Assembly (NCBI GenBank): GCA_964036295.1
Contig: OZ038473.1
Coordinates: forward strand, 4,185,501-4,249,500
DNA length: 64,000 nt
Origin: Plumapathes pennacea
Taxonomy: Eukaryota; Cnidaria; Anthozoa; Antipatharia; Myriopathidae
Direction of reading: 5' to 3'
Shown: piece after piece, positions 1 to 64,000 of the stretch
Layout: each line of letters starts with the position of its first letter
How positions within the stretch are numbered: the first letter of the stretch is position 1
Made by a program: the position numbers and the translations under genes
The notes under the pieces: generated by a model
Database searches by the model: none
What the model was told of the DNA's origin: nothing
What the model saw: only the letters and a program-made list of their open reading frames with translations

Positions 1-1635
1 TCGCAGACTAGAGGTGCTTATCTCACAACACCAGGATCTTTAAAGGCTCAGTGCACTCGGTGAATGGAGATTAGAATAATTTATCTGAATTTCAGTTTAG
101 AACTGAATAACACGCGAGCAATTTGTAGCGCTGCGCGGTGCTTCTGAAAGGATTAATATACGTCCTGTATTGACAGGTTTTCATAACGCTCCGACCGCAT
201 CAAATGATTGATAGCTTCTCTGGACTTCCCTCGTGTTTCCATTGTACCAAATAGGTTTTATGGCCCAAGCCGCTCCGTAATAGTGATCTATGAGTACTTA
301 TACTGCACCGGAACGCGGAGAATTTGAATATACACGCGAAATCTTTCAAAGAATATAATCACGCAATAACTCGAGACAATGCCAATTTTCAATACTTGTA
401 AAGAATGAAGCCGAGTTGAGCAGATCACCTCCTGCCCGACGCCCTTTCAGTTGGCTTATATTTTCCTCGTTCATTTCATTTGGGTTCGTTTTTTGCAATG
501 AATCTTGTTTTAACATTCCTATCGGTGTCCTCTTTGGACTGCTCTTACGCGCTCGAGTTTTGTCTCAGTCCTCTAGTTTTTTACTCTTTCGAGTTCACTT
601 AGGGCGCATTCGATTGGTTTTAATCAGGAAGAGGAAAAGCGATGTTGATTGGTAAAATTACTTTAGTTTGGAGCTGACTTGGGTAAAGATGCCTCGACAT
701 CTGCTGAAAATGCTAGCGCAAAGGTTTTCAAAATATCCCCCACAACATGCAACACTTTGGGTCATTTTAGCTATCCCTATCCCGAAATAGACATAAGGTA
801 ATTCCCTGGCTTTGCAATGCGCATCTTTAGTACGCATAACACTTTCGAGACAGTGGACATTGAAAACTACTATTTTCATTTAATATGCAAATAAGTTTAA
901 TTTTTCTTCATTTTTCACAACTCAGAATGAGTTTGCGGGAGGTTTTAGTCCACGCGTTTTGACTCGCGTCAGCAATGTCCGCCATTTTGAAAATCTGGCC
1001 GTATGATACAATACAAGCGATAATTCATAAATTGTTCACACTGAATGCAGGGGCCGGGAGACATTAAAACACCTAAGGCTTTCTATTACATAATCAAACT
1101 AGAACACCTTTTTGAAAACATTAGAAACGCTGTTTTGTTGCCATCTTATCAATGAGGTGTCTAGGCACTAATACATCAGTAGAGACCAATCTGCAAGCGC
1201 TGCCGTTGTAACGAGTGCGGTGACCCCCCTTTTTTATTTCATGTATTTTAAGAAAATAAGACTCTCCATTACATATCTAAATTTAAATAAATTTCCACCT
1301 CTCAACTTTGAAATATTCCCATCGAATCACTGTTACGATCTGTTGCTAGGTATCTTACAGGAATTAAGCGTGAAGATGACCAAATCGCATGTTATATTTC
1401 AATATAAAATATAACATAAATATAAAGGGTCAACCAGCTTCTTTACGCACGTATTTAGTTTGGATGCAGCCCAGGCTGTAGTATCATGGCCTCTGGTAAA
1501 TATGTAGGTGTCGAAGATAAGCTGTGCATGATATATACTGAGCCATGAAGTCACGGATAGACTTTTTCCTTTGCGGCTCGGACGGTCTCGTTCTGGTTCA
1601 GAAATTTGGCAGTGAAGAATTCTAAATTCTCCCAT
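1..1635. other. No supportable gene
   Basis: I see only short open frames with no recognisable domain, splice pattern or codon bias. The sequence is ordinary AT-rich non-coding DNA with no array or inverted repeat obvious by eye. It could be intergenic or intronic. Confidence 0.5.
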
Positions 1636-1857
1636 TTCAAGCGCCATACTAATTTCTATAATTTTCACCCTGTGCCGCCTTGTAAATGGGTTTTCAAAAC
1701 TGAGACTACTTCGAATACGCGGTTCAGCAAAAGTGGAGGCCCAAAGGTTACCAGTTTAAGTGCCACACCAAAGTTCAATAACATTCACCCTCTGGCAACT
1801 TGGAATTGAGGGTTTTGAAAAAGACTTTCGAATACCCGGTTCGACCAAGGTGGAGGT
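1636..1857. repeat. Two-copy direct repeat, unit about 120 bp
   Basis: Two diverged copies lie head to tail (about 1,636-1,741 and 1,757-1,857). Both contain a CACC-CT-TG-C block, then GGGTTTT-AAAA, then TTCGAATAC-CGGTTC and GTGGAGG. The short open frames across them are not conserved between the copies, so this is a non-coding duplication. Confidence 0.6.
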
Positions 1858-2205
1858 CTGCGAAAACGGATGCGCACTCTGTAAATTAAAAAAATTCTTT
1901 TTCTGTTCTGTTTTTAAAAAGTGAAAATTAAAGCATCGTTCATGTACTGTAATTAGTTACTAATTATGTAAAGTTTCAAAAGAAAATCACCGCAACTTTA
2001 TTATCGATAAAATCACTTTAATCGAAACGTGCCCTATAGCGCTTAGATGGATTCGTGTCCTACATCGACCGAAATGTTATACCTTGCAATTTATTCACTT
2101 GCTGAATGTCTTATAATGTCCTGAAAAAGGGCTTGCTAACGGAACTGGAACTAAACTTATATCAAGTATGTTTATGTAACACTGACTACCCACCCACGCA
2201 AAAAA

Positions 2206-2610
2206 TTAGGTACATTTTGAGTACCAAAATGGCATCTTTCAGGTACATGTGGATTGAACAAGGTATTGTTTAGGTACATTTAGAAAATAGTACCAATAAT
2301 GTACCTTGTATAATATACCCAAAATGTATCTAAAGTATACCATTTACATACCTCAAGGTAAACGATCTTAAGATACCCAAAATGTACTTTTTTTATGTAC
2401 CTCTAACATACATTTTTGATACCTAAAATGTACCTTGACAAAAATGTATCTGCTATGTACCTTCATAAAGATATCCAAAATGTACCTGTCTAGAAATGTA
2501 CTTGCAATGTACCCTGAAAAATACCCAACATGTATCTTGACTGATGTACATGCAAGATAAAAGTGTACCTGTAATATACCTTGAAAAAGATATCCAAAAT
2601 GTACCTTGTT
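2206..2610 (+). repeat. Left GTACC/AAAATGTACC array
   Basis: Some 20 degenerate units repeat GTACC joined to AAAATGTA, often written CCAAAATGTACCT. Spacing varies between about 12 and 30 bp, unlike a simple satellite. It is the left subterminal block of the element that ends at the CCCACGC inverted repeats. Confidence 0.8.
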
Positions 2611-2639
2611 TGACTCCCAAACAAATTCACATCCAAGAG

Positions 2640-3900
2640 TGTTATACCTGTTGCGATATCATTTGAGCTTTAGAATTCCATCAGACCTCTATCAATCTGC
2701 ATTTTTTTATTCATACATTTTCCCTTGTTCAACATGTACGCAGTAGCCGGACGCATTGTTCAAGAAGCAAATCTCGTGATGTGAATTCCAAATATTAACT
2801 GAATAACACTGTCTTTTCGATGATCAGCATACTGTCCATTAATTATGCATCCATTCTTGTTTCAAACATTCATAACTATCCACGATTTCCAGTTCCAAAG
2901 CGGCCCATTCGCTTCTTGCAAAGCCGATGGTTCATGGATCGTCTCGGATGTGCCTGGGTACTAACTTAGGTCACATGTTATGTGAAAACCAATCAGGAGC
3001 TGGGGACGCTTATGTGGCGCTCATTTAACGAACTTTGCTTGTGTCGATCGTCTTCGCCGGTTAGCTTTGCTTCTTTTCGCTGGGATAGTCTTTTAATAGA
3101 GGAACGAATAACTCTCTATACTCCAAAATGAATTATCAACCTCATATGCTGCTCGGAGAGTGGGTAAAGAAGACACAACTTGCTGAACGATCGTTTTCAA
3201 GTCGATTACACAACTGCAACATAATCTGATCAACATGGGGACATCAGATCGCATCTCTGCAGAAATCGGACCCTGAATGCTGGACGTGAGGTAAGATAAC
3301 TCTATTTTGTTTGTTTCGATCCCGGGGCTACAAATGTTTTGATACAGTTGCTCTGATTCAGGCACACGCTTTGTGTTGAATGGAGTGCGACATGATTATG
3401 ACTGTTTGGCAGCGCTATAATACGTCCAAGCTTTCAGATATCTTGTCTATTTCCATTGTGCTCCCTGTACTGTTGTCTATTGAGATAGCTGCTATATGCT
3501 TTGTATCAGACGGCGGCCGGCACAATTCAAATGTATAATTTAATCAGAAAGTCTACGCGCAAACGAAATATTGGGCATTCTCTATATTTTGCTAACCTGT
3601 ATGATTAAGTTTTTTGACCTAATTCTAATCCTTTATTCTTGAATGTAGGAAGAAGCGGGAATTTATGGAAGTGCAGATCAAGCCACACAGAAGATTGTCA
3701 TAAAAGGTTGAAGTCACAGGAAGCAAAGCCTGGCAGTTGAGTCTTGTTGAACAATACATCCTGTTACAAGTTCAGTACCAAGACCTATATGATTGATTAG
3801 AATCTTGCTTCATCACTGGTATCAGTTTGTAATGTGTTGATCATCTATAAATCACAGTACTGATTCATGCTATGAAGTCAATAAAATAAGTGAAATTTTT
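2640..3900. other. Unique interior of the GTACC-array element
   Basis: Non-repetitive DNA between the two arrays. On the plus strand a pyrimidine-poor AATGTAG acceptor near 3,650 precedes a short open stretch, and AATAAAATAAG near 3,880 resembles a polyadenylation signal. These are weak hints that a transcript end was captured. An open frame on the minus strand at 3,093-3,365 has no recognisable domain and I do not call it a gene. Confidence 0.3.
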
Positions 3901-3909
3901 GAATGTCTC

Positions 3910-4365
3910 ATTAGTACACTATGAGTACATTTTGCGTACATAAGAGGTACAGTGTTGGTATATTGTGGATACATTTTAGGTATGCCATTGGTACACTATG
4001 GGTACATTTTGGGTATAGCTGAGGTACATTTTAAGTGCAGTTTGGACACATTTAAGGTTCATTTCAGGTTCATTTCAGATATATTTTAGGAACTCTTCTG
4101 GTATATTATAGGTACCTCAGTAGGTACATTCCAGGTACATTCGAGGTATGTTTTAGGTATGTTGAGTATGATGAAAATGCTGGACCTGAAGGTACCTTTT
4201 AGGTATCTCAGTCAAGGTACATTTTGGGTGGCGAAAAAAGCTACTTTAGAGATACCTAAAATATACCACCAAAAAGGTTCATTATAGGTACATGTTAGGA
4301 ACCTATTAGGTACATTTAGAGGTACCAAACTTGTACCTTTAATGTACCAAAAAAGTACCTAAAAT
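3910..4365 (-). repeat. Right GTACC array, inverted relative to the left one
   Basis: Units of GGTACATTTT with variants GGGTACATTTTGGG and AGGTATATTATAGG run to the right terminus. They are the reverse complement of the left array's AAAATGTACC units, so the two blocks could fold back on each other. Confidence 0.8.
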
Positions 4366-4575
4366 TTCGCGTGGGCATCTACCAATCCCTCTTCGTAAGA
4401 CCGGAGATAAGGAATTTTGAAGCTAGAGCAAACGACAGTGTAATTTGCTGTGTCTAGTGTGTTAAATAGAAATGAAGTTGCTCGAAATTTGAGATCTTAT
4501 GGTGAAGTTATGTCTAATTTTCATTTGAATGGTAATTTTAGCTCTGCAGTTTAAATTTCAACTTCCTTTGACAGA

Positions 4576-4645
4576 ATGCAAAGGTGGAAGACTACAGTGT
4601 TGTTATTGGCCTTTTATCTGGTCATGCTTGGTATAACTGCACAAG
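4576..4645 (+). CDS. Signal-peptide exon (probable 5' exon of a CUB-domain gene)
   Basis: The ATG opens a 23-codon exon starting MQRWKTTVLLLAFYLVMLGI: a short basic n-region, a hydrophobic core of about 15 residues, and a small-residue end (ITAQ) typical of a secretory signal peptide. It stops at CAAG|GTTTGT, a plausible donor leaving phase 1. A CTTTGACAG acceptor sits directly upstream of the ATG, so a 5' UTR intron is possible. The next supportable coding exon on this strand is the CUB exon at 15,434, which also starts in phase 1. Together they would encode a secreted or membrane protein. The link is inferred from phase and domain logic; an intervening exon cannot be excluded. Confidence 0.55.
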
Positions 4646-4904
4646 GTTTGTACAATAGCTCCTGTTTTTCATAACGATTGACTAAAATTGTCTAGCTGTC
4701 ATTTTCAAACTACACTCACCATCTTACGAAGTATCCAAGTTTCATAAGGCCTTCGGAGTAAATATATAACTAGTAACAATATTAGCCAAGTCAGCATAAT
4801 TTTGTTTATTCAATCTTTCCGGGATCTCACTGTTGCAAAATTAATGCAGTCCGGATTTGACCATTTCACTCCCAGATGAAAATGCATGGACAATATAATG
4901 AGAG

Positions 4905-5815
4905 TTTGACAAATAATTTGGCTTCAACGTACTTCCAATACAACAGAAAACACCACCGACAACTACACGGAACAGTATGGGTTCACTGGTCTCTGTTATT
5001 GTGGCAGATATTGTGATACAACACCTCGAAGAACACGTTCTTGCAACCCTACGATACGTTGAGAATACTATTACTGCTGTACACAAAAACGACATTGACG
5101 ACTTTAAGAAACACCTAAACGACCAAAACCCCGACATGCAGTTCACTAAGGAAATCTTCCGGTTTCAGATTACCTGGTGAGCCGCGACAACTAAAAGCTA
5201 CGAAAAACAGTTTACAGGAAACCGACATACTATTTGTTATTACCAATCTTTCTACAACTGCACTTCATACGCAGCGGCAACCTCCGCTAAAACGCTGACC
5301 AAACGAGCGCAGCTACTTCGTGACTCTCGATGACTTACTTGACGAGACTAGACTCCTGGAGCGCGTTTTCCAGAAGAACAACTACAACCCCGACTTTGTC
5401 TAACGCAACACTCACACTAAACACCGAACCCAACGAAACCACCCATAACGAGACCACTGATAACACAACTTCATTGTCCATGACCACAATACTCTAAATC
5501 AGAAGCACCTCTGAGGTGATAGCACGTGTCTTACGACCCTACAACATCCGGATAGCTCATCACGACTCTGCGGCGGGACTCACTGACCAGCGTAAAGGAC
5601 AAAAAAGAATATTATGTACTGACTACGAAGCTACCTACATCGGTGAACTAGCAGAAAGCTAAACACGAGACACACTGAACACAAAACGAGCTACCAAAAA
5701 CAGCGACATCACAAATCAAATTTCTAAACAACACCGACAAACCGAATACGACATTAACTGGGACCTGCTGAATGCAACAAGCCCAGCACTAACTAATGCC
5801 GATGTGACACTTAAT
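4905..5815 (+). pseudogene. Penelope-like element remnant (reverse transcriptase plus GIY-YIG)
   Basis: A decayed copy read in shifting plus-strand frames. The reverse transcriptase palm is recognisable as FQYNRKHHRQLHGT, then GSLVSVIVADIVIQHLEE, then LRYVENT where the active-site YVDDT would stand, so both catalytic aspartates are lost. Further on come TSEVIARVLRPYNIRIAH, the linker to the endonuclease, and ATYIGELAES, a degraded YIGETGR core of the GIY-YIG nuclease. In intact members the RT copies RNA at a nick and the GIY-YIG domain cuts the target. Here stop codons and frameshifts are frequent. The copy ends abruptly where repeat R begins, without the usual C-terminal PAPYK-type tail. Confidence 0.8.
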
Positions 5816-6278
5816 GTTTCCTTAATAATTATAAATGTCTATCAACTTCCATTGATAATAAATATCTATCAACTTTCATTAATAACTTTCGTGATTTGAG
5901 CCCCGCATCGTACTGTTTTTCTGGCTTCAAAAATTTATTTTCGTCTTCCGGTCAGAATTTTGTTCTCAGTCTCTCGTGCGGTTGTGAAGTATTAAGTTGC
6001 ACCCCGGAGCAGAACAGCAAGCGTTTACAGTGACTGCGTGCCCTCTCTTTTGCACTTTTAAGCTTCCCGATATATTCTAACTGGACAAACAAGTCACTGA
6101 ACAACCACTTAGTTGTATTAGGCTGTTCGAAACAAGAACTGGCGATCCCTAGTATATTTAATAACTCGAGCAAGAGATCGGGATCACGAAGGATCATTGC
6201 GAGGAGCCCGCTGGGGAAGACTACAAGGTCGTTTACATAATTTAGACTGGTAAGTAACCTGTAGAGTATTGTTGTCAT
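5816..6278 (-). repeat. Unknown dispersed repeat R, copy 1 (possibly coding)
   Basis: On the minus strand a 108-codon frame contains LRDPDLLLELLNILGIASSC and KLKSAKERARSHCKRLLFCS. Past a stop the similarity to copy 2 continues through a region reading DAGLKSRKLLMKVD. Copy 2 (9,347-9,558 joined to 13,250-13,440) keeps much of the same peptide, so the repeat may derive from a coding exon of a mobile element or gene family. I do not recognise the protein. One edge, ending GTGTCACAT, abuts Penelope-like sequence in both copies. Confidence 0.5.
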
Positions 6279-6900
6279 TATCGCTATTTCTGTGAACGTG
6301 TGAAGAAAGTCGGAAGTCGCTCATGGATCTGCTGTCATGTCGCTTAACCGGCTACTTATTTATGAACTTCAAGGAAAATCACAACGCGAAGTTTTATAGT
6401 CACAATACTACAGTACACCGTAAAAGGAACAAAAATTGGGTGTATTCCATAAATTACGGTTGAAATAGACCTGTTAGAGTCAAGTGTTGTGCCCGCTTAG
6501 AGTACAGTTGTTGTTCTACTGGGATCCAAGGGTTCCGTGAACTTCGCAGTCACCATTTACTATAAACACACGGTCGTTCTTGTTTACAAATCAATCAGTC
6601 ACAGCTTCCCATATTGTTCCTGAAAAAACACGAGACTGATATTATTTCATCAAGTGATTAAAATGTTTATGTCACAAAAATTCATAGACGGCTCCGATCA
6701 TTCCAGTGTAAATAATCCACAGAAAACACTGACAAATTATTTTCTGATTGTCAGCTAGAATCCTTCGAAATGAACTGGTTGGTATTCCCGCAGTGTCATT
6801 CCAAACAGCAATACATAAAAAAATCAGCAACAAGAACAACGTACATTTTGTACTTGCAGTAGATGTTATATTTTGTGAAGATGCATGTGTACATTTATAA
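6279..6900. other. No supportable feature
   Basis: Non-coding DNA between repeat R and repeat T. No domain, array or inverted repeat was recognised. Confidence 0.45.
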
Positions 6901-8906
6901 AAACTAGACTGGCGTTGCCATTGAGCTCGTGGCGTGATTTCAGTTGAGTCGAGACCAGAATAATTAATAAATTTCCACTGGTTTGCCGTGGTGTGGACTC
7001 TTATTTACCACGATTTACGTCATCACATGGTCAAAATATTGTGGACTCACGAGGCGCTTCGCCGAGTGAGTCCGCAACTAATTTTGACCATGTGAAGACG
7101 TAAATTGTGGTAAATAAGAGTCCACACCACGGCAAACCAGTGGAAATTTGTTTTTTACCACAACATTTAGAATTTATATACAGGAAACTTTCGTTGTATT
7201 TCGCTGCAAAACGTGACATGTTGGCGTCAGCATCGTTGTCTGGACTCTTATTTACCACGGTAAATCGACCAATCAGAGAGCGAGAAACTAGTGTGTTGTG
7301 GTAAAAACTAAAATGGAAAGTAGGTACAAGAGCGGAACTCCGAAGAGAGACTTCAGTTTCTCTCCTGAAAAATATCACACAGTATAGAGAACTTGGCTTT
7401 TGATACCTTGTTCAGATGAAACCTGGTTTAAGCTATAAATTATCATTACAACACTCATGCATTTGCTTCTTAAAGGTCGAGGAACTCTGCATTTTGAGCT
7501 TAGGAGTGAAAGGGTCAGCCAGCAAGAAAAGCCGAGTAATGCGTGACTTATCTTTTTATGCACAGTCGATTTTGACAGTTTAACTTCAAGCACTTATTTC
7601 TATTCAGAGGCCGCAATTGATCCAGCCTTCGCTTCAATACTTATCTGTTTCTTTTTTTTAATTGAATGCGTTTTTTCTATCAGCCTTTCGAGTATTAGTG
7701 CTCTGTAACAAATATAAAATCGAAAGCGAGGAATGTAACACTAGACTTGTTTACAATATTATTGCTTTTTTGTGTACAGAGGTTGCAGTCCATTGTGACT
7801 GCAAACTCATTGTTCAGGATTATTTCGGTGTATTTTTGCTCGTTGCTGTGCAGCTGCGGCGAGCATAAAATGGAGCTTCTTTTTTTTCTGGGTCGAGAAT
7901 CAGGACACGGTGATTGGTTTATATTGCCACGTGATATGCAATGGCGTAAATTGACTTCGAAAACAACTTGAGAGTTGGGCTATTGAATTGCTCGTTACTT
8001 TTGTGTGAAAGTTAACTGCATCTGTTACGTTATCTGTGTTGCTTAAGCTTTACGTAGAGGCACACACAACAACGTGTATTGAACAAGAACTGTCCTTTTA
8101 GTGTTCATCTGCCGAGTACATACAGTTGACTGATGTATCGGTTATTGTAGTCTGTTTATGGCATGTTGATCATTCTAAATATCACAATAGGATTATATTG
8201 CGAGTGCGATACGATACTAAACGGCTATTGTTGTATTTGAACTGCTAGATGTCAAACTGTCACAGCATTCCATCCAAACTCAACACCGTTTGGCTCTGTG
8301 GAACATGTACGGATAAACTGGATTTTAGGGAATAATTTTGATTGCGTTGCTAAATTCACCGCGGAAATGTGATGGATTCGATTATTTGATGGATACCGCT
8401 ACGGGATTGCAAATAACTCTGTCGCCGTTAATCATTTAGTCCCGACGAAACTTTCTGTGACGACACGAATACTTCTGGGAAGATAACAGGCCGAAGCCAA
8501 AGCTACAATAAGCTTTTGCTGTAAAACAAAAGCGATCTATGCTTTACATTGTACATGACATAAATGCTTCTGTTTATCGTACATTGCCTGTTGAAATGTT
8601 TCTTCCATTCGATCATGTAGCCTTTGTTTCGCAATGGTCATTGTATAGTAGAAATGAAAAATACGCCGAAATAGTCCTGAGCATTGAGTTTGCAGTCACA
8701 AATGGACTGAACACGCTGTGAACAAAACCGCAATAATATTATAAACAAGTCTCGTGTTGGGCTTGCGTTACATTCCTCGCTTTCAATTTTATATTTGTTA
8801 CAAAGCACGAATACTCAAAATCCTGATAGGGGTGAAACGTATTCAGTTAAAAAACAAGACAGACTAGTATTGAAGCGAAGGCTGGATTAATCGTGGCCTC
8901 TGAAGT
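6901..8906. mobile_element. Dispersed repeat T, copy 1, with internal inverted repeats
   Basis: It starts AAACTAGACTGG, exactly where the second copy starts at 26,872. About 210 bp of the left half (7,605-7,812) recur inverted at 8,688-8,906, beginning CAGAGGCC and passing through CGAGTATT-GTGCT-TGTAACAAATATAAAAT. The centre (about 8,420-8,650) recurs inverted in copy 2. A separate MITE sits inside at 6,963-7,308. No protein is recognisable; the small open frames are shadows of the repeat. This looks like a non-autonomous element or a fragment cluster of one. Confidence 0.6.
6963..7308. mobile_element. 346-bp palindromic MITE with TA target duplication
   Basis: A near-perfect hairpin runs from about 6,976 to 7,143, with arms starting CCACTGGTTTGCCGTGGTGT and a GC-rich centre GAGGCGCTTCGCCGAGTG. 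A third partial arm follows to 7,308. The paralogous copy of T at 26,930 lacks the insertion and reads GACCAGAATATAAAATGGG. Here the same sequence is split as GACCAGAATA, insert, TAAAATGG, so TA (6,961-6,962 and 7,309-7,310) was duplicated. The host of this MITE is repeat T. Confidence 0.8.
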
Positions 8907-8909
8907 TTA

Positions 8910-9346
8910 GTTGGGGTAATCATATAAACGATATCACAGTACCGAAAGTCTTGAAGGGCCGGACTACAAATGCTTCGAGTATTAAGACCTATGCTAACTT
9001 CTAGTCAAATGGTGTCACTGTATAACACTATAGTGCAACCATACTTTGACTACTGCAGTAGCTTATGGAGTAACCTTCGGAATAGTTCTTAGGGACAAAC
9101 TCCAAAAGCTGCAAAACAGGGCAGCCCGTATAATTACCCGAGACAGTTATGAAGTAAGATCTAAGGATGTACTCAATAAGCTAGGCTGGTCTGACCTTCA
9201 AACGAGAAGGAATCTACAGAAGTCAATACTAATGTACAAGGTCTTGAATGGTCACGCGCCTGCATAGCTTACGGCTTGCTTGAAAATCAACCTGTTAGTT
9301 GAATGTAAATTCCGTAATGAAATAAAGTTTCTCTCTTTTCTCTCTC
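8910..9346 (+). pseudogene. LINE (non-LTR retrotransposon) 3' fragment
   Basis: The C-terminal part of a reverse transcriptase of the CR1/L2/Jockey type. Upstream, VQPYFDYCSSLWSN is readable in one frame. After a frameshift at about 9,090 the frame continues LRDKLQKLQNRAARIITRDS and LGWSDLQTRRNLQKSILMYK to LNGHAPA and a stop. In intact members this is the region after the catalytic palm. The end carries AATAAAG and a pyrimidine-rich tail, and a 5'-truncated copy of this size is typical. Repeat R begins directly after it. Confidence 0.8.
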
Positions 9347-9558
9347 TCAATGCTCCTTCGTGATCCCGATCTCCTGCTCGAGTTATTAGATAGACTAGGA
9401 ATTGCCAGTTCTTGTTTCGAGCAGCCTAATACAACTAAATGGTTGTTGAGGAACTTTATTGTTCAGTTAAAATATATCGGGAAGCTTAAAAAGCGCAAAA
9501 AAAGAGAGGGCACGCAGTCACTGTAAACGCTTGTTGTTCTGCTCCGGGGTAAAACTTA
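9347..9558 (+). repeat. Repeat R, copy 2, left half
   Basis: Matches the reverse complement of 5,990-6,210 (peptide LLRDPDLLLELL and CFEQPNTTKWLL). It is interrupted at GGGGTAAAACTTA by the foldback element and resumes at 13,250. In copy 1 the corresponding uninterrupted sequence reads GGGGTGCAACTTAATACTTC. Confidence 0.7.
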
Positions 9559-12500
9559 AGAGTTGATGTCTGTAAAAATCGAAGAAATGTGGCAATCGGC
9601 GGCCAAAGTCAAAAAATCGAAATCGCTCATACTTTGGTCAGTTGTAGGCATTAGTAAGTAAGAAAACGTGATGTACTTAGTTTGTCCAGATTTCACCTCC
9701 TTTGGGAGAAAATTTGCAAAACGTAATTCGGCCGATTCTCAGGGGAAACAACGATTTTCGATGGTCAAGAAAACCACTCTCGTTCTCACAAACAAATGTA
9801 CCAAGGGCTCTGTACTGGTTGTTTATTTGTTAAATAGGTCTTTAGCTTTCTTCTGAGACGATTGTTCAATGAATACCATTATCTGTGAACTGTTGGTAAA
9901 TTAATAACGGAGGTCATATTTCAGTCACATTTCATTGTCATAATTTATGTCTAATATGAAGCGAGTTTTCACCATGCGCGGGGATTTCAAATACTATGAA
10001 ATTTTGGTTGTGGTTAGTTTGAATGTTGATCTTTTAAACTGCAAAATTGCTCGATTTCACGCAAATGACGTTTGTCTCGCCCACAAGTCGGTTATCGCGT
10101 GGATTGAAAAACACAAATATATTTCTTTTAGGTACTTTCTATCAAAACTGTGACACTTCTGGTAACTCTGTCTTTCGTTGTTGAAAAAAAAAAACTGATC
10201 TAATATCAGTTGTTTGCATGCAAACAAACGTAAAAATTTGCATATATATCGCGTAAAGCGTCTCACTTTAGCAAGGCAAAACGTCGTCCTTTAGAATGAT
10301 ATGTAGGTGAATAAGTGTTTTATTGAGTAGTAATAAACCGATATTTTAACTTTTGGATAATTTAGCGGGCACTGCTGTAAATGCCTCCGCCTTTCAATCC
10401 ACACTTTCGTGACACATTACAAGTTCAGACCGCGGTCACGCACGGGACTGTTCATTCCGGCGACAAAGGAACAATCGGAAAAATAGTCGCCATCTTACCC
10501 TCAAAACAAAACTATGGTCTTCTACAATGATGGCAATTCCGAGACACTGCGATACGTATGACAAATCAGTCATACCAGTGGTGCCTTAGAATGTTTCGTA
10601 ACAGCTCGGGAGTCTATTCTTGCCAGATTGATCATATCAAGATAATTTGAAACTGATAACCCATCGATAAACTAACATTGTTCCTTTATTTTTCGGGTAA
10701 TTTAGGAGGCACTGCTGTAAATATACCCGCCTTTCAATCTACACTTCGTTTATTGGAATAAGTGACTTGTTAGTTTCTTAGATTGAGGTCACGCACGGGA
10801 AGTACTGTTCATTTAACTCAGGACCGCTGACGCCGTTTTCCTCGGTTCGCGGTTATTTCGCTTGGTATTGCTGTTTTCTTTCTTTCTTTCCTTCCTTCCT
10901 TCTTTCTCTACTCTCTCTCTCTCTTTCTTTTTTTTTTTTTTTTTTTTTGCGGATAACACTTCGCAAACACTTTGCAAACTTAGCAAACCATTTTTGTCAG
11001 GGAACTTGTCTCAGTTTCTTCTCTTTTCCATATCCGTTTCCCATTTCATTATTTTGTACATTATTTAATTATCACCTGCATGCTAATATGCTACCCCAAA
11101 CTCACTTCCTCTGCACGTGAAAAGGACGCCATAGTTGTTCCTTTTCAAGAATGCTAAGTTTAATGAGCGACTTTAACCAGGAGTCAGAACGTCATTTGCC
11201 AAAACTTGACTCTGAGAAATCCATTCAAAACTTGTTTTGGCCGTGTTTGGGATTGTGTGGGGGTGAGGGGATGCGCATAAAGGCTCTACTTTGACTCCAA
11301 GATGGTACAGAAAGAGGTAGTACAAAGGTTTGAAACTCTTTGTCGCTGTTTTGACGGCTAATTTATTACAGAACTCTGCATCTTGTGGGGTGAAATTTAT
11401 AGTTTGGAAAAACACCGTCAGAAAATTGAGAAATTAGTTAATTTGTCTAATTCAAATCACTATTCCTCCATCACTCTGCAAGACTAAAATTTGTTTTGAG
11501 GGTATGCAGGAGACTTTTTTTTCAGAAAAATTTTTTTTTTGCCACACTTATATGATGGTATAAACAGTCCCGTGCGTGATCGCGATCTAGGAAACTAAGT
11601 AATGCATTCTTTACAGAGTTTTTAAGGCGAGGGTATTTATTTACAGCGGTGCTCGCTAAATTACCCAAAAGGTAAAGTTTTTGTTTATTACTTTGTCGAT
11701 GAATCGCAAGTGTTCAGCAACAAATCACTCTGAAGGACGACGTTTCGCATTACTTGAATAAGTGGACTACTGATCGCGGTAAATATGCAAATGTTTAGCG
11801 TTTGTTTACATGCGGAAAATTTATGTTAGATCGCGTTGTTTTTATCAATATCTAAAGACAGAGTTTCCAGAAGTGTCACAGTATTGAAGAAAGTACCTAA
11901 AAGAAATACATTTGTGTTTTTCAATCCACGGGATAACCGATTTTTGGGCGAGAGAAACGTCATTCGCGTTAAATGAACGGTACTCTCGTGCTTGACCGCA
12001 ATCTACAAATCTAATGAGTCACGAATTCTAAAACGGCGGGTGTATTTAGTACAGCAGTGCCCCCTAAATTACCCAGAAGGTAAAGGAACAACGTTACTTT
12101 ATCAATGGCTTATCAATTTCAAATTAGCTTAATATGATCAATCTGGCAAGAATAGAGGCCCCCGATCTGTTACGAAATATTCTAAGGCACCACTGGTATG
12201 ACTGATTTGTCATACGTATCACAGTTACTCATTATTGCCATCATTCTATAAGACCGTAATTTTATTGTAAGGGTAAGGTGCCGACTATTTTTCCGATTGT
12301 TTCTTTGTCGCCGGAGTGAACAGTCCCGTGCGTGACCGCGGTCTGAACTTGTAATGTGTCACGAAAGTATGGATTGAAAGGCGGAGGCATTTACAGCAGT
12401 GCCCGCTAAATTATCCAAAAGTTAAAGTATCAGTTTATTATTACTTAATCAAACGCTTATTCACCTACATATCATTCTAAAGGACGACGTTTTGCCTTGC

Positions 12501-13249
12501 TAAAGTGAGACGCTTTTCGCGATATATATGCAAATTTTTACGTTTGTTTACATGCAAAAAACTGATATTAGATCAGTTTTTTTTTCAACAACGAAAGACA
12601 GAGTTACCAGAGGTGTCACAGTTTTGATAGAAAGTACCTAAAAGAAATATATTTGTGTTTTTCAATCCACGCGATAACCGACTTGTGGGCGAGACAAACG
12701 TCATTTGCGTGAAATCGAGCAATTTTGCTGACCTTTTTAGAAGAAATGCTCACAGACCCCAAAAAAGAAAGTCAATAGTTTAAAAGATCAACATTCAAAC
12801 TAACCACAACCAAAATTTCATAGTATTTGAAATCCCCGCGCATGGTGAAAACCCGCTTCATTTTAGACATAAATTATGACAATGAAATGTGACTGAAATA
12901 TGACCTCCGTTATTAATTTACCAATAGTTCACAGATAATGGTATTCATTGAACAATCGTCTCAGAAGAAAGCTAAAGACCTATTTAACAAATAAACAACC
13001 AGTACAGAGCCCTTGGTACATTTGTTTGTGAGAACGAGAGTGATTTTCTTGACCTTCGAAAATCGTTGTTTCTCCTGAGAATCGGCCGAATTACGTTTTG
13101 CAAATTTTCTCCCAAAGGAGGTGAAATCTGGACAAACTAAGTACATCACGTTTTCTTACTTACTAATGCCTACAACTGACCAAAGTATGAGCGATTTTGA
13201 TTTTTTGACTTTGGCCGCTCTTTCTTTGATTCTTACAGACACTTGCTCT
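9559..13249. mobile_element. 3.7-kb foldback DNA element with long inverted arms
   Basis: The left end starts AGAGTTGATGTCTGTAA; the right end, reverse-complemented, starts AGAGCAAGTGTCTGTAA. Arms longer than 1.2 kb are nearly the same sequence: for example the 62-codon frame at 9,668-9,856 recurs on the opposite strand at 12,961-13,149 with about four differences. The arms contain further internal copies of a block with GGTAATTTAG-GGGCACTGCTGTAAAT and CACGCACGGGA. The element splits repeat R at TTA, with TA, TTA or TTAA duplicated at the junctions (the terminal bases are ambiguous). It has no transposase, so it depends on another element. The TA/TTA target would fit PIF/Harbinger-like or similar enzymes, but the superfamily is not proven. 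Confidence 0.75.
10877..10949 (+). repeat. Polypyrimidine tract
   Basis: TTTC, TTCC and CT runs followed by some 20 T residues in the unpaired centre of the foldback element. Simple-sequence DNA; the open frame over it is an artefact of composition. Confidence 0.9.
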
Positions 13250-13440
13250 TAGTACGTCAAAACAGCGCGAGAGACTGAGAACGAAAATCTGACCGGAAGA
13301 CGGAAATTGATTTTCTAGGCCAGAAAAAAGTACGACGCGGGTATCAAATCTCGAAAATTATCAATGGAAGTTGATAGATATGCTTTAGATATTTAGAATT
13401 ATTAAAAGGAAAAACATATAGTGTCACATTGATGTTACTT
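13250..13440 (+). repeat. Repeat R, copy 2, right half
   Basis: Continues the sequence interrupted at 9,558: GCGAGAGACTGAGAACGAAA and GTTGATAGATATGC match the reverse complement of 5,850-5,985. It ends at GTGTCACATTGATG, where Penelope-like tail sequence begins. Confidence 0.7.
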
Positions 13441-13840
13441 GCACTTTGACATTGCCAAAAATACCTGCACCTTACAAATGACTGACAGGCGTCATTAAAC
13501 GCAACTGATCGAACAATCGAGAGCACAAAACAAAACATCAACCGACCAATAACGAAACTCAACCGATTCACCTCGACCAACCATATGACGACAAAACGGA
13601 CCAATCACATCTGCAACCAGATACATAAATACCACAATCTGACGAAACATTTTTGCTTTACTCTGAAGTTGACTTCCGCTCAGGTAGTCGAAACGTCAGT
13701 CAACAACAACAGTCTTTCTGGAGACTACTTTAACTGGGACAATCACAACCAACGTACTGTATTAAGAATTGATACTTCAGTCAACGTTCACCCGAGAAAA
13801 TCTATAAATGCCGTTCTTTCCACCGCATGATACATAACTG
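13441..13840 (+). pseudogene. Penelope-like element 3' tail
   Basis: Begins with the end of the GIY-YIG frame (LPKIPAPYK then stop), where intact relatives carry LPAPYKRLI-like residues. It continues into the non-coding tail with ATAAATAC and the conserved GACTTCCGCTCAGGTAGTCG / AAACGTCAGTC stretch usual downstream of this group. No RT is present, so it is only the 3' part. Not translated as a gene. Confidence 0.6.
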
Positions 13841-14254
13841 TATAATAATGGAAGATAATTTTGAAGTAAAAGGTTAAAACAAACAAAGTATCTGGAGTTA
13901 GGTTTATTGTCTGCACAACGAAATTTGGTGTTATACCACAAAATATTTATCAAACATATTTTGGGAACTTTTGGAGCGGCACTTAATGTATACACAGTAT
14001 ATGTGTGCGCGTGCAAGGGACGGGGAAAAGGAAACTCACGGTTAGTTATGCTTGAAATAGTTTGCAGTACCGGCCCCATATTTCTGTCCGGCCGGAAACT
14101 TCGGCCCGGGCCGAAATGTCACCCGGACATTACAGTCTTAAGTCCCAAGTGTTCTCGCTGGTCTAAAATATCCCCTGTTCGGAACGGTGCTTTTGATGGT
14201 TAAAATGGGTTCTAACAAGAAAAGATACTCATAAAAATCTCATAGCCTTTTAAG
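13841..14254. other. Spacer with GC-rich GGCCGAAATGTC motif
   Basis: Mostly featureless. Around 14,075-14,135 lies a GC-rich block with GTCCGGCCGG and GGCCCGGGCCGAAATGTC. Relatives of it occur at 15,300-15,345 and 18,780-18,815, which suggests a short dispersed repeat. No gene is supported. Confidence 0.4.
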
Positions 14255-14740
14255 ACCACTGAAGAAACGGTAACTTTCTCTGAGTCAGATTATTCGCAGT
14301 AGTTTACGTATGAGACAGCTATTACACAACAGGCGCCTGCCTGTCGGCTATTATCTGGTCCAGATGTTTGGTGAGTCAGGTTTCACCCCGTGTTTCACCA
14401 GTACCTGAGTTTGAAGTACTAGTCTGCCATACCGAACTTAAACACACAGAATAGTTAACTACTGTGTTCACAATCAAACGGACTACTGTGTCGGATTTGT
14501 AAGAGGGCTCCCGAAATCTAAAATAAACATGGTGACAATAGAGATGTGTAACTACATCCAGCTAGGACTCTTCAGTGTTACCACCCAAGTACATTTTTGC
14601 AGTAAAGTCTCTAATCAGATGAAGAATACACTCTTTTGGATAGTAATGTGCAAAAGAATGTTACATAAAACTTGATATAGTCTATCGTAATTTAAAATAT
14701 CACAGTAGTGAGTATATTTTTTGTCATACAATTGACAAAA
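14255..14740 (+). repeat. Dispersed repeat U, copy 1
   Basis: About 480 bp at roughly 85-90 percent identity by eye with 29,135-29,620, same orientation. Shared landmarks are AACTTTCTCTGAGTCAGA, ACAACAGGC-CCTGCCTGTC, TTCACCAGTACCTGAGTTTG and TTGTCATACAATTGACAAAA. The reading frame is open in copy 2 and broken here, so there is no evidence of coding constraint. Confidence 0.7.
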
Positions 14741-14917
14741 TCGAATATGAACATTGTCAGAGTGTACCAGTCAACACGTTTGATAATCGATACATTAGTA
14801 CCATAGCTAATTAGATCAATCTGTTTCCTGTTTTCACTGATAGCGGCGACTCAGAGTTTTGCTTCATTTCAATTCTCTTCTTTTGTCGGGGAAAAAATGA
14901 AAGGACCTCTGTTCAAC

Positions 14918-15028
14918 CCTCGACATGTTACCCTCGACCCTCGACATATTACCCTCGACCCTCGACATATTACCCTCGACCCTCGACATGCTACCCTCGA
15001 CCCTCGACCCTCGACCCTCGACACTCGA
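14918..15028 (+). repeat. Minisatellite of CCTCGAC units
   Basis: About 21-bp units (ACCCTCGACCCTCGACATATT) repeat four times, then collapse to pure 7-bp CCTCGAC units. Locally expanded simple repeat, about 110 bp. Confidence 0.9.
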
Positions 15029-15339
15029 CTTTTATACAAACTCCTTTAAAGGTCAATTGTAATCAGCAAGTTTACATAGTCTCTCGATGAATAACAAACC
15101 GGAACTTTAGTGAATCTATAAACCAAACCAATTAACTAAATCAATAGCATATGCTAACATATAAAACAGAAATAAAGTAAAGTCTATTAGATTTGAAAAT
15201 ATCGTGAAACACCAAATCTATTTTGCTAAACTTGATCTCTGGTTCAAAAAATATATAAATTTGATAAACTTGGAGAGGGGGACATTTTTGCCTGCACCAG
15301 AATGTCCGGCCGGACATTTCAGCCCGGGCCAAAATGTCC

Positions 15340-15360
15340 GGGGGGGGGGGGGGGGGGGGG
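15340..15360 (+). repeat. Poly-G tract
   Basis: An uninterrupted run of about 21 G residues directly after GCCAAAATGTCC. Likely a length-variable and assembly-sensitive site. It also creates artificial glycine or proline frames. Confidence 0.9.
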
Positions 15361-15433
15361 CATCGTGGCCAGGGAGATAAAAAAAGCCTGTTACACCGGT
15401 ACTTACATTTCGATGTGTTTACTATTATCACAG

Positions 15434-15796
15434 GGGTCTTGGCAGGTTGTGAATACAGTTTCACGAAACCCCGAGGGGTCATTACAAGTCCAGGCTTCCC
15501 GGAAGAACATGAAATCATTTCAGATTGTACTTGGACGATAAAGGCTCCTTCTGGAACAGGCATCCTGCTGACCTTTATTACTTTCGATCTGGTAGATCGC
15601 CACCAATGCAAGTACAGCTTCGTTGAAGTTTCTGCCTGGAGTGAAGCCAGCGCAACTCCGGTTGGTCGGTACTGTGGAAACAAGACGTCTTTCACATTAC
15701 ATTTGAACACCGAATTCATGAAGATAAAAATGGTAACAAGAACTATTTTCACCAGAAAAGGATTCAATGCCACTTACCAGTTTGCTTCTATTCTTG
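15434..15796 (+). CDS. CUB-domain exon of a secreted or membrane protein
   Basis: Bounded by a TATTATCACAG acceptor and a TTCTTG|GTAAGT donor, both leaving phase 1, the usual arrangement for shuffled extracellular modules. The 121-residue product is one CUB domain. It has the opening GCEYSFTKPRGVITSPGFPE, then CTWTIKAPSG and the LTFITFDLVDRHQCKYSFVE strand pair. It continues with YCGN and the closing FNATYQFAS strand. Four cysteines are in CUB positions (C-C and C-C pairs). CUB domains bind protein or carbohydrate partners outside the cell. The nearest fitting upstream exon is the signal-peptide exon at 4,576, in a compatible phase. No further exon was found downstream before the transposon-rich stretch, so the gene is incomplete in what I can see. 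Confidence 0.8.
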
Positions 15797-15929
15797 GTAA
15801 GTGTTTGTGCTTTATTCGCTACGTAAGTTGTGCTACAGGTTCTATTTTCCGTATGATGCTGGTACAGATCAGCATTATTATTTAATTCATTTGCATAGGC
15901 GCCCACGGCTAGGCCCTATTCGGATGAGT

Positions 15930-16320
15930 AATGAATGAAAACTCCTCCGAGCTTTGCCAGGGATTCCAAACGTGACGCATGTCATCATCTGAATGTTCGT
16001 CTGTCTGTCACTCATCGGGCAGACAAAATTTTATGTAACGCCTAACAGAAAACTATTCTATTCCTTATAAGGGAGTTCGTTTATTATAAGGGTTGCTCAC
16101 GTTGGTCAAAATTTGACAGTGGCAAAAATTAAAGACCTTACCTTCGAAACGAAAGCAGAGACCAGAAATTGCCGCCACAAAACGATGTTATGACAGAGAA
16201 CAACTCCGCAAAGACAGCAGCGCGTTAAAGCAGATCAAGACATTTATAATCAAAAGCGGGCCTAGCGGACAACTCCTCAAAAACAGCAGCGTGATTGGTC
16301 GGAAATTGGAATACTGGACA
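15930..16320 (+). mobile_element. Decayed STPR-Helitron copy, 5' part
   Basis: Resembles the family at 58,951-60,483: AATGTTCGTCTGTCTGTC, then GACAACTCCGCAAAGACAGCAGCG, the degraded STPR-coding segment. The terminus itself is not recognisable. A Penelope-like element interrupts it; the remainder resumes near 17,935. Confidence 0.5.
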
Positions 16321-16381
16321 CCAATCATGCGCTCAAAATTTTCGACCAATTCCAATTTCCGGCCCAATCCAAATTAGTATT

Positions 16382-17013
16382 CACAATGGATGTTAAATCT
16401 CTTTACATTGTGATTCCGAACGACAAAGGACTGCGAGCACTTCGGCACTTTTTCGACCGCCGCAGTTAAGGAACCCAGTACCGACACTTTGATCCGCTTG
16501 GCCGAATTAGTACTTACCCTCAATTGCTTCTCTTTCGACGACAAATTCTATAGGCAAATTAATGGAGTAGCCATGGGCACCAAAATGGGACCCAATTATG
16601 CAAATCTTTTTGTCGGCTATGTTGAGGAACAATTTTTCGACCAATTCGATGGCCCAGTACCCGAACTTTTCGGCCAATACATCGATGATTGTTTCGGCGC
16701 CACCTCATGTGGCCGACCCGAGCTCGACCGATTTATCCAATTTGTCAATACTTTTCATCCTGCTCTCGAGTTTACCTGGGAAATTTCCACTTTTAGCGTT
16801 ACTTTCCTCGACATCAACGTTTTTATCCAAAACAATGGTTTGGCTACCAGCGTTCACTACAAACCTACTGATTCGCACAGCTATTTGCTTCACCCCTCAC
16901 CTCACATGAAAGATTCAATTCCTTATTCTAAATTTCTTCGGCTTTGTCGACTTTGCAGTGACGACACTGATTTCTCGGCCAAAGCCGACAAAATGCGCAA
17001 TTTTTTTTGCTAA
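16382..17013 (+). pseudogene. Reverse transcriptase of Penelope-like element 2
   Basis: Opens with TMDVKSLYIVIPNDKGLRAL (RT motif A region, aspartate present), then a frameshift near 16,470. It continues in the frame from 16,489 with FDDKFYRQINGVAMGTKMGP and GQYIDDCFG, the catalytic YxDD box intact. FTWEISTFSVTFLDINVFIQ and VHYKPTDSHSYL follow. The frame ends at 17,013 after NFFC, where the poly-T run TTTTTTTT near 17,000 probably caused the shift. The product would copy element RNA during target-primed integration. At least two frameshifts make this copy inactive. Confidence 0.85.
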
Positions 17014-17730
17014 ACGCAACTATCCAAACTCTGTCTTCACCGATGCTCTGGAATGTGTCCACAATATCAGCCGAGAAACTGCCCCGAAGCCGTCCGAATC
17101 TAAGTCCGAAGACAGAATCCCGCTGACCATCACTTATCATCCCAACAGTCTTCGGGTCAAAGACATAGTTCTTAAAAAATTCAAATTACTTCAATCCGAT
17201 CCTGATACTGCCACAATTTTCGAAAAATCACCACTCGTCTCATTCAAACGAGACAAGAGCTTGCGCAATTCCCTAGTCAAAGCTCTTTACCAACAGAACT
17301 TGAACCTGGCACATTCAAATGCTCGCGCAAGCGGTGTAACACATGCCCGTTCATCACAAACACCATTTCGATTTCCGGCCCTAAGAACTCCACCCAAATC
17401 ACCGATCATTTCGACTGCACTTCCCGCAATATCATCTACTGCACACGGTGCACCAGCTGCAATCAGCTTTACATCGGCGAAACAGGACGGAGGTTGAAAG
17501 ATCGTTTCCGCAAACATCTTTTGGATTTGAAAAACAACAGCCAGGGCGTCTCTAAACCAGTAGCTCGGCATTTAAATCAACCTGGTCATTCCCACAACAA
17601 TATGACCATTTTCGGCTTATCTCTTCACCAAGGCAACACCGAATCCCGCAAGTGCACAGAACAGCGCCTGATTTTCAAAATTGGTACCTTATCTCCCGCA
17701 GGAATCAACGAGCGGTTCTCTTTCTCGTAG
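17014..17730 (+). pseudogene. RT thumb/linker and GIY-YIG endonuclease of Penelope-like element 2
   Basis: From 17,010 the frame reads AKRNYPNSVFTDALECVHNI and PLTITYHPNSLRVKDIVLKK. Around 17,300-17,490 the frame moves again, giving CARKRCNTCPFI (a Cys cluster), then CTSCNQLYIGETGRRLKDRF with the GIY-YIG core YIGETGRR, then KPVARHLNQPGHSHNNM and NERFSFS before the stop. The nuclease residues (Y, R, H) are present. This domain nicks target DNA in the family. Order and length match the family's C-terminal half, with two frameshifts. Confidence 0.8.
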
Positions 17731-17934
17731 CTCCGTAACCTTTGACCATACTTTCTGATTGGCTGCTTTTCACAATAGCCAATCTAAAACTATTAAGTTT
17801 CCTCTGCGGTAAGTTTCTTCCTTAATCCCCCTTTAAACCCCGTTTTCCCATAATCCTCTCATTCGCTCTGAGGAAGAGCTAGCCTCATCAACACACAGTT
17901 AATACACCAGTAAGTAAAACAATGTACGACATCT

Positions 17935-18640
17935 TTGAGCGTTCCTTCGCGACGCCGTTTACGCTAAATTGAATACTTCTTCAAAAAGGACAAGCAAAGG
18001 CTAGTCGGTGGAAATCACCATAGCAAATTGCAATTACGTTATGCTGTCCGTATCCTGTGTGTGTTATACTACTCGATCACTCCAAGGGCATATTGAAATC
18101 ATCTGGATCAATTTCTCGTGAAAGTGTTCTAATACGCTTCAGTCGACAGTTTCGGTTAGCGTATTCCACTCAGCGCAATCGGAACTTGAACTGTTTGTTC
18201 AGATGACATCGTTTAGGTTGGAAAGCTTAACTGTCTATTCAAGAAATGCTGTGATTTGACCCGCGGCGATTGCCACAAGAATCGTTGCCGACAGGCCCTT
18301 TGAAATATGACTAAATTTAAAGCCCGCGTTCGATTTGAAGTAAAACTTTCAGGTTTTGCTTCGATTCTGGGAGAAATTTAGGCTGTTTTGACAGTTTGAG
18401 CTCAGTAACTATGCACGCCACTGTCCAGTGCAGTCCAGAGTAAAAAAGGAAACAGTTCGCACAGGAAGCCCGTTTAATTGTATTGCATATGAATTAAGAA
18501 CTGGAAAGCAAATTAGTGGTCATTTTTTCCCTCTACGGCCGACCAACTCACAAATAAATGGCAGACTTCATGAATACTTTGTCGCGACGATGTATTTGCT
18601 GTGAGAAATGCGTATGGCGTCACGCAATGGATTACAGAGA
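17935..18640 (+). mobile_element. Decayed STPR-Helitron copy, 3' part
   Basis: Aligns by eye to 59,590-60,330: AAAGGACAAGCAAAGGCTAG, the ACTCGATCACT-CAAG stretch, CAATCGGAACTTGAA, GATTCTGGGAGAAAT and CGGCCGACCAACT. The 3' terminal CTAG is not found; similarity fades near GGCGTCACGCAATGGATTAC. Confidence 0.6.
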
Positions 18641-18825
18641 AATAAACCATATTATTATTACACGACTAAACAGCCCAGAGGGCCGATACAGAAAATCCAC
18701 CGATCAGATTGCGCCATTACCGATCTGGTATCATTATATAAGTATCAGGCCGGTGTCCCAATCTGAAACGTCCCACATATTTTTGTCCGCCCGGACCAAA
18801 ATGTCCCCCGGACATTCCAGTGTCC

Positions 18826-18950
18826 CACCCTGGGTGCCAGAGGTTTCTTGCTCTCGGAAGGGCTGGGGACGAAACCACGGGCGGAGGAGGGCCGGGGACG
18901 AGGCGGAGCCGAGGCGAGAGAACCTCTGGGCGCACGCGGTACGAACTACC
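18826..18950 (+). repeat. Short dispersed repeat (GTGCCAGAGGTTTCT), copy 1
   Basis: Starts CTGGGTGCCAGAGGTTTCT and ends GAGAACCTCTGGGCGCACGCGG, so its ends are imperfect inverted repeats, as in a MITE. Relatives lie at 58,811-58,912 (same strand) and 61,689-61,834 (opposite strand). Confidence 0.7.
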
Positions 18951-19460
18951 ACGTTTTATTGATTGACACCTATTGTAATTGAATAATTGTGAAACCAGTT
19001 TTCGCACGTGGGTTCGGAAAAGTCAAATAAAGCGACTTTTTAATCTCACGTGGGCTGGGAACTGTCAAATTCGTTTGTTTCTGCTTTGCTTATAATGCTT
19101 TCGAGAAATGCCCACCGTAAAACGCCAACAAAAGTTATAAAACCATACGATATACTGTATGCCGAGTCTGCAGATGCAGCCCAGCAACACTTGGTAGAAG
19201 AAAGTTCAGCAAAATAAATTCACTGAAGAAAAGATCGCGGAGCGACTTGCGAAAGTGTTGGACATGCCGGTGTTGAAAATCGGTGGGGTTTCTTCAGTAA
19301 TATGCTACAAATGCAAACGAGTGCTCCTTTTCTTACTTTGAGCGCTAAAAAAGTTCGTGGATCACTTTGAGATGTTTGATAAATCCCTGTGGGATGGAGA
19401 ACGGCGTCTGCGGCGTAAGTTATGCGAGAAAACTAGCAAATAGTTGAAGTGTTTACCGTC
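18951..19460 (+). repeat. Dispersed repeat V, copy 1 (unoccupied Helitron target)
   Basis: Matches 58,913-58,950 joined to 60,484-60,800, with shared landmarks TTTTATTGATTGACACCTATTG, TGTGAAACCAGTTTT and GAAATGCCCACCGTAAAACG. The open stretch NAHRKTPTKV-KP and AAQQHLVEESSAK is shared by both copies but broken here by a stop. The protein is unknown. Confidence 0.7.
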
Positions 19461-19904
19461 ATGCACATATTGATAGACTGCTCTGAAATGTTAATACATT
19501 CATCCGATTTATGCCACATTTAGTGTTATTACCTGTGTTTAGTTTTGTGTGAGGGACTGTAGTTGTATTTGAGTTGGAATTTGTGTGATATTAGCGCTTG
19601 CCGACGAGCATTAACTCGAACTTGTAAGCGCTTCCCACGGTACGATGCGATCTGACCGCCTTCCCAGCTTGATCTGTTAGGTCTGTGTCTGCGCTTTATA
19701 ATCTGTCCGATCACCCAGTTTTAAGGAACTGTTACTCTTGATATTGGTCAGAGAGCAGATAATATATTACAGTGACGGCCAGAGAAGATCGTCTTTGCTC
19801 AATTGTGTACATGCGTGTTAACTCACGAACGCGCGTAGGCGGAGCGGCCTTTTTTATAAATAAACGCGGAACACGGTGTTGGTCAGTAACTTCTGAGTTG
19901 TTCA
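19461..19904. other. No supportable feature
   Basis: Ordinary non-coding sequence; short open frames only. Confidence 0.4.
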
Positions 19905-20157
19905 GCGGGGTTTGCTGGGAAGAACCTCGGAACAGAACCACGTCGCCGCGGGGATTGCTGGGTAAAACCTTTAACTTCGTTCCCAGGCTCTTCCCTTTCC
20001 CGGCCGAATACGTAGGCTTTTTTGCGATTTGAATGTTGTTCACGGTGCGACCAACCCGCACCGCGGGGAATGCCGGGTAGAACCTCGAAACAAAGTACCT
20101 CGTTCCCAGGCTCTTTCCTCTCCCGGCCCAACACGAAAGCTTTTTTGCGATTTGAAT
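19905..20157 (+). repeat. 123-bp tandem repeat, left part
   Basis: Two units carry CCGCGGGGA-TGC-GGGTA, CGTTCCCAGGCTCTT-CC, CCCGGCC-AA and CTTTTTTGCGATTTGAAT. A third unit resumes after the palindromic transposon at 22,207. The period, measured between the GATTTGAAT repeats, is about 123 bp. Confidence 0.8.
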
Positions 20158-22206
20158 GGTTGTGCCTAAATCGTACCAACGGGAAGGACAGCCGCGCAAG
20201 ACTGAAAACGAGTTTAGACCCGATCGCCTCACGACCGAGAATCGGACGATGTCGGTAAATCCAAGATGGCTGTCTTCTGTGTATTTCATCGAACGATGAA
20301 ATGAACAAGCTTTATCGAGTTAAGTGAAATAACGTCGCTTCCTTTCATCATAGTTTAGGCGATTATAATACATATTGAACCTCGTGGCGAACTAAACTGT
20401 AGAAAATGTGACGTGTCCTTCCCGCTGGTACGGTGTAATCGTGTCGTACCAACGGGAAGGACAGAGTGAAATAACTCGACTATTTTAGTCGAGGATCATT
20501 TTAAGTGAAGAGTAAGTGTATCTTCAATAAAATCAAGTGGCATCTCTTCCTTTGGTGGTGATTTAGACAACTGAGGCGAACTAAACTGTGAAAAATGTGA
20601 TGTGTCTTTCCCGCTGGTACGATGGAGTTCGATCGTACCAGCGGGAAATAACCAGACTATCTTTAACCGTATCTTCAGTCGAGGATATACAGAGTAAAAT
20701 TTACCATCGGAAACTCAAGTGGAATTGCTTGACTGAATTATATTTGACACAAAATGAGCCTCACAGTGAAGCAGAGTATAGTAAAGTGTGGGGGTGTCTA
20801 GAAAACTCAGACCTCAGACCTCAGATCTGGAAAACTCAGACCCCCGAAATACGCTAAATGATTTGACCATTCCTTCTCGTAATTACTTTAAACGGAAGCT
20901 GCTCGAGCGAGACACCAAACAATGCGGTATTTTTAGCCATTTCGCAAACATTCAGCAGGGTCTGAGTTTTCCAGATCTGGAAAACTCAGACCCCCCCCCC
21001 CCCCCCCCCAAAAAAAAAAAAAATTACGCGAAACGATTTGATCGTTCCTTCTCGTAATTGCTTTAACCCCCAAAATACATACATCGCCTGTTTCACGGCT
21101 CAATTATGAAACAAGTTTGTCGGATCTCGTTTTACATCATTTGTAATCAACTTGTGACAATGGAACTGGGACGTGGATGTGTGACCTGTCATTTCTGCCA
21201 CGTGACCTGTCTGGAAAGTTATAACTTTAGTCGAATGTTTGCGAAATGGCTAAAAATACCGCATTGTTTGATGTCTCGCTCGAGCAGCGTCCGATTAAAG
21301 TAATTACGAGAAGGAATGGTCGAATCGTTTCGCGTATTTTGGGGGGTCTGAGTTTTCCAGATCTGGAAAACTCAGACCCAGCCAAATGTTTGCGAAATGG
21401 CTAAAAATACCGCATTGTTTGATGTCTCGCTCGAGCAGCTTCCGTTTAAAGTAATTACGAGAAGGAATGGTCGAATCATTTAGCGTATTTTGGGGGTCTG
21501 AGTTTTCCAGATCTGAGGTCTGAGGTCTGAGGTCTGAGTTTTCTAGACACCCTAAGTGTGATGTCCTTTCCGCTGGTACGCTGTCTTCGGATTGTCGTAG
21601 GCTCATTTTGTGTCAAATATAATTCAGTCAAGCAATTCTACTTAAGTTTCCGATGGTACATTTTACTCTGTATATCCTCGACTGAAGATACGGTTAAAGA
21701 TAGTCTGGTTATTTCCCGCTATCCTTTCCGCTGGTACGATCGAACTCCATCGTACCAGCGGGAAAGACACATCACATTTTCCACAGTTTAGTTCGCCTCA
21801 GTTGTCTAAATCACCACCAAAGGAAGAGATGCCACTTGATTTTATTGAAGATACACTTACTCTTCACTTAAAATGATTCTCGACTAAAATAGTCGAGTTA
21901 TTTCACTCTGTCCTTCCCGTTGGTACGACACGATTACACCGTACCAGCGGGAAGGACACGTCACATTTTCTACAGTTTAGTTCGCCACGAGGTTCAATAT
22001 GTATTATAATCGTCTAAACTATGATGAAAGGAAGCGATGTTATTTCACTTAACTCAATAAGGCTTGTTCATTTCATCGTTCGATGAAATACACAGAAGAC
22101 AGGATTTACCGACATCGTCCGATTCTCGGTCGTGAGGCGATCGGATCTAAACTCGTTTTCAGTCTTGCGCGGCTGTCCTTCCCGTTGGTACGATTTAGGC
22201 ACAACC
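20158..22206. mobile_element. 2,049-bp palindromic DNA transposon with 9-bp target duplication
   Basis: Both ends read GGTTGTGCCTAAATCGTACC inward. Arms of about 0.6 kb are nearly perfect inverted copies; the centre (20,790-21,590) is itself built of inverted blocks with TCTGAGTTTTCCAGATCTGG. Each arm contains smaller hairpins CCTTCCCGCTGGTACG...CGTACCA-CGGGAAGG. The flanks are GATTTGAAT at 20,149-20,157 and again at 22,207-22,215, a 9-bp direct duplication. The neighbouring tandem unit at 20,026 shows the uninterrupted sequence GATTTGAATGTTGTTC. A 9-bp duplication with very long TIRs is characteristic of Mutator-like elements. No transposase is present, so it is non-autonomous; the superfamily call is inference. 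Confidence 0.85.
20987..21022 (+). repeat. Poly-C followed by poly-A
   Basis: About 20 C then 13 A residues near the centre of the palindrome, absent from the mirror position. A local expansion, or a site where assembly length is unreliable. Confidence 0.85.
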
Positions 22207-22266
22207 GATTTGAATGTTGTTCTGTTCGCGGGGCGACCAACCCGCGCCGCGGGGAATGCCGGGTTG
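22207..22266 (+). repeat. 123-bp tandem repeat, right part
   Basis: GATTTGAATGTTGTTC, then GCGACCAACCCGC-CCGCGGGGAATGCC, the same as 20,026-20,085. It is the continuation of the unit interrupted by the palindromic element. Confidence 0.8.
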
Positions 22267-22351
22267 ATCACGTGATTTTTTCCTGCGAGTTCGTTGCTAA
22301 GAAACAGTTTGTTGGAAAGGAAGGAGAATTTGAACAAGAAGAGTTTAAGAA

Positions 22352-22864
22352 ATGAATTCAGGGAAAGAACAAACGGAACATTCTGATTCTCACAATAACG
22401 ACCAAGCTCGCCTTCAAAGACGAAGGGAGCAAGCAAGATTAAGACGAAGTCGTGAGACCAGCCAACAGCGGTGTATTCGTCTCGAGCGCAGACGGCAAGC
22501 AACGCGTACGAGTCGACTAAAACAGCAGACCGGCCCAGAAATTACTGCTGCAAAAAAAAAACAAAAACAAAGACAAGACCGTGACCGAGAGCGTTACAAG
22601 CAGAAGCTAGCTCGGGAGACAACTCAGGAAAGAGAAGAGCGCTTGAAAGCTAATAGGCAATGGGTTGCTTCCCGACGCTACAGTGAAACGTGCGAAGAAA
22701 GAGCCTGTAGGCTTCATGCTCAAAATGCTCAAAATGAGGCCAACAGTCGACGCCGTGAGCAACGTTCGTCTCTTGTCGAAGAACGACGCTTCCAAAGACA
22801 GCAATATCTGCATAGCCGTGGATGGGCTAACCCTGACAACCCGGCTCTACACGAACAGCCGTGA
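22352..22864 (+). CDS. Arg/Glu-rich STPR-like repeat protein, 170 aa
   Basis: The ATG follows a purine-rich leader. The product is strongly charged and built of about 23-residue units with the pattern R-E-T-x-Q-x-R-x-x-R-L, for example RRSRETSQQRCIRLERRRQA, KLARETTQEREERLKANRQW and RYSETCEERACRLHAQ. This fits the STPR ('score and three amino acid peptide repeat') pattern, a long-helix DNA-binding repeat known from the silkworm protein FMBP-1 and, to my knowledge, from N-termini of Helitron/PIF1-helicase-like proteins in invertebrates. The C-terminal half, after RQQYLHSRGW, leaves the pattern. A CAG|GTAAGA donor at about 22,951 lies downstream of the stop. Helitron termini were not found around it, unlike the family members at 47.7 and 59.3 kb. 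It could be a diverged element ORF or a host exon. Confidence 0.6.
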   Translation: MNSGKEQTEHSDSHNNDQARLQRRREQARLRRSRETSQQRCIRLERRRQATRTSRLKQQTGPEITAAKKKQKQRQDRDRERYKQKLARETTQEREERLKANRQWVASRRYSETCEERACRLHAQNAQNEANSRRREQRSSLVEERRFQRQQYLHSRGWANPDNPALHEQP

Positions 22865-22907
22865 GCAACGTTCGTCTTTGCACGAACAGCAGGAGGACAG
22901 AAAATAA

Positions 22908-23873
22908 GCTAAAATAGTGCTTGAAGGCCAACCGATAGCTCCAAGGGGCAGGTAAGACACGTTTATTTACTTTGTTCACTCAACACGTCCGTTATGCATT
23001 GCTTCGAGCTTATCGGACATTTTGCGGCCGCAATAAAACTTTGTTGTGATGCTATATATTTTCACGACAGAAAACTGTTTTGACCGTTTGAGTCTTGACA
23101 GATAAGCCACAGTGTCATACAGTGCAGAAGTTAATTTGCGACTTGACAACTTGCTTTGTAGACAAAATCACAACATATCACTCACACAGAAGAATTTGGC
23201 GTTTCTGTGCATTTTGATTATAGAGAGAACTGTGTTTATTAAAATTGCAGCACTAGAAACCATTTCAGTTTATCAAAGAACAGGTCAAAATATTTGTCCT
23301 CTGTGAAAATATACAGTGCAAAATCTTGTGAGTTCTTGTGAGGTTTAAATAGGCAGTTATTTTTTTAACTGCTTGGCTGTTTTTATCATGTACTGTCTAC
23401 TTTCCATAAAAATACAATCTTTGTTTGTATTTACTTCTTTGTCTTACTAAGCCCCCCTTCACTTTGCTATAAATTATAGTACATATACTATTATAAAATG
23501 TATATATAAATAAACAGAATGGTGTTTAGTAAAACTAGAAATTGTTATGAATGATTATTTTGTCAATTATTGGCATCAGGAGAAGAATGTAATTTATTGC
23601 TGCATTTTCTTTTGCATTTTTGAATTAGCAGTTTAGCTGTACTTTATACATTACTGTGTATAAAGTAATGTTCGGAAGAGATCTGTGTTAGTAGTAGTGG
23701 TGTGGGCAGAAAATATTGCCATGATCTAAACAAGTTTATGACAAGTCAATGCCTCCAGTGGACTGAAGGTCAAAAATCATTTGCATAGTTACATAATAAT
23801 TATTATAAAATAACTATGATACTACGCGCGCTCTGATTGGTTAAAAAACCATGTTATAAATAAGTACAAAGAT
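22908..23873. other. No supportable gene
   Basis: AT-rich DNA with an (AT)-rich patch at 23,470-23,520 and a small inverted repeat TACTTTATAC...GTATAAAGTA at 23,640-23,668. Possibly 3' non-coding sequence of the upstream frame. Confidence 0.4.
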
Positions 23874-24641
23874 CATCGCCAGAAATTCCGGACATTTTGC
23901 GTCCACGATTGCTTCCGGTCTTTCCCAGCGGCGTGCGGTATGAGCATGCGCCATTCACACATTCAACATTGTTACGTACTTTGCCTCAGTGGGGTGGGGG
24001 AGGGATGGGTTTCTCCGGTTCAAAAAGAGACTGCTACGTTTAGGAGACGTGCCGCTGAACGACCTAGTTGAAATTAGCTTTCGTTTGGTACAATTTTCAT
24101 GCGATTTGGAGCTTCCCAGCCCAAAATATCAACATCCGAAGTCAGCGTATTTCACGGGAGGTATTCGCCATGGCTGGCTGTGAACTGCAAATTCAAACAC
24201 AAAAAGTACACATCGAATTTGCTCCAGGGGACTGACTGAGGCTTCACAGGAGATGTTCAATCCTTCGACAATCAGGTACGGGGTAGACATTTTGCGTTTT
24301 ACCCAAGGTTCTTGTATTAAATGCAGCTTAAAAAGTGACAGTAGCCGGTTTTGAGCGTATTCTGCTATCAATCCCTTCTTACGTCGGCCGAAATTTTAAA
24401 TTCAAAAAAGTACACATCGAATTTTACCGGAGATAAATATTTTTTGTACTGTTGTGTTTAGGAAGCTTTCCTCTTCCGAATGCTGCCCAGACATTTTTAC
24501 GAACGTGCTTCAGTTAAGCGAAAAGCACAATTTATTATCAGATCCCATACATTTCTTTGTTATTTCTTGAGCGGCTGTCAGCGTGAAACCTGATGCCTCT
24601 TCCGAGATGGCGCAACCGGATGTCTGAAATTTCTGGCGATG
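23874..24641. mobile_element. 768-bp element with short terminal inverted repeats
   Basis: The left end CATCGCCAGAAATTCCGGACAT mirrors the right end ATGTCTGAAATTTCTGGCGATG, about 20 bp with a few mismatches. No convincing target duplication or transposase was seen. The short open frames inside lack known domains. A weakly supported non-autonomous element. Confidence 0.45.
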
Positions 24642-25482
24642 TATGGAAATGACGAATCCTGAAATAAAAAGACTGCGTGTCGTCCCCTACTTCAAAGATT
24701 CATGTGTTACAGAAACTGCAGTGGGCTATTAGAGCAAATAGTGAAGCCGTGTGCAAATCATGTGCAATTAGTGAAGCAGCGTGAAGAAAAGTTGTCCGAA
24801 TATTGCATGAAATTTAATTCGGAAACCGTGAGACAGAAAGCCAACAATTACACAGTCAAAGAACATTCTCTAAAGTTTCTAACCTTTATACCTTCGTCTC
24901 CTGTGGCTCGTAGCTAGTAACTAGATGGCTTAGATCACCGGAGTTTCACACGAATAATTGTAGGTTTATGGTGATGAAGGCACAAACAGTCTTCGCTAAT
25001 GAGTCTGTCTCGGCTGTCGGCTCGGTGGCACAAAAGCTGTTGAGTCAATTCAATGGAGTTGACTGTCGTCCGGCAGAGTTCAAGTAATGCTCAAGTAAAG
25101 CAAACAAATGTACAAACTACCTTCTTCAGCAGAATAGTGTTGTTGTGCAGACATGTTTACGTCGAGTGACACCGTTGTCCTGAAAGTTGAAACCTGACGG
25201 CTCAAAACATTCTCGCCAGTTCTTTTGAATTCTTCACAAACAGTGGTACTAATATCCGACACATTTCTTGCGAAATTCACTTTCATTTAGCAGCCTGTCA
25301 AGTTTTTCAAGTGAACGGGAGTGGTGTTCCGTTTTCATTCATGGACTGACTTGAGCGAAGTGCCGTGAAACAGACTTTCCGATTGGACGAGCGTGCGTTT
25401 TGACGGTTTTCGGGAGAATCTTGAACTTGATCATTTTCAATATAAAGTTCTTTCAGGTAATAAAAGCTTCGTTATTTTATAA
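24642..25482. other. No supportable gene
   Basis: Only short frames without recognisable motifs; no arrays. Confidence 0.4.
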
Positions 25483-25673
25483 AAGCAATATGACACTCGT
25501 TTCCATGTCTATGAACTTTTATATAAACACTTGGGATGTTGTGAGAACACTCGAAAAAGTTCAAAATCACTCGCCGAAGCGGCTCGTGATTTTGAACTTT
25601 TTCTCGTGTTCTCCCAACATCCCGCGTGTTTATATAAGAGTACATAGACATGGAAACTCGTGTTATATTGCTT
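25483..25673. mobile_element. 191-bp palindromic MITE
   Basis: A whole-length hairpin. The left end AAGCAATATGACACTCGTTT is mirrored by the right end, which reads AAGCAATATAACACGAGTTT after reverse-complementing. The arms continue through CCATGTCTATG and TATATAAACAC to the centre CACTCGCCGAAGCGGCTCGTG. The centre closely matches that of the MITE at 6,963-7,308. The open frame across it is a by-product of the palindrome. Confidence 0.8.
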
Positions 25674-26544
25674 AATTATAACAGCCAAACAAGTCAATTT
25701 GCATTTACCACAGCTAGTTTCATTTTATATAAGCCAGCAGTTTAGTAAAATTAATTTCTTCCTTTTCCCAGATAGAATTAGCAATGATATTTTATTAAGT
25801 TTTCTTTTAAACAAGTTTTATTCCATGCAGCTGCATGACATTAATTTCTGGTGAGATATTTTTGTCTAAACTGTTACCCCAACACAATCTGCTTTTCTGC
25901 CCACCCATCTATCTCCAGCCACAGAACACACTTTTTTAATTATAGGCTTTGATGCTTGTTTTGTTTTTCATAGGTCCCTAAATATCAAGACAAACATGAA
26001 GTTCACAAAGTCCAACTGGAAAAAGTATCTTTCTGTGATTAGGAAGAGTTAAGTTTTATGACATGGGAAATGAGACTTTTTTAAGATAAGAATGCCAATA
26101 CAGTTACTAAACTGATGCTCTTCTCATGTCTTGTAGCATCTTACAGTGCTGTATAATGTGCGAACCTGACTCTCAGTTGTCTAATATTCTGTAAAATTAT
26201 TGAATATTTATAGTGCACTTTTCAATTTCACTCACAGCAGAGTATTGGGTTAGGGATATATTTCTCTGGCATGGGATTTTCTGTGTTTGTACATGTACAA
26301 GGCAACACATGCAACAATTGAGAACTTCTGAGAAGTATAATGTAACCTACAGGTACTTGAGACTAAGTATTTAATATATAGTATTTTACCAATAAATAAT
26401 GTAGTGCAAAGACTGACTCTGTATACTTTCTTATGAGACAAAATACATTTCTGTGAAATGGACATAGCATGATGAATAATTTTGTGAGAACTTCCTTCTA
26501 TCAAGACCACCCTACATATTATATAATAAGATTACTGTACTCTT
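25674..26544. other. No supportable gene
   Basis: AT-rich non-coding DNA with no recognised structure. Confidence 0.4.
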
Positions 26545-26870
26545 CAAACAGCAATGGGACCCCTGGGGGTGGGTACTATGCCATATAGGTATGTGCTGCC
26601 CAAAAGGGTATCATTTTCAAACATTTTTAGTCTGAAATAGGGTATAGATTTTGCCTTTTTGGTCTGAAATAGGGTATCCATTTTGTGTTTTTGGCCTTGG
26701 ATAGGGTATGATTTTAATAGAAATGTGTCGCAGCGGACAATGCACGGCAAATGGAAGAAAACACGGCGGAAATTGTTGCAAAAGAAGTAAATTTCTAAAC
26801 TAGGTCTGAAATAGGCTATACATTTTGGAGTCAGGTCTGAAATAGGGTATAGTAAATCAGATATTTTGGT
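26545..26870 (+). repeat. GGTCTGAAATAGGGTAT repeat region
   Basis: The motif (G/A)GTCTGAAATAGGGTAT recurs about five times with spacers of 25-45 bp, after a GGGTGGGTACTATGCCATATAG leader. This looks like a known type of dispersed cnidarian repeat; I cannot name a family. Confidence 0.6.
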
Positions 26871-26871
26871 T

Positions 26872-28570
26872 TGAAACTAGACTGGCCTTGCCAGTGAGCT
26901 CGCGGCGTGAGTTGGGTCGAGACCAGAATATAAAATGGGAAGTAGGGGACAAGAGCGGAACTCCCAAGAGAGACTTCCAATTTCTCACCATAAAAATATC
27001 ACACAGTATAGAGAACTTGGCTTTTAACACCTTGCTCTTTTGACACCTTGATTAAACTAAAAATTATTATTACAACACTCATACACTTGCTTCTTAAAGG
27101 TTGAGCGACCCTGCATCTTGAGAATGCGTGACATTTATGCACAATCGATTTTGACAGTTTGACCTTGACTCATATTTCTAATCAGAGGCCACGATTAATC
27201 CAGCCTTCGCTTCACTACTTATGTGTTTTCTTTTCTTAACTCAATACGTTTCTTCTATCAGGCTTTCGAGTATTCGTGCTCTGTAACAAATATAAAATTG
27301 AAAGCGAGGAATGTCACACGAGAGATGTTTACAATATTATTGCGCTTTTGTTCAGTGTGTTCAGTCCATTTGTGACTGCAAACTCAATCCTCAGAATTAT
27401 TTCGGTGTATTTTTCATTTCTGGTATTTAATGAACATTGCGAAACAAAGACTACATGATCGAATGAAAGAAACACTTCAACAGGCAATGTACGATACGCA
27501 GAAGAATTTTATGAGGCAACAGATGTCATGTACAGAGTAAAGCATAAAGCGTCATTGTTTTACGGCTAAAGCTCACCGTAGCTTTGGTTTCTGTTTTCGC
27601 CCTGTTATCTTCCCAAAAGTATTTCGTGTCGCCACAGAAAGTTTCGTCGGGACTAAATACTTATCGGCGACAGAGATATTTGCAATACCCCAGAAGTACC
27701 ATCAAGCATTTGTTTACGGCTATTCTCAAAGCTTGTGCGGTGAACGCGAGCCAAAATCTTTTCCTAAAATCCAGTTTATCCGTGCCTATTCCACAGAGCC
27801 AAATGGCGTTGAATTTGAATGGGATGCAGTTTACTTTTTCGCTTCACTACTTATATGTTTTCTTTTATTAACTCAATACGTTTCTTTCTATCAGGCTTTC
27901 GAGTATTCGTGCTCTGTAACAAATATAAAATTGAAAGCGAGGAATGTCACACGAGAGATGTTTACAATATTATTGCGCTTTTGTTCACAGTGTGTTCAGT
28001 CCATTTGTGACTGCAAACTCAATCCTCAGAATTATTTCGGTGTATTTTTCATTTCTGGTATTCACTGACCATTGCGAAACAAAGGCTACATGATCGAATG
28101 AAAGAAACACTTCAACAGGCAATGTACGATTCGCAGAAGAATTTTATGAGGCAACAGATGTCATGTACAGAGTAAAGCATAAAGCGTCATTGTTTTACGG
28201 CTAAAGCTCACCGTAGCTTTGGTTTCTGCTTTCGCCCTGTTATCTTCCCAAAAGTATTTCGTGTCGCCACAGAAAGTTTCGTCGGGACTAAATATTTATC
28301 GGCGACAGCGGTACCATCAAATATTTGTTTACGGCTATTCTCAAAGCTTCCGCGGTGAACGCGAGCCAAAATCGTTCCCGAAAAATCCAGTTTATCCGTG
28401 CCTATTCCACAGAGCCAAATGGTGTTGAGTTTGGATGGGATGCAGTTAACTTTTACACACAAGTAACGAGCAATTCACTGGCCACATCTCGAGTTGTTTA
28501 GCGAAGTCAATTACGTCATCGCCCAGCACGTGATAATATGAACCAATCACCGTGTGCTGATCCTCCACCC
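26872..28570. mobile_element. Dispersed repeat T, copy 2, with a 630-bp tandem duplication
   Basis: It starts AAACTAGACTGGCCTTGCC, like copy 1 at 6,901, and shows the MITE-free version of the 6,961 site. A segment of about 630 bp is duplicated head to tail (27,209-27,838 and 27,839-28,440): both units carry GGCTTTCGAGTATTCGTGCT, CGAAACAAAG-CTACATGATCG and AAAGTATTTCGTGTCGCCAC. The right end (28,435-28,570) is the reverse complement of about 7,880-8,020. Frames in it are not conserved between units. Confidence 0.65.
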
Positions 28571-28839
28571 ACAAAAAGGAAAAAAAAAATAAATAAAAAT
28601 CTCCATTTTTAAGCTCTCGTAGGCCCCAGGCCCCCGCGAGCAATAAGGTAAGGGGTTTTCAGGTTCAGGCAGCACACCCCCACCCAAAATTATGATGAGT
28701 ACTCCCCGGAATGGGACACATGCCAATATCATGTAAATGCTAATATAGTGTCATCCGCCTTTAACTAAATTATATAATAATGAGATGTGTGGTGAAAGCA
28801 TACAGTACATGAGAGCTCTAGCAATGTCATACAAAATCG

Positions 28840-28880
28840 AATACTTGGGCGTGGGGCCTCTGCGAATATCGTATTTCTAG
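28840..28880 (+). mobile_element. Isolated Helitron-like 3' end
   Basis: GGGGCCTCTGCGAATATCGT then ATTTCTAG|T matches the 3' ends at 46,980 and 60,483 (CTGCGATTATCGTATTTCTAG). The body upstream is not recognisable as this family, so it may be a distant or truncated copy. Confidence 0.4.
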
Positions 28881-29134
28881 TATTTTAATGGACTTTTGAC
28901 AGGCGGCATTTGACGAAAATCGTTGATTGAGCAAAAAGGTACAATTGATAATTTTTTCCGCCCAATCGGCGGTGCGCCTGTCTCACGCCTTCAATACTGG
29001 TCTGAACAGACTGTGTTCCCAGGGGCTCTTTCTTGCTCTTCTTTTCTCCCCCCCTCCCCCTCCCCCTCCGCCGCATTTTTGCCCGCCGTTCTTTTCACCG
29101 CCACCCCACGATCTGCTCCTGGGTCTCCGAGGAT
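28881..29134. other. Pyrimidine-rich spacer
   Basis: Includes a C-rich block (CCCCCCTCCCCCTCCCCCTC) near 29,047. No gene is supported. Confidence 0.5.
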
Positions 29135-29620
29135 AACAACACTGGAGAAACGGTTACTTTCTCTGAGTCAGAATACATTTGCAGCAGTTTGCGTACGAGA
29201 CAGCTATTACACAACAGGCACCTGCCTGTCGGCTATTATCTGATCCAGATCATGGTGAGTCATGTTTCACCAGTACCTGAGTTTGAAGCACTAATCTTCC
29301 ATACCAAACTTAAACACACAGAGTAGTTAACTATCATGTTCGACGAACTACTGTGTTGGATTTGCATGCGGGCTCCCGAAATCTAAAACAAACATCGTGA
29401 CAGTAATTATAGATGTGTAATTACATCCAGCTGGGCCTCTTTAGTGTTACCACCCAAGTACATTTTTGCAGCAGAGTCTCTAATCAGATGCAGAATATGC
29501 TCTTTTGGGTAGTAATATGCAAAAGAATGTTACATATAGCTTGACATAGTCTATCATGACTTAGAATATCACAGTAGAAGTGTATTTTTTGTCATACAAT
29601 TGACAAAATCGCTCGTTTGA
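29135..29620 (+). repeat. Dispersed repeat U, copy 2
   Basis: Same orientation and content as 14,255-14,740. An open frame spans part of it, but the other copy is interrupted, so coding is unsupported. Confidence 0.7.
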
Positions 29621-29807
29621 TTTGTTTGATTTGATGAGTTCGTTTGCTAAATAATGATTGTTTACTCATCTCTCTTGTTTAGAATCATCTAAACTGAAAC
29701 TTTGTCAAAATTTGGCTATGTTTAAAACCTGGAACCGGGAACCCGGGAACCGGGATCGGTGCTTCGCACGATGGCCATAAGGCGACGAAAAAAACGAGGA
29801 TCCTTAA

Positions 29808-31358
29808 GGTGGCTCCATAGGATATTTCGCTGCACTTGCTCGTATTTAGTTTATGACACCAAAACCGTTATATTTTCATTTCATTATATTCTTTCTTGAT
29901 CAAATTTGCAGGGTAGATGTTTCGAAAGGTCTGTTGCGTATACGTCTTACTTTGTCACTCTAGTGTGGTTTCTATGGAAACAATACGTCCTTGAAATAAA
30001 GGTCTTCTACCCCGTTTTCAAACTTTCTGCTCTATTTTCTCGAGTTTTCTTCGGTGAATTTTTCTGAAACTTTCAGTATGTTTAGAGATTTGTATAAGGT
30101 AAACATAACTGTAAAAAAAAGTTGGGGTTAGAGGAGCGGATTCCGAGCTAATTGGCAATTTATGTTTTTTGCAAATAAAAAAACTTTTGCTCCATAAATT
30201 TCCATTAAAATCAAATATTACAAAACCGGATATAATCTTTGTTTGCCTGCAAAATTTAAGACGGATTCACCGAAGGAAACTCGAGAAAAATGCAAAGAAA
30301 AACTTGATATTTTACGTGCGTATTGCGCCATCAAATGCAAAATAATGACTCGACAAGATCGACAAGTGCGCATGCGTTAGTCGTAATGTGTGCATGTAAA
30401 CACGAGGAGAAAGCGGCGATCGCACGCCTGCAAGTACAGCAAGTTTTCTTGGTGCGAAGCTAAAAGGAAACACCATGCAATTCCTGAATTTCTGTCTTGA
30501 GAAGCTCGTACTGGATATGTCAGCCACGAATTATTCTGTGCGAACTACTGTTAGCGAAGTCTCGAACAATTTGAGGGTGATAGCTGTTAAACAACTCAAT
30601 CCTTTTCAATACAAAGCCGTGAAGACAGTTCGAAAGTCCTCAGTTCAAGCCGTCGAATGCTAGTCCACTAGCTCCCAACAAGTTTGTTGGCAGTTGTGTC
30701 CCATCAAGTTCATTCATACTTATTCAGTACAGTTCGTGAATGTTTAGTTTTGCGACTGCTCACCTGAGATAATATGCCACAGACTGACACACGGGATCAA
30801 ACTCTGCAGGTTAGTAGGATTTGCAAAGCTTCATAACAACGCCAATAATTTCTGTCTAAGTTTGCTTACTTCCAAGAATTGCTGTCAGTGTTGTGACTAG
30901 GCCGAATGTACTGGTTTGTCCATTGCAACTGATGATTGCCGAAATGACCGTTCGAGCCGCGTTTGTGACGGCTGTTCATTTCAAAGTCAAACAGAATAAA
31001 ATCTGAATTGTAGAACTTCTTCATCGTTGTGTTGCTTGTTTAGTTACTGGCCTGACAGGATGTGCAGAAACAATAATTTCAAACTAATTCAGTAGAGTTA
31101 TATACATTCGAAGGTAAAGCGATAAAGATCGGCGATCAAGTAAAGCCGGCGTGTACTTAGTTTGATTGAAAGGCTTTCAAGTTTGCTTTCTTCGTGACTC
31201 GAAGAACCGTGCACGCATCGTAAACTGTTTGCTGCGAGGTTTTAGGATTTCCTGTTAAATTCAGATTTCCTCCAGAGAATTACGAAAGTCGGGTTTTTAT
31301 TTCATTGTGATTTTGGTGCCCACACGAAATTGCGTCTGAAAACCCTATGGAGCCACCC
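29808..31358. mobile_element. 1,551-bp TTAA-flanked element (Z1)
   Basis: The left end reads GGTGGCTCCATAGG and the right end, reverse-complemented, reads GGGTGGCTCCATAGGG. TTAA lies at both junctions (29,804-29,807 and 31,359-31,362). TTAA duplication is the hallmark of piggyBac-type integration, though the TIR sequence itself was not matched to a known family. Inside, ATGCCACAGACTGACACACG is followed by CTGCAG|GTTAGT, a possible small first exon. No transposase domain was recognised, so it is probably non-autonomous. Confidence 0.7.
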
Positions 31359-31682
31359 TTAAAGGGGTACTTTGACCAAAATCGGACCATCACTTAAATT
31401 CAATTAAAAACAGCCAAAAACAATCTTTAGCACACCACTAACAATCCTACCAAACCGTTTGTCGAAATTATTTTTGGAAGTGCCACTTTTTGACCTCTGT
31501 TTTTCTTGAGCCGTGAATAAATCGATAATTCCGAGTGGGGATTGGAGAGACCGGCGTGACGTCATCTTACCAACGCAAAGTATCACAACTATAAGGGAAG
31601 TATGAAGTTTTGCAGAAGAGCGCGTGTAACTCTTGATTGAAATCGAAGTAGAATTTGGAATTTTCAAACAAAACTGCACAAC

Positions 31683-31984
31683 ATGCCAGGTAGGTGTGTA
31701 GTGCAGGGCTGCGACAGCAAGTCCAACCCGAAAGAGGGCATGCATTTCCCTTCACATTTCGCTCAACAATAAAGCGCTGTGCGCGATGTGGAAGAACGGT
31801 TTGTGCTACTTCATCGCAAGAACTTCAATCCTGGCGATCGCTTCTCTGTCTGCTCGAAGCATTTCGAAGAGAGCTGTTTTTCAAGGCTCCACCAAGAAGG
31901 TTTTCTCCTGCAGACTGATTCCAGGATCAGTCCCCACAATTTGGAGAGCAACTAAAGATCGAGGCGAAAGTGCAAGAGATCGTC
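31683..31984 (+). pseudogene. THAP-type zinc-finger exon, frameshifted
   Basis: Starts MPGRCVVQGCDSKSNPKEGM with the first two cysteines of a C2CH finger. A stop and frameshift near 31,770 follow. The body continues HRKNFNPGDRFSVCSKHFEE, giving the Cys-x2-His pair, and the AVPTIF-type closing motif appears as GSVPTIW in a third frame. Length and order match the roughly 90-residue THAP domain, a sequence-specific DNA-binding module found in P-element-type transposases and vertebrate THAP proteins. It ends at a GTC|GTAAGT donor. At least two frame breaks mean it cannot give a working finger as it stands. It lies inside TTAA element Z2, so it is either part of that element's old gene or a captured host exon. 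Confidence 0.75.
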
Positions 31985-32444
31985 GTAAGTCTTGACGAGG
32001 GAATTTTTTCGAAGTTTGAGCAGTTTAAGAGTCCCACAATTTGCAAACTGTCATCAAACTGCTTTCTTAGATGTTTCGTTTAGCAGAAATTGCAAGAACT
32101 GGACTTTCGTTTTCATCGCACATCGCACGCTGTGGCGGCGTGACAACTTGTTATGAGTCCATTCGAGTAAATTTGAAGCATTTTTCGGACTGATGCAACT
32201 AAAAACCATACTATTACAAGCGTTAGTGAATACAAAAAAACGGTGTTTCAGTGTGATTGTTGTAGCTTAATAAAACGGTCAAGTTAGCTAGACGGCGGCT
32301 TTTCATATAGACACAACGCCGGGCGGAATCACACAACAGTCGGCATGTCAAATCAACGTAATTGTATTTATTCAAAATAGTGGCATTGTATACGATCTAT
32401 GAATTTCACTTTACATTAAAACCCATGCATTTACTAGATCCTTC

Positions 32445-32885
32445 AATAATTTGATAGAATCGAAAAGTTCATGTTGATTTTGCAGTAGTTTGTGTGCTAC
32501 TGACTTCGTAAAGTTTCCGAGTTCTGAAGTGTGTTAAAATTAATAATGGTCTTACCACGTCCCAAAATTTACTTCTCGGCTGAATCTTTTCTTGAATTCG
32601 GCTTCTTCTTCGACCGTGACTTGCTCGACGTACGCCGCTAGTTCTTCGATGTTTTAATAGAATTGAAATGTTTTGACAGAATCAAAAAGTTCATGTTGAT
32701 TTTGCAGTAATTTGAGCGCTACCGTCTTCGTAAATTTCCGAGTTCTCAAGCGACATTAATAATGGTCTTACCACGTTCCAAAATTTACTTCTCGGCTGAA
32801 TCTTTTCTTGAATTCGGCTTCTTGTTCTTCTTCGACTGTGACTTGCTTGACGCACACCGCTAGTTCTTCTTCCGTGGCAACTGGT
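32445..32885. repeat. Tandem duplication of about 218 bp inside Z2
   Basis: Units at about 32,445-32,650 and 32,663-32,885 share AAAAGTTCATGTTGATTTTG, TTAATAATGGTCTTACCACG and TCTCGGCTGAATCTTTTCTT. The duplicated segment contains a minus-strand exon end with a GTAAGA donor in both units. Confidence 0.75.
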
Positions 32886-33026
32886 TCAAAGACTGTCGTC
32901 GTACGCAAACGTACTGCCTTCAACACTTGAATGTACATGTCAAACATCTAATAATGACTCGTGAGTCGATAAAATAGAAGAATTCGAAGAAATTATCAAT
33001 GAAAGTTCGCTCTCACTCGAAGACAT
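32772..33026 (-). pseudogene. Minus-strand exon of element Z2 with a duplicated downstream copy
   Basis: Read on the minus strand, the ATG at 33,026 opens MSSSESELSLIISSNSSILS (Ser-rich). A stop/frameshift follows near 32,945, then YIQVLKAVRLRTTTVFEPVA and AEFKKRFSREVNFGTW up to a GTAAGA donor at 32,771. The last part recurs in the second unit at 32,556-32,650 (EELAAYVEQVTVEEEAEFKK) with the same donor. Preservation of the peptide and the donor in both units argues for past coding. The protein is unrecognised; its place near the right terminus and its inward orientation suggest a first exon of the element's own gene. Confidence 0.45.
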
Positions 33027-33285
33027 TTGCAAAGAAATGTGTGTGAAGTCCGCGTCTCGTTGGTAAGATGACGTCAGAGCCGGTAAACCGCTGGCCCGAA
33101 ATATTTATTCACGGCCAACATGGCGGACAGGCGTTTTAGCCTCCTTTGAATTAATATATCTCGGGAGTCTTACATCTGAAAAAAAAGTTTTTGGGACATT
33201 TTGCTATTCATACCATACACTTTCATTTAAAGTGGTTAAAATAGTATTTCAAAGTGGTCCGATTTTGGTCAAAGTACCCCTTTAA

Positions 33286-33879
33286 CTTACGGTATGGACC
33301 AAGCAAACGAGGTTAATAAGATATTTACTTGAACTTGAAGTAACCAAAGGTCAGGTGAATGCTGCCGAGGCTTACCCTCGCTGATTAAACCAAGTCAGAA
33401 CACGGAAGCAAGAAAGTTAATTTCTTGTTTACAACTGTAACTAAATCTATTAACCCATTCACTCCTGGAGAAATAACGCGCGCAGCTACCTTCAATTCCT
33501 TTACGGGAAGTTATATGGGAAAGATAACGCAACGCGACTCGCAAAAAATAAACCAAATGCGCAGTAATTACAGAAGCGAGATACCATTCCTAATTAAAAT
33601 TTATTTGAAACTAGAATACATGACCAAAACATATAATAAAAAGGACAAAAGATAATTCAAAAGGCAAATAAAACGTGAAATTATAAATCACTGAATGAAA
33701 TATTTTGTTCGCAGCGTTCGTCCACCCGAAGACGAACAGCGAATTTATTTATACAAAACTTAAGTGAAATGGTTCTAAACTTCAGACTGATATTCTAAAT
33801 TCCCAGATCGATCTCGTTAAAGCAAATCTATTAAATCTGCAGACAGAATAGAAGCAAAATTAGCAATCGGACTGGAAAT
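33286..33879. other. No supportable gene
   Basis: AT-rich non-coding DNA; an open frame at 33,425-33,655 shows no domain. Confidence 0.4.
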
Positions 33880-33931
33880 AATTGTGCGAAGTATGAGGGG
33901 TGAATACCGCCAAATCCAGTTTTAAATTCTA
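33880..33931 (+). mobile_element. Helitron-like 3' end, variant terminus
   Basis: ATGAGGGGTGAATACCGCC then CCAGTTTTAAATTCTA matches the 3' end of the minus-strand copy at 46,981. The terminal bases are CTA rather than CTAG. Element X starts at the next base. Confidence 0.5.
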
Positions 33932-34417
33932 TTATCCTTTTGTGGATTTTATTTTTTTGTGCGACACTGGAATTGTGTTATGCGTGAATGGAATTGTGTT
34001 ATGCCAAAACGGATTCGGTTTTGTGTGAATGGAATTGTGTTATGCGCAACTGGCTTCGGTTATTCTGAATGGAATTGTGTTATGCGCAACTGGCTTTGGT
34101 TATACCTGAATGGAATTGTGTTACCTAGGGCGAGTGTTGCATCTCGACATATTCAGTCTGACAACTAAAATTCGAACAGCGAATTTGGTTATTTTAGTTA
34201 TACTATTTAGTTAGGATGCAGCGTAATTTACCATCTTGCAGATTACAAATTTACTGCGGTAATTTTTTTATTGCGGTAAATGCCTCTCGTGTATTAAACA
34301 CGGCATCTGAGTCACGATTCTAATTGCGCTTTCCTTAGCTTGCTGTAGTTCGTCTGGAAAGTTGTCTTAGCAAAGTTTGGAGTTTAGCTTCCACGAAAAC
34401 TTCAAATACACGTAGTC

Positions 34418-34775
34418 GATAGTGACTAAAAGAACACACGAGTGACCACGAATGACCACGAGTGACCACGAGTGACCACGAATGACTACGAGTCAAAATA
34501 AGCTCCTCACATGACTGTAACGTCATTTTATTGTCATTTTAAATTTAAAACGCAATATCATGCACCCATGATAAAGTGTAAAAATTTCACTAGCGTCATT
34601 TTAAAAACAAACACTCTGAAGAAAACGCCGATCACAAGGCGTAAAGTACACACAAATATGTCCCTTGCGTGACGAATCACGTGTCAGCGTCGGCTGTAGA
34701 CAACGTGACACAGCGTGCTGTATTTAACTCAAACTCGTGACCCTACCGAGCAGATTTGGCTCTTTTAAAAGGCCC

Positions 34776-34814
<39 letters not shown>

Positions 34815-36050
34815 CACTCTGAAAACGCAAGAAATGTTTTCCGTCCACACTGGAAAACAGATAAAATGTTTCCGGGCCCAAATGTATTGTTATTGCTCTA
34901 GAAACGTCCCTGACAATCTTTGAAACCACTTGACGTGACCACGTGAGTCAGGGTTTTCGAAAAGTTCCGTTTTCAAAATGTTTTTCGTCCACACCAAAAC
35001 GCAAAGCCGGCGTTTTGAAATTTATCCACTTTGAAGAGCGTTTTCGAAAAGTTCCGTTTTCGTGGACAATTTATCCGGATTAGTGTGGACGGGTAGGCCT
35101 AACCGTAAGAATAAAGTTGCGTTTTCAAATTTATCCGGCGTAGTGTGGACGGGGCCTAATTAAGTCGTGGGAATTGCTCACTAAATTCACATGGCGTGGG
35201 AACCTACATATGATTGGCTGATCGCAGAGATAAGGCTGCTGAGATGTCAAAAAAAAAGCATTTCTGGTCCTCTTGCCATGGAAGTCCGGATAAAAAAACG
35301 GAAAGATTTTACTCCGAAAAAGTACGACCAAAGTAAAACAACGAAAAGACCTAACACTGGAGTGAAGGACGTGGAGGTTATTACTATCGGCGACGTGGAA
35401 AGTAAATAGGGAACCGGCGGAAGAACAGAATTTCAGTAACTGAACAGAAACGTGAGAAAGGTGCTGCAGTCAGACGCCGAAAGTGATGATTCTGAATCAC
35501 TACCAAATGCTGCACAGCAAAGTCCGGGCAGTCGATTGTATTTAGTAAAACTTTCCAGACTCGGGGACACCCGATAAGCCGGTCATATTACAGCTTATGT
35601 TTAAAACAGTATATAAATAAAATTGATGTCACAGTCACGCGAAGGACTTAATTTAACTCTTGGGGCCAGTTGTTCAAAGTGTGAATAGTGGATAAGTGTT
35701 AAAATTTAGCCTTATAGTATCAACTGAACTCTTTGAACAACTGGGTCCTGGTCGTTTGTAGACTGTTCTGCAGTGAGTTGGTAATGACGTCACTGTCACG
35801 CTATTAATACTTTACGCCTTGTGGTCGGCGTTTTCTTCAAAGATTTTGTTTTACACTTCACGAGCGAGTGATTTTACATTTTATATTTAAGTGATATTAA
35901 AATGACGTCACAGTCACATGAGGAGCTTATTTTGACCCATGGTCACTCATGGTCACTCGTATTCACTCGTGGTCATTCGTGGTCACTCGTGGTCACTTGT
36001 GGTCACTCGTGGTCATTCGTGGTCACTCGTGTGTTCTTTTAGTCACTATC
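34418..36050. mobile_element. Element Y, 1,633 bp, 9-bp target duplication
   Basis: Both ends read GATAGTGACTAAAAGAACAC inward. TIRs of about 240 bp contain 10-bp tandem units CGAGTGACCA and continue through AAAATAAGCTCCTCA and GACGTCATTTTA. The flanks are CACGTAGTC at 34,409-34,417 and again at 36,051-36,059. Nine-base duplication and long TIRs fit a Mutator-like element. There is no transposase. A GGCCCCGTCCACAC MITE is nested inside. The family assignment is inference; the insertion boundaries are direct observation. Confidence 0.85.
34771..35156. mobile_element. MITE with GGCCCCGTCCACACTA termini
   Basis: Both ends read GGCCCCGTCCACACTA inward, followed by GCCGGATAAATTTGAAAACG, a TIR of about 40 bp; the body is rich in repeats of TTTTCGAAAAGTTCCGTTTTC. 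The right end is followed by TAA, as is the truncated copy at 44,948. A TWA target would fit PIF/Harbinger, but the left flank does not show a clear duplicate. Confidence 0.75.
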
Positions 36051-36221
36051 CACGTAGTCTGAACTCCCGGGTCTGAACTATACCAGACTCCGTGCGACAA
36101 ACGTGTTTTTAGCGGCCGGTTGACTGGTGACGTTGCGACACACAACAATAGTTTTTAAACGATTGATAATCACCAAAGGGAAAATAGTGAAAAATCCCGC
36201 ATCACGATAATCCACCTACAG

Positions 36222-36760
36222 AGCGAGGGGATATCTGCGATTATCGAGTTTCTAGTATACAGTACAAATAAATGGGCTTCTGTGTGATTGATTTTTTCGC
36301 TCTGGAGTGCACTGGACCGTGGCATAATTTGTCTCAGGCTTTTGTATGTGCATCAAAACAGCGCCTACATTTCTCCCAGAATCGATGCAAAACCTGAAGG
36401 GTTTACTACCTACTCATTTTTCGAAGGGCTCGTCAACAATTTTCGTTGCAATCACCGTCGGACAAATCGCAGCCGCATTTCTCAAATAGATAGTTACACC
36501 TTTCCACACCGATTAATTATTGCAGATTTTGAAAGACAAAAGGAAGTCATATTCGCGCTGAGCGGAATACGATAGCCGAAAATGGTGACTCTGGCAGCGT
36601 ATATTGCAACAATAATTCAAGAGAAATTAATCGGCATGATTTTGATATTTTCTTGACGTGATAAAGCCAGTAATAAAACTCGCCACGGTGATTGTTCGAT
36701 TTCCAGTTTTCCACCGACGGATCTTTCCGTTATCCTTTCTGAAGAAGTGCTTGAGTTTTA
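36222..36760. mobile_element. Helitron-family fragments inside X
   Basis: 36,222-36,255 is a plus-strand 3' end (GAGCGAGGGGATATCTGCGA then TTTCTAG|T). Directly after it, 36,256-36,760 reads as minus-strand Helitron interior: CTCCCAGAATCGATGCAAAA and CGTTGCAATCACCG correspond to 47,280-47,390. It is a rearranged or head-on pair, comparable to the arrangement at 46,980. Confidence 0.5.
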
Positions 36761-36968
36761 TGACAAACCGGCAGCGTACAGAACAGTCTTCGTTGTTCGA
36801 ACATAGCAACACTCGCCCTAGGTTATCGCGACCATCGAAGATTAGTTTGCATACACGCATAACCGAAGCCAGTTGCGCATAACACAATTCCATTCACACA
36901 AAACCGAATCCGTTTTGGCATAACACAATTCCAGTGTCGCACAAAAAATAGAATCCACAAAAGGATAA

Positions 36969-37362
36969 TCCCCGAGCGAAGCGAAGTGAGGGTAATAATC
37001 ACGGCGCTAATGCAGCAAATTCGCTTTGTGTGGAGACTCCAAGCGAGTCGCCATCTCGAAATCTAATGTTCGTCAGTCAGTCTGTCAGTCTGTCATAGGG
37101 CGACCTCTAAGGCAATGACGTAATAATAATTATCGATTAGCGTCAAAGCGAGGTCAAGCAAAGGTTTGAACGAAGCAACAACTGTACGTAACTGCGTTCA
37201 CGAAGATGAATTTGAAAACTGGAAAACTTGACACAGCACGGTCTCGCGAAGCTCGTCTGCAAAAGAGAAGGGAACTAGCCGGGCAAAGCGAAATCGTGAA
37301 ACAATCGAACAGCGCCAAATAAATACGTCTAGAGAAAAGACGACAAACATTTGATAACCGAC
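36969..37362 (+). mobile_element. STPR-Helitron copy, 5' part
   Basis: Starts TCCCCGAGCGAAGCGAAGTG after an A, the Helitron-like 5' terminus. It runs through CTCCAAGCGAGTCGCCATCT and the STPR start at 37,208 (MNLKTGKLDTARSREARLQK). The frame is broken at about 37,275 and stops. Similarity to 48,170-47,750 (opposite strand) ends at TTTGATAACCGAC, where an AT-rich array begins. Confidence 0.75.
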
Positions 37363-37375
37363 CCCTTACAAAAAT

Positions 37376-38130
37376 AACCTCTATCATTATGCTATTTTTT
37401 CCCTATTTTTTCACATCTATTTTCTTCCTATTTTCGTCCTATCAAATTGCTATTTTTTACCATTATCACAATGCTATCACATGCCTATCATACCCCTATC
37501 AGAAAGCTAACCATATGAAACAAACTGATAGATCTGTTTTAAACCTATTTTATTTTTAAAATAGAGATTTAATAGGATTGTAATAGGATTAAAATAGTCA
37601 CAATGCATAGCACAAATTTTCGTTGACAGCACATAAAATACAGATAAAATAGGAATCAGATAGTAAAAAAACAGAAAAAAAATTGCAATAAAATAGCTTT
37701 TAAAATAGAAATAAAATAGCATTAAAATAGCAATAAAACCTCTGTTAAAATATGAATAAAATATGAATAAAATATCTCGGACATTATTAAAATAGCAATA
37801 AAATACATTTCAAATAGGCATAAAATAGGAATAAAATTTCTTAAAATAGTTTTAAAATATGTTTTAAATAGCAGTAAAATTGTAATAAAATAGGCATAAA
37901 ATATCTCGGACATTATTCAAATAGCAATAAAATACATTTCAAATAGGCATAAAATAGGAATAAAATCTCGTAAAATAGTCTTAAAATAGTTTTAAAATAT
38001 GTTTTAAATAGCAGTAAAATTGTAATAAAATAGGCATAAAATAGGAATAAAATATCTTAAATTAGTCTTAAATTAGGAATAAAATGTTTTTTAATCAGCA
38101 GTAAAATTGGACTAAAATCCATAAATTTTC
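37376..38130. repeat. AAAATAG array, partly inverted
   Basis: From 37,390 to 37,500 the units are of CTATTTT type (GCTATTTTTTCCCTATTTT). From 37,545 on they are the complement (AAAATAG, AATAGCAATAAAATAG), running about 590 bp. Unit length drifts between 10 and 17 bp. Layout and A/T bias resemble subterminal repeats of a transposon more than a simple microsatellite. It lies just downstream of the minus-strand gene's last exon. Confidence 0.7.
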
Positions 38131-38174
38131 AAATAGTCATAATTGTTTGAATTAAATAGCTTACAATAACACAT

Positions 38175-41100
38175 TTATATATTTTTTTCTGCAGCTTGAT
38201 TTGTTTGATCTGCTCCATTCTTTTTTGTCTTCTTTGGGGCCTCAGATTTTCTGTAATCTGTAAATGAAATTTAATACAGAAATAATTGTTAAAATATGCA
38301 TGCTGCTAATTGGTTCAGGATGGTTGTGATCATCCAGGTAAGAGTTATGCCTGGGACAAATATCGATCTTTTCATAAGTAGAACTCAATGCAAGTTAGCT
38401 CCCAAACAATGGCTTCTGCTCATGTACTATTGACTTCAATGCATGAAAAGATCAACATTTGCCCCAGATAGTTTTCAGAGAGAGACTTATAGCTGTTATT
38501 ATAGGTGACTGGTGGTTTGACGACTACCCAAATGGTTAAACTATACTGTAATCTTGAGAGTCCAGTGATATTCCTTCACATAATGATTGTCTTCCTGACA
38601 GCCAATCACATCACAACAAAACAGGCCTATAATCATATCAATGAACAGAGACATTAATAATCTGAAACCTTCTCACTTGACTCTCAAGATTAAGGTATAA
38701 TTTGAAACATCAGTCACCAATAAACAGCAATATTCATATATCACTTCCTGAAGACTTTTACTCTACCCGGATATATACTCTGCTGAAGACTCCCTGCATT
38801 CAGAACACTATACATAACAACATTGGCTGGGATAATTTGATTGAAGCACCACAGAAAATTTGGTTGAAATTGAACCTGGCCATTTTGAAGAAAAAGTGTA
38901 CAAATAAACATCCCTTGTTTGCAAATAATAACCATGTTGTAATATTCCAATATTACCTTGAAAGTACTGAGGTTTCTTCTGGGTAAACCTCAGTGAATTC
39001 AGCTTGCACCTTAATGCTTGCCTTAAATCTGCTTTCTTGACAGGTTTGACTGTCTCTGGGAGCTTAGCAACCATTGAAAAATCTATAGAGACATAAATAT
39101 ATAAAGAAAATATTGAGAAAATATATAAAGTTCATTCTCAATGAATCAGTCCATTGCAGGCTGGCACCACACTCGACAATGAATATTGGAGTAGTATAGC
39201 ATTTCATTGGTGCTATACTGCACCCAATTCATCTAATAGCCCTTTGTAGGATCTGATCATGTGCAATTTTCTGCATAGCAACCCACCATGTGGACCGTCT
39301 AGCTTTGACTATCGAGGATTTCTTTTTCATTCTAAAAATGACTATACTGTAGTTCACAGATTATTTGGTGGCTTTAATGGCCAATAGCTTTTGCAAATCA
39401 CCAATAAAGGTCGAAGCCATATCACACATGCTAATTATGTTTATAACTATATAGAAGGACCAGATCACTTGTGGTCCTACAACATGGCGGTTTGCTATGT
39501 ACACAATACCACATGACCAGATCCTGGAATGGGCCTATTATTTGTACAATTATTTTTATAAGAGCTAGCTACCACACCTAGCTCGACCTAACAATCACAT
39601 ATAATATCCATGCAGGGCACATTAAGCATAATTATATTTACATTCACATAAAATTTGTATTCAATACTATATACTAGCCAACACAGGCCACAACAATGTC
39701 TTTATCAAGGTCCCCTAGTGATTTGTTTAGAAGGGCCTCACGCGTGTAAAAAAGTTCGATCAGGGACCGCACCAACACTGTCCTCGATTTGGACTCCGCA
39801 TCTTTTACAGTGGCGCCGAGCTTGTTAGGGCAAACCCAGATCCCTTTCCCATGTATAAGTTCTTTTAACTGCAGTACAATATAAAATACATATACAAATT
39901 AAGACATAATAATTATTGCTGGATGTGTTTTCACAAAAGCTTACCCTAACCCTAACCCCCTGTATAAAGATCAGGGAGACAGGCTCTGATGCTAGCAAAA
40001 GCAAACATATAACAAATACACGGGTTTGGGGCAGATGTTAATATTTAACTATGTGAACCACTGAATCATAAGTTCATAACAACAAACATAACACAAAGAA
40101 AACACTGATCTTTTCTTTAAGTCATTAAGTTTGTACTGATACAACACATCCCCCAGTCATCATTTTGCATAGAATATGTTTCAACAAAACACTTGCATAT
40201 GGAATAACCTTACCCCCAATGCCATGGCTCTCTTTCTGCTGATTTTTCCACAGCTGAGGTTTTGCTGATCCTCAGCAGTAGAGGAAGAACTGCTGGCATT
40301 ACTTTCCAGTGACACTTCGCCTATGATATTAATTTTATATTGATAAAAGAGAAGATCGACGTAAATGACAATTTACAATACACATTGTCAGGGTTGCATG
40401 GTTCTATTATTTTCATGTGTGATGGATATCAACATTATGAGGAACTCATGCTGATATCTTGGCAAGTGGGAAGCCAACACACAACTCTAACTATAATAGG
40501 GACAATTTGTCCTGCATTCCATTCACAGCTACAGGCAGACCACAAACCCCAAGGTAAATTAGAACACTATATAGAGATGCAAATTTGGTGAGCAATGTGA
40601 TGTGGAGATAATCACTAATTGTCCTGAATATTTTAGAAGCCGCACTGGTCAAGAACATTTACCATCTCTTCAATAGGTAAATCTGATTAAAATTGTTTAG
40701 ATGATGTCAACTGCATGTCAATATTTTCACTAATCTGGAAGCAATTTCGCCATCTTTGGCCTACAGACTATAATTATTGTAAATATTGCATGGTACTTAT
40801 ACGCATCTTGTGAAAGAAGTTGGAACATTTAGGAAACTTACTTAGTTCAGCTTCCTGCAGCTCTTTCAGTTGGGCCTCCAGTTCTTGAATTTTGAGGTCT
40901 TTCGCTGCCTTCTCTTCTTTACAATGCAAATTTAGGCATCGGGGGTAGTTTGCATTGGCTTTGTTTTTGGGGCATTTGCCACCAAATTTGGGATGTTTCG
41001 ACATCTTGTTGCGATCAGCCCCATTGCAGTTTTTTGGAGTGCTTGTTTGAGGAGGTGGTACTACCAAGCTGCAGGCTTCAAGATCAGACAGCTGCTCTGC

Positions 41101-42343
41101 ATCTTGCCAGTCATCATCACTGATTGATTCCTCCTCTGAGTCAGTTGGGGTTGACACTGAAGGCAATATGCTTTCCCGCACAGCCAGCAGCCGGTTGCTC
41201 AAGATTGCCAACTCTTTCTCTTTCTTCTCTTGTGTTTTTATCTTTTTTGGTTGCAGGCATTCCTGTTTTTCAGCTGCAAAAATGTTGAGTTTCTTCGGTT
41301 TCTTGGTTGTGTCAGGTTTAACAATAATATATAGCATTTATAAAAGCCCCACATCCAGCTTGAGTTCGGGTACTTATAATCATAAAAGCATTAGTAAATT
41401 TGTAATCATCTTTATTTCCTATTCGTTGAACGTCAATTATTCTTACCGTTTTTTCTTTTCTTATTAGACGCGCCTGCATCTACCGTACTTTTGCCTTCAG
41501 TTTCACACGCTAAGTTAACTACAAAAAAAGGAAACGCGGACACGTTATTTGTACACTCCTTGAAACTATAGATCTGTTAAGTGTTTATATACACATCTGG
41601 CTTTCGTCACACAAAAAACTCCCGGCGGGAGAACGGTGTTGATCTTGATCGTCTTCATGCAAATGAATTTCATTTTGAGCGCTTTTAGCGACAACAGTAT
41701 AATTATATAGACTGTATATTTTGTTATGGAAAGTGCATTCCAGAATTGAAGTACGGCAAGTTGCAATTAAGCTAGCTGCCTATTCACGAAATAAAACATG
41801 ACCTCGTGTATAATTATAATTATATACCTGCTTCCTCCTCATCGTGAACGTAGTCGTCGCCGAATCGCTTTAATTTGTAGTTCTCTCTCTTTTCTTTGAT
41901 GTTGTGACTGATTCATCGGTAGGATCTGGAGCGATTGACTTGATGGCCGCATCTGCCCCAGCCTTGCTTCCTTCAGGAAATATAATAGTGATCGGACGAA
42001 ATATTCAGTGCGCGGATCGATCGATATGCTAATTGAAAACATGTTGTACACCGATTTGCGATCAGACCCGTGCCTTGAAAAATAACGATCGCCGTGGACC
42101 ACTTGATCACAGGTTAAATACAAATTATATATACGTACCATGAAGGAAAAGTAAGCTGCCCTCCCACAACTCCTTCTTGTACTGCATGCATACTGCAGCT
42201 CCAACTTCAGTTTTTCCCTTCACGATCAGCTTTCCCAAAGCCATTTGCTCGACTAACTCAGGTTCAAGGATTTCCTCTCCTTTCTTCGCCCAACTGACCA
42301 CACCATGACTAATCTTAATTGGCTTGTCGGTCCGTTTTGCCAT
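38175..42343 (-). CDS. Minus-strand multi-exon gene: Lys/Glu-rich coiled-coil protein, unknown function
   Basis: Exons on the minus strand are 42,343-42,139, about 41,970-41,828, 41,518-41,447, about 41,301-40,842, 39,082-38,957 and 38,257-38,175 (stop). All visible donors are GT and acceptors AG; most junctions are phase 1. The N-terminus MAKRTDKPIKISHGVVSWAK leads to a small globular region ending MQYKKELWEGSLLFLHG. The middle is acidic and Ser-rich (PTDSEEESISDDDWQDAEQL), with NKKRKN and KPKK basic clusters (nuclear signals). A Cys segment CPKNKANANYPRCLNLHC and a coiled coil (LKIQELEAQLKELQEAEL) follow. The tail is KKTKKNG-type. Exon 2 needs a 1-nt frame change to join exon 3, and the exon 4 start is uncertain. 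I do not recognise the family; BEN-domain proteins have a comparable start and coiled coil, but no BEN domain is seen. Confidence 0.6.
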
Positions 42344-42943
42344 CCTTACAAGCTAAGATACGTACGTACACTGATGTTCAGTACATGCTGCATTCTATAA
42401 CTTTTAAAATGCCATGGACGGCTGAAGACACTGATAATTAAGCATATGTTACCAAAGCTTCTTACCTTCAAGTTGATATCAGGCCACTAAAATCCACTGA
42501 GGAAACCTTGAACGCGACGAAATTCTGAATATCAGAGCGAACAAAACCACGCGCGCCGTCAACAACTCCAACTGCCAAAGAATATGAATTTGAATGACTA
42601 GCGGTTGGGGGTATTATTGTCCAAAAGAGCGGGAAAAGTTCTGGCGAATGAGCAAGACTTTACCTCGTGATGCACGCATGCTTTTCTTTATGGTATATCT
42701 CACAGTTGCAGCGGTTTTTCTTTGGACTTTGAACAAAATGCATGTGTAAATTGACTGATTTCCTGAACTGTCAGACGCCGCTCGCTGATTGGTCAACTGA
42801 TTGGAAACCCTTTTAGGTTGTTTGCTCTGAAGTGTACCTGGACGTGACTTTTCTTTTGTTCTATAATTATAAATTTAATTTACCGGCGATATATGACTAT
42901 ATGATCTCAGTTGACAGTCATTTTCGCGGCAAAGTAACATGTT
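42344..42943. promoter_or_regulatory. Shared intergenic region of the divergent gene pair
   Basis: 600 bp between the two start codons, which point away from each other. It contains TATATCTCACAG and CTATAATTATAAATTTAATT patches on either side but no motif I can assign. A bidirectional promoter is inferred from geometry only. Confidence 0.35.
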
Positions 42944-45900
42944 ATGGATGACACTCGCATCAGTTTTGAGTGGAAATACAAAAGAGATCAACCATCTCGT
43001 TCAACTTTGTGGCGTAAAGGAAAGCGTAGGCGGTGCGGTGACAAGAATACATGTTTGTTCGATTGCTCGAACGTGGTCGAAGAGCACTGGACAACCGAGG
43101 TTGCTGGATATGATTATGCGCCAAGCTGCGTGTCCATGCCCCAGAGTGCGGAGGGTCAGCACATTAACGAAGGCGGTACGTCATCCATTTCCGAAGATGA
43201 AAGCACTGCAGGGCAAGATTTTGGAGTTTCTGATATCAATTCAGGTATTGATTGAAACTTATATAGTTTTCTTGTGTCTCTTGGTGTCAAAATATACAGG
43301 AGGAGGTGGGGAGGGGGGAGGGAGGGTAGAGGCTGCGCGTACCAGACTTTCTCAGTGACGGCCTGTAAAACACCTCGAAAACGTCACTTTTTACCCGCTC
43401 TTCTTTATACCTAAAAGCGACCATATATAGCACGAGATGATTTTAAAACTGTAAAAGCTGTTGATAAAATTAGTTTAATCGTATTATTTCTTAGACGCTG
43501 ATTATCTTGAAGAAGAGAATGATGCCGACTTTCTCGCATTTGTCGACTTAATACAAAGTGCGCCGGCTGTAAACGACGAAATCCACGACATTAGCCAAAA
43601 CACTGCTCGACAAATCCAGCTCACTGAAGAATTTTCCGACATCACGGAAGAAATCGAAGTGGAAGACATTGTTTCAACAGTGGAAGAGTCGTCAAATAGC
43701 AAAGCTTCCGAAAACGAACTGTTGTACGAAAACGCAAGAGTAACTGTTGGGGAAAGTTTGCTTCTTGTTATGGCTTTTATCATGAGGCATAACCTGTCCA
43801 TGGTTGCACCCAGTGATCTTCTAGGACTTCTGGAAATACACTGCCCAAAGGAAAATCTTGCTGTCAAAGAATTTAGCAAGTTCCAGGCCTATTTCAAGCA
43901 CCTGAATCATCCAATAAAACAACATTACTGTTGTCCAAATGCGAAGTGTCAGGTGTACACGTCCGACAAAAAGCCAGAGGATGGTGGCATTTGTAGTGTA
44001 TGTGGAGAGGAATTATCTGCGAAGTCGTTTTTCGTCGAAGTGCCATTGGAAGACCAATTGCAAACTATTTTGTCATGTAAGTACACATAATTGCCTACGT
44101 CATAAACACGTGTGCAGCCTCAGTACTGTGGTATTCTGCTGGTATTCTAGGTCCAGGAATGCTTGAAAAGTTGAAACACCGATTCACCCGAGGTAAACCG
44201 ACAGATTCAATTCAAGATGTCTATGATGGAGACCTGTACAAGAGCTTTTCAGGCCCTGGTGGATTTCTTTCCAGTTGCTCAAACATATCGCTCCTGGGTA
44301 ATACGGATGGCGTTGCACTGATCCGTTCATCAGGGTATGGAGTTTGGCCAGTATTCCTTGTCATCAATGAGCTTCCTCCGTTGCAACGGTAAGGCACGGC
44401 GCATTGCATTTCCCACGTGCAGAAGCACGGCTACAACAGAGCTTATTATATTTCATTTAACTCTTAAACTTTCACCTGTAATGATAGCATTAACTATTAA
44501 GTACAGTTTAGTGTTTACGAGGATAGTAACTGCATGTGTATGATCAGCAGTGTGGCAGTCTGAAACGCCCTGACCGCCATTTTGCGCCTGCGTATTTTCC
44601 TTGATGTTTTCGCAGGTTTAGCAGAGCAAATCGCATTTTTGCAGGACTTTGGTTTGGAAAAGGAAAGCCTAACTTTTCAACATTCTTGCAACCGTTTGCT
44701 CTTTCCCTGCGAAAGCTCTTCAATCAAGGTGTGTTTATATTTGTTGACGGAAATCTCTACTTGCAGTATGTATAGATGTGTTGCAGTTAAGATGCATCCT
44801 TTTCTCTCCGTTTTGGCCTTCCGTCCACACGTTAACGATGGAAACGGAGCTCGTTATCTCTAAAAAATGGAGGTTTTGGAGGCTCTCTCTAAAGTGCAGA
44901 CTTTTGGCAACGGAGGTTTTTTGAAAACGGAAACGTGTGGACGGGGCCTAAATTAATTAGTCATACGCAAGCTGTTTGAACAGAATCAAATCGTTATACT
45001 ACGAACTGCGAAGCGACATTTTTATACACCGGAAAATTTTGCAGAAATCTGAACGCTATGATCATAGAAATAATTAAAAAATGGGAAAATATTTACATCC
45101 ATTCGGTTGTAATATCTTTTTGTTTAGGAATGCAAATAATGGATGCAGATGGTGTTGCAGTTACAGTCCGTGGCATTCTCTTGAATGTATTATTGGACTC
45201 CCCAGCAAAAGCTTTATGGCTACAAATAAAGCAGTACAACGGCTACTTTGGATGTCCTAAATGTAAAGAAAGAGGTCAACAGTGTGTTATTGGAACTGGA
45301 AAAAACGGCAGAAAGAAGCAATGTCACATTTACCCATACAACAAAGACTACTCCGATGGCCACTGTGAGGTCCGAAACCATGATGAAGTTAAAGAGCAGG
45401 CTCTCCAAGCAATGGAAAACAGAAGAAATGGATTGAAAACAGTAAGCATAATTTCGTACTCAGCTTCATGTCGTTGTATGTGTAGCTCGTGATCTCCTGC
45501 CAATATCATGCATAACAGCCGGTCGCGCTACTTTATTATAGACTGAGGGGTAGAACATAAATCATCTTTACAAATACTATATTTCAAATTGATAATAATA
45601 TTTCAAATTTGAATTACTTTTCTATTTACACAGAACTATGATGTGCAAGGTGTCCTGGGCTTGTCATGGGCTTTTGGTATACCGACGTTCGACATTGTTC
45701 GCGGGACGGCAATTGACTACATGCACTGTATCTGTGAAGGTGTTGTGGATCAATTGCTTAATTCGTGGTTTTTGCCAGAGAACAGAGCCAAACTCTTCTA
45801 CATCGGAGACAAGTTGGATGATTCCAGTAAAGATCTGATGTCAATTCAGCCTGTTAGTGAGATATCTAGAAGACCACGGAGCATCACTGACAGGAAAGAT

Positions 45901-46514
45901 TGGAAAGGTCAGAATTTAACCATAATATTCTAATCATTTTTATTACAATTTAAAAAAATATTATGCCCGACTTTTAAACGCTAGTACACCTTACATTTAC
46001 TTTCCTTATCGTTAATTTATAGCATCAGAAAAGAAGAATTTCATTTGCTACTATGCTGCTCCTCTTCTCCTGAATTGCCTTCCTGAAGTGTACTCTACAC
46101 ATTTGATGCTACTGGTTGGAGGAACTTATCGGCTTTTGAAGAGATCCATTTCTGCTGCAGAGAGAGATGATGCTGCCTCTTTTTTAAAGCTCTTTGTTGC
46201 TGAAGCATCCCATCTTTATGGTAATTTCTTTGATTCCAAATTTGGATAATGTTATAAACCCTGGATTATATATACAACTTCGAATAGGGTTCAGGTGTAT
46301 TTGATTCAAGTGTATATCCAGGGCTTATTGTTATACTTGGTTTGTTCTGTGGCAGGTGAAAGGTTCATGACATTTAATGTGCATCAACTCCTGCATCTCG
46401 CGGACTCAGTACAGAATCTCGGTCCACTCTGGAGCCATTCTTGCTTCATTCTTCGAAGATCTAAATGGAGACTTTAGGAGTTTATTCCATGGTACTCAAA
46501 ACATTGATGGGCAG
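42944..46514 (+). pseudogene. Tnp2/CACTA (EnSpm)-like transposase gene with introns, frameshifted and truncated
   Basis: Eight exons with matching phases: 42,944-43,244, 43,495-44,076, 44,151-44,388, 44,616-44,728, 45,128-45,441, 45,634-45,907, 46,023-46,220 and 46,356-46,514. After an acidic N-terminus come ENARVTVGESLLLVMAFIMR and a zinc-ribbon-like CCPNAKC...CSVCGEE. Next are LLGNTDGVALIRSSGYGVWP (first catalytic Asp region), IFAGLWFGKGKPNFSTFLQP and YNGYFGCPKCKERG. FDIVRGTAIDYMHCICEGVV (second Asp), ERFMTFNVHQLLHLADSVQN and FEDLNGDFRSLFHGTQN complete the order. This is the layout of animal Tnp2-like transposases. In exon 8 one extra base between SHSCF and FEDLNG breaks the frame. The C-terminal exon(s) are missing where Helitron fragments start. 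It is either a decayed transposon gene or a host-resident paralogue. Confidence 0.8.
44810..44948 (-). mobile_element. Truncated GGCCCCGTCCACACG MITE
   Basis: The right end CGTGTGGACGGGGCCTAA matches the terminus of the MITE at 34,771-35,156 in its first 14 bases and is followed by TAA. The left side (CCGTCCACACGTTAACGATG) is a shorter, diverged arm. It lies in intron 4 of the Tnp2-like gene. Confidence 0.55.
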
Positions 46515-46552
46515 GTACTATATAATGTTGCATGGTTACATACTTTAGATAC

Positions 46553-46625
46553 ATAAGTACATATCTACATACATACATATACATACATACATACATACAT
46601 ACATACATACATACATACATACATA
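46553..46625 (+). repeat. (ACAT)n microsatellite
   Basis: About 15 tandem ACAT units after a few degenerate ones, between the last exon of the Tnp2-like gene and a Helitron fragment. Confidence 0.95.
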
Positions 46626-46980
46626 CAAATTCAAAATTGGAGAATCAGTGTTTGTTTTTTTCCCGTACTACGACGGCCGACAGACTTCAAAATTTGAGTA
46701 TTAGATTTTGAGAACGTGCTTGTGGCAGACTGTATGAATTAATTTGACGTGCCGACTGACCGTGGGAAATACGTACTTCGTCACGCAATCGATTCTTTTT
46801 TCAACGCAAAAGTATAACACACACCATTCTTTTTCTCCTTCCTTTGTGTGTAGCATTTGACTTCGAAGAGAAGATTGAGTCAACATTTCGGTAAAGCAAA
46901 GGCTACTCTTCTTGGGAGTACCAAAGTAAAAGTCCCATCAATGTCAGAGCGAGGGGTATCTGCGATTATCGTATTTCTAG
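46626..46980 (+). mobile_element. STPR-Helitron 3' fragment, plus strand
   Basis: Matches 60,133-60,483: AATTCAAAATTGGAGAATCA, CGGCCGACAGACTTCAAA, GAGAACGTGCTTG and AAAGGCTACTCTTCTTGGGA. It ends GATTATCGTATTTCTAG, then T. The 5' part is absent; the (ACAT)n run stands at the break. Confidence 0.75.
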
Positions 46981-48170
46981 TAGAATTTAAAACTGGTGTT
47001 GGCGGTAATCACCCCTCATAATTTACCAGGGTCGGTCGACACGACAAATTAATTTATACAGTCTGCCAAGCACGTTCTCAAAATCTAATACTCAAAGTTG
47101 GTCGGCCGTCGTAGTACGGAAAAAAGAAACACTGATTTCCCAATTTTGAATTCATAGGCAGTACAATTAAATAGGTTTCCTGTGCAATTTGTTTTTACTC
47201 TGGACTGCATGCACAAGACTCAGGCATGCATGTTTAATGGGCTTGAATTGTTTTGTACGTGAACGCGCTCAAAACAACATGATTTCTCCCAGAACCAAAG
47301 CAAAACTTGAACGGTTAATTCAAATTATACACGGGCTTCAGACCTAGTCATACTTCTACGGGCTTGTGAACGATTCTCGCTGCAATCACCGCATGTCAAA
47401 TTACAGTATTTGTTACAGCTTTAGTCTTGAAAGAAATAAAAAGACATCTGACTAAATCATTCAAGACTCCAAGTTCTGATTGCTCTGAGCCAGTACGGTA
47501 GCCGATACAAGCGACAGAAGCGTATTAAAACAATACTTCGAGGGAAAATGATCAGCATACAGATTTTAATACATTCTTGAAGTGATCAAGTTACAAGATA
47601 CGGGTGGAATATATTTGTCACGGTGATTGTTCGCTTTCCACTGACTAAACTTTGTTGCTTGTCCTTTCTGAATAAGGATCTGAGTTTAACATAAGACGGC
47701 GTCTAAAGCTCCCAATTTGCTTCCAAGCGCTGTTCCCTTTGCGGAGCCGTTTCTTCGGCACGCTTCCGTTCATGATGCTGTCGGTTATCAAATGTTTCTC
47801 GTCTTTTCTCTAGACGTATTTGGCGCTGTTCGGTTGTTTCACGATTTCGCCTTGCCCGTGCTAGTTCCCTCCTCTTTTGAAGACGAGCTTCGCGAGACCG
47901 TGCTGTGTCAAGTTTTCCAGTTTTCAAATTCATTTTCGTGAACGCAGTTACGTACAATTGTTGCTTCGTTCAAACCTTTGTTTGACCTCGCTTTGACGCT
48001 AATCGATAATTATTATTACGTCATTGCCTTAGAGGTCGCCCTATGACAGACTGACAGACTGACTGACGAACATTAAATTTCGAGATGGCGACTCGCTTGG
48101 AGTCTCCACACAAAGCGAATTTGCTGCATTAGCACCGTGATGATTACCCTCACTTCGCTTCGCTCGGGGA
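46981..48170 (-). mobile_element. STPR-Helitron copy, minus strand
   Basis: 5' end at 48,170 (TCCCCGAGCGAAGCGAAGTG, after an A on its own strand), STPR frame at 47,957-47,703, interior to about 47,040. The 3' end of the variant type (GAGGGGTGATTACCGCC to AAATTCTA) meets the CTAG end of the plus-strand fragment at 46,980. Total about 1.19 kb. No Rep or helicase domain fits in this length, so it is non-autonomous. Confidence 0.75.
47703..47957 (-). CDS. STPR-like repeat ORF of the minus-strand Helitron copy
   Basis: 84 codons if read from the first ATG; the shared start in related copies is the internal MNLKTGKLDTARSREARLQK. Units RRELARARRNRETTEQRQIR and KRAEETAPQREQRLEANWEL follow the 23-residue STPR pattern (E-T-x-Q-x-R-x-x-R-L). 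It stops at the boundary where relatives continue, so it is shortened. Same family as 59,264-59,626. Confidence 0.55.
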   Translation of the reverse strand: MYVTAFTKMNLKTGKLDTARSREARLQKRRELARARRNRETTEQRQIRLEKRRETFDNRQHHERKRAEETAPQREQRLEANWEL

Positions 48171-49499
48171 TTATATGGCTTTAGATCTTTCGGCAAATAT
48201 AAAACAAGGCCCCGAGGAGTACTCGTCTCGTTCATTCAACAACATTAATCACGATCAGGCATAAATTACGCAAGATCGTTTTCACAACAAATTCAGTTAA
48301 CTGCTTACAATTCTACGGATTTGAAAATCTTGAAAAAAAAAAAAGATACGTCTGTCGAACCAACTGCCTAAATAAATCCCAACTGTTCTGAGCTGAATGA
48401 AATGGCCAATAGCGTGTGTCAAACAACGACACTTCAAACGAGCTCGCTCACTGAAGCTTATCTATTTCCAGAAGAAATTGCTTTGCAATTGAGAATACTT
48501 TTTATACTTTTGAATAAGTTTCTTACGCACACAACAATGTAGAAGGCAAAATGACACTAAAGAAAAATCATTTCATCACACACTGCGACCGACACATCGA
48601 TGAAAGTTATATTGTTCAAAACTCACCAATTAATCTTCCTGCCTCCTCGTGGAGCGTTTACGTTTCTTCCAGCAAACTAAACATCCAAAAATCACCACGG
48701 CGTCTTTGTCCAGTCAGTGATTTCCAAATATAGGAGGGTTCTGGTGCATGAGAAAAATATATTTACAGTCTTCACAGTGCGTCATGACGAGCAAACCGGA
48801 GTGTCTGCAAAACTTGCTTTTTGCACGGTTTTAGTCATAACTGTTCACGGTGATTGTTCGCTTTCCACTTTCTTCCTGGCAAGTGTGCAAATTTCAACAC
48901 AGGGGTGAAACAACCGTCCATAGATCTGCAGCACTTGTTGTCAATGACGGCTGAGGTCGCAAGCAAATTTTTCCTCGGATGCTTTCCTTCTTCGTAACGG
49001 TCATTTTCCCAAATTGTAAGCTTTTCCCGATCATCATAACTTAACAGCGAGTATCCGGAACGTTTAAACTTCCCATTGAACTTCTGAGCCTTCTATAGTA
49101 AATGTTTAGCAACTTTTCGAGTAGTCATTTGCTATCCACATGTGCAAACTGAAGCTGAGCGGGCCGTACAGGAAAATATTGCCCGCTCAGACAACCAATC
49201 AGAATGCGCCACTTCGCGCGTATTGCCCGCTCAGAAACTCAACCATATAATAAAGCGTAATATCATGTAAATAGTTCATTGGCTACCAATTTAACCACAA
49301 ACGGGTTTGTATAGTTGCCCGCCCTGAAATCTCCAAATCTTATATTTACATTATTGATGTAATATGATGTACAACTATAGGGAAATATATTAAACTGAAC
49401 TGAATTATTTCCAGCATTTTTGTCTCCTTTCTTCATTTACCATTTTTCATTGTTTTGATCTCTCGTAGTTTTGTCACGGTTGCACTAGCAACTAGTTTA
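48171..49499. other. No supportable gene
   Basis: Non-coding. The motif ATTGCCCGCTCAGA occurs twice near 49,170-49,235, a possible small dispersed repeat. Confidence 0.4.
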
Positions 49500-49905
49500 G
49501 CGGGCTGTGATTATGTTGTTTACAAGCCGCGTTTTCGCGATGTTGCGCGTATTACCGTTTACGCAACAACAAAACTTGTAACAGGACTCTGTTGCAATTA
49601 GACTCGAAATTCGGCTGCGTGATTGGTCAGTTTGACATACGAGATGGCAGCCGAGGAGTTCTGTTGCGTGACAAGCTGGAATGACAGTGGTAATACGCGT
49701 AGCAAACTTAAATTTTGTTGCAAAAATAGAAGCTTGTTTTACTTCTGCAACAAAATGTTGCAACTTGCAACATCAAAAATTTGTCGCGCGGCAAGATGCG
49801 CAGGGTGGTAATATGCGCAACATCGCTCTTCAACTTGCAACGCAACAATATTGCGCGATAAGTTGCACGATTTTGTTGCCCGCATCACTGCACCTTAAGC
49901 GAGGG
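49500..49905. repeat. TTGCAAC/GTTGCAA-rich dispersed repeat
   Basis: Repeated GTTGC, GCAACAAAAT and TTGCAACTTGCAACATC words in both orientations, with GGTAATACGCG and GGTAATATGCG. It looks like a degenerate inverted-repeat element; termini are unclear. Confidence 0.4.
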
Positions 49906-51039
49906 TACTAATCACAACAATAGCTCGTTTCCATGTATTGCGATGCAACCAGTTCGATTTAGACTGACCGATGGTCTGTTGCTGACGTCCACGTCTCAAT
50001 ACTCGTGGGCTCAAGTCTACATTTTGAATTGAAGGTTTATAAATCAAGCAAACTACCAAACCGCAGCAGTCTTCGAAAACAAAGAAAGCAGCGACTACCG
50101 TACATAACAAGCAAAGAATGGTACATCTGTTTGAGCGTAAATTGGAACCTATGAAACCAGGACGAAAAAATTCCGAACAATCAAGCAAACGCCGACTGAT
50201 GCGGTGCCTCGAATATTTACCAGGTTGGGTTGATTTTGATTTTGCAGCCTGGTCTGAACGAGCCCGTAAGAAAAGCTCTCATCGAGAGTCGAGCCAGAAA
50301 AACAATTCAAGACGGAGGAAGCTTCAAGATGAGACTTCAACCTCAACTTCACACAGTACGTATCCACTTTTTTAGAAGCGTGAAATACAAGAAGGAACAG
50401 CCAATAGAAAGCATGAGACTATGGTAACTGTTTCCCAGCGTTGTGCCAAATGTGGGATTTACTCTTCCCAATGGTGAACTGAGCTTCAGCTTGGCGTGGA
50501 ATAGATATAATCCTATCAGTACAATGACAAGAAGAAGGGTGTTATCAGTGAATACAATTGATAATTGTACACATGATCTGTTTTCTTTCCTGTGCTGGTT
50601 GGTAGCCCCCTGCTTTTAAATTTAAAAAAATTGCAATGTTTTCTAGGGTCATGACAAACCCAAGAATATACATGTTTCCACAGGCCATCTAATAGAATAC
50701 AGTCAGAATAATACGAATGCCAGAAAAAGTTTGACAGGTACTGCAAAACTGATGCACTAAAGATGATGCACGAGTTGCTCAAGTGCCTGTCGAATACCAA
50801 CTGATGCACGGCCTGTGGTACTTCCCTACTGCAGTTTTAAAATTATAGAGGACTTGTTAAAATAATTATCGTTGTTGCTCTGACAGCACTATACCAATGA
50901 ATCCCGTTGATTGTATCTGAATAAGGCAGCGAAGATAATCAGAGTGCAACTGGACCAATGATGGCTAATAGCAACTAAAATATGGCTTGTCAAATGTCGC
51001 TTCGATTACTCTAAAGGTCGACAACAATCGAATATGATT
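49906..51039. other. No confidently supported gene
   Basis: A frame at 50,118-50,375 is Lys/Arg/Ser-rich (MKPGRKNSEQSSKRRL) and ends near a CACA|GTACGT donor-like site. It could be an exon, but nothing confirms it. Confidence 0.3.
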
Positions 51040-52340
51040 TCTGATGTTGCCGTTTCTGGTAGCTCGTTTGTGCTTAGTAAGTCTCGTGTTCAGTTTATTT
51101 GCCAGTCTCACCGATGTAGGAGGCTTCGCAGTCAGTATAAGGTTTCTGTATGTTGTTTCCTGTCTGTTGATAGGTTTTTGTTTGCCCTTTACGTTAGTCA
51201 GTAAGTCTCGTAGAGTCGTGATGGGTTTTTGTGGTCTACCCGGATGTTACAGAATCGTAAGATACGTGCTATCGTCTCAGAGGTGCCTCTGATGTGCAGT
51301 AGTGCGGTAGTGTGGTCAAGGTCACTGGAATTGTGTCATCAATGGTTTCACTGTCGGTGGTTGGCTGTTCCTGTGAGTTTTGCCAAAGTTGGGGCCACAG
51401 TTGTTCTTTTGAAAAACGCGTTCCAGGTGTCGGGTCTCGTTAATTAATTAAGTTGTTGGGAGAGTGACAAAGTCGTTGCGCTCCTTTCGTCAGCGTTTTG
51501 ACCGTAGTTGCCTTGTATGAAGTAGGGTTGTAACAGGACTGGTCAAGGAGTCTGTCGGTGTGCGTTGGTTTCTGGTAAACTTTGTTGGTAGCCTGTCGTT
51601 GTCGTGGCTCACAAGGCAATCTAAGAACGGAAGCTTTCCGTTATCTTCGATTTCCTTAGTGAACTATATGTTAGGGCTTTGGTCGTTCAGTTGCTTGTGG
51701 AAGGTGTCAATGTCGTCTTCTTGTACAGCAGTAAACGTATTGTCAACATATTGACCCAGATAGGCAGCGTTTGTTCGTAGGTTGCAAGGGCGCGTTCTTT
51801 GATGTGTTGCATTACAATTTCTGCTTCAATAAGAGAGACCGGTGAACGTATTGCTGTTCCATGTAGTTGTCGGCAGTGTTTTCCGTTGTATTGGAAGTAC
51901 GTGAAGGTTAAGCATAGAGTTAGTAACTCCATGACGTCTTTTGTCGGTAAGGGTAGTTAGTAGTGTGGCGTTTGATTGCAGTTTCAGTACACCGTAGTGC
52001 CAACTGAAAAAGAAGCGCTGGTGAACATTGATTTGATATCAAAAGACACGAGTTTGTAGTCGTTCGGTATCTGTATTTTCTTGATCGCGTCGATGCAGTT
52101 CTCAGTAGATTGTAGTTAGTGTTTAGATTTGTTTGTCAGCGGTTTCAATAAGTTCGTTAAGTACCTCTACTAGTACTTATGTCGGGGACCCACAGAACGT
52201 GACTATGGGTCGCATCGGTATGTTGAGTTTGTGCAGTTTAGGTAGTCTGTAGAGTTTCGGTGACTGTGGCATCGAAGATTAATTAACTCCTCGGCCCACT
52301 TTTAACGATCACTTTATCGAAGTCGGTCTCAAACGACTTG
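51040..52340 (-). pseudogene. Penelope-like element remnant, minus strand
   Basis: Read on the minus strand from 52,340 downward: PKLYRLPKLHKLNIPMRPIV and FCGSPT (RT finger/palm), then FQYNGKHCRQLHGTAI and EAEIVMQHIKERALATYEQT (matching the 4,905 remnant). Past more stops comes TSETIARILRFCNI, the linker before the nuclease. The catalytic YVDD region is replaced by VNMLT after a frameshift. This is the most complete RT footprint of this lineage here, but it is broken in many places. Confidence 0.8.
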
Positions 52341-54341
52341 AAATGCTTGCAATACTAAATAATACTCGAGAAACGTGGCATGACGAAATAATGTATAATA
52401 AGATCAGTAAAAAGTGTGGTGTTGTTTTCTTTGAGTTGTATAGCTTTCTGTTTAGAGTAGTGTTTTCTTCAGTTTTACCGAGTCCGCTTCCGTTGCTTGT
52501 CTACAATTTTCAAGCTCGATTTATGCTTGTTTCCTTTCATTCTTGCAACGAACTGTCATCTCTCTTCTAAGTACATTTATAGTTTTTGCGCGTTTTTAAT
52601 TAACAAATGTTTATCTATAAACTAAAGCATTGAGTTATAGGTCTGTTACTGTTCCTTCAACATCCGCAGCCATGTTTTTTTCCTTGAGTCAGCTAAGACA
52701 ACCATATAGCAGCCACCAACCCCGGTTCCGGTTCTGCTTTCTAAATCTCAATCTCCAATATCTTCAATAGACCTTGTGGTATTCCGAAGGGGTCTTGAAG
52801 GAGATTCTCTCTCTTACCTTATGCCATTTTGCCTATAACATTTTATAATTAAAATAAAAAAAAGATAATGCGATGAATGTCATACTTAAATATTACTTTG
52901 TCATGGAAACCTAACGAATTCCATTTTTATTCTTATAGAGGGAGCCGCCGATTGTCCAAAAAGCATTGAATGTTCCACCTTCAAGTATCGTGACGCCCAT
53001 CAAAGTGTTTTTACAACAGTTTGCCAAAAGGCCAATTGGACGAAGATTCTCTTGTGTCTCAGTGATAATGTTACTGTGCTGTAAGTATGTGAGTTTTAAG
53101 TTTTGTAATATCACCATCGATCTCACATACACTAGACTAAGGGAACCTTGGAATTGACTTTCTGTAAGACGTGTGTCCGTTCTAGTCTATTTAGCCCTTA
53201 TACATACATGGGTGCGTGGGGAAAATAATAAAATATCTACTGATTTTCTTCTACGGAGCCCATTTTTTATAGTAGCTGTTCATTATCTTATGGGACATCT
53301 TTTATAACTTTATCATTCATAGGTTTTCAACTTACCCGGGGCTACTTTGGAAAAATGTCCTAAAACGGATACATACAAGCAGTAGTATATCCAATTTATG
53401 GGTCATACCAGTGATTTTGTATATTTTTGGCGCTTCCGGGAAAACAGACTAAGGGCATTTTGGATGAAGGGGAGGGGAGAAAAGGGAAAAGAAGAGCGTG
53501 GCAGAAAACCATTGAAAACACCCTTCGCCCCTTCGCGCGCTCCCACATGTTTGGGCAAATGTGTGTGCCACGTCGCACGAACCACGTTGGCGCTCCCGCT
53601 CTGGTGCAGCTACACTTGCATTGTTTCTGAGATTTGAAACAAAAATACTTTCTTCGATGCGTTTTATTGACGGCGGAGCGAAATTCCAAATTATCCGAAG
53701 CGTTTGCTCCGAAGTGCGCTTTTTTGAGGTAGAAAAGAATCTATTTTTTGGTTTAGTCATCCAAAGCGTTTGCTTGTTGAAATAACGTTTAATTTAATTA
53801 CTAGGGGTTTTTTGAGACAATTTTGGAAATAAAAATATACACATGATCGTTAACAATCGTCAACGTAAAAGTTGAAACTGCAAAATAACATGGCTGTCCA
53901 TGCAATGTGGCGTTTGATTTTTTTGACATTTTGAGCTTGATGTGGTTGTAATCTCTACTCTGAAAACATTGATCGATGATCAAATTCAATTTTTAAACAA
54001 CATTGGCGTCCCAGCAAATTGTCAACGGAAACTGCTGTCTTCGCCGGAACTTGCTGAATGTCCACCAATACTTGAAGAAACTATTTCAACGGTCCAATTT
54101 TCGAGAGCTGCTCATTGGAGTCAATAAACCTCTCTACGTAGTTCCATCGTTTGTTTTAATTTCTATCTTTAATTGTGTGTGTTTGAATTTTTTTCTTCAG
54201 GGCTTTAGTTGATTTGCTGTATAAACTTCTAGTCTTCTTCCTCGTCTCCAGTAGCACCGATTGTACCAACTGGGACGCTGATATTGTTTAAACACCAACT
54301 GAGACTGCAGGGGAAAAATGTTAACCACGACATTCAATAGT
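52341..54341. other. No supportable gene
   Basis: Non-coding by all signs. Around 53,400-53,760 several overlapping frames on both strands arise from purine/GC-rich sequence (GGGGAGGGGAGAAAAGGGAA), with no recognisable protein. Confidence 0.4.
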
Positions 54342-57300
54342 CTGAAATGTCAGTCGTTTCCTCCCCGCGCGAGAGAGACGCCTGAAATCTGAGCGCGCTA
54401 ATACCGTTCCATGATATCACGCACTTTTGCGATAATGGCAAGTAAATTTTGATTGGTTTTTGGCTAATCAACATAAGACACCGTTTCTCATTGGTTACAC
54501 GTAGCAAAGGTTATTTGAGCAAGTGATGGCGGAGTTTCACGGTGGTCGAATTTTGAAAGAGAGATTTGAATAATGTTTGAGATGTGTTCTCCCACCGTTT
54601 TCCCAATTTTCGGGCTTGGGTTAAGGGCAAGGAGACGACTGACATTTCAGGTTATTGTGCTGTTGACAGTGTGAGAGTCACTCACGCGCGACAAATGTTA
54701 TTTACGGTCTCACACAGTGACCGGCTGATTCAAATTTTATTGATCATGTGAACCTCTAAACGGCCTAAATTCCTTCCAAATCAAAGTGGACAGGAAATAT
54801 TTTAAAGTACAGAAACCTTGCCTGACAAGCCTTAGCGCCGCTTTAATCCAGAGAAATTTCGAGCGGCTTTTTAACCGTTATAAAACTGCAAGACACTTCA
54901 AAATTGCCATGCAGGAATCCTCGCAAAATACAACATGTTGTTCGAATTAAGATTATACTTCAAAAATCACCTGGACGAAAGTTTAATATTTGGAGAACAT
55001 TGGAAATTCAACCATTCAAATTTCGGTTAATGCTTCTGCGTGTTTACGTGTGACAGTCGTCTTGCTTTCACTGGAGAGTTGACGAGCAATGGCGCAAACT
55101 CGTCGGTCTGTTGGCATTGCTTTAAATTTCTTCTGTTGAGGCCAGCAAGTTATCCTTTAAAGACTTCTCAGTGTCTTCATGTCTCAAAACGAAGGCACTG
55201 AAGGTAAATACGCGTGTTCTCTCCGATTTTGAGTCTTAAAGGAAGCTTCCAAAGCACAGCCTCGATGGGAAATGAAGACTGGCTTCGCACAGTACACTCT
55301 TGATTTGTCCTCATTCAGATTTATCGCGCTCAAAAGAGAAACGGATAAACACTCATCGCCGCCATATTCTGCCACTTGTTTAATTCATGCATAACATGAC
55401 GAGCCGCACGCCTTGACAACGGCCTTTCGGTGGGGACAATTTGTCCCCACCGCCCGTGGAGTGCGGTCTGCTTGGTATGAATGACAGAAGTGTAAACTCC
55501 AAACCATTAGCACAGTCGGTGTGCCGATAATCACTTTGTCCTGAATTAGAAATTGTAATTTTAGCCCCGGCAATCGTGCTCTGGGGTGCCTTTCTCACTC
55601 TATAACAGAAGTTGCGCTTATGTGGCGAAAATTATCAGTCGGCATCTAACGAAAGAGCTTGATACCCAGTAAAAAAAATCTTATTAGTTTTCCGCCAGTC
55701 ACAAACAATGTCATTGATTTGACTTCACTTCCGTGCAATATTTCCTCACAAAGATTCGCGTCGAAACACGCACTTCCTGAGAACATTACAATGGTCAGGT
55801 AGTCGCCGAAACACTCAATGAATGGTTTCTATGCACCGCAATCAAAAAGCTATAATATGTCCGTTTAATCTCTTCCCTGTTATGTCACGTTATCGAGTTT
55901 TATGACTGAATCAGCTGCTAGCAGACAATGTGCCGAATCGAAAATCAATTTTTGTAAATCCGAATTTCAAATTAGATGCTGAAGCCGTTATCAAAATCTT
56001 ACAAAAGACTGTTTCAAGTTTAGTTAACAGTGAAAAATGTCCCGCGGTATTAATCCAATAACAGTCGATTCAATCAGGCTCATCCACATCAGGCAACTCT
56101 CAGCTGTCATGAAATCAGCATGATAGTAACCAGTTCCTGTTTTAGGAATAAAATTACATTCGCGGGGCATTACTATTTTACGCGGGAAGGACAAGAGGCA
56201 GGATTGAGAGGGTTAGCGAATCACTTGTGTAGTGGTATTATCGGTTGAGGGTAAGCTATCGCTATTTCAGTTAATCCGCGAGATTTATTCGGGCCGAATT
56301 CCCGTGTGTACGTTCTGGCCACATGTTTGGTTTTGTGGCCGGATCTTGCTCTGTAATTGTTTAGCTGCAAATTTCAGGATGGGTAGATATATTAGTTTAG
56401 ACTTATGTTTCTTGAATTATGGCTCATAGCTTTAAAAATTATATGTTGAAGTGATTGTGGCTCTTTTTGTGTGACGGCCAGATCCGTTCAATCGGTGGTT
56501 TTGAGCGAACCATATTACTGCGAGATCACCTCGCGAACGAAGCCCAGGGTACTTGTCAAAGGTCTAGCCCTCGGCACGCGTATAGTATTATCTGATCACA
56601 ACATGGTTACTTGTAAACTCGCGCAGGCCCAAAGGTTTATATAGTCATAGCGAAAGATTAAGTTTAATTTTCAATACTGATCGATGTTTGGACATTGCAG
56701 GCAGCTTTATGAAATGTATTTTACTCATTGCGGCAAATGGAATGGTTTAAAGCTAAATTAAGCTTTGTTAGGATAACACAAGACAAAACTCCGGGCATAC
56801 TCACACAGAAAGTACAAGAGCATTAACTCGTACGTGGTCGTTTGAGTCTTTGATCAATTATAGGGCGAAGTATTTATAATTTGATTGAAGTTTTGTCGAG
56901 AACTCTACTGGTGTTTTTAGTGGTGTTTGGGGGTTTTGAGTTGAACCGCAACCTTGTGCGAAAAAAAGAGAACACCTTGGCTTTCAACCGGCTACTATTA
57001 CTGCGAAATACTATAATTTCGGATACATATTTTACGACTTCGGTTATTACCTGACCTGGCAGAATCTTAGTGCAGCAATGTTCTGAGGAAGTGTGTGTTT
57101 CGGCACGAATCTTTGTGAAGGAACATTGTATGGAAGTGAAGTCGGATTCAGGTAAAATAGCTTGTAGCCGTCCAGTTTCAGCAGTCTTCTTGTCGTTGCG
57201 ATCGTAACTCCAACAAAACAAGTAAGATCTCGCCTGTGCGAAGTAAACATCTCGGCTTTTTTTGGACCAAATTTCAGCCATTTGGGATCTTTCTATTACT

Positions 57301-57934
57301 ACCTGACTAGACAGAATCTTAGTTGCTGCAATGTTCCCAGGAAGTGGATGTTCCGACACGAATCTTTGGGAGGGAATATTGCACGGAAGTGAAGTCAAAA
57401 TCAGGTAAAACCGTTTTTGTAGTGATTGGCTTTTTTCCAAGACTGATATACGCTTCAATCTTGCTTATCAGCTTATTTTGGTAGGATAAAAAGTTGTCAA
57501 TTTTAATACTCCGCGACGGACGGCTACTTGAAATTAGCGCAATAGTTTAGTGTATCAGCCCATTTGTCGAAGAAAAAATGACAAACTTTGAAGAGACTCA
57601 AAAAATACAGCAAAACAGCCCCAATGCTCAGTGAATTCTTGATATCCGGTTTTCACAAAGCAGCTCAGCAGGCTGGCGTTTGCCCCACGGGAAACATTCT
57701 CACCCCAAGGATCGAGGCGCTTGCGTGCTGTTTTGCTTACACCTTTGTTCGCCGCAGTTAATTGGGATTAAAACAGCTTGGTTAGCAACGGGTACTTACG
57801 GCTCAACCCGGCTGCGGCTCCTCATGTAAATTAATTGGTGCGTGACGTCATGGAACGGCATTTGCGCGCTCAGGTTTCAGGTTTCTCTAGCACGGAGCTT
57901 GGGCTGAGCGACGAGGAGACGACTGACATTTCAG
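54342..57934. mobile_element. 3.6-kb element with inverted repeats of about 110 bp
   Basis: The left end CTGAAATGTCAGTCGTTTCC and the reverse-complemented right end CTGAAATGTCAGTCGTCTCC are alike, and the likeness extends through CTGAGCGCGC and CCGTTCCATGA...TCACGCAC. A third copy of the terminus (GACGACTGACATTTCAG) ends at 54,650, so a 309-bp short form or a nested copy lies at the left end. No target duplication was seen. There is no transposase domain. The interior holds the triplicated block described separately. Confidence 0.6.
55717..57410. repeat. Three-copy internal repeat (one inverted)
   Basis: A block of about 110 bp, with CACGAATCTTTG-GA-GGAA and TGGAAGTGAAGTC-like core, occurs at 57,044-57,157 and 57,298-57,410 in one direction and at 55,717-55,805 inverted. 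It creates a long minus-strand frame (56,874-57,458) with an apparent internal peptide repeat, which I take as non-coding. Confidence 0.6.
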
Positions 57935-58810
57935 GCTGGACATTCAAATAAAAACTGCGACCGCGACAATGGGAAGAAACTGGACTATAAGCCCAGAACC
58001 TGTCGCCAAAATGGCGGACAGATTATTGCATTAAAATGAAGGCTTTTGCAAATGTTTTTGCTCTGCTGGAAGCAAATAGTCTATTTTAATCTTTTACTGT
58101 CGAAGAAGCGAAACGCCACATCGCAAGGAATTCCATATTTATTTTGCAAATGTTGCAAAGTTCACGTTTACTACTAACTTCACAACACAGCAAATAACGC
58201 GACGAAAACAGAAAAAAATAAAATAAACAGGCAATAGGAATTCACACACAAGTGCAAAGAATCGCACGGACGCTGCTGGGGTTATAAACAAGAAATGTGG
58301 CCCTGGTGTAGGTGTTCTTCAGTTGCAACACATGCTATGGCGTGTGATTCTTGCATATATGTTTGCTTATTGCAATGTTGCTGGCGTTAATGGAAGTGTA
58401 TTGATTTGCAGTATCCTCAAATATCGACTATTCAATGTACACAATGTTTTGTTTCCCACGTTTCCAGATCTTTTTTGATGTTTTGCACGAATGTAAGGGT
58501 CGATCCGCACTATGGCCAGATTAACTCGGGCAAATACATCAAAGACGCCGTTGTCCTGCCTCGGAGCCGGGCAAATGTTTGCCCGCCTTACTTTCTTTTG
58601 TGTTTTTGACAGGCGGCATATCTTTGACAAGTGATTGTTTGTCTCGTGATACTGGCCTCGTGTAATCAAACTACGGTGGTCACTAGTTATAAAATAGACA
58701 AGTTAAAAATATATTTCATGGATCAACACTTTGGGCTCCCATTCTATTTAAACCCGAATCCGAACAACTGGGATCAGTATGGAGTTGGAGGTGTGCCAGG
58801 GAGCCAGTTA
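57935..58810. other. No supportable gene
   Basis: Non-coding; GACAGGCGGCAT near 58,607 also occurs at 28,896, a short dispersed word. Confidence 0.4.
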
Positions 58811-58912
58811 CCCTTGGTGCCAGAGGTTTCTCGCTCTCGGAAGAGCTGGGGACGAACCCCGGGCGGAGGAGGGCTGGGGGCGAGGCGAGAGAACCTCTGG
58901 GTGCACGCGGTA
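58811..58912 (+). repeat. Short dispersed repeat (GTGCCAGAGGTTTCT), copy 2
   Basis: TGGTGCCAGAGGTTTCTCGC to GAGAACCTCTGGGTGCACGC, same orientation as copy 1 at 18,826 and likewise followed by repeat V. Confidence 0.7.
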
Positions 58913-58950
58913 CGAATATCACTCCATGTTTTATTGATTGACACCTATTG
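58913..58950 (+). repeat. Repeat V, copy 2, left half
   Basis: TTTTATTGATTGACACCTATTG, equal to 18,953-18,971. It continues at 60,484 after the Helitron. Confidence 0.8.
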
Positions 58951-60483
58951 TCCCCGAACGAAGTGAGGGAAATACTCACGACACTAATGCAGTAATATTA
59001 TACCGCCTACTTGTGTTATACCGCCTACTTGGGGACTCCAAGCCTGTCGCCATCTCGAAATTTAACGTTGTCTGTCAGTCAGTCAGTCAGTCAGTCAGTC
59101 TGGCGTACGACTTAAGGCGCGGTTATCCCGCTAACCAATAACAAAGGCCAGATCGATCACGTGTGCCCTGTTGTTTTACTCGGAATAACTTAGAGAAATT
59201 AGATTTGAACGAAGCATTTAGATTTGAACGAAGCAACAATATATCGTAGCTGCGTTCACGAAAATGGAAAACTTAACTGAAAAACTTGAAACACAAAAGT
59301 CTCGCGAAGCTTGTCTTCAAATAAGAAGGGAACAGGCACGAGCAAGGCGAAATCGTGAAACGAGCGAACAACAGCGCATGAATGCCGATCGAAAGCGACT
59401 CGAACAGAAGCGGGTAACGCAGACAACTCCGCAAAGAGAACAGCGCTTGAACGCAAATCGGAAACTTCAGGAGAAAAAGCGGGCCGAAGAGAAGACTCCG
59501 CAAAGACAACAGCGCATGAATGCCGACCAAAAGCGACATGAACAGAAGCGGGTCAACACAGACAACTCCGCAAAGGGAACAGCGCTTGAAAGCAAATCGG
59601 GAGCTTCAGACGCCGTTTTGTGTTGAACTCAGATCCTTATTTAGAAAGGACAAGCAACAAAGGTTAGTCAGTGGAAATCGAAAAATCACCCTGACAAATA
59701 TATTCTATCCCGTATAGCTTGTAACTCGATCACTTCAAGAATGTATTAAAATCTGTATGCTGATCATTTTCCCTCGAAGTATTGTTTTACTACGCTTCTG
59801 TCGCCAGTTTCGGCTACCGTATTCGCTCAGAGCAATCGGAACTTGGAGTCTTGAATGATTTAGTCAGATGACTAGTTATTTTTCTGTAATCTGACACGCG
59901 GTGATTGCAGCGAGAATCGTTCACAAGCCCTTAGAAGTATGACAAGGTCTGAAGCCCGTGTATAATTTGAAGTAAACTGTTCAAGTTTTGCTTTGATTCT
60001 GGGAGAAATCTTGCTGTTTTGAGTGGGTTCACATACAAAACAATTCGAGACCTATTAAATATGCATGCCTGAGTCTGGTGCATGCAGTAGTAAAAACAAA
60101 TCGCACAGGAAGCCTATTTAATTGTACTGCCTATGAATTCAAAATTGGAAAATCAGTGTTCCTTTTTTCCCGTACTACGACGGCCGACCAACTTCAAACT
60201 TTCAGTATTAAATTTCGAGAACGTGCTTGGCAGACTGTATGAATTAATTTGACTTGCCGACCGTGGGAAATAGGTACTTCGTCACGCAATCGATTCTTTT
60301 TTCAACGCAAAAGTATAACAAACACCATTCTTTTTCTCCTTCCTTTGCATGTAGCACTTGAGTTCGAAGAAAAGATCGAGTCAACATTTCGGTAAAACAA
60401 AGGCTACTCTTGTTGGGAGTTACCAAAGTAAAAGTCCCATCAATGGCAGAGTGAGGGGGTATGTGCGATTATCGTATTTCTAG
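58951..60483 (+). mobile_element. STPR-Helitron, complete copy, 1,533 bp, no target duplication
   Basis: It starts TCCCCGAACGAAGTGAGGG and ends ATTATCGTATTTCTAG, followed by T: 5'-TC and 3'-CTRR are the Helitron hallmarks. The empty site in repeat V copy 1 reads CACCTATTGTAATTGA; here it is CACCTATTG, element, TAATTGA, so nothing was duplicated or lost. The element carries one STPR ORF and then about 850 bp of non-coding DNA. A Rep/helicase gene is absent, so it depends on an autonomous partner. A clear 3' hairpin is not obvious by eye. The usual A|T target is G|T here. Confidence 0.85.
59264..59626 (+). CDS. STPR-like repeat protein carried by the Helitron, 120 aa as read
   Basis: MENLTEKLETQKSREACLQI is followed by units of about 23 residues: RARRNRETSEQQRMNADRKR, QTTPQREQRLNANRKLQEKK, then TPQRQQRMNADQKRHEQKRV. 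Each has the T-x-Q-x-R-x-x-R-(L/M) core of STPR repeats. A 1-nt frameshift near 59,560 ends the pattern; in the other frame it continues TTPQREQRLKANRELQTPFC to a stop at 59,717. The intact ORF would thus be about 150 codons. STPR proteins bind DNA along a long basic helix; a role in binding element ends or target DNA is inference. It is the only protein encoded by this element. Confidence 0.7.
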   Translation: MENLTEKLETQKSREACLQIRREQARARRNRETSEQQRMNADRKRLEQKRVTQTTPQREQRLNANRKLQEKKRAEEKTPQRQQRMNADQKRHEQKRVNTDNSAKGTALESKSGASDAVLC

Positions 60484-60800
60484 TAATTGACTAATTGTGA
60501 AACCAGTTTTTGTAGGTGGGTTCGGAAGTGTCACATAAAGCAACTTTTCAATCTCACGTTGGCTAGGAACTGTCAAATTTGTTTGTTTCTGCTTTGTTTA
60601 TAATGCTTTCGAGAAATGCCCACCGTAAAACGCCAACAAAAGTTGTAAAACCGGCGACATATGCCAGGTCTGTAGATGCAGCCCAGCAACATTTGGTAGA
60701 AGAAAGTTCAGCAAAAAAAAAAACACTGAAGAAGAGATCGCGGAGCGACTTGCGAAAGTGTTGGACGTGCTGGTGTTGAAAATCAGTGGGGTTTCTTCAG
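60484..60800 (+). repeat. Repeat V, copy 2, right half
   Basis: TAATTGACTAATTGTGAAAC resumes repeat V. A frame MLSRNAHRKTPTKVVKPATY to SDLRKCWTC is open here, whereas copy 1 has a stop, so constraint is not shown. The protein is unrecognised. Confidence 0.65.
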
Positions 60801-61392
60801 TAATATACTAAAAATGCAAACAAGAAATCGAAAAGTATATAAATTGTGTAAATGTTCTTCAAGTCAACCTGTCAGATTTCCAAAAGAGATACAAACTATC
60901 CGTGGCTGAGCAAGCCGAAAGCGGTTCCTTTTCGTGAGGAAAGATGTCACGTCGCTCCTCGTCGATTGTATTCGCCGGGTAAACAAGCTGCAGAAATCCC
61001 ATGCGACTCCAGCTCCTTCATAATTATGTTTAGGCAATATCATAATTTATATTACCTTACATAATTTCTATACTTACGTTACCCACTTACGCACATACAT
61101 CTAGCTCAAACACGCACCTATGCAACTTAACCATTTTAGATATATGCACTTTCAAGTATTAATTCAATTTTAAGATATTACTGTCAGAATATAAACATCG
61201 GTAGTTAGTTAGATATCCAACTGGCAATGTAACTAGTTAGCTTAAGTCCAATTTTTAATTCCTAATTTATAGATTTTATCAGCACGGCCACATCAGCTCT
61301 AATGCTGCAGTAGCCTAACACCGTGTATAGATAAATTACATTATATGTGAATTGAGAAGGGAAACCAAGCAATATTGGTTTCAAAAGGTACT
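60801..61392. other. No supportable gene
   Basis: AT-rich non-coding DNA. Confidence 0.4.
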
Positions 61393-61533
61393 TCAAATTA
61401 GCGACTTTTCCAAGCCAGTCGGTAGCACCGTGAGCACATCTTTCCTCAGGATGTACTGCACATTTGTCTTTCGTTGTTCTGGCTTCAAACTTGTGATTTC
61501 GGGAAACTTAGAACGAATCGTTTCGGCAATTGC
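61393..61533 (-). pseudogene. RecQ-like helicase fragment
   Basis: On the minus strand the 46-codon stretch contains IRSKFPEITSLKPEQRKTNV, then LRKDVLTVLPTGLEKSLI and a stop. LKPEQ (Q motif) followed by VLPTGxGKS (Walker A, motif I) is the start of RecQ-family helicases. Here Walker A reads TGLEKS in place of TGFGKS, so the nucleotide-binding glycine is lost. Nothing further of the helicase follows. An isolated, dead fragment of the RecQ-like genes that are often dispersed in cnidarian genomes. Confidence 0.65.
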
Positions 61534-61688
61534 TTAAGACACTTCGAGAAACAATACTTTCCTTGTTGGATTACACGCTTTGACCTTGAAGCGGTTTGAC
61601 AAGTTTCAGATTATCCAATCAGAAGGCTAGGGTCAGATTTTGACTCGGAAACCTCATGATGGCTTCTGATTGGGTCAGCACGCTCAAA

Positions 61689-61834
61689 TAACGTACCGCG
61701 TGCGCCCAGAGGTTCTTTCGCCTCGGCTCCGCCTAGCCCCCAGTCCCACTCCGTCTATGTGTTTGTCCCCAGCACTACGCAGCCACCTTGCTCAGAGCTT
61801 CCGAGAGCGAGAAAAACCTCTGGCACCCAGGTTA
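61689..61834 (-). repeat. Short dispersed repeat (GTGCCAGAGGTTTTT), copy 3
   Basis: Reverse complement of the type seen at 18,826: GTACCGCGTGCGCCCAGAGG at the left and AACCTCTGGCACCCAGG at the right. Confidence 0.7.
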
Positions 61835-61858
61835 GGAGCCAGTACAACAGCGTTCAGA

Positions 61859-62197
61859 ATGTTTTACGACTCGTACGAGAGAGCTAATGCACAAGATGTT
61901 CCAGACGAATCGCAAGCATCTACTGGAAAGGGAAAATCAGCCTACGAAAAAATGGGCGAAAACAGAAAAAGGTTGCTAATAGATCTCTGGGTCAAACATG
62001 CTGACATCTTGGAGAGAAAGGAGTCTAGGAAGACATGGTGTTTGATCGTCGAATGCAACAAGACGGTTAAAAAGTGTATGCAGAAAAATAAAAACATTGT
62101 AAACAAATATAAAAAGGCCAAAGGATGGAATGATAAGCAAACCGGAGGCAATGTCAAGAAATCCATTTATTATGATAAGATCGATTCAGTCGTTCAG
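61859..62197 (+). CDS. Myb/SANT-like (trihelix-type) exon, partial
   Basis: From MFYDSYERANAQDVPDESQA a charged linker leads to a helical segment: YEKMGENRKRLLIDLWVKHA, KESRKTWCLIVECNKTVKKC, then KNKNIVNKYKKAKGWND and KSIYYDKIDSVV. Three helices with W at the right places (LWV, TWC, GWN) and the terminal F/Y-Y-D-x-(I/L)-D block fit Myb/SANT-like DNA-binding domains of the kind encoded as the second protein of PIF/Harbinger elements. It ends at TTCAG|GTGTTT, a possible donor; without splicing it continues to a stop at 62,263. No cognate transposase exon lies downstream on this strand; the Harbinger fragment at 63,398 is on the other strand. Confidence 0.6.
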
Positions 62198-62263
62198 GTG
62201 TTTTCATTAATTTGGTATCGTAAGCGATTAGTGCCAAGCTTTTATCAGAATTTTAGATTTTGA

Positions 62264-62470
62264 GAATTTTAGACTCATTTTATTTGTATTAGACTTTCTT
62301 TATAGAATTTATTGTAGCCTTTCGTTAAGAGAGTAGATTTAAAATGGGAGTTGAGTTCCCCCTACTACTATCCCTCCTTTCAATTAGTTATATCATTTAT
62401 ATTAAGTTTTTTATTTGTTACTTTGTATTTGATTGGAGAAGTGATATTAAACATTAAACATTAAACATCA
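62264..62470 (+). mobile_element. Probable retroposon 3' end with (ATTAAAC)n tail
   Basis: AT-rich sequence ending GATATTAAACATTAAACATTAAACATC. Short tandem 7-bp tails of this kind mark 3' ends of some LINE families. The preceding Myb-like frame could have been retroposed with it; this is not shown. Confidence 0.4.
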
Positions 62471-62516
62471 GTCTTTGGATATAGGGATGTTGTTACGCTG
62501 AAGCATGTTGTTAATA

Positions 62517-63616
62517 GAGACTTTAAGCACCACGACGTCGAGACACGACGACGACGACCGGAAGTCATATGGCCACTTTTTGGCCTTACTGCGCATGTCA
62601 GTTTGAAATTGACGTTGTCCTCCTTTCGCCCACGACTTGAAAGCTACGGTTTTGGCGTCGTAGTCAATAGGTAAGGCTTTTATCGGTTTCTGTTTGAGTT
62701 TCCTATCTAGTTTAGGTCAAAGTGTGATATATATCTTTTAGTGAAACATCGCGTGAAGTTTATACAACGATTACAAGGCCTTTTCTGTCGTAATAAAAGT
62801 GCTGAGTTCTCCTTCGCTAGGGAATATCAAAATGGACGGCACTGCAGCCCCGGAGAGGAAAAACATGTAAGTGAATCATGCTAAATACAATAAACCTTTC
62901 CTGTTGTGCCTTTTGGAACCCCTTTCGACTTGCTCTGCCGCCGCCGATGACCTTTACCCTTGTTCGTCAAATACGCGTATTTACATTTCACATGCCGCAA
63001 TATAAATGTACAAATGAGCGAACGTACACGCAGTACTACGGTGACCGGGTTATTTTTAATTCTATGTGAACTTAGTTTTCCTTTTCGCCGGTTTTTCTGT
63101 TCATAGGAATACAAATTTTCATTGGACCGAGCAGCATACAGAGTCCTTCAATTCCATCACAAACGGATCTTTGTTGACACTGGAAGGGCTCCGGTATTTG
63201 TAAATGACGTGCGAGGAGAGGAATGTGGTGCTTGTGGACACGAAACTCAGCAAAGCATTCAGAGTCTTCCACTTGATCAAGATCAAACGTAGGGTACCAC
63301 TCGTGTGGAAAGTCGAGATTCGTAGACTGGTGTACATCGTACAAATGGACAAACTCCTCGTCGTCAAATACATCGCCGACGTAGCACCAGAGAAGCAAAT
63401 CTTGGATCTCTCTAATATACGTTTCTTGAACTGGATACTTAATAAAAACAATAAACTTTTCGGAATTCTTCTCGTCGTCGTCGTGCGAGTCGCGCCGCTT
63501 GCTTAAACCCTTTTTTTTTTCGCGCCAAGAACGAGGTCCTCGTCCCAGGCCTCTTTAAGGTTATGACGTCAAAACACGTCGTCGTCGTGTCTCGACGTCG
63601 TGGTGCTTAAAGTCTC
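62517..63616. mobile_element. Deleted PIF/Harbinger element, 1,100 bp
   Basis: The two ends read GAGACTTTAAGCACCACGAC and go on through GTCGAGACACGACGACGACG, about 43 bp of near-perfect TIR. TA flanks both sides (62,515-62,516 and 63,617-63,618). It contains a minus-strand HARBI1-like N-terminal fragment. A small plus-strand exon also starts at 62,832 (MDGTAAPERKN, then GTAAGT), in the divergent position used by the accessory gene of such elements. The catalytic part of the transposase is missing. Confidence 0.75.
63072..63398 (-). pseudogene. HARBI1-like transposase, N-terminal fragment
   Basis: The recognisable block is FDLDQVEDSECFAEFRVHKH, IPLLARHLQIPEPFQCQQ and VCDGIEGLCMLLGPM. This matches the region just before the DDE core of PIF/Harbinger transposases, where the conserved (C/V)-x-G-x-E-x-L-C-x-(F/L)-L pattern lies. 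The DDE domain does not follow; the frame runs into the element's left part and stops. Inactive fragment. Confidence 0.7.
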
Positions 63617-64000
63617 TAGTTCAGAACCTTCGACGACTTCATCTGAATACAGTCCAGCAACACTAAGCACAAGTAGCGACACTGGCGACTGCGAAGAAAG
63701 AACTCTATGTCTTGATGTCTGAATTAATGGGGAAAATGTCCGATGCATCCAAAACCGGGAATTTGTTTCTGTTGCAATGGTTACGCTGAGGCTGTCAAAT
63801 AAATATTCTATACACAAGGTAGAGCAAAAACATTGAACTTTATATTTCAATCATATTTTCTGAGAAAAAATTGTCTATGCTCTGTATTTTATTACAAGAT
63901 GATTAGTGCAATTAGTTTTGTAATAACAACTCATATCTGTAACATGTTCCAATTTTCATAATAATAGTACATTAATATAAGTTCATAGCGTACTATTAAA
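63617..64000. other. No supportable feature
   Basis: AT-rich non-coding DNA to the window edge. Confidence 0.4.

Follow-up and report, generated by a model that had tools for sequence, protein, structure and literature searches.

What kind of mobile element is the 1533-bp sequence at positions 58951-60483 (+) of the 64,000-nt stretch of Plumapathes pennacea DNA analysed here (hereafter the window), what would move it, and what determines where it lands? The coordinates, TC start and CTAG|T end given in the original prediction proved correct to the base on direct reading: the occupied site runs ...TTGACACCTATTG|TCCCCGAACG...TTATCGTATTTCTAG|TAATTGACTAATTG..., with a G on the 5' side of the element and a T on its 3' side, a left flank of CACCTATTG and a right flank of TAATTGA, and the same TC...CTAG ends recur in other copies. 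The three target bases before the element (-3 to -1; 58948-58950, +) read TTG, a case of the pattern TNR|T. Between the ends lies a relic ORF of 120 aa with STPR-like repeats (59264-59623, +; stop-to-stop frame 59228-59626). Of 41 copies, 35 have an assignable ORF start, and 18 of these 35 stop within 53 codons. A Pfam scan of four ORFs of the element gave no family. For the sequence that separates the relic ORF from the 3' end, some 840 bp, no source was found, nor any sign of a captured host gene. Across the window, nothing reached the Rfam gathering score, and ARAGORN predicted no tRNA.

An element of this kind would depend on a partner encoding Rep and helicase domains behind the same ends, and such partners were found, with RepHel fused to OTU, in copies on contigs C1 and C12. 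The PF14214 (Helitron_like_N) profile has at least 150 matches in the genome (150 scored of 209 candidates) and none in 14 control genomes; on C1, a copy of the 5' end is followed 2.8 kb downstream by one such match, at 12.227 Mb. The ORF at this 12.2-Mb locus, 1603 aa long, contains Helitron_like_N (1.3e-29), PIF1 (1.5e-26) and OTU (3.7e-11) domains, and against solved structures it matches Pif1 helicases, its helicase part matching Helraiser 7lcc (1.4e-15). It is preceded by a 517-aa ORF whose repeats resemble those of the window relic ORF, and the two ORFs are probably a single interrupted gene, since a DUF6570 domain begins at the end of the former and continues into the latter. The two presumed catalytic motifs, HUH (here IHAH) and YxxKY, we identified by eye in the partner protein. 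The relic ORF is homologous to the N-terminal part of this RepHel gene, and the DNA at 59220-59610 is 77% identical to the partner locus. Scans of the two main ORFs and of six downstream ORFs (the six taken from 13 of at least 80 aa listed for the stretch) revealed neither a DDE domain, whose presence would have spoken against the original prediction, nor an AP-endonuclease domain; Pfam gave no family for the downstream six. A DDE partner is rejected, as the RepHel domains are present and the scanned ORFs hold no DDE domain.

The ends tie these loci to the window element. Its 5' terminal 42 bp (58951-58992, +) are 93% identical to the 12.2-Mb partner, and its first 63 bp are identical in a third coding copy, which shares the same 5' end (L066, C1 at 36.4 Mb); the 3' ends of these two C1 copies were not found in the stretches examined there. 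The 3' terminal 35 bp (60449-60483, +) are 97% identical to a 12.3-kb coding-type copy, C12:5940907-5953201 (12,295 bp), which has both the 5' and the 3' end of the window element. Its Rep frame is presumed intact from its PF14214 match and from the 98.6% identity between its 3' part and the C1 copy, the sequence read being that on either side of C12:5941001-5947299. Because the ends are common to RepHel partners and the relic ORF corresponds to the beginning of the partner gene, we read the window element as a non-autonomous rolling-circle element, a Helitron that would be moved by the RepHel transposase of roughly 12-kb partners sharing its ends. We put the probability of this reading at roughly 0.96. 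Two other parts of the window resemble partner sequence: a second STPR-like ORF at 22349-22864 (+) resembles a Helitron N-terminus, and 23874-24641 is 95% identical to a downstream part of the 12.2-Mb partner locus.

A short imperfect palindrome, GTGCGATTATCGTAT, lies at 60463-60477 (+), 6 nt before the 3' end; it spans 15 nt (GTGCGA-TTA-TCGTAT) with six pairs including wobbles, and folding gives z-scores of -1.37 for the window end and of -1.53 and -0.71 for two variants of it. The 3' hairpin, which was not evident to the original prediction, is weak and not absent. In canonical Helitrons the hairpin measures 16-20 nt and lies about 10-15 nt from the 3' end; it is both stronger and farther from the end than the palindrome here. 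An ungapped comparison of the first and last 60 bp of the window copy gave no terminal inverted repeat above chance (7 bp at best, reached in 301 of 2000 shuffles), and a direct repeat shared by both ends, AGTGAGGG, is weak since 96 of 2000 shuffles reach the same. We consider it unlikely, if still the most serious of the alternatives, that the family is of Helentron or Helitron2 type and not canonical: the weak palindrome would suit either, and OTU domains such as the partner's are reported for Helentrons in the accessible text of PMC4067079 and PMC9741609, but the TC...CTAG ends argue against both, the AP endonuclease fused to RepHel in Helentrons is absent from the ORFs scanned, and the asymmetric terminal inverted repeats of Helitron2 have no counterpart above chance in the window copy.

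As a non-autonomous Helitron the window element is well supported but unremarkable, since the genome (290 Mb in 24 contigs) contains Helitron ends by the thousand; its value is statistical. The exact 5' 18-mer occurs 1477 times and the exact 3' 17-mer 2832 times, while the reversed patterns used as controls do not occur at all, which excludes chance for the ends. At least 37 near-full-length copies are among the 46 matches listed (40 scored of 3372 first-look candidates). The end points predicted from the single copy recur in the others: among 30 copies examined with their flanks, three of which (L003-L005) have common flanks, all start with TC and 29 end in CTAG, the exception (L010) missing its last bases. 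Comparison of 41 copies of 1.3-1.6 kb showed L034 to be identical to L036, and L003 to L009 over their aligned bases; in both cases the identical copies occupy different sites, which suggests recent movement. Some copies are nested in their own family, L036 in a 3' palindrome and L028 and L048/L049 in the 5' region. L036 splits another copy's palindrome of this type into halves, TATCTGCGATTA on one side and TCGTATTT on the other.

Paralogous empty sites reveal what the target looked like before insertion. The one predicted within the window is borne out: by direct reading, and by a search allowing substitutions only, 18967-18982 (+) holds CACCTATTG|TAATTGA, that is CACCTATTGTAATTGA, uninterrupted through the junction. 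When the flanks of the element are joined and aligned with the region at 18.8-19.3 kb, identity is 87.2% over 501 bp (39 mismatches, seven gap openings), the junction itself being ungapped; in the substitution-only search a single substitution separates the central 40 bases from the empty site. A genome search with 100 bases spanning this empty site matched seven places, three of which (L071-L073, all on the same contig) cross the junction at 95-96% and read CACCTATTG|TAATTGA; the remaining four are the window empty site itself, C12:6630007 (which starts at the junction), the occupied right flank and one weaker match.

The same comparison was extended to genome copies by joining the flanks of 34 sites with both ends (L012 (+) and L028 (+) covering longer stretches, and L035 being a 323-bp copy) and comparing them with the copy loci and the window DNA. 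A match bridges the junction in 14 of the 34, and for seven insertions (L001, L003, L009, L012, L027, L028 and L055) the empty site is clear and ungapped; L002, L007, L015, L021, L025, L030 and L056, diverged or of low complexity, were left out of this count. Five of the seven (L009, L012, L027, L028 and L055) are exact over 40 bp, and L001 and L003 show one and four substitutions, respectively, in the substitution-only search, with which the gapped alignments agree. The empty sites of L003, L009, L027 and L055 are neighbouring repeat units of one locus, that of L012 was found in two other loci, and the target of L028 was a second member of the family. Helitron-type insertion, which the original prediction had proposed to check by comparing copies with such paralogues, is supported by these seven ungapped cases.

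The junctions also reveal a target preference that the original prediction does not mention. Genome-wide, a T stands three bases before the cut at 1472 of the 1477 5' ends (99.7%), as it does at all 59 examined 5' junctions and all 34 sites with both ends, against a background of 5024 of the 17542 R|T positions in the window (28.6%); copies from segmental duplications are not independent, and binomial values for the target bases overstate certainty. With T at -3, the base at -1 is A in 1081 copies (73%), G in 247 (17%) and another base in 144, the last group reading TTT in every case within the first 100 listed. On the 3' side, +1 is T in 2792 of 2832 ends, and +1 T is followed by +2 A in 2051 of the 2832. 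Thus in the family of the window element A at -1 is a preference and no strict rule, and a rule that asks for T three bases before the cut is sharper than the description of an A next to a T. The suggestion that a G|T target marks a distinct subgroup does not survive these counts: the base at -1 varies within one family, and G|T is rejected as a subgroup mark.

All seven clear empty sites already have T at -3, and this base therefore belongs to the target and not to the element. That the T is instead part of the element is very improbable. Its near-invariance would fit such a reading, as would the relatives of two sites: among 17 relatives of the L025 site (78-84% identity) the base at -3 is A in nine and G in eight, with no T, and among seven relatives of the L007 site it is A in three and T in four. 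Against it, positions -2 and -1 are variable, the seven empty sites (five exact over 40 bp) carry the T without the element, and round the junction the relatives of L025 and L007 show several further base differences, so that divergence of array units is the likely cause of these misfits.

The junction counts also limit how much of the target could have been duplicated. The window pair had been taken as direct evidence for Helitron insertion, and it stands in that no gap occurs at the junction; with G at -1, on the other hand, it is by itself compatible with a 2-bp GT duplication. Such a duplication is ruled out by other copies, which are mostly at A|T (e.g., L009 and L027): an A at -1, as in the majority of copies, leaves no ambiguity beyond the shared T. 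Insertion takes place without target-site duplication or loss, a 1-bp T remaining formally ambiguous. We give next to no credence to a cut-and-paste (DDE) element with a 2-bp GT or 1-bp T target duplication, which the window pair alone would fit as TATT-GT-[CCCC...CTA]-GT-AATT, but against which stand the A|T copies whose exact empty sites leave just 1 bp ambiguous, the chance-level inverted terminal match and a partner with RepHel domains and no DDE in the scanned ORFs.

The -3 T appears to be common to two families, the second judged from its 5' junctions. Two PF14214 loci of another type diverge upstream of TTGCTCGTGGCG, and this 24-mer occurs 141 times, with T at -3 in 139 of them; the Rep region of the second family, taken from one locus, is 25% identical to the partner Rep over 187 aa. 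Sister families also left traces, in a related repeat and within the window. At L070 (C12:6628400-6630100), another copy of the repeat that holds the window insertion site, the 3' end of a sister-family Helitron at position 1608 adjoins a right flank identical to that of the window element (CTAG|TAATTGAATAATTG). A single target site may thus have received two insertions; the left junction of this sister copy was not found in the stretch examined. By fuzzy matching, Helitron-type 3' ends of sister families lie in the window at 28880, 36255 and 46980 (+), and 5' ends at 36969 (+) and 48170 (-), both with T at -3.

How might a Helitron come to demand such a target? For an element moved by RepHel, the HUH nuclease would nick one strand at the 5' junction, the nicked strand would be displaced as far as the 3' CTAG and converted into a circle, and the circle strand would then enter a target site that has likewise been nicked. 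Taken with the base that follows it, the 3' end of the element, cTAG|T, satisfies TNR|T. The circle junction expected from work on Helraiser, CTAG|TC in the accessible part of PMC5876387, satisfies it as well (cTAG|TC). The simplest reading would be a single HUH nicking specificity serving the target, both ends and the circle. We tentatively propose, at somewhat under even odds, that Helitron transposases read T-N-R|T, most strongly the T at -3, at the target, the donor 5' junction, the 3' terminus and the circle junction. IS91-like HUH elements provide a precedent for a single nicking specificity. If the proposal is true, a single nicking specificity would underlie both the textbook A|T rule and the conserved CTRR end; if the target rule is general, the conserved CTRR end of Helitrons would be tied to target choice and the HUH nuclease would have a directly testable specificity.

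The window holds further features of different kinds. Large inverted-repeat (fold-back) structures occupy 9599-13218 and 20158-22206, their arms up to 98-99% complementary; a CUB domain stretch lies at 15268-15885 (+; E 4.7e-22); and 16414-17730 (+) shows weak reverse transcriptase (E 0.038) and GIY-YIG (E 0.0006) similarity, both below curated cut-offs, which we take to be possibly a Penelope-like element.

Placed among known systems, the element shows the features of the Helitron superfamily, namely a partner with the same ends that encodes an HUH Rep (motifs by eye) and a PIF1-like helicase, and, in seven insertions, no duplication or loss of target bases beyond the ambiguous 1-bp T. Its 30 of 30 TC starts and 29 of 30 CTAG ends agree with the 5'-TC and CTRR-3' of canonical Helitrons (Helitron1); an insertion always between A and T does not, given +1 T in 2792 of 2832 3' ends and, for the 1477 5' ends, 1081 with A at -1 and 247 with G, both counted together with T at -3. 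The comparisons that follow refer to the accessible portions of the cited papers. Canonical Helitrons are described as inserting at AT (PMC4778049, PMC4067079, PMC13286980), and Helraiser as using an AT dinucleotide in AT-rich DNA, 46 of its 1751 insertions lying elsewhere (PMC4778049, PMC5876387). Like Helraiser/Helibat1 (PMC4778049, PMC5876387) and the wheat Xuan-Feng (PMC13286980), the family has 5'-TC and CTAG-3' ends, no target duplication, T at +1, a RepHel partner and many non-autonomous copies. In contrast to the AT rule as worded for Helraiser and Xuan-Feng, logos apart, A at -1 with T at -3 accounts here for 73% and T at -3 for 99.7%; the palindrome is also short, weak and near the end, and RepHel is fused to OTU. 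Helentrons (PMC4067079) share the OTU protease with the partner, but have a C-terminal endonuclease, of which the ORFs scanned here contain none, and a preference for T-rich sites; proto-Helentron-Pi in the same source starts with 5' TT, ends with 3' CTAG and has its insertion point between A and T.

Among the titles and abstracts found by searching the open-licence literature, none states a -3 T, TTA or logo-type rule, figures lying outside this search, so that a logo could be missed. The many clean insertions of this genome reveal a rule for the target that goes beyond the customary A|T wording in strictness. For a TNR|T-type target there is a fungal precedent: in the accessible text of PMC5148889, FoHeli1 and FoHeli2 of Fusarium oxysporum insert between TNAT and A. 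Those elements have asymmetric terminal inverted repeats and an ATTTT end (Helitron2-like), whereas the family described here has TC...CTAG without inverted repeats, yet if the ambiguous T is taken into account, the two have the same target consensus, TNA|TA.
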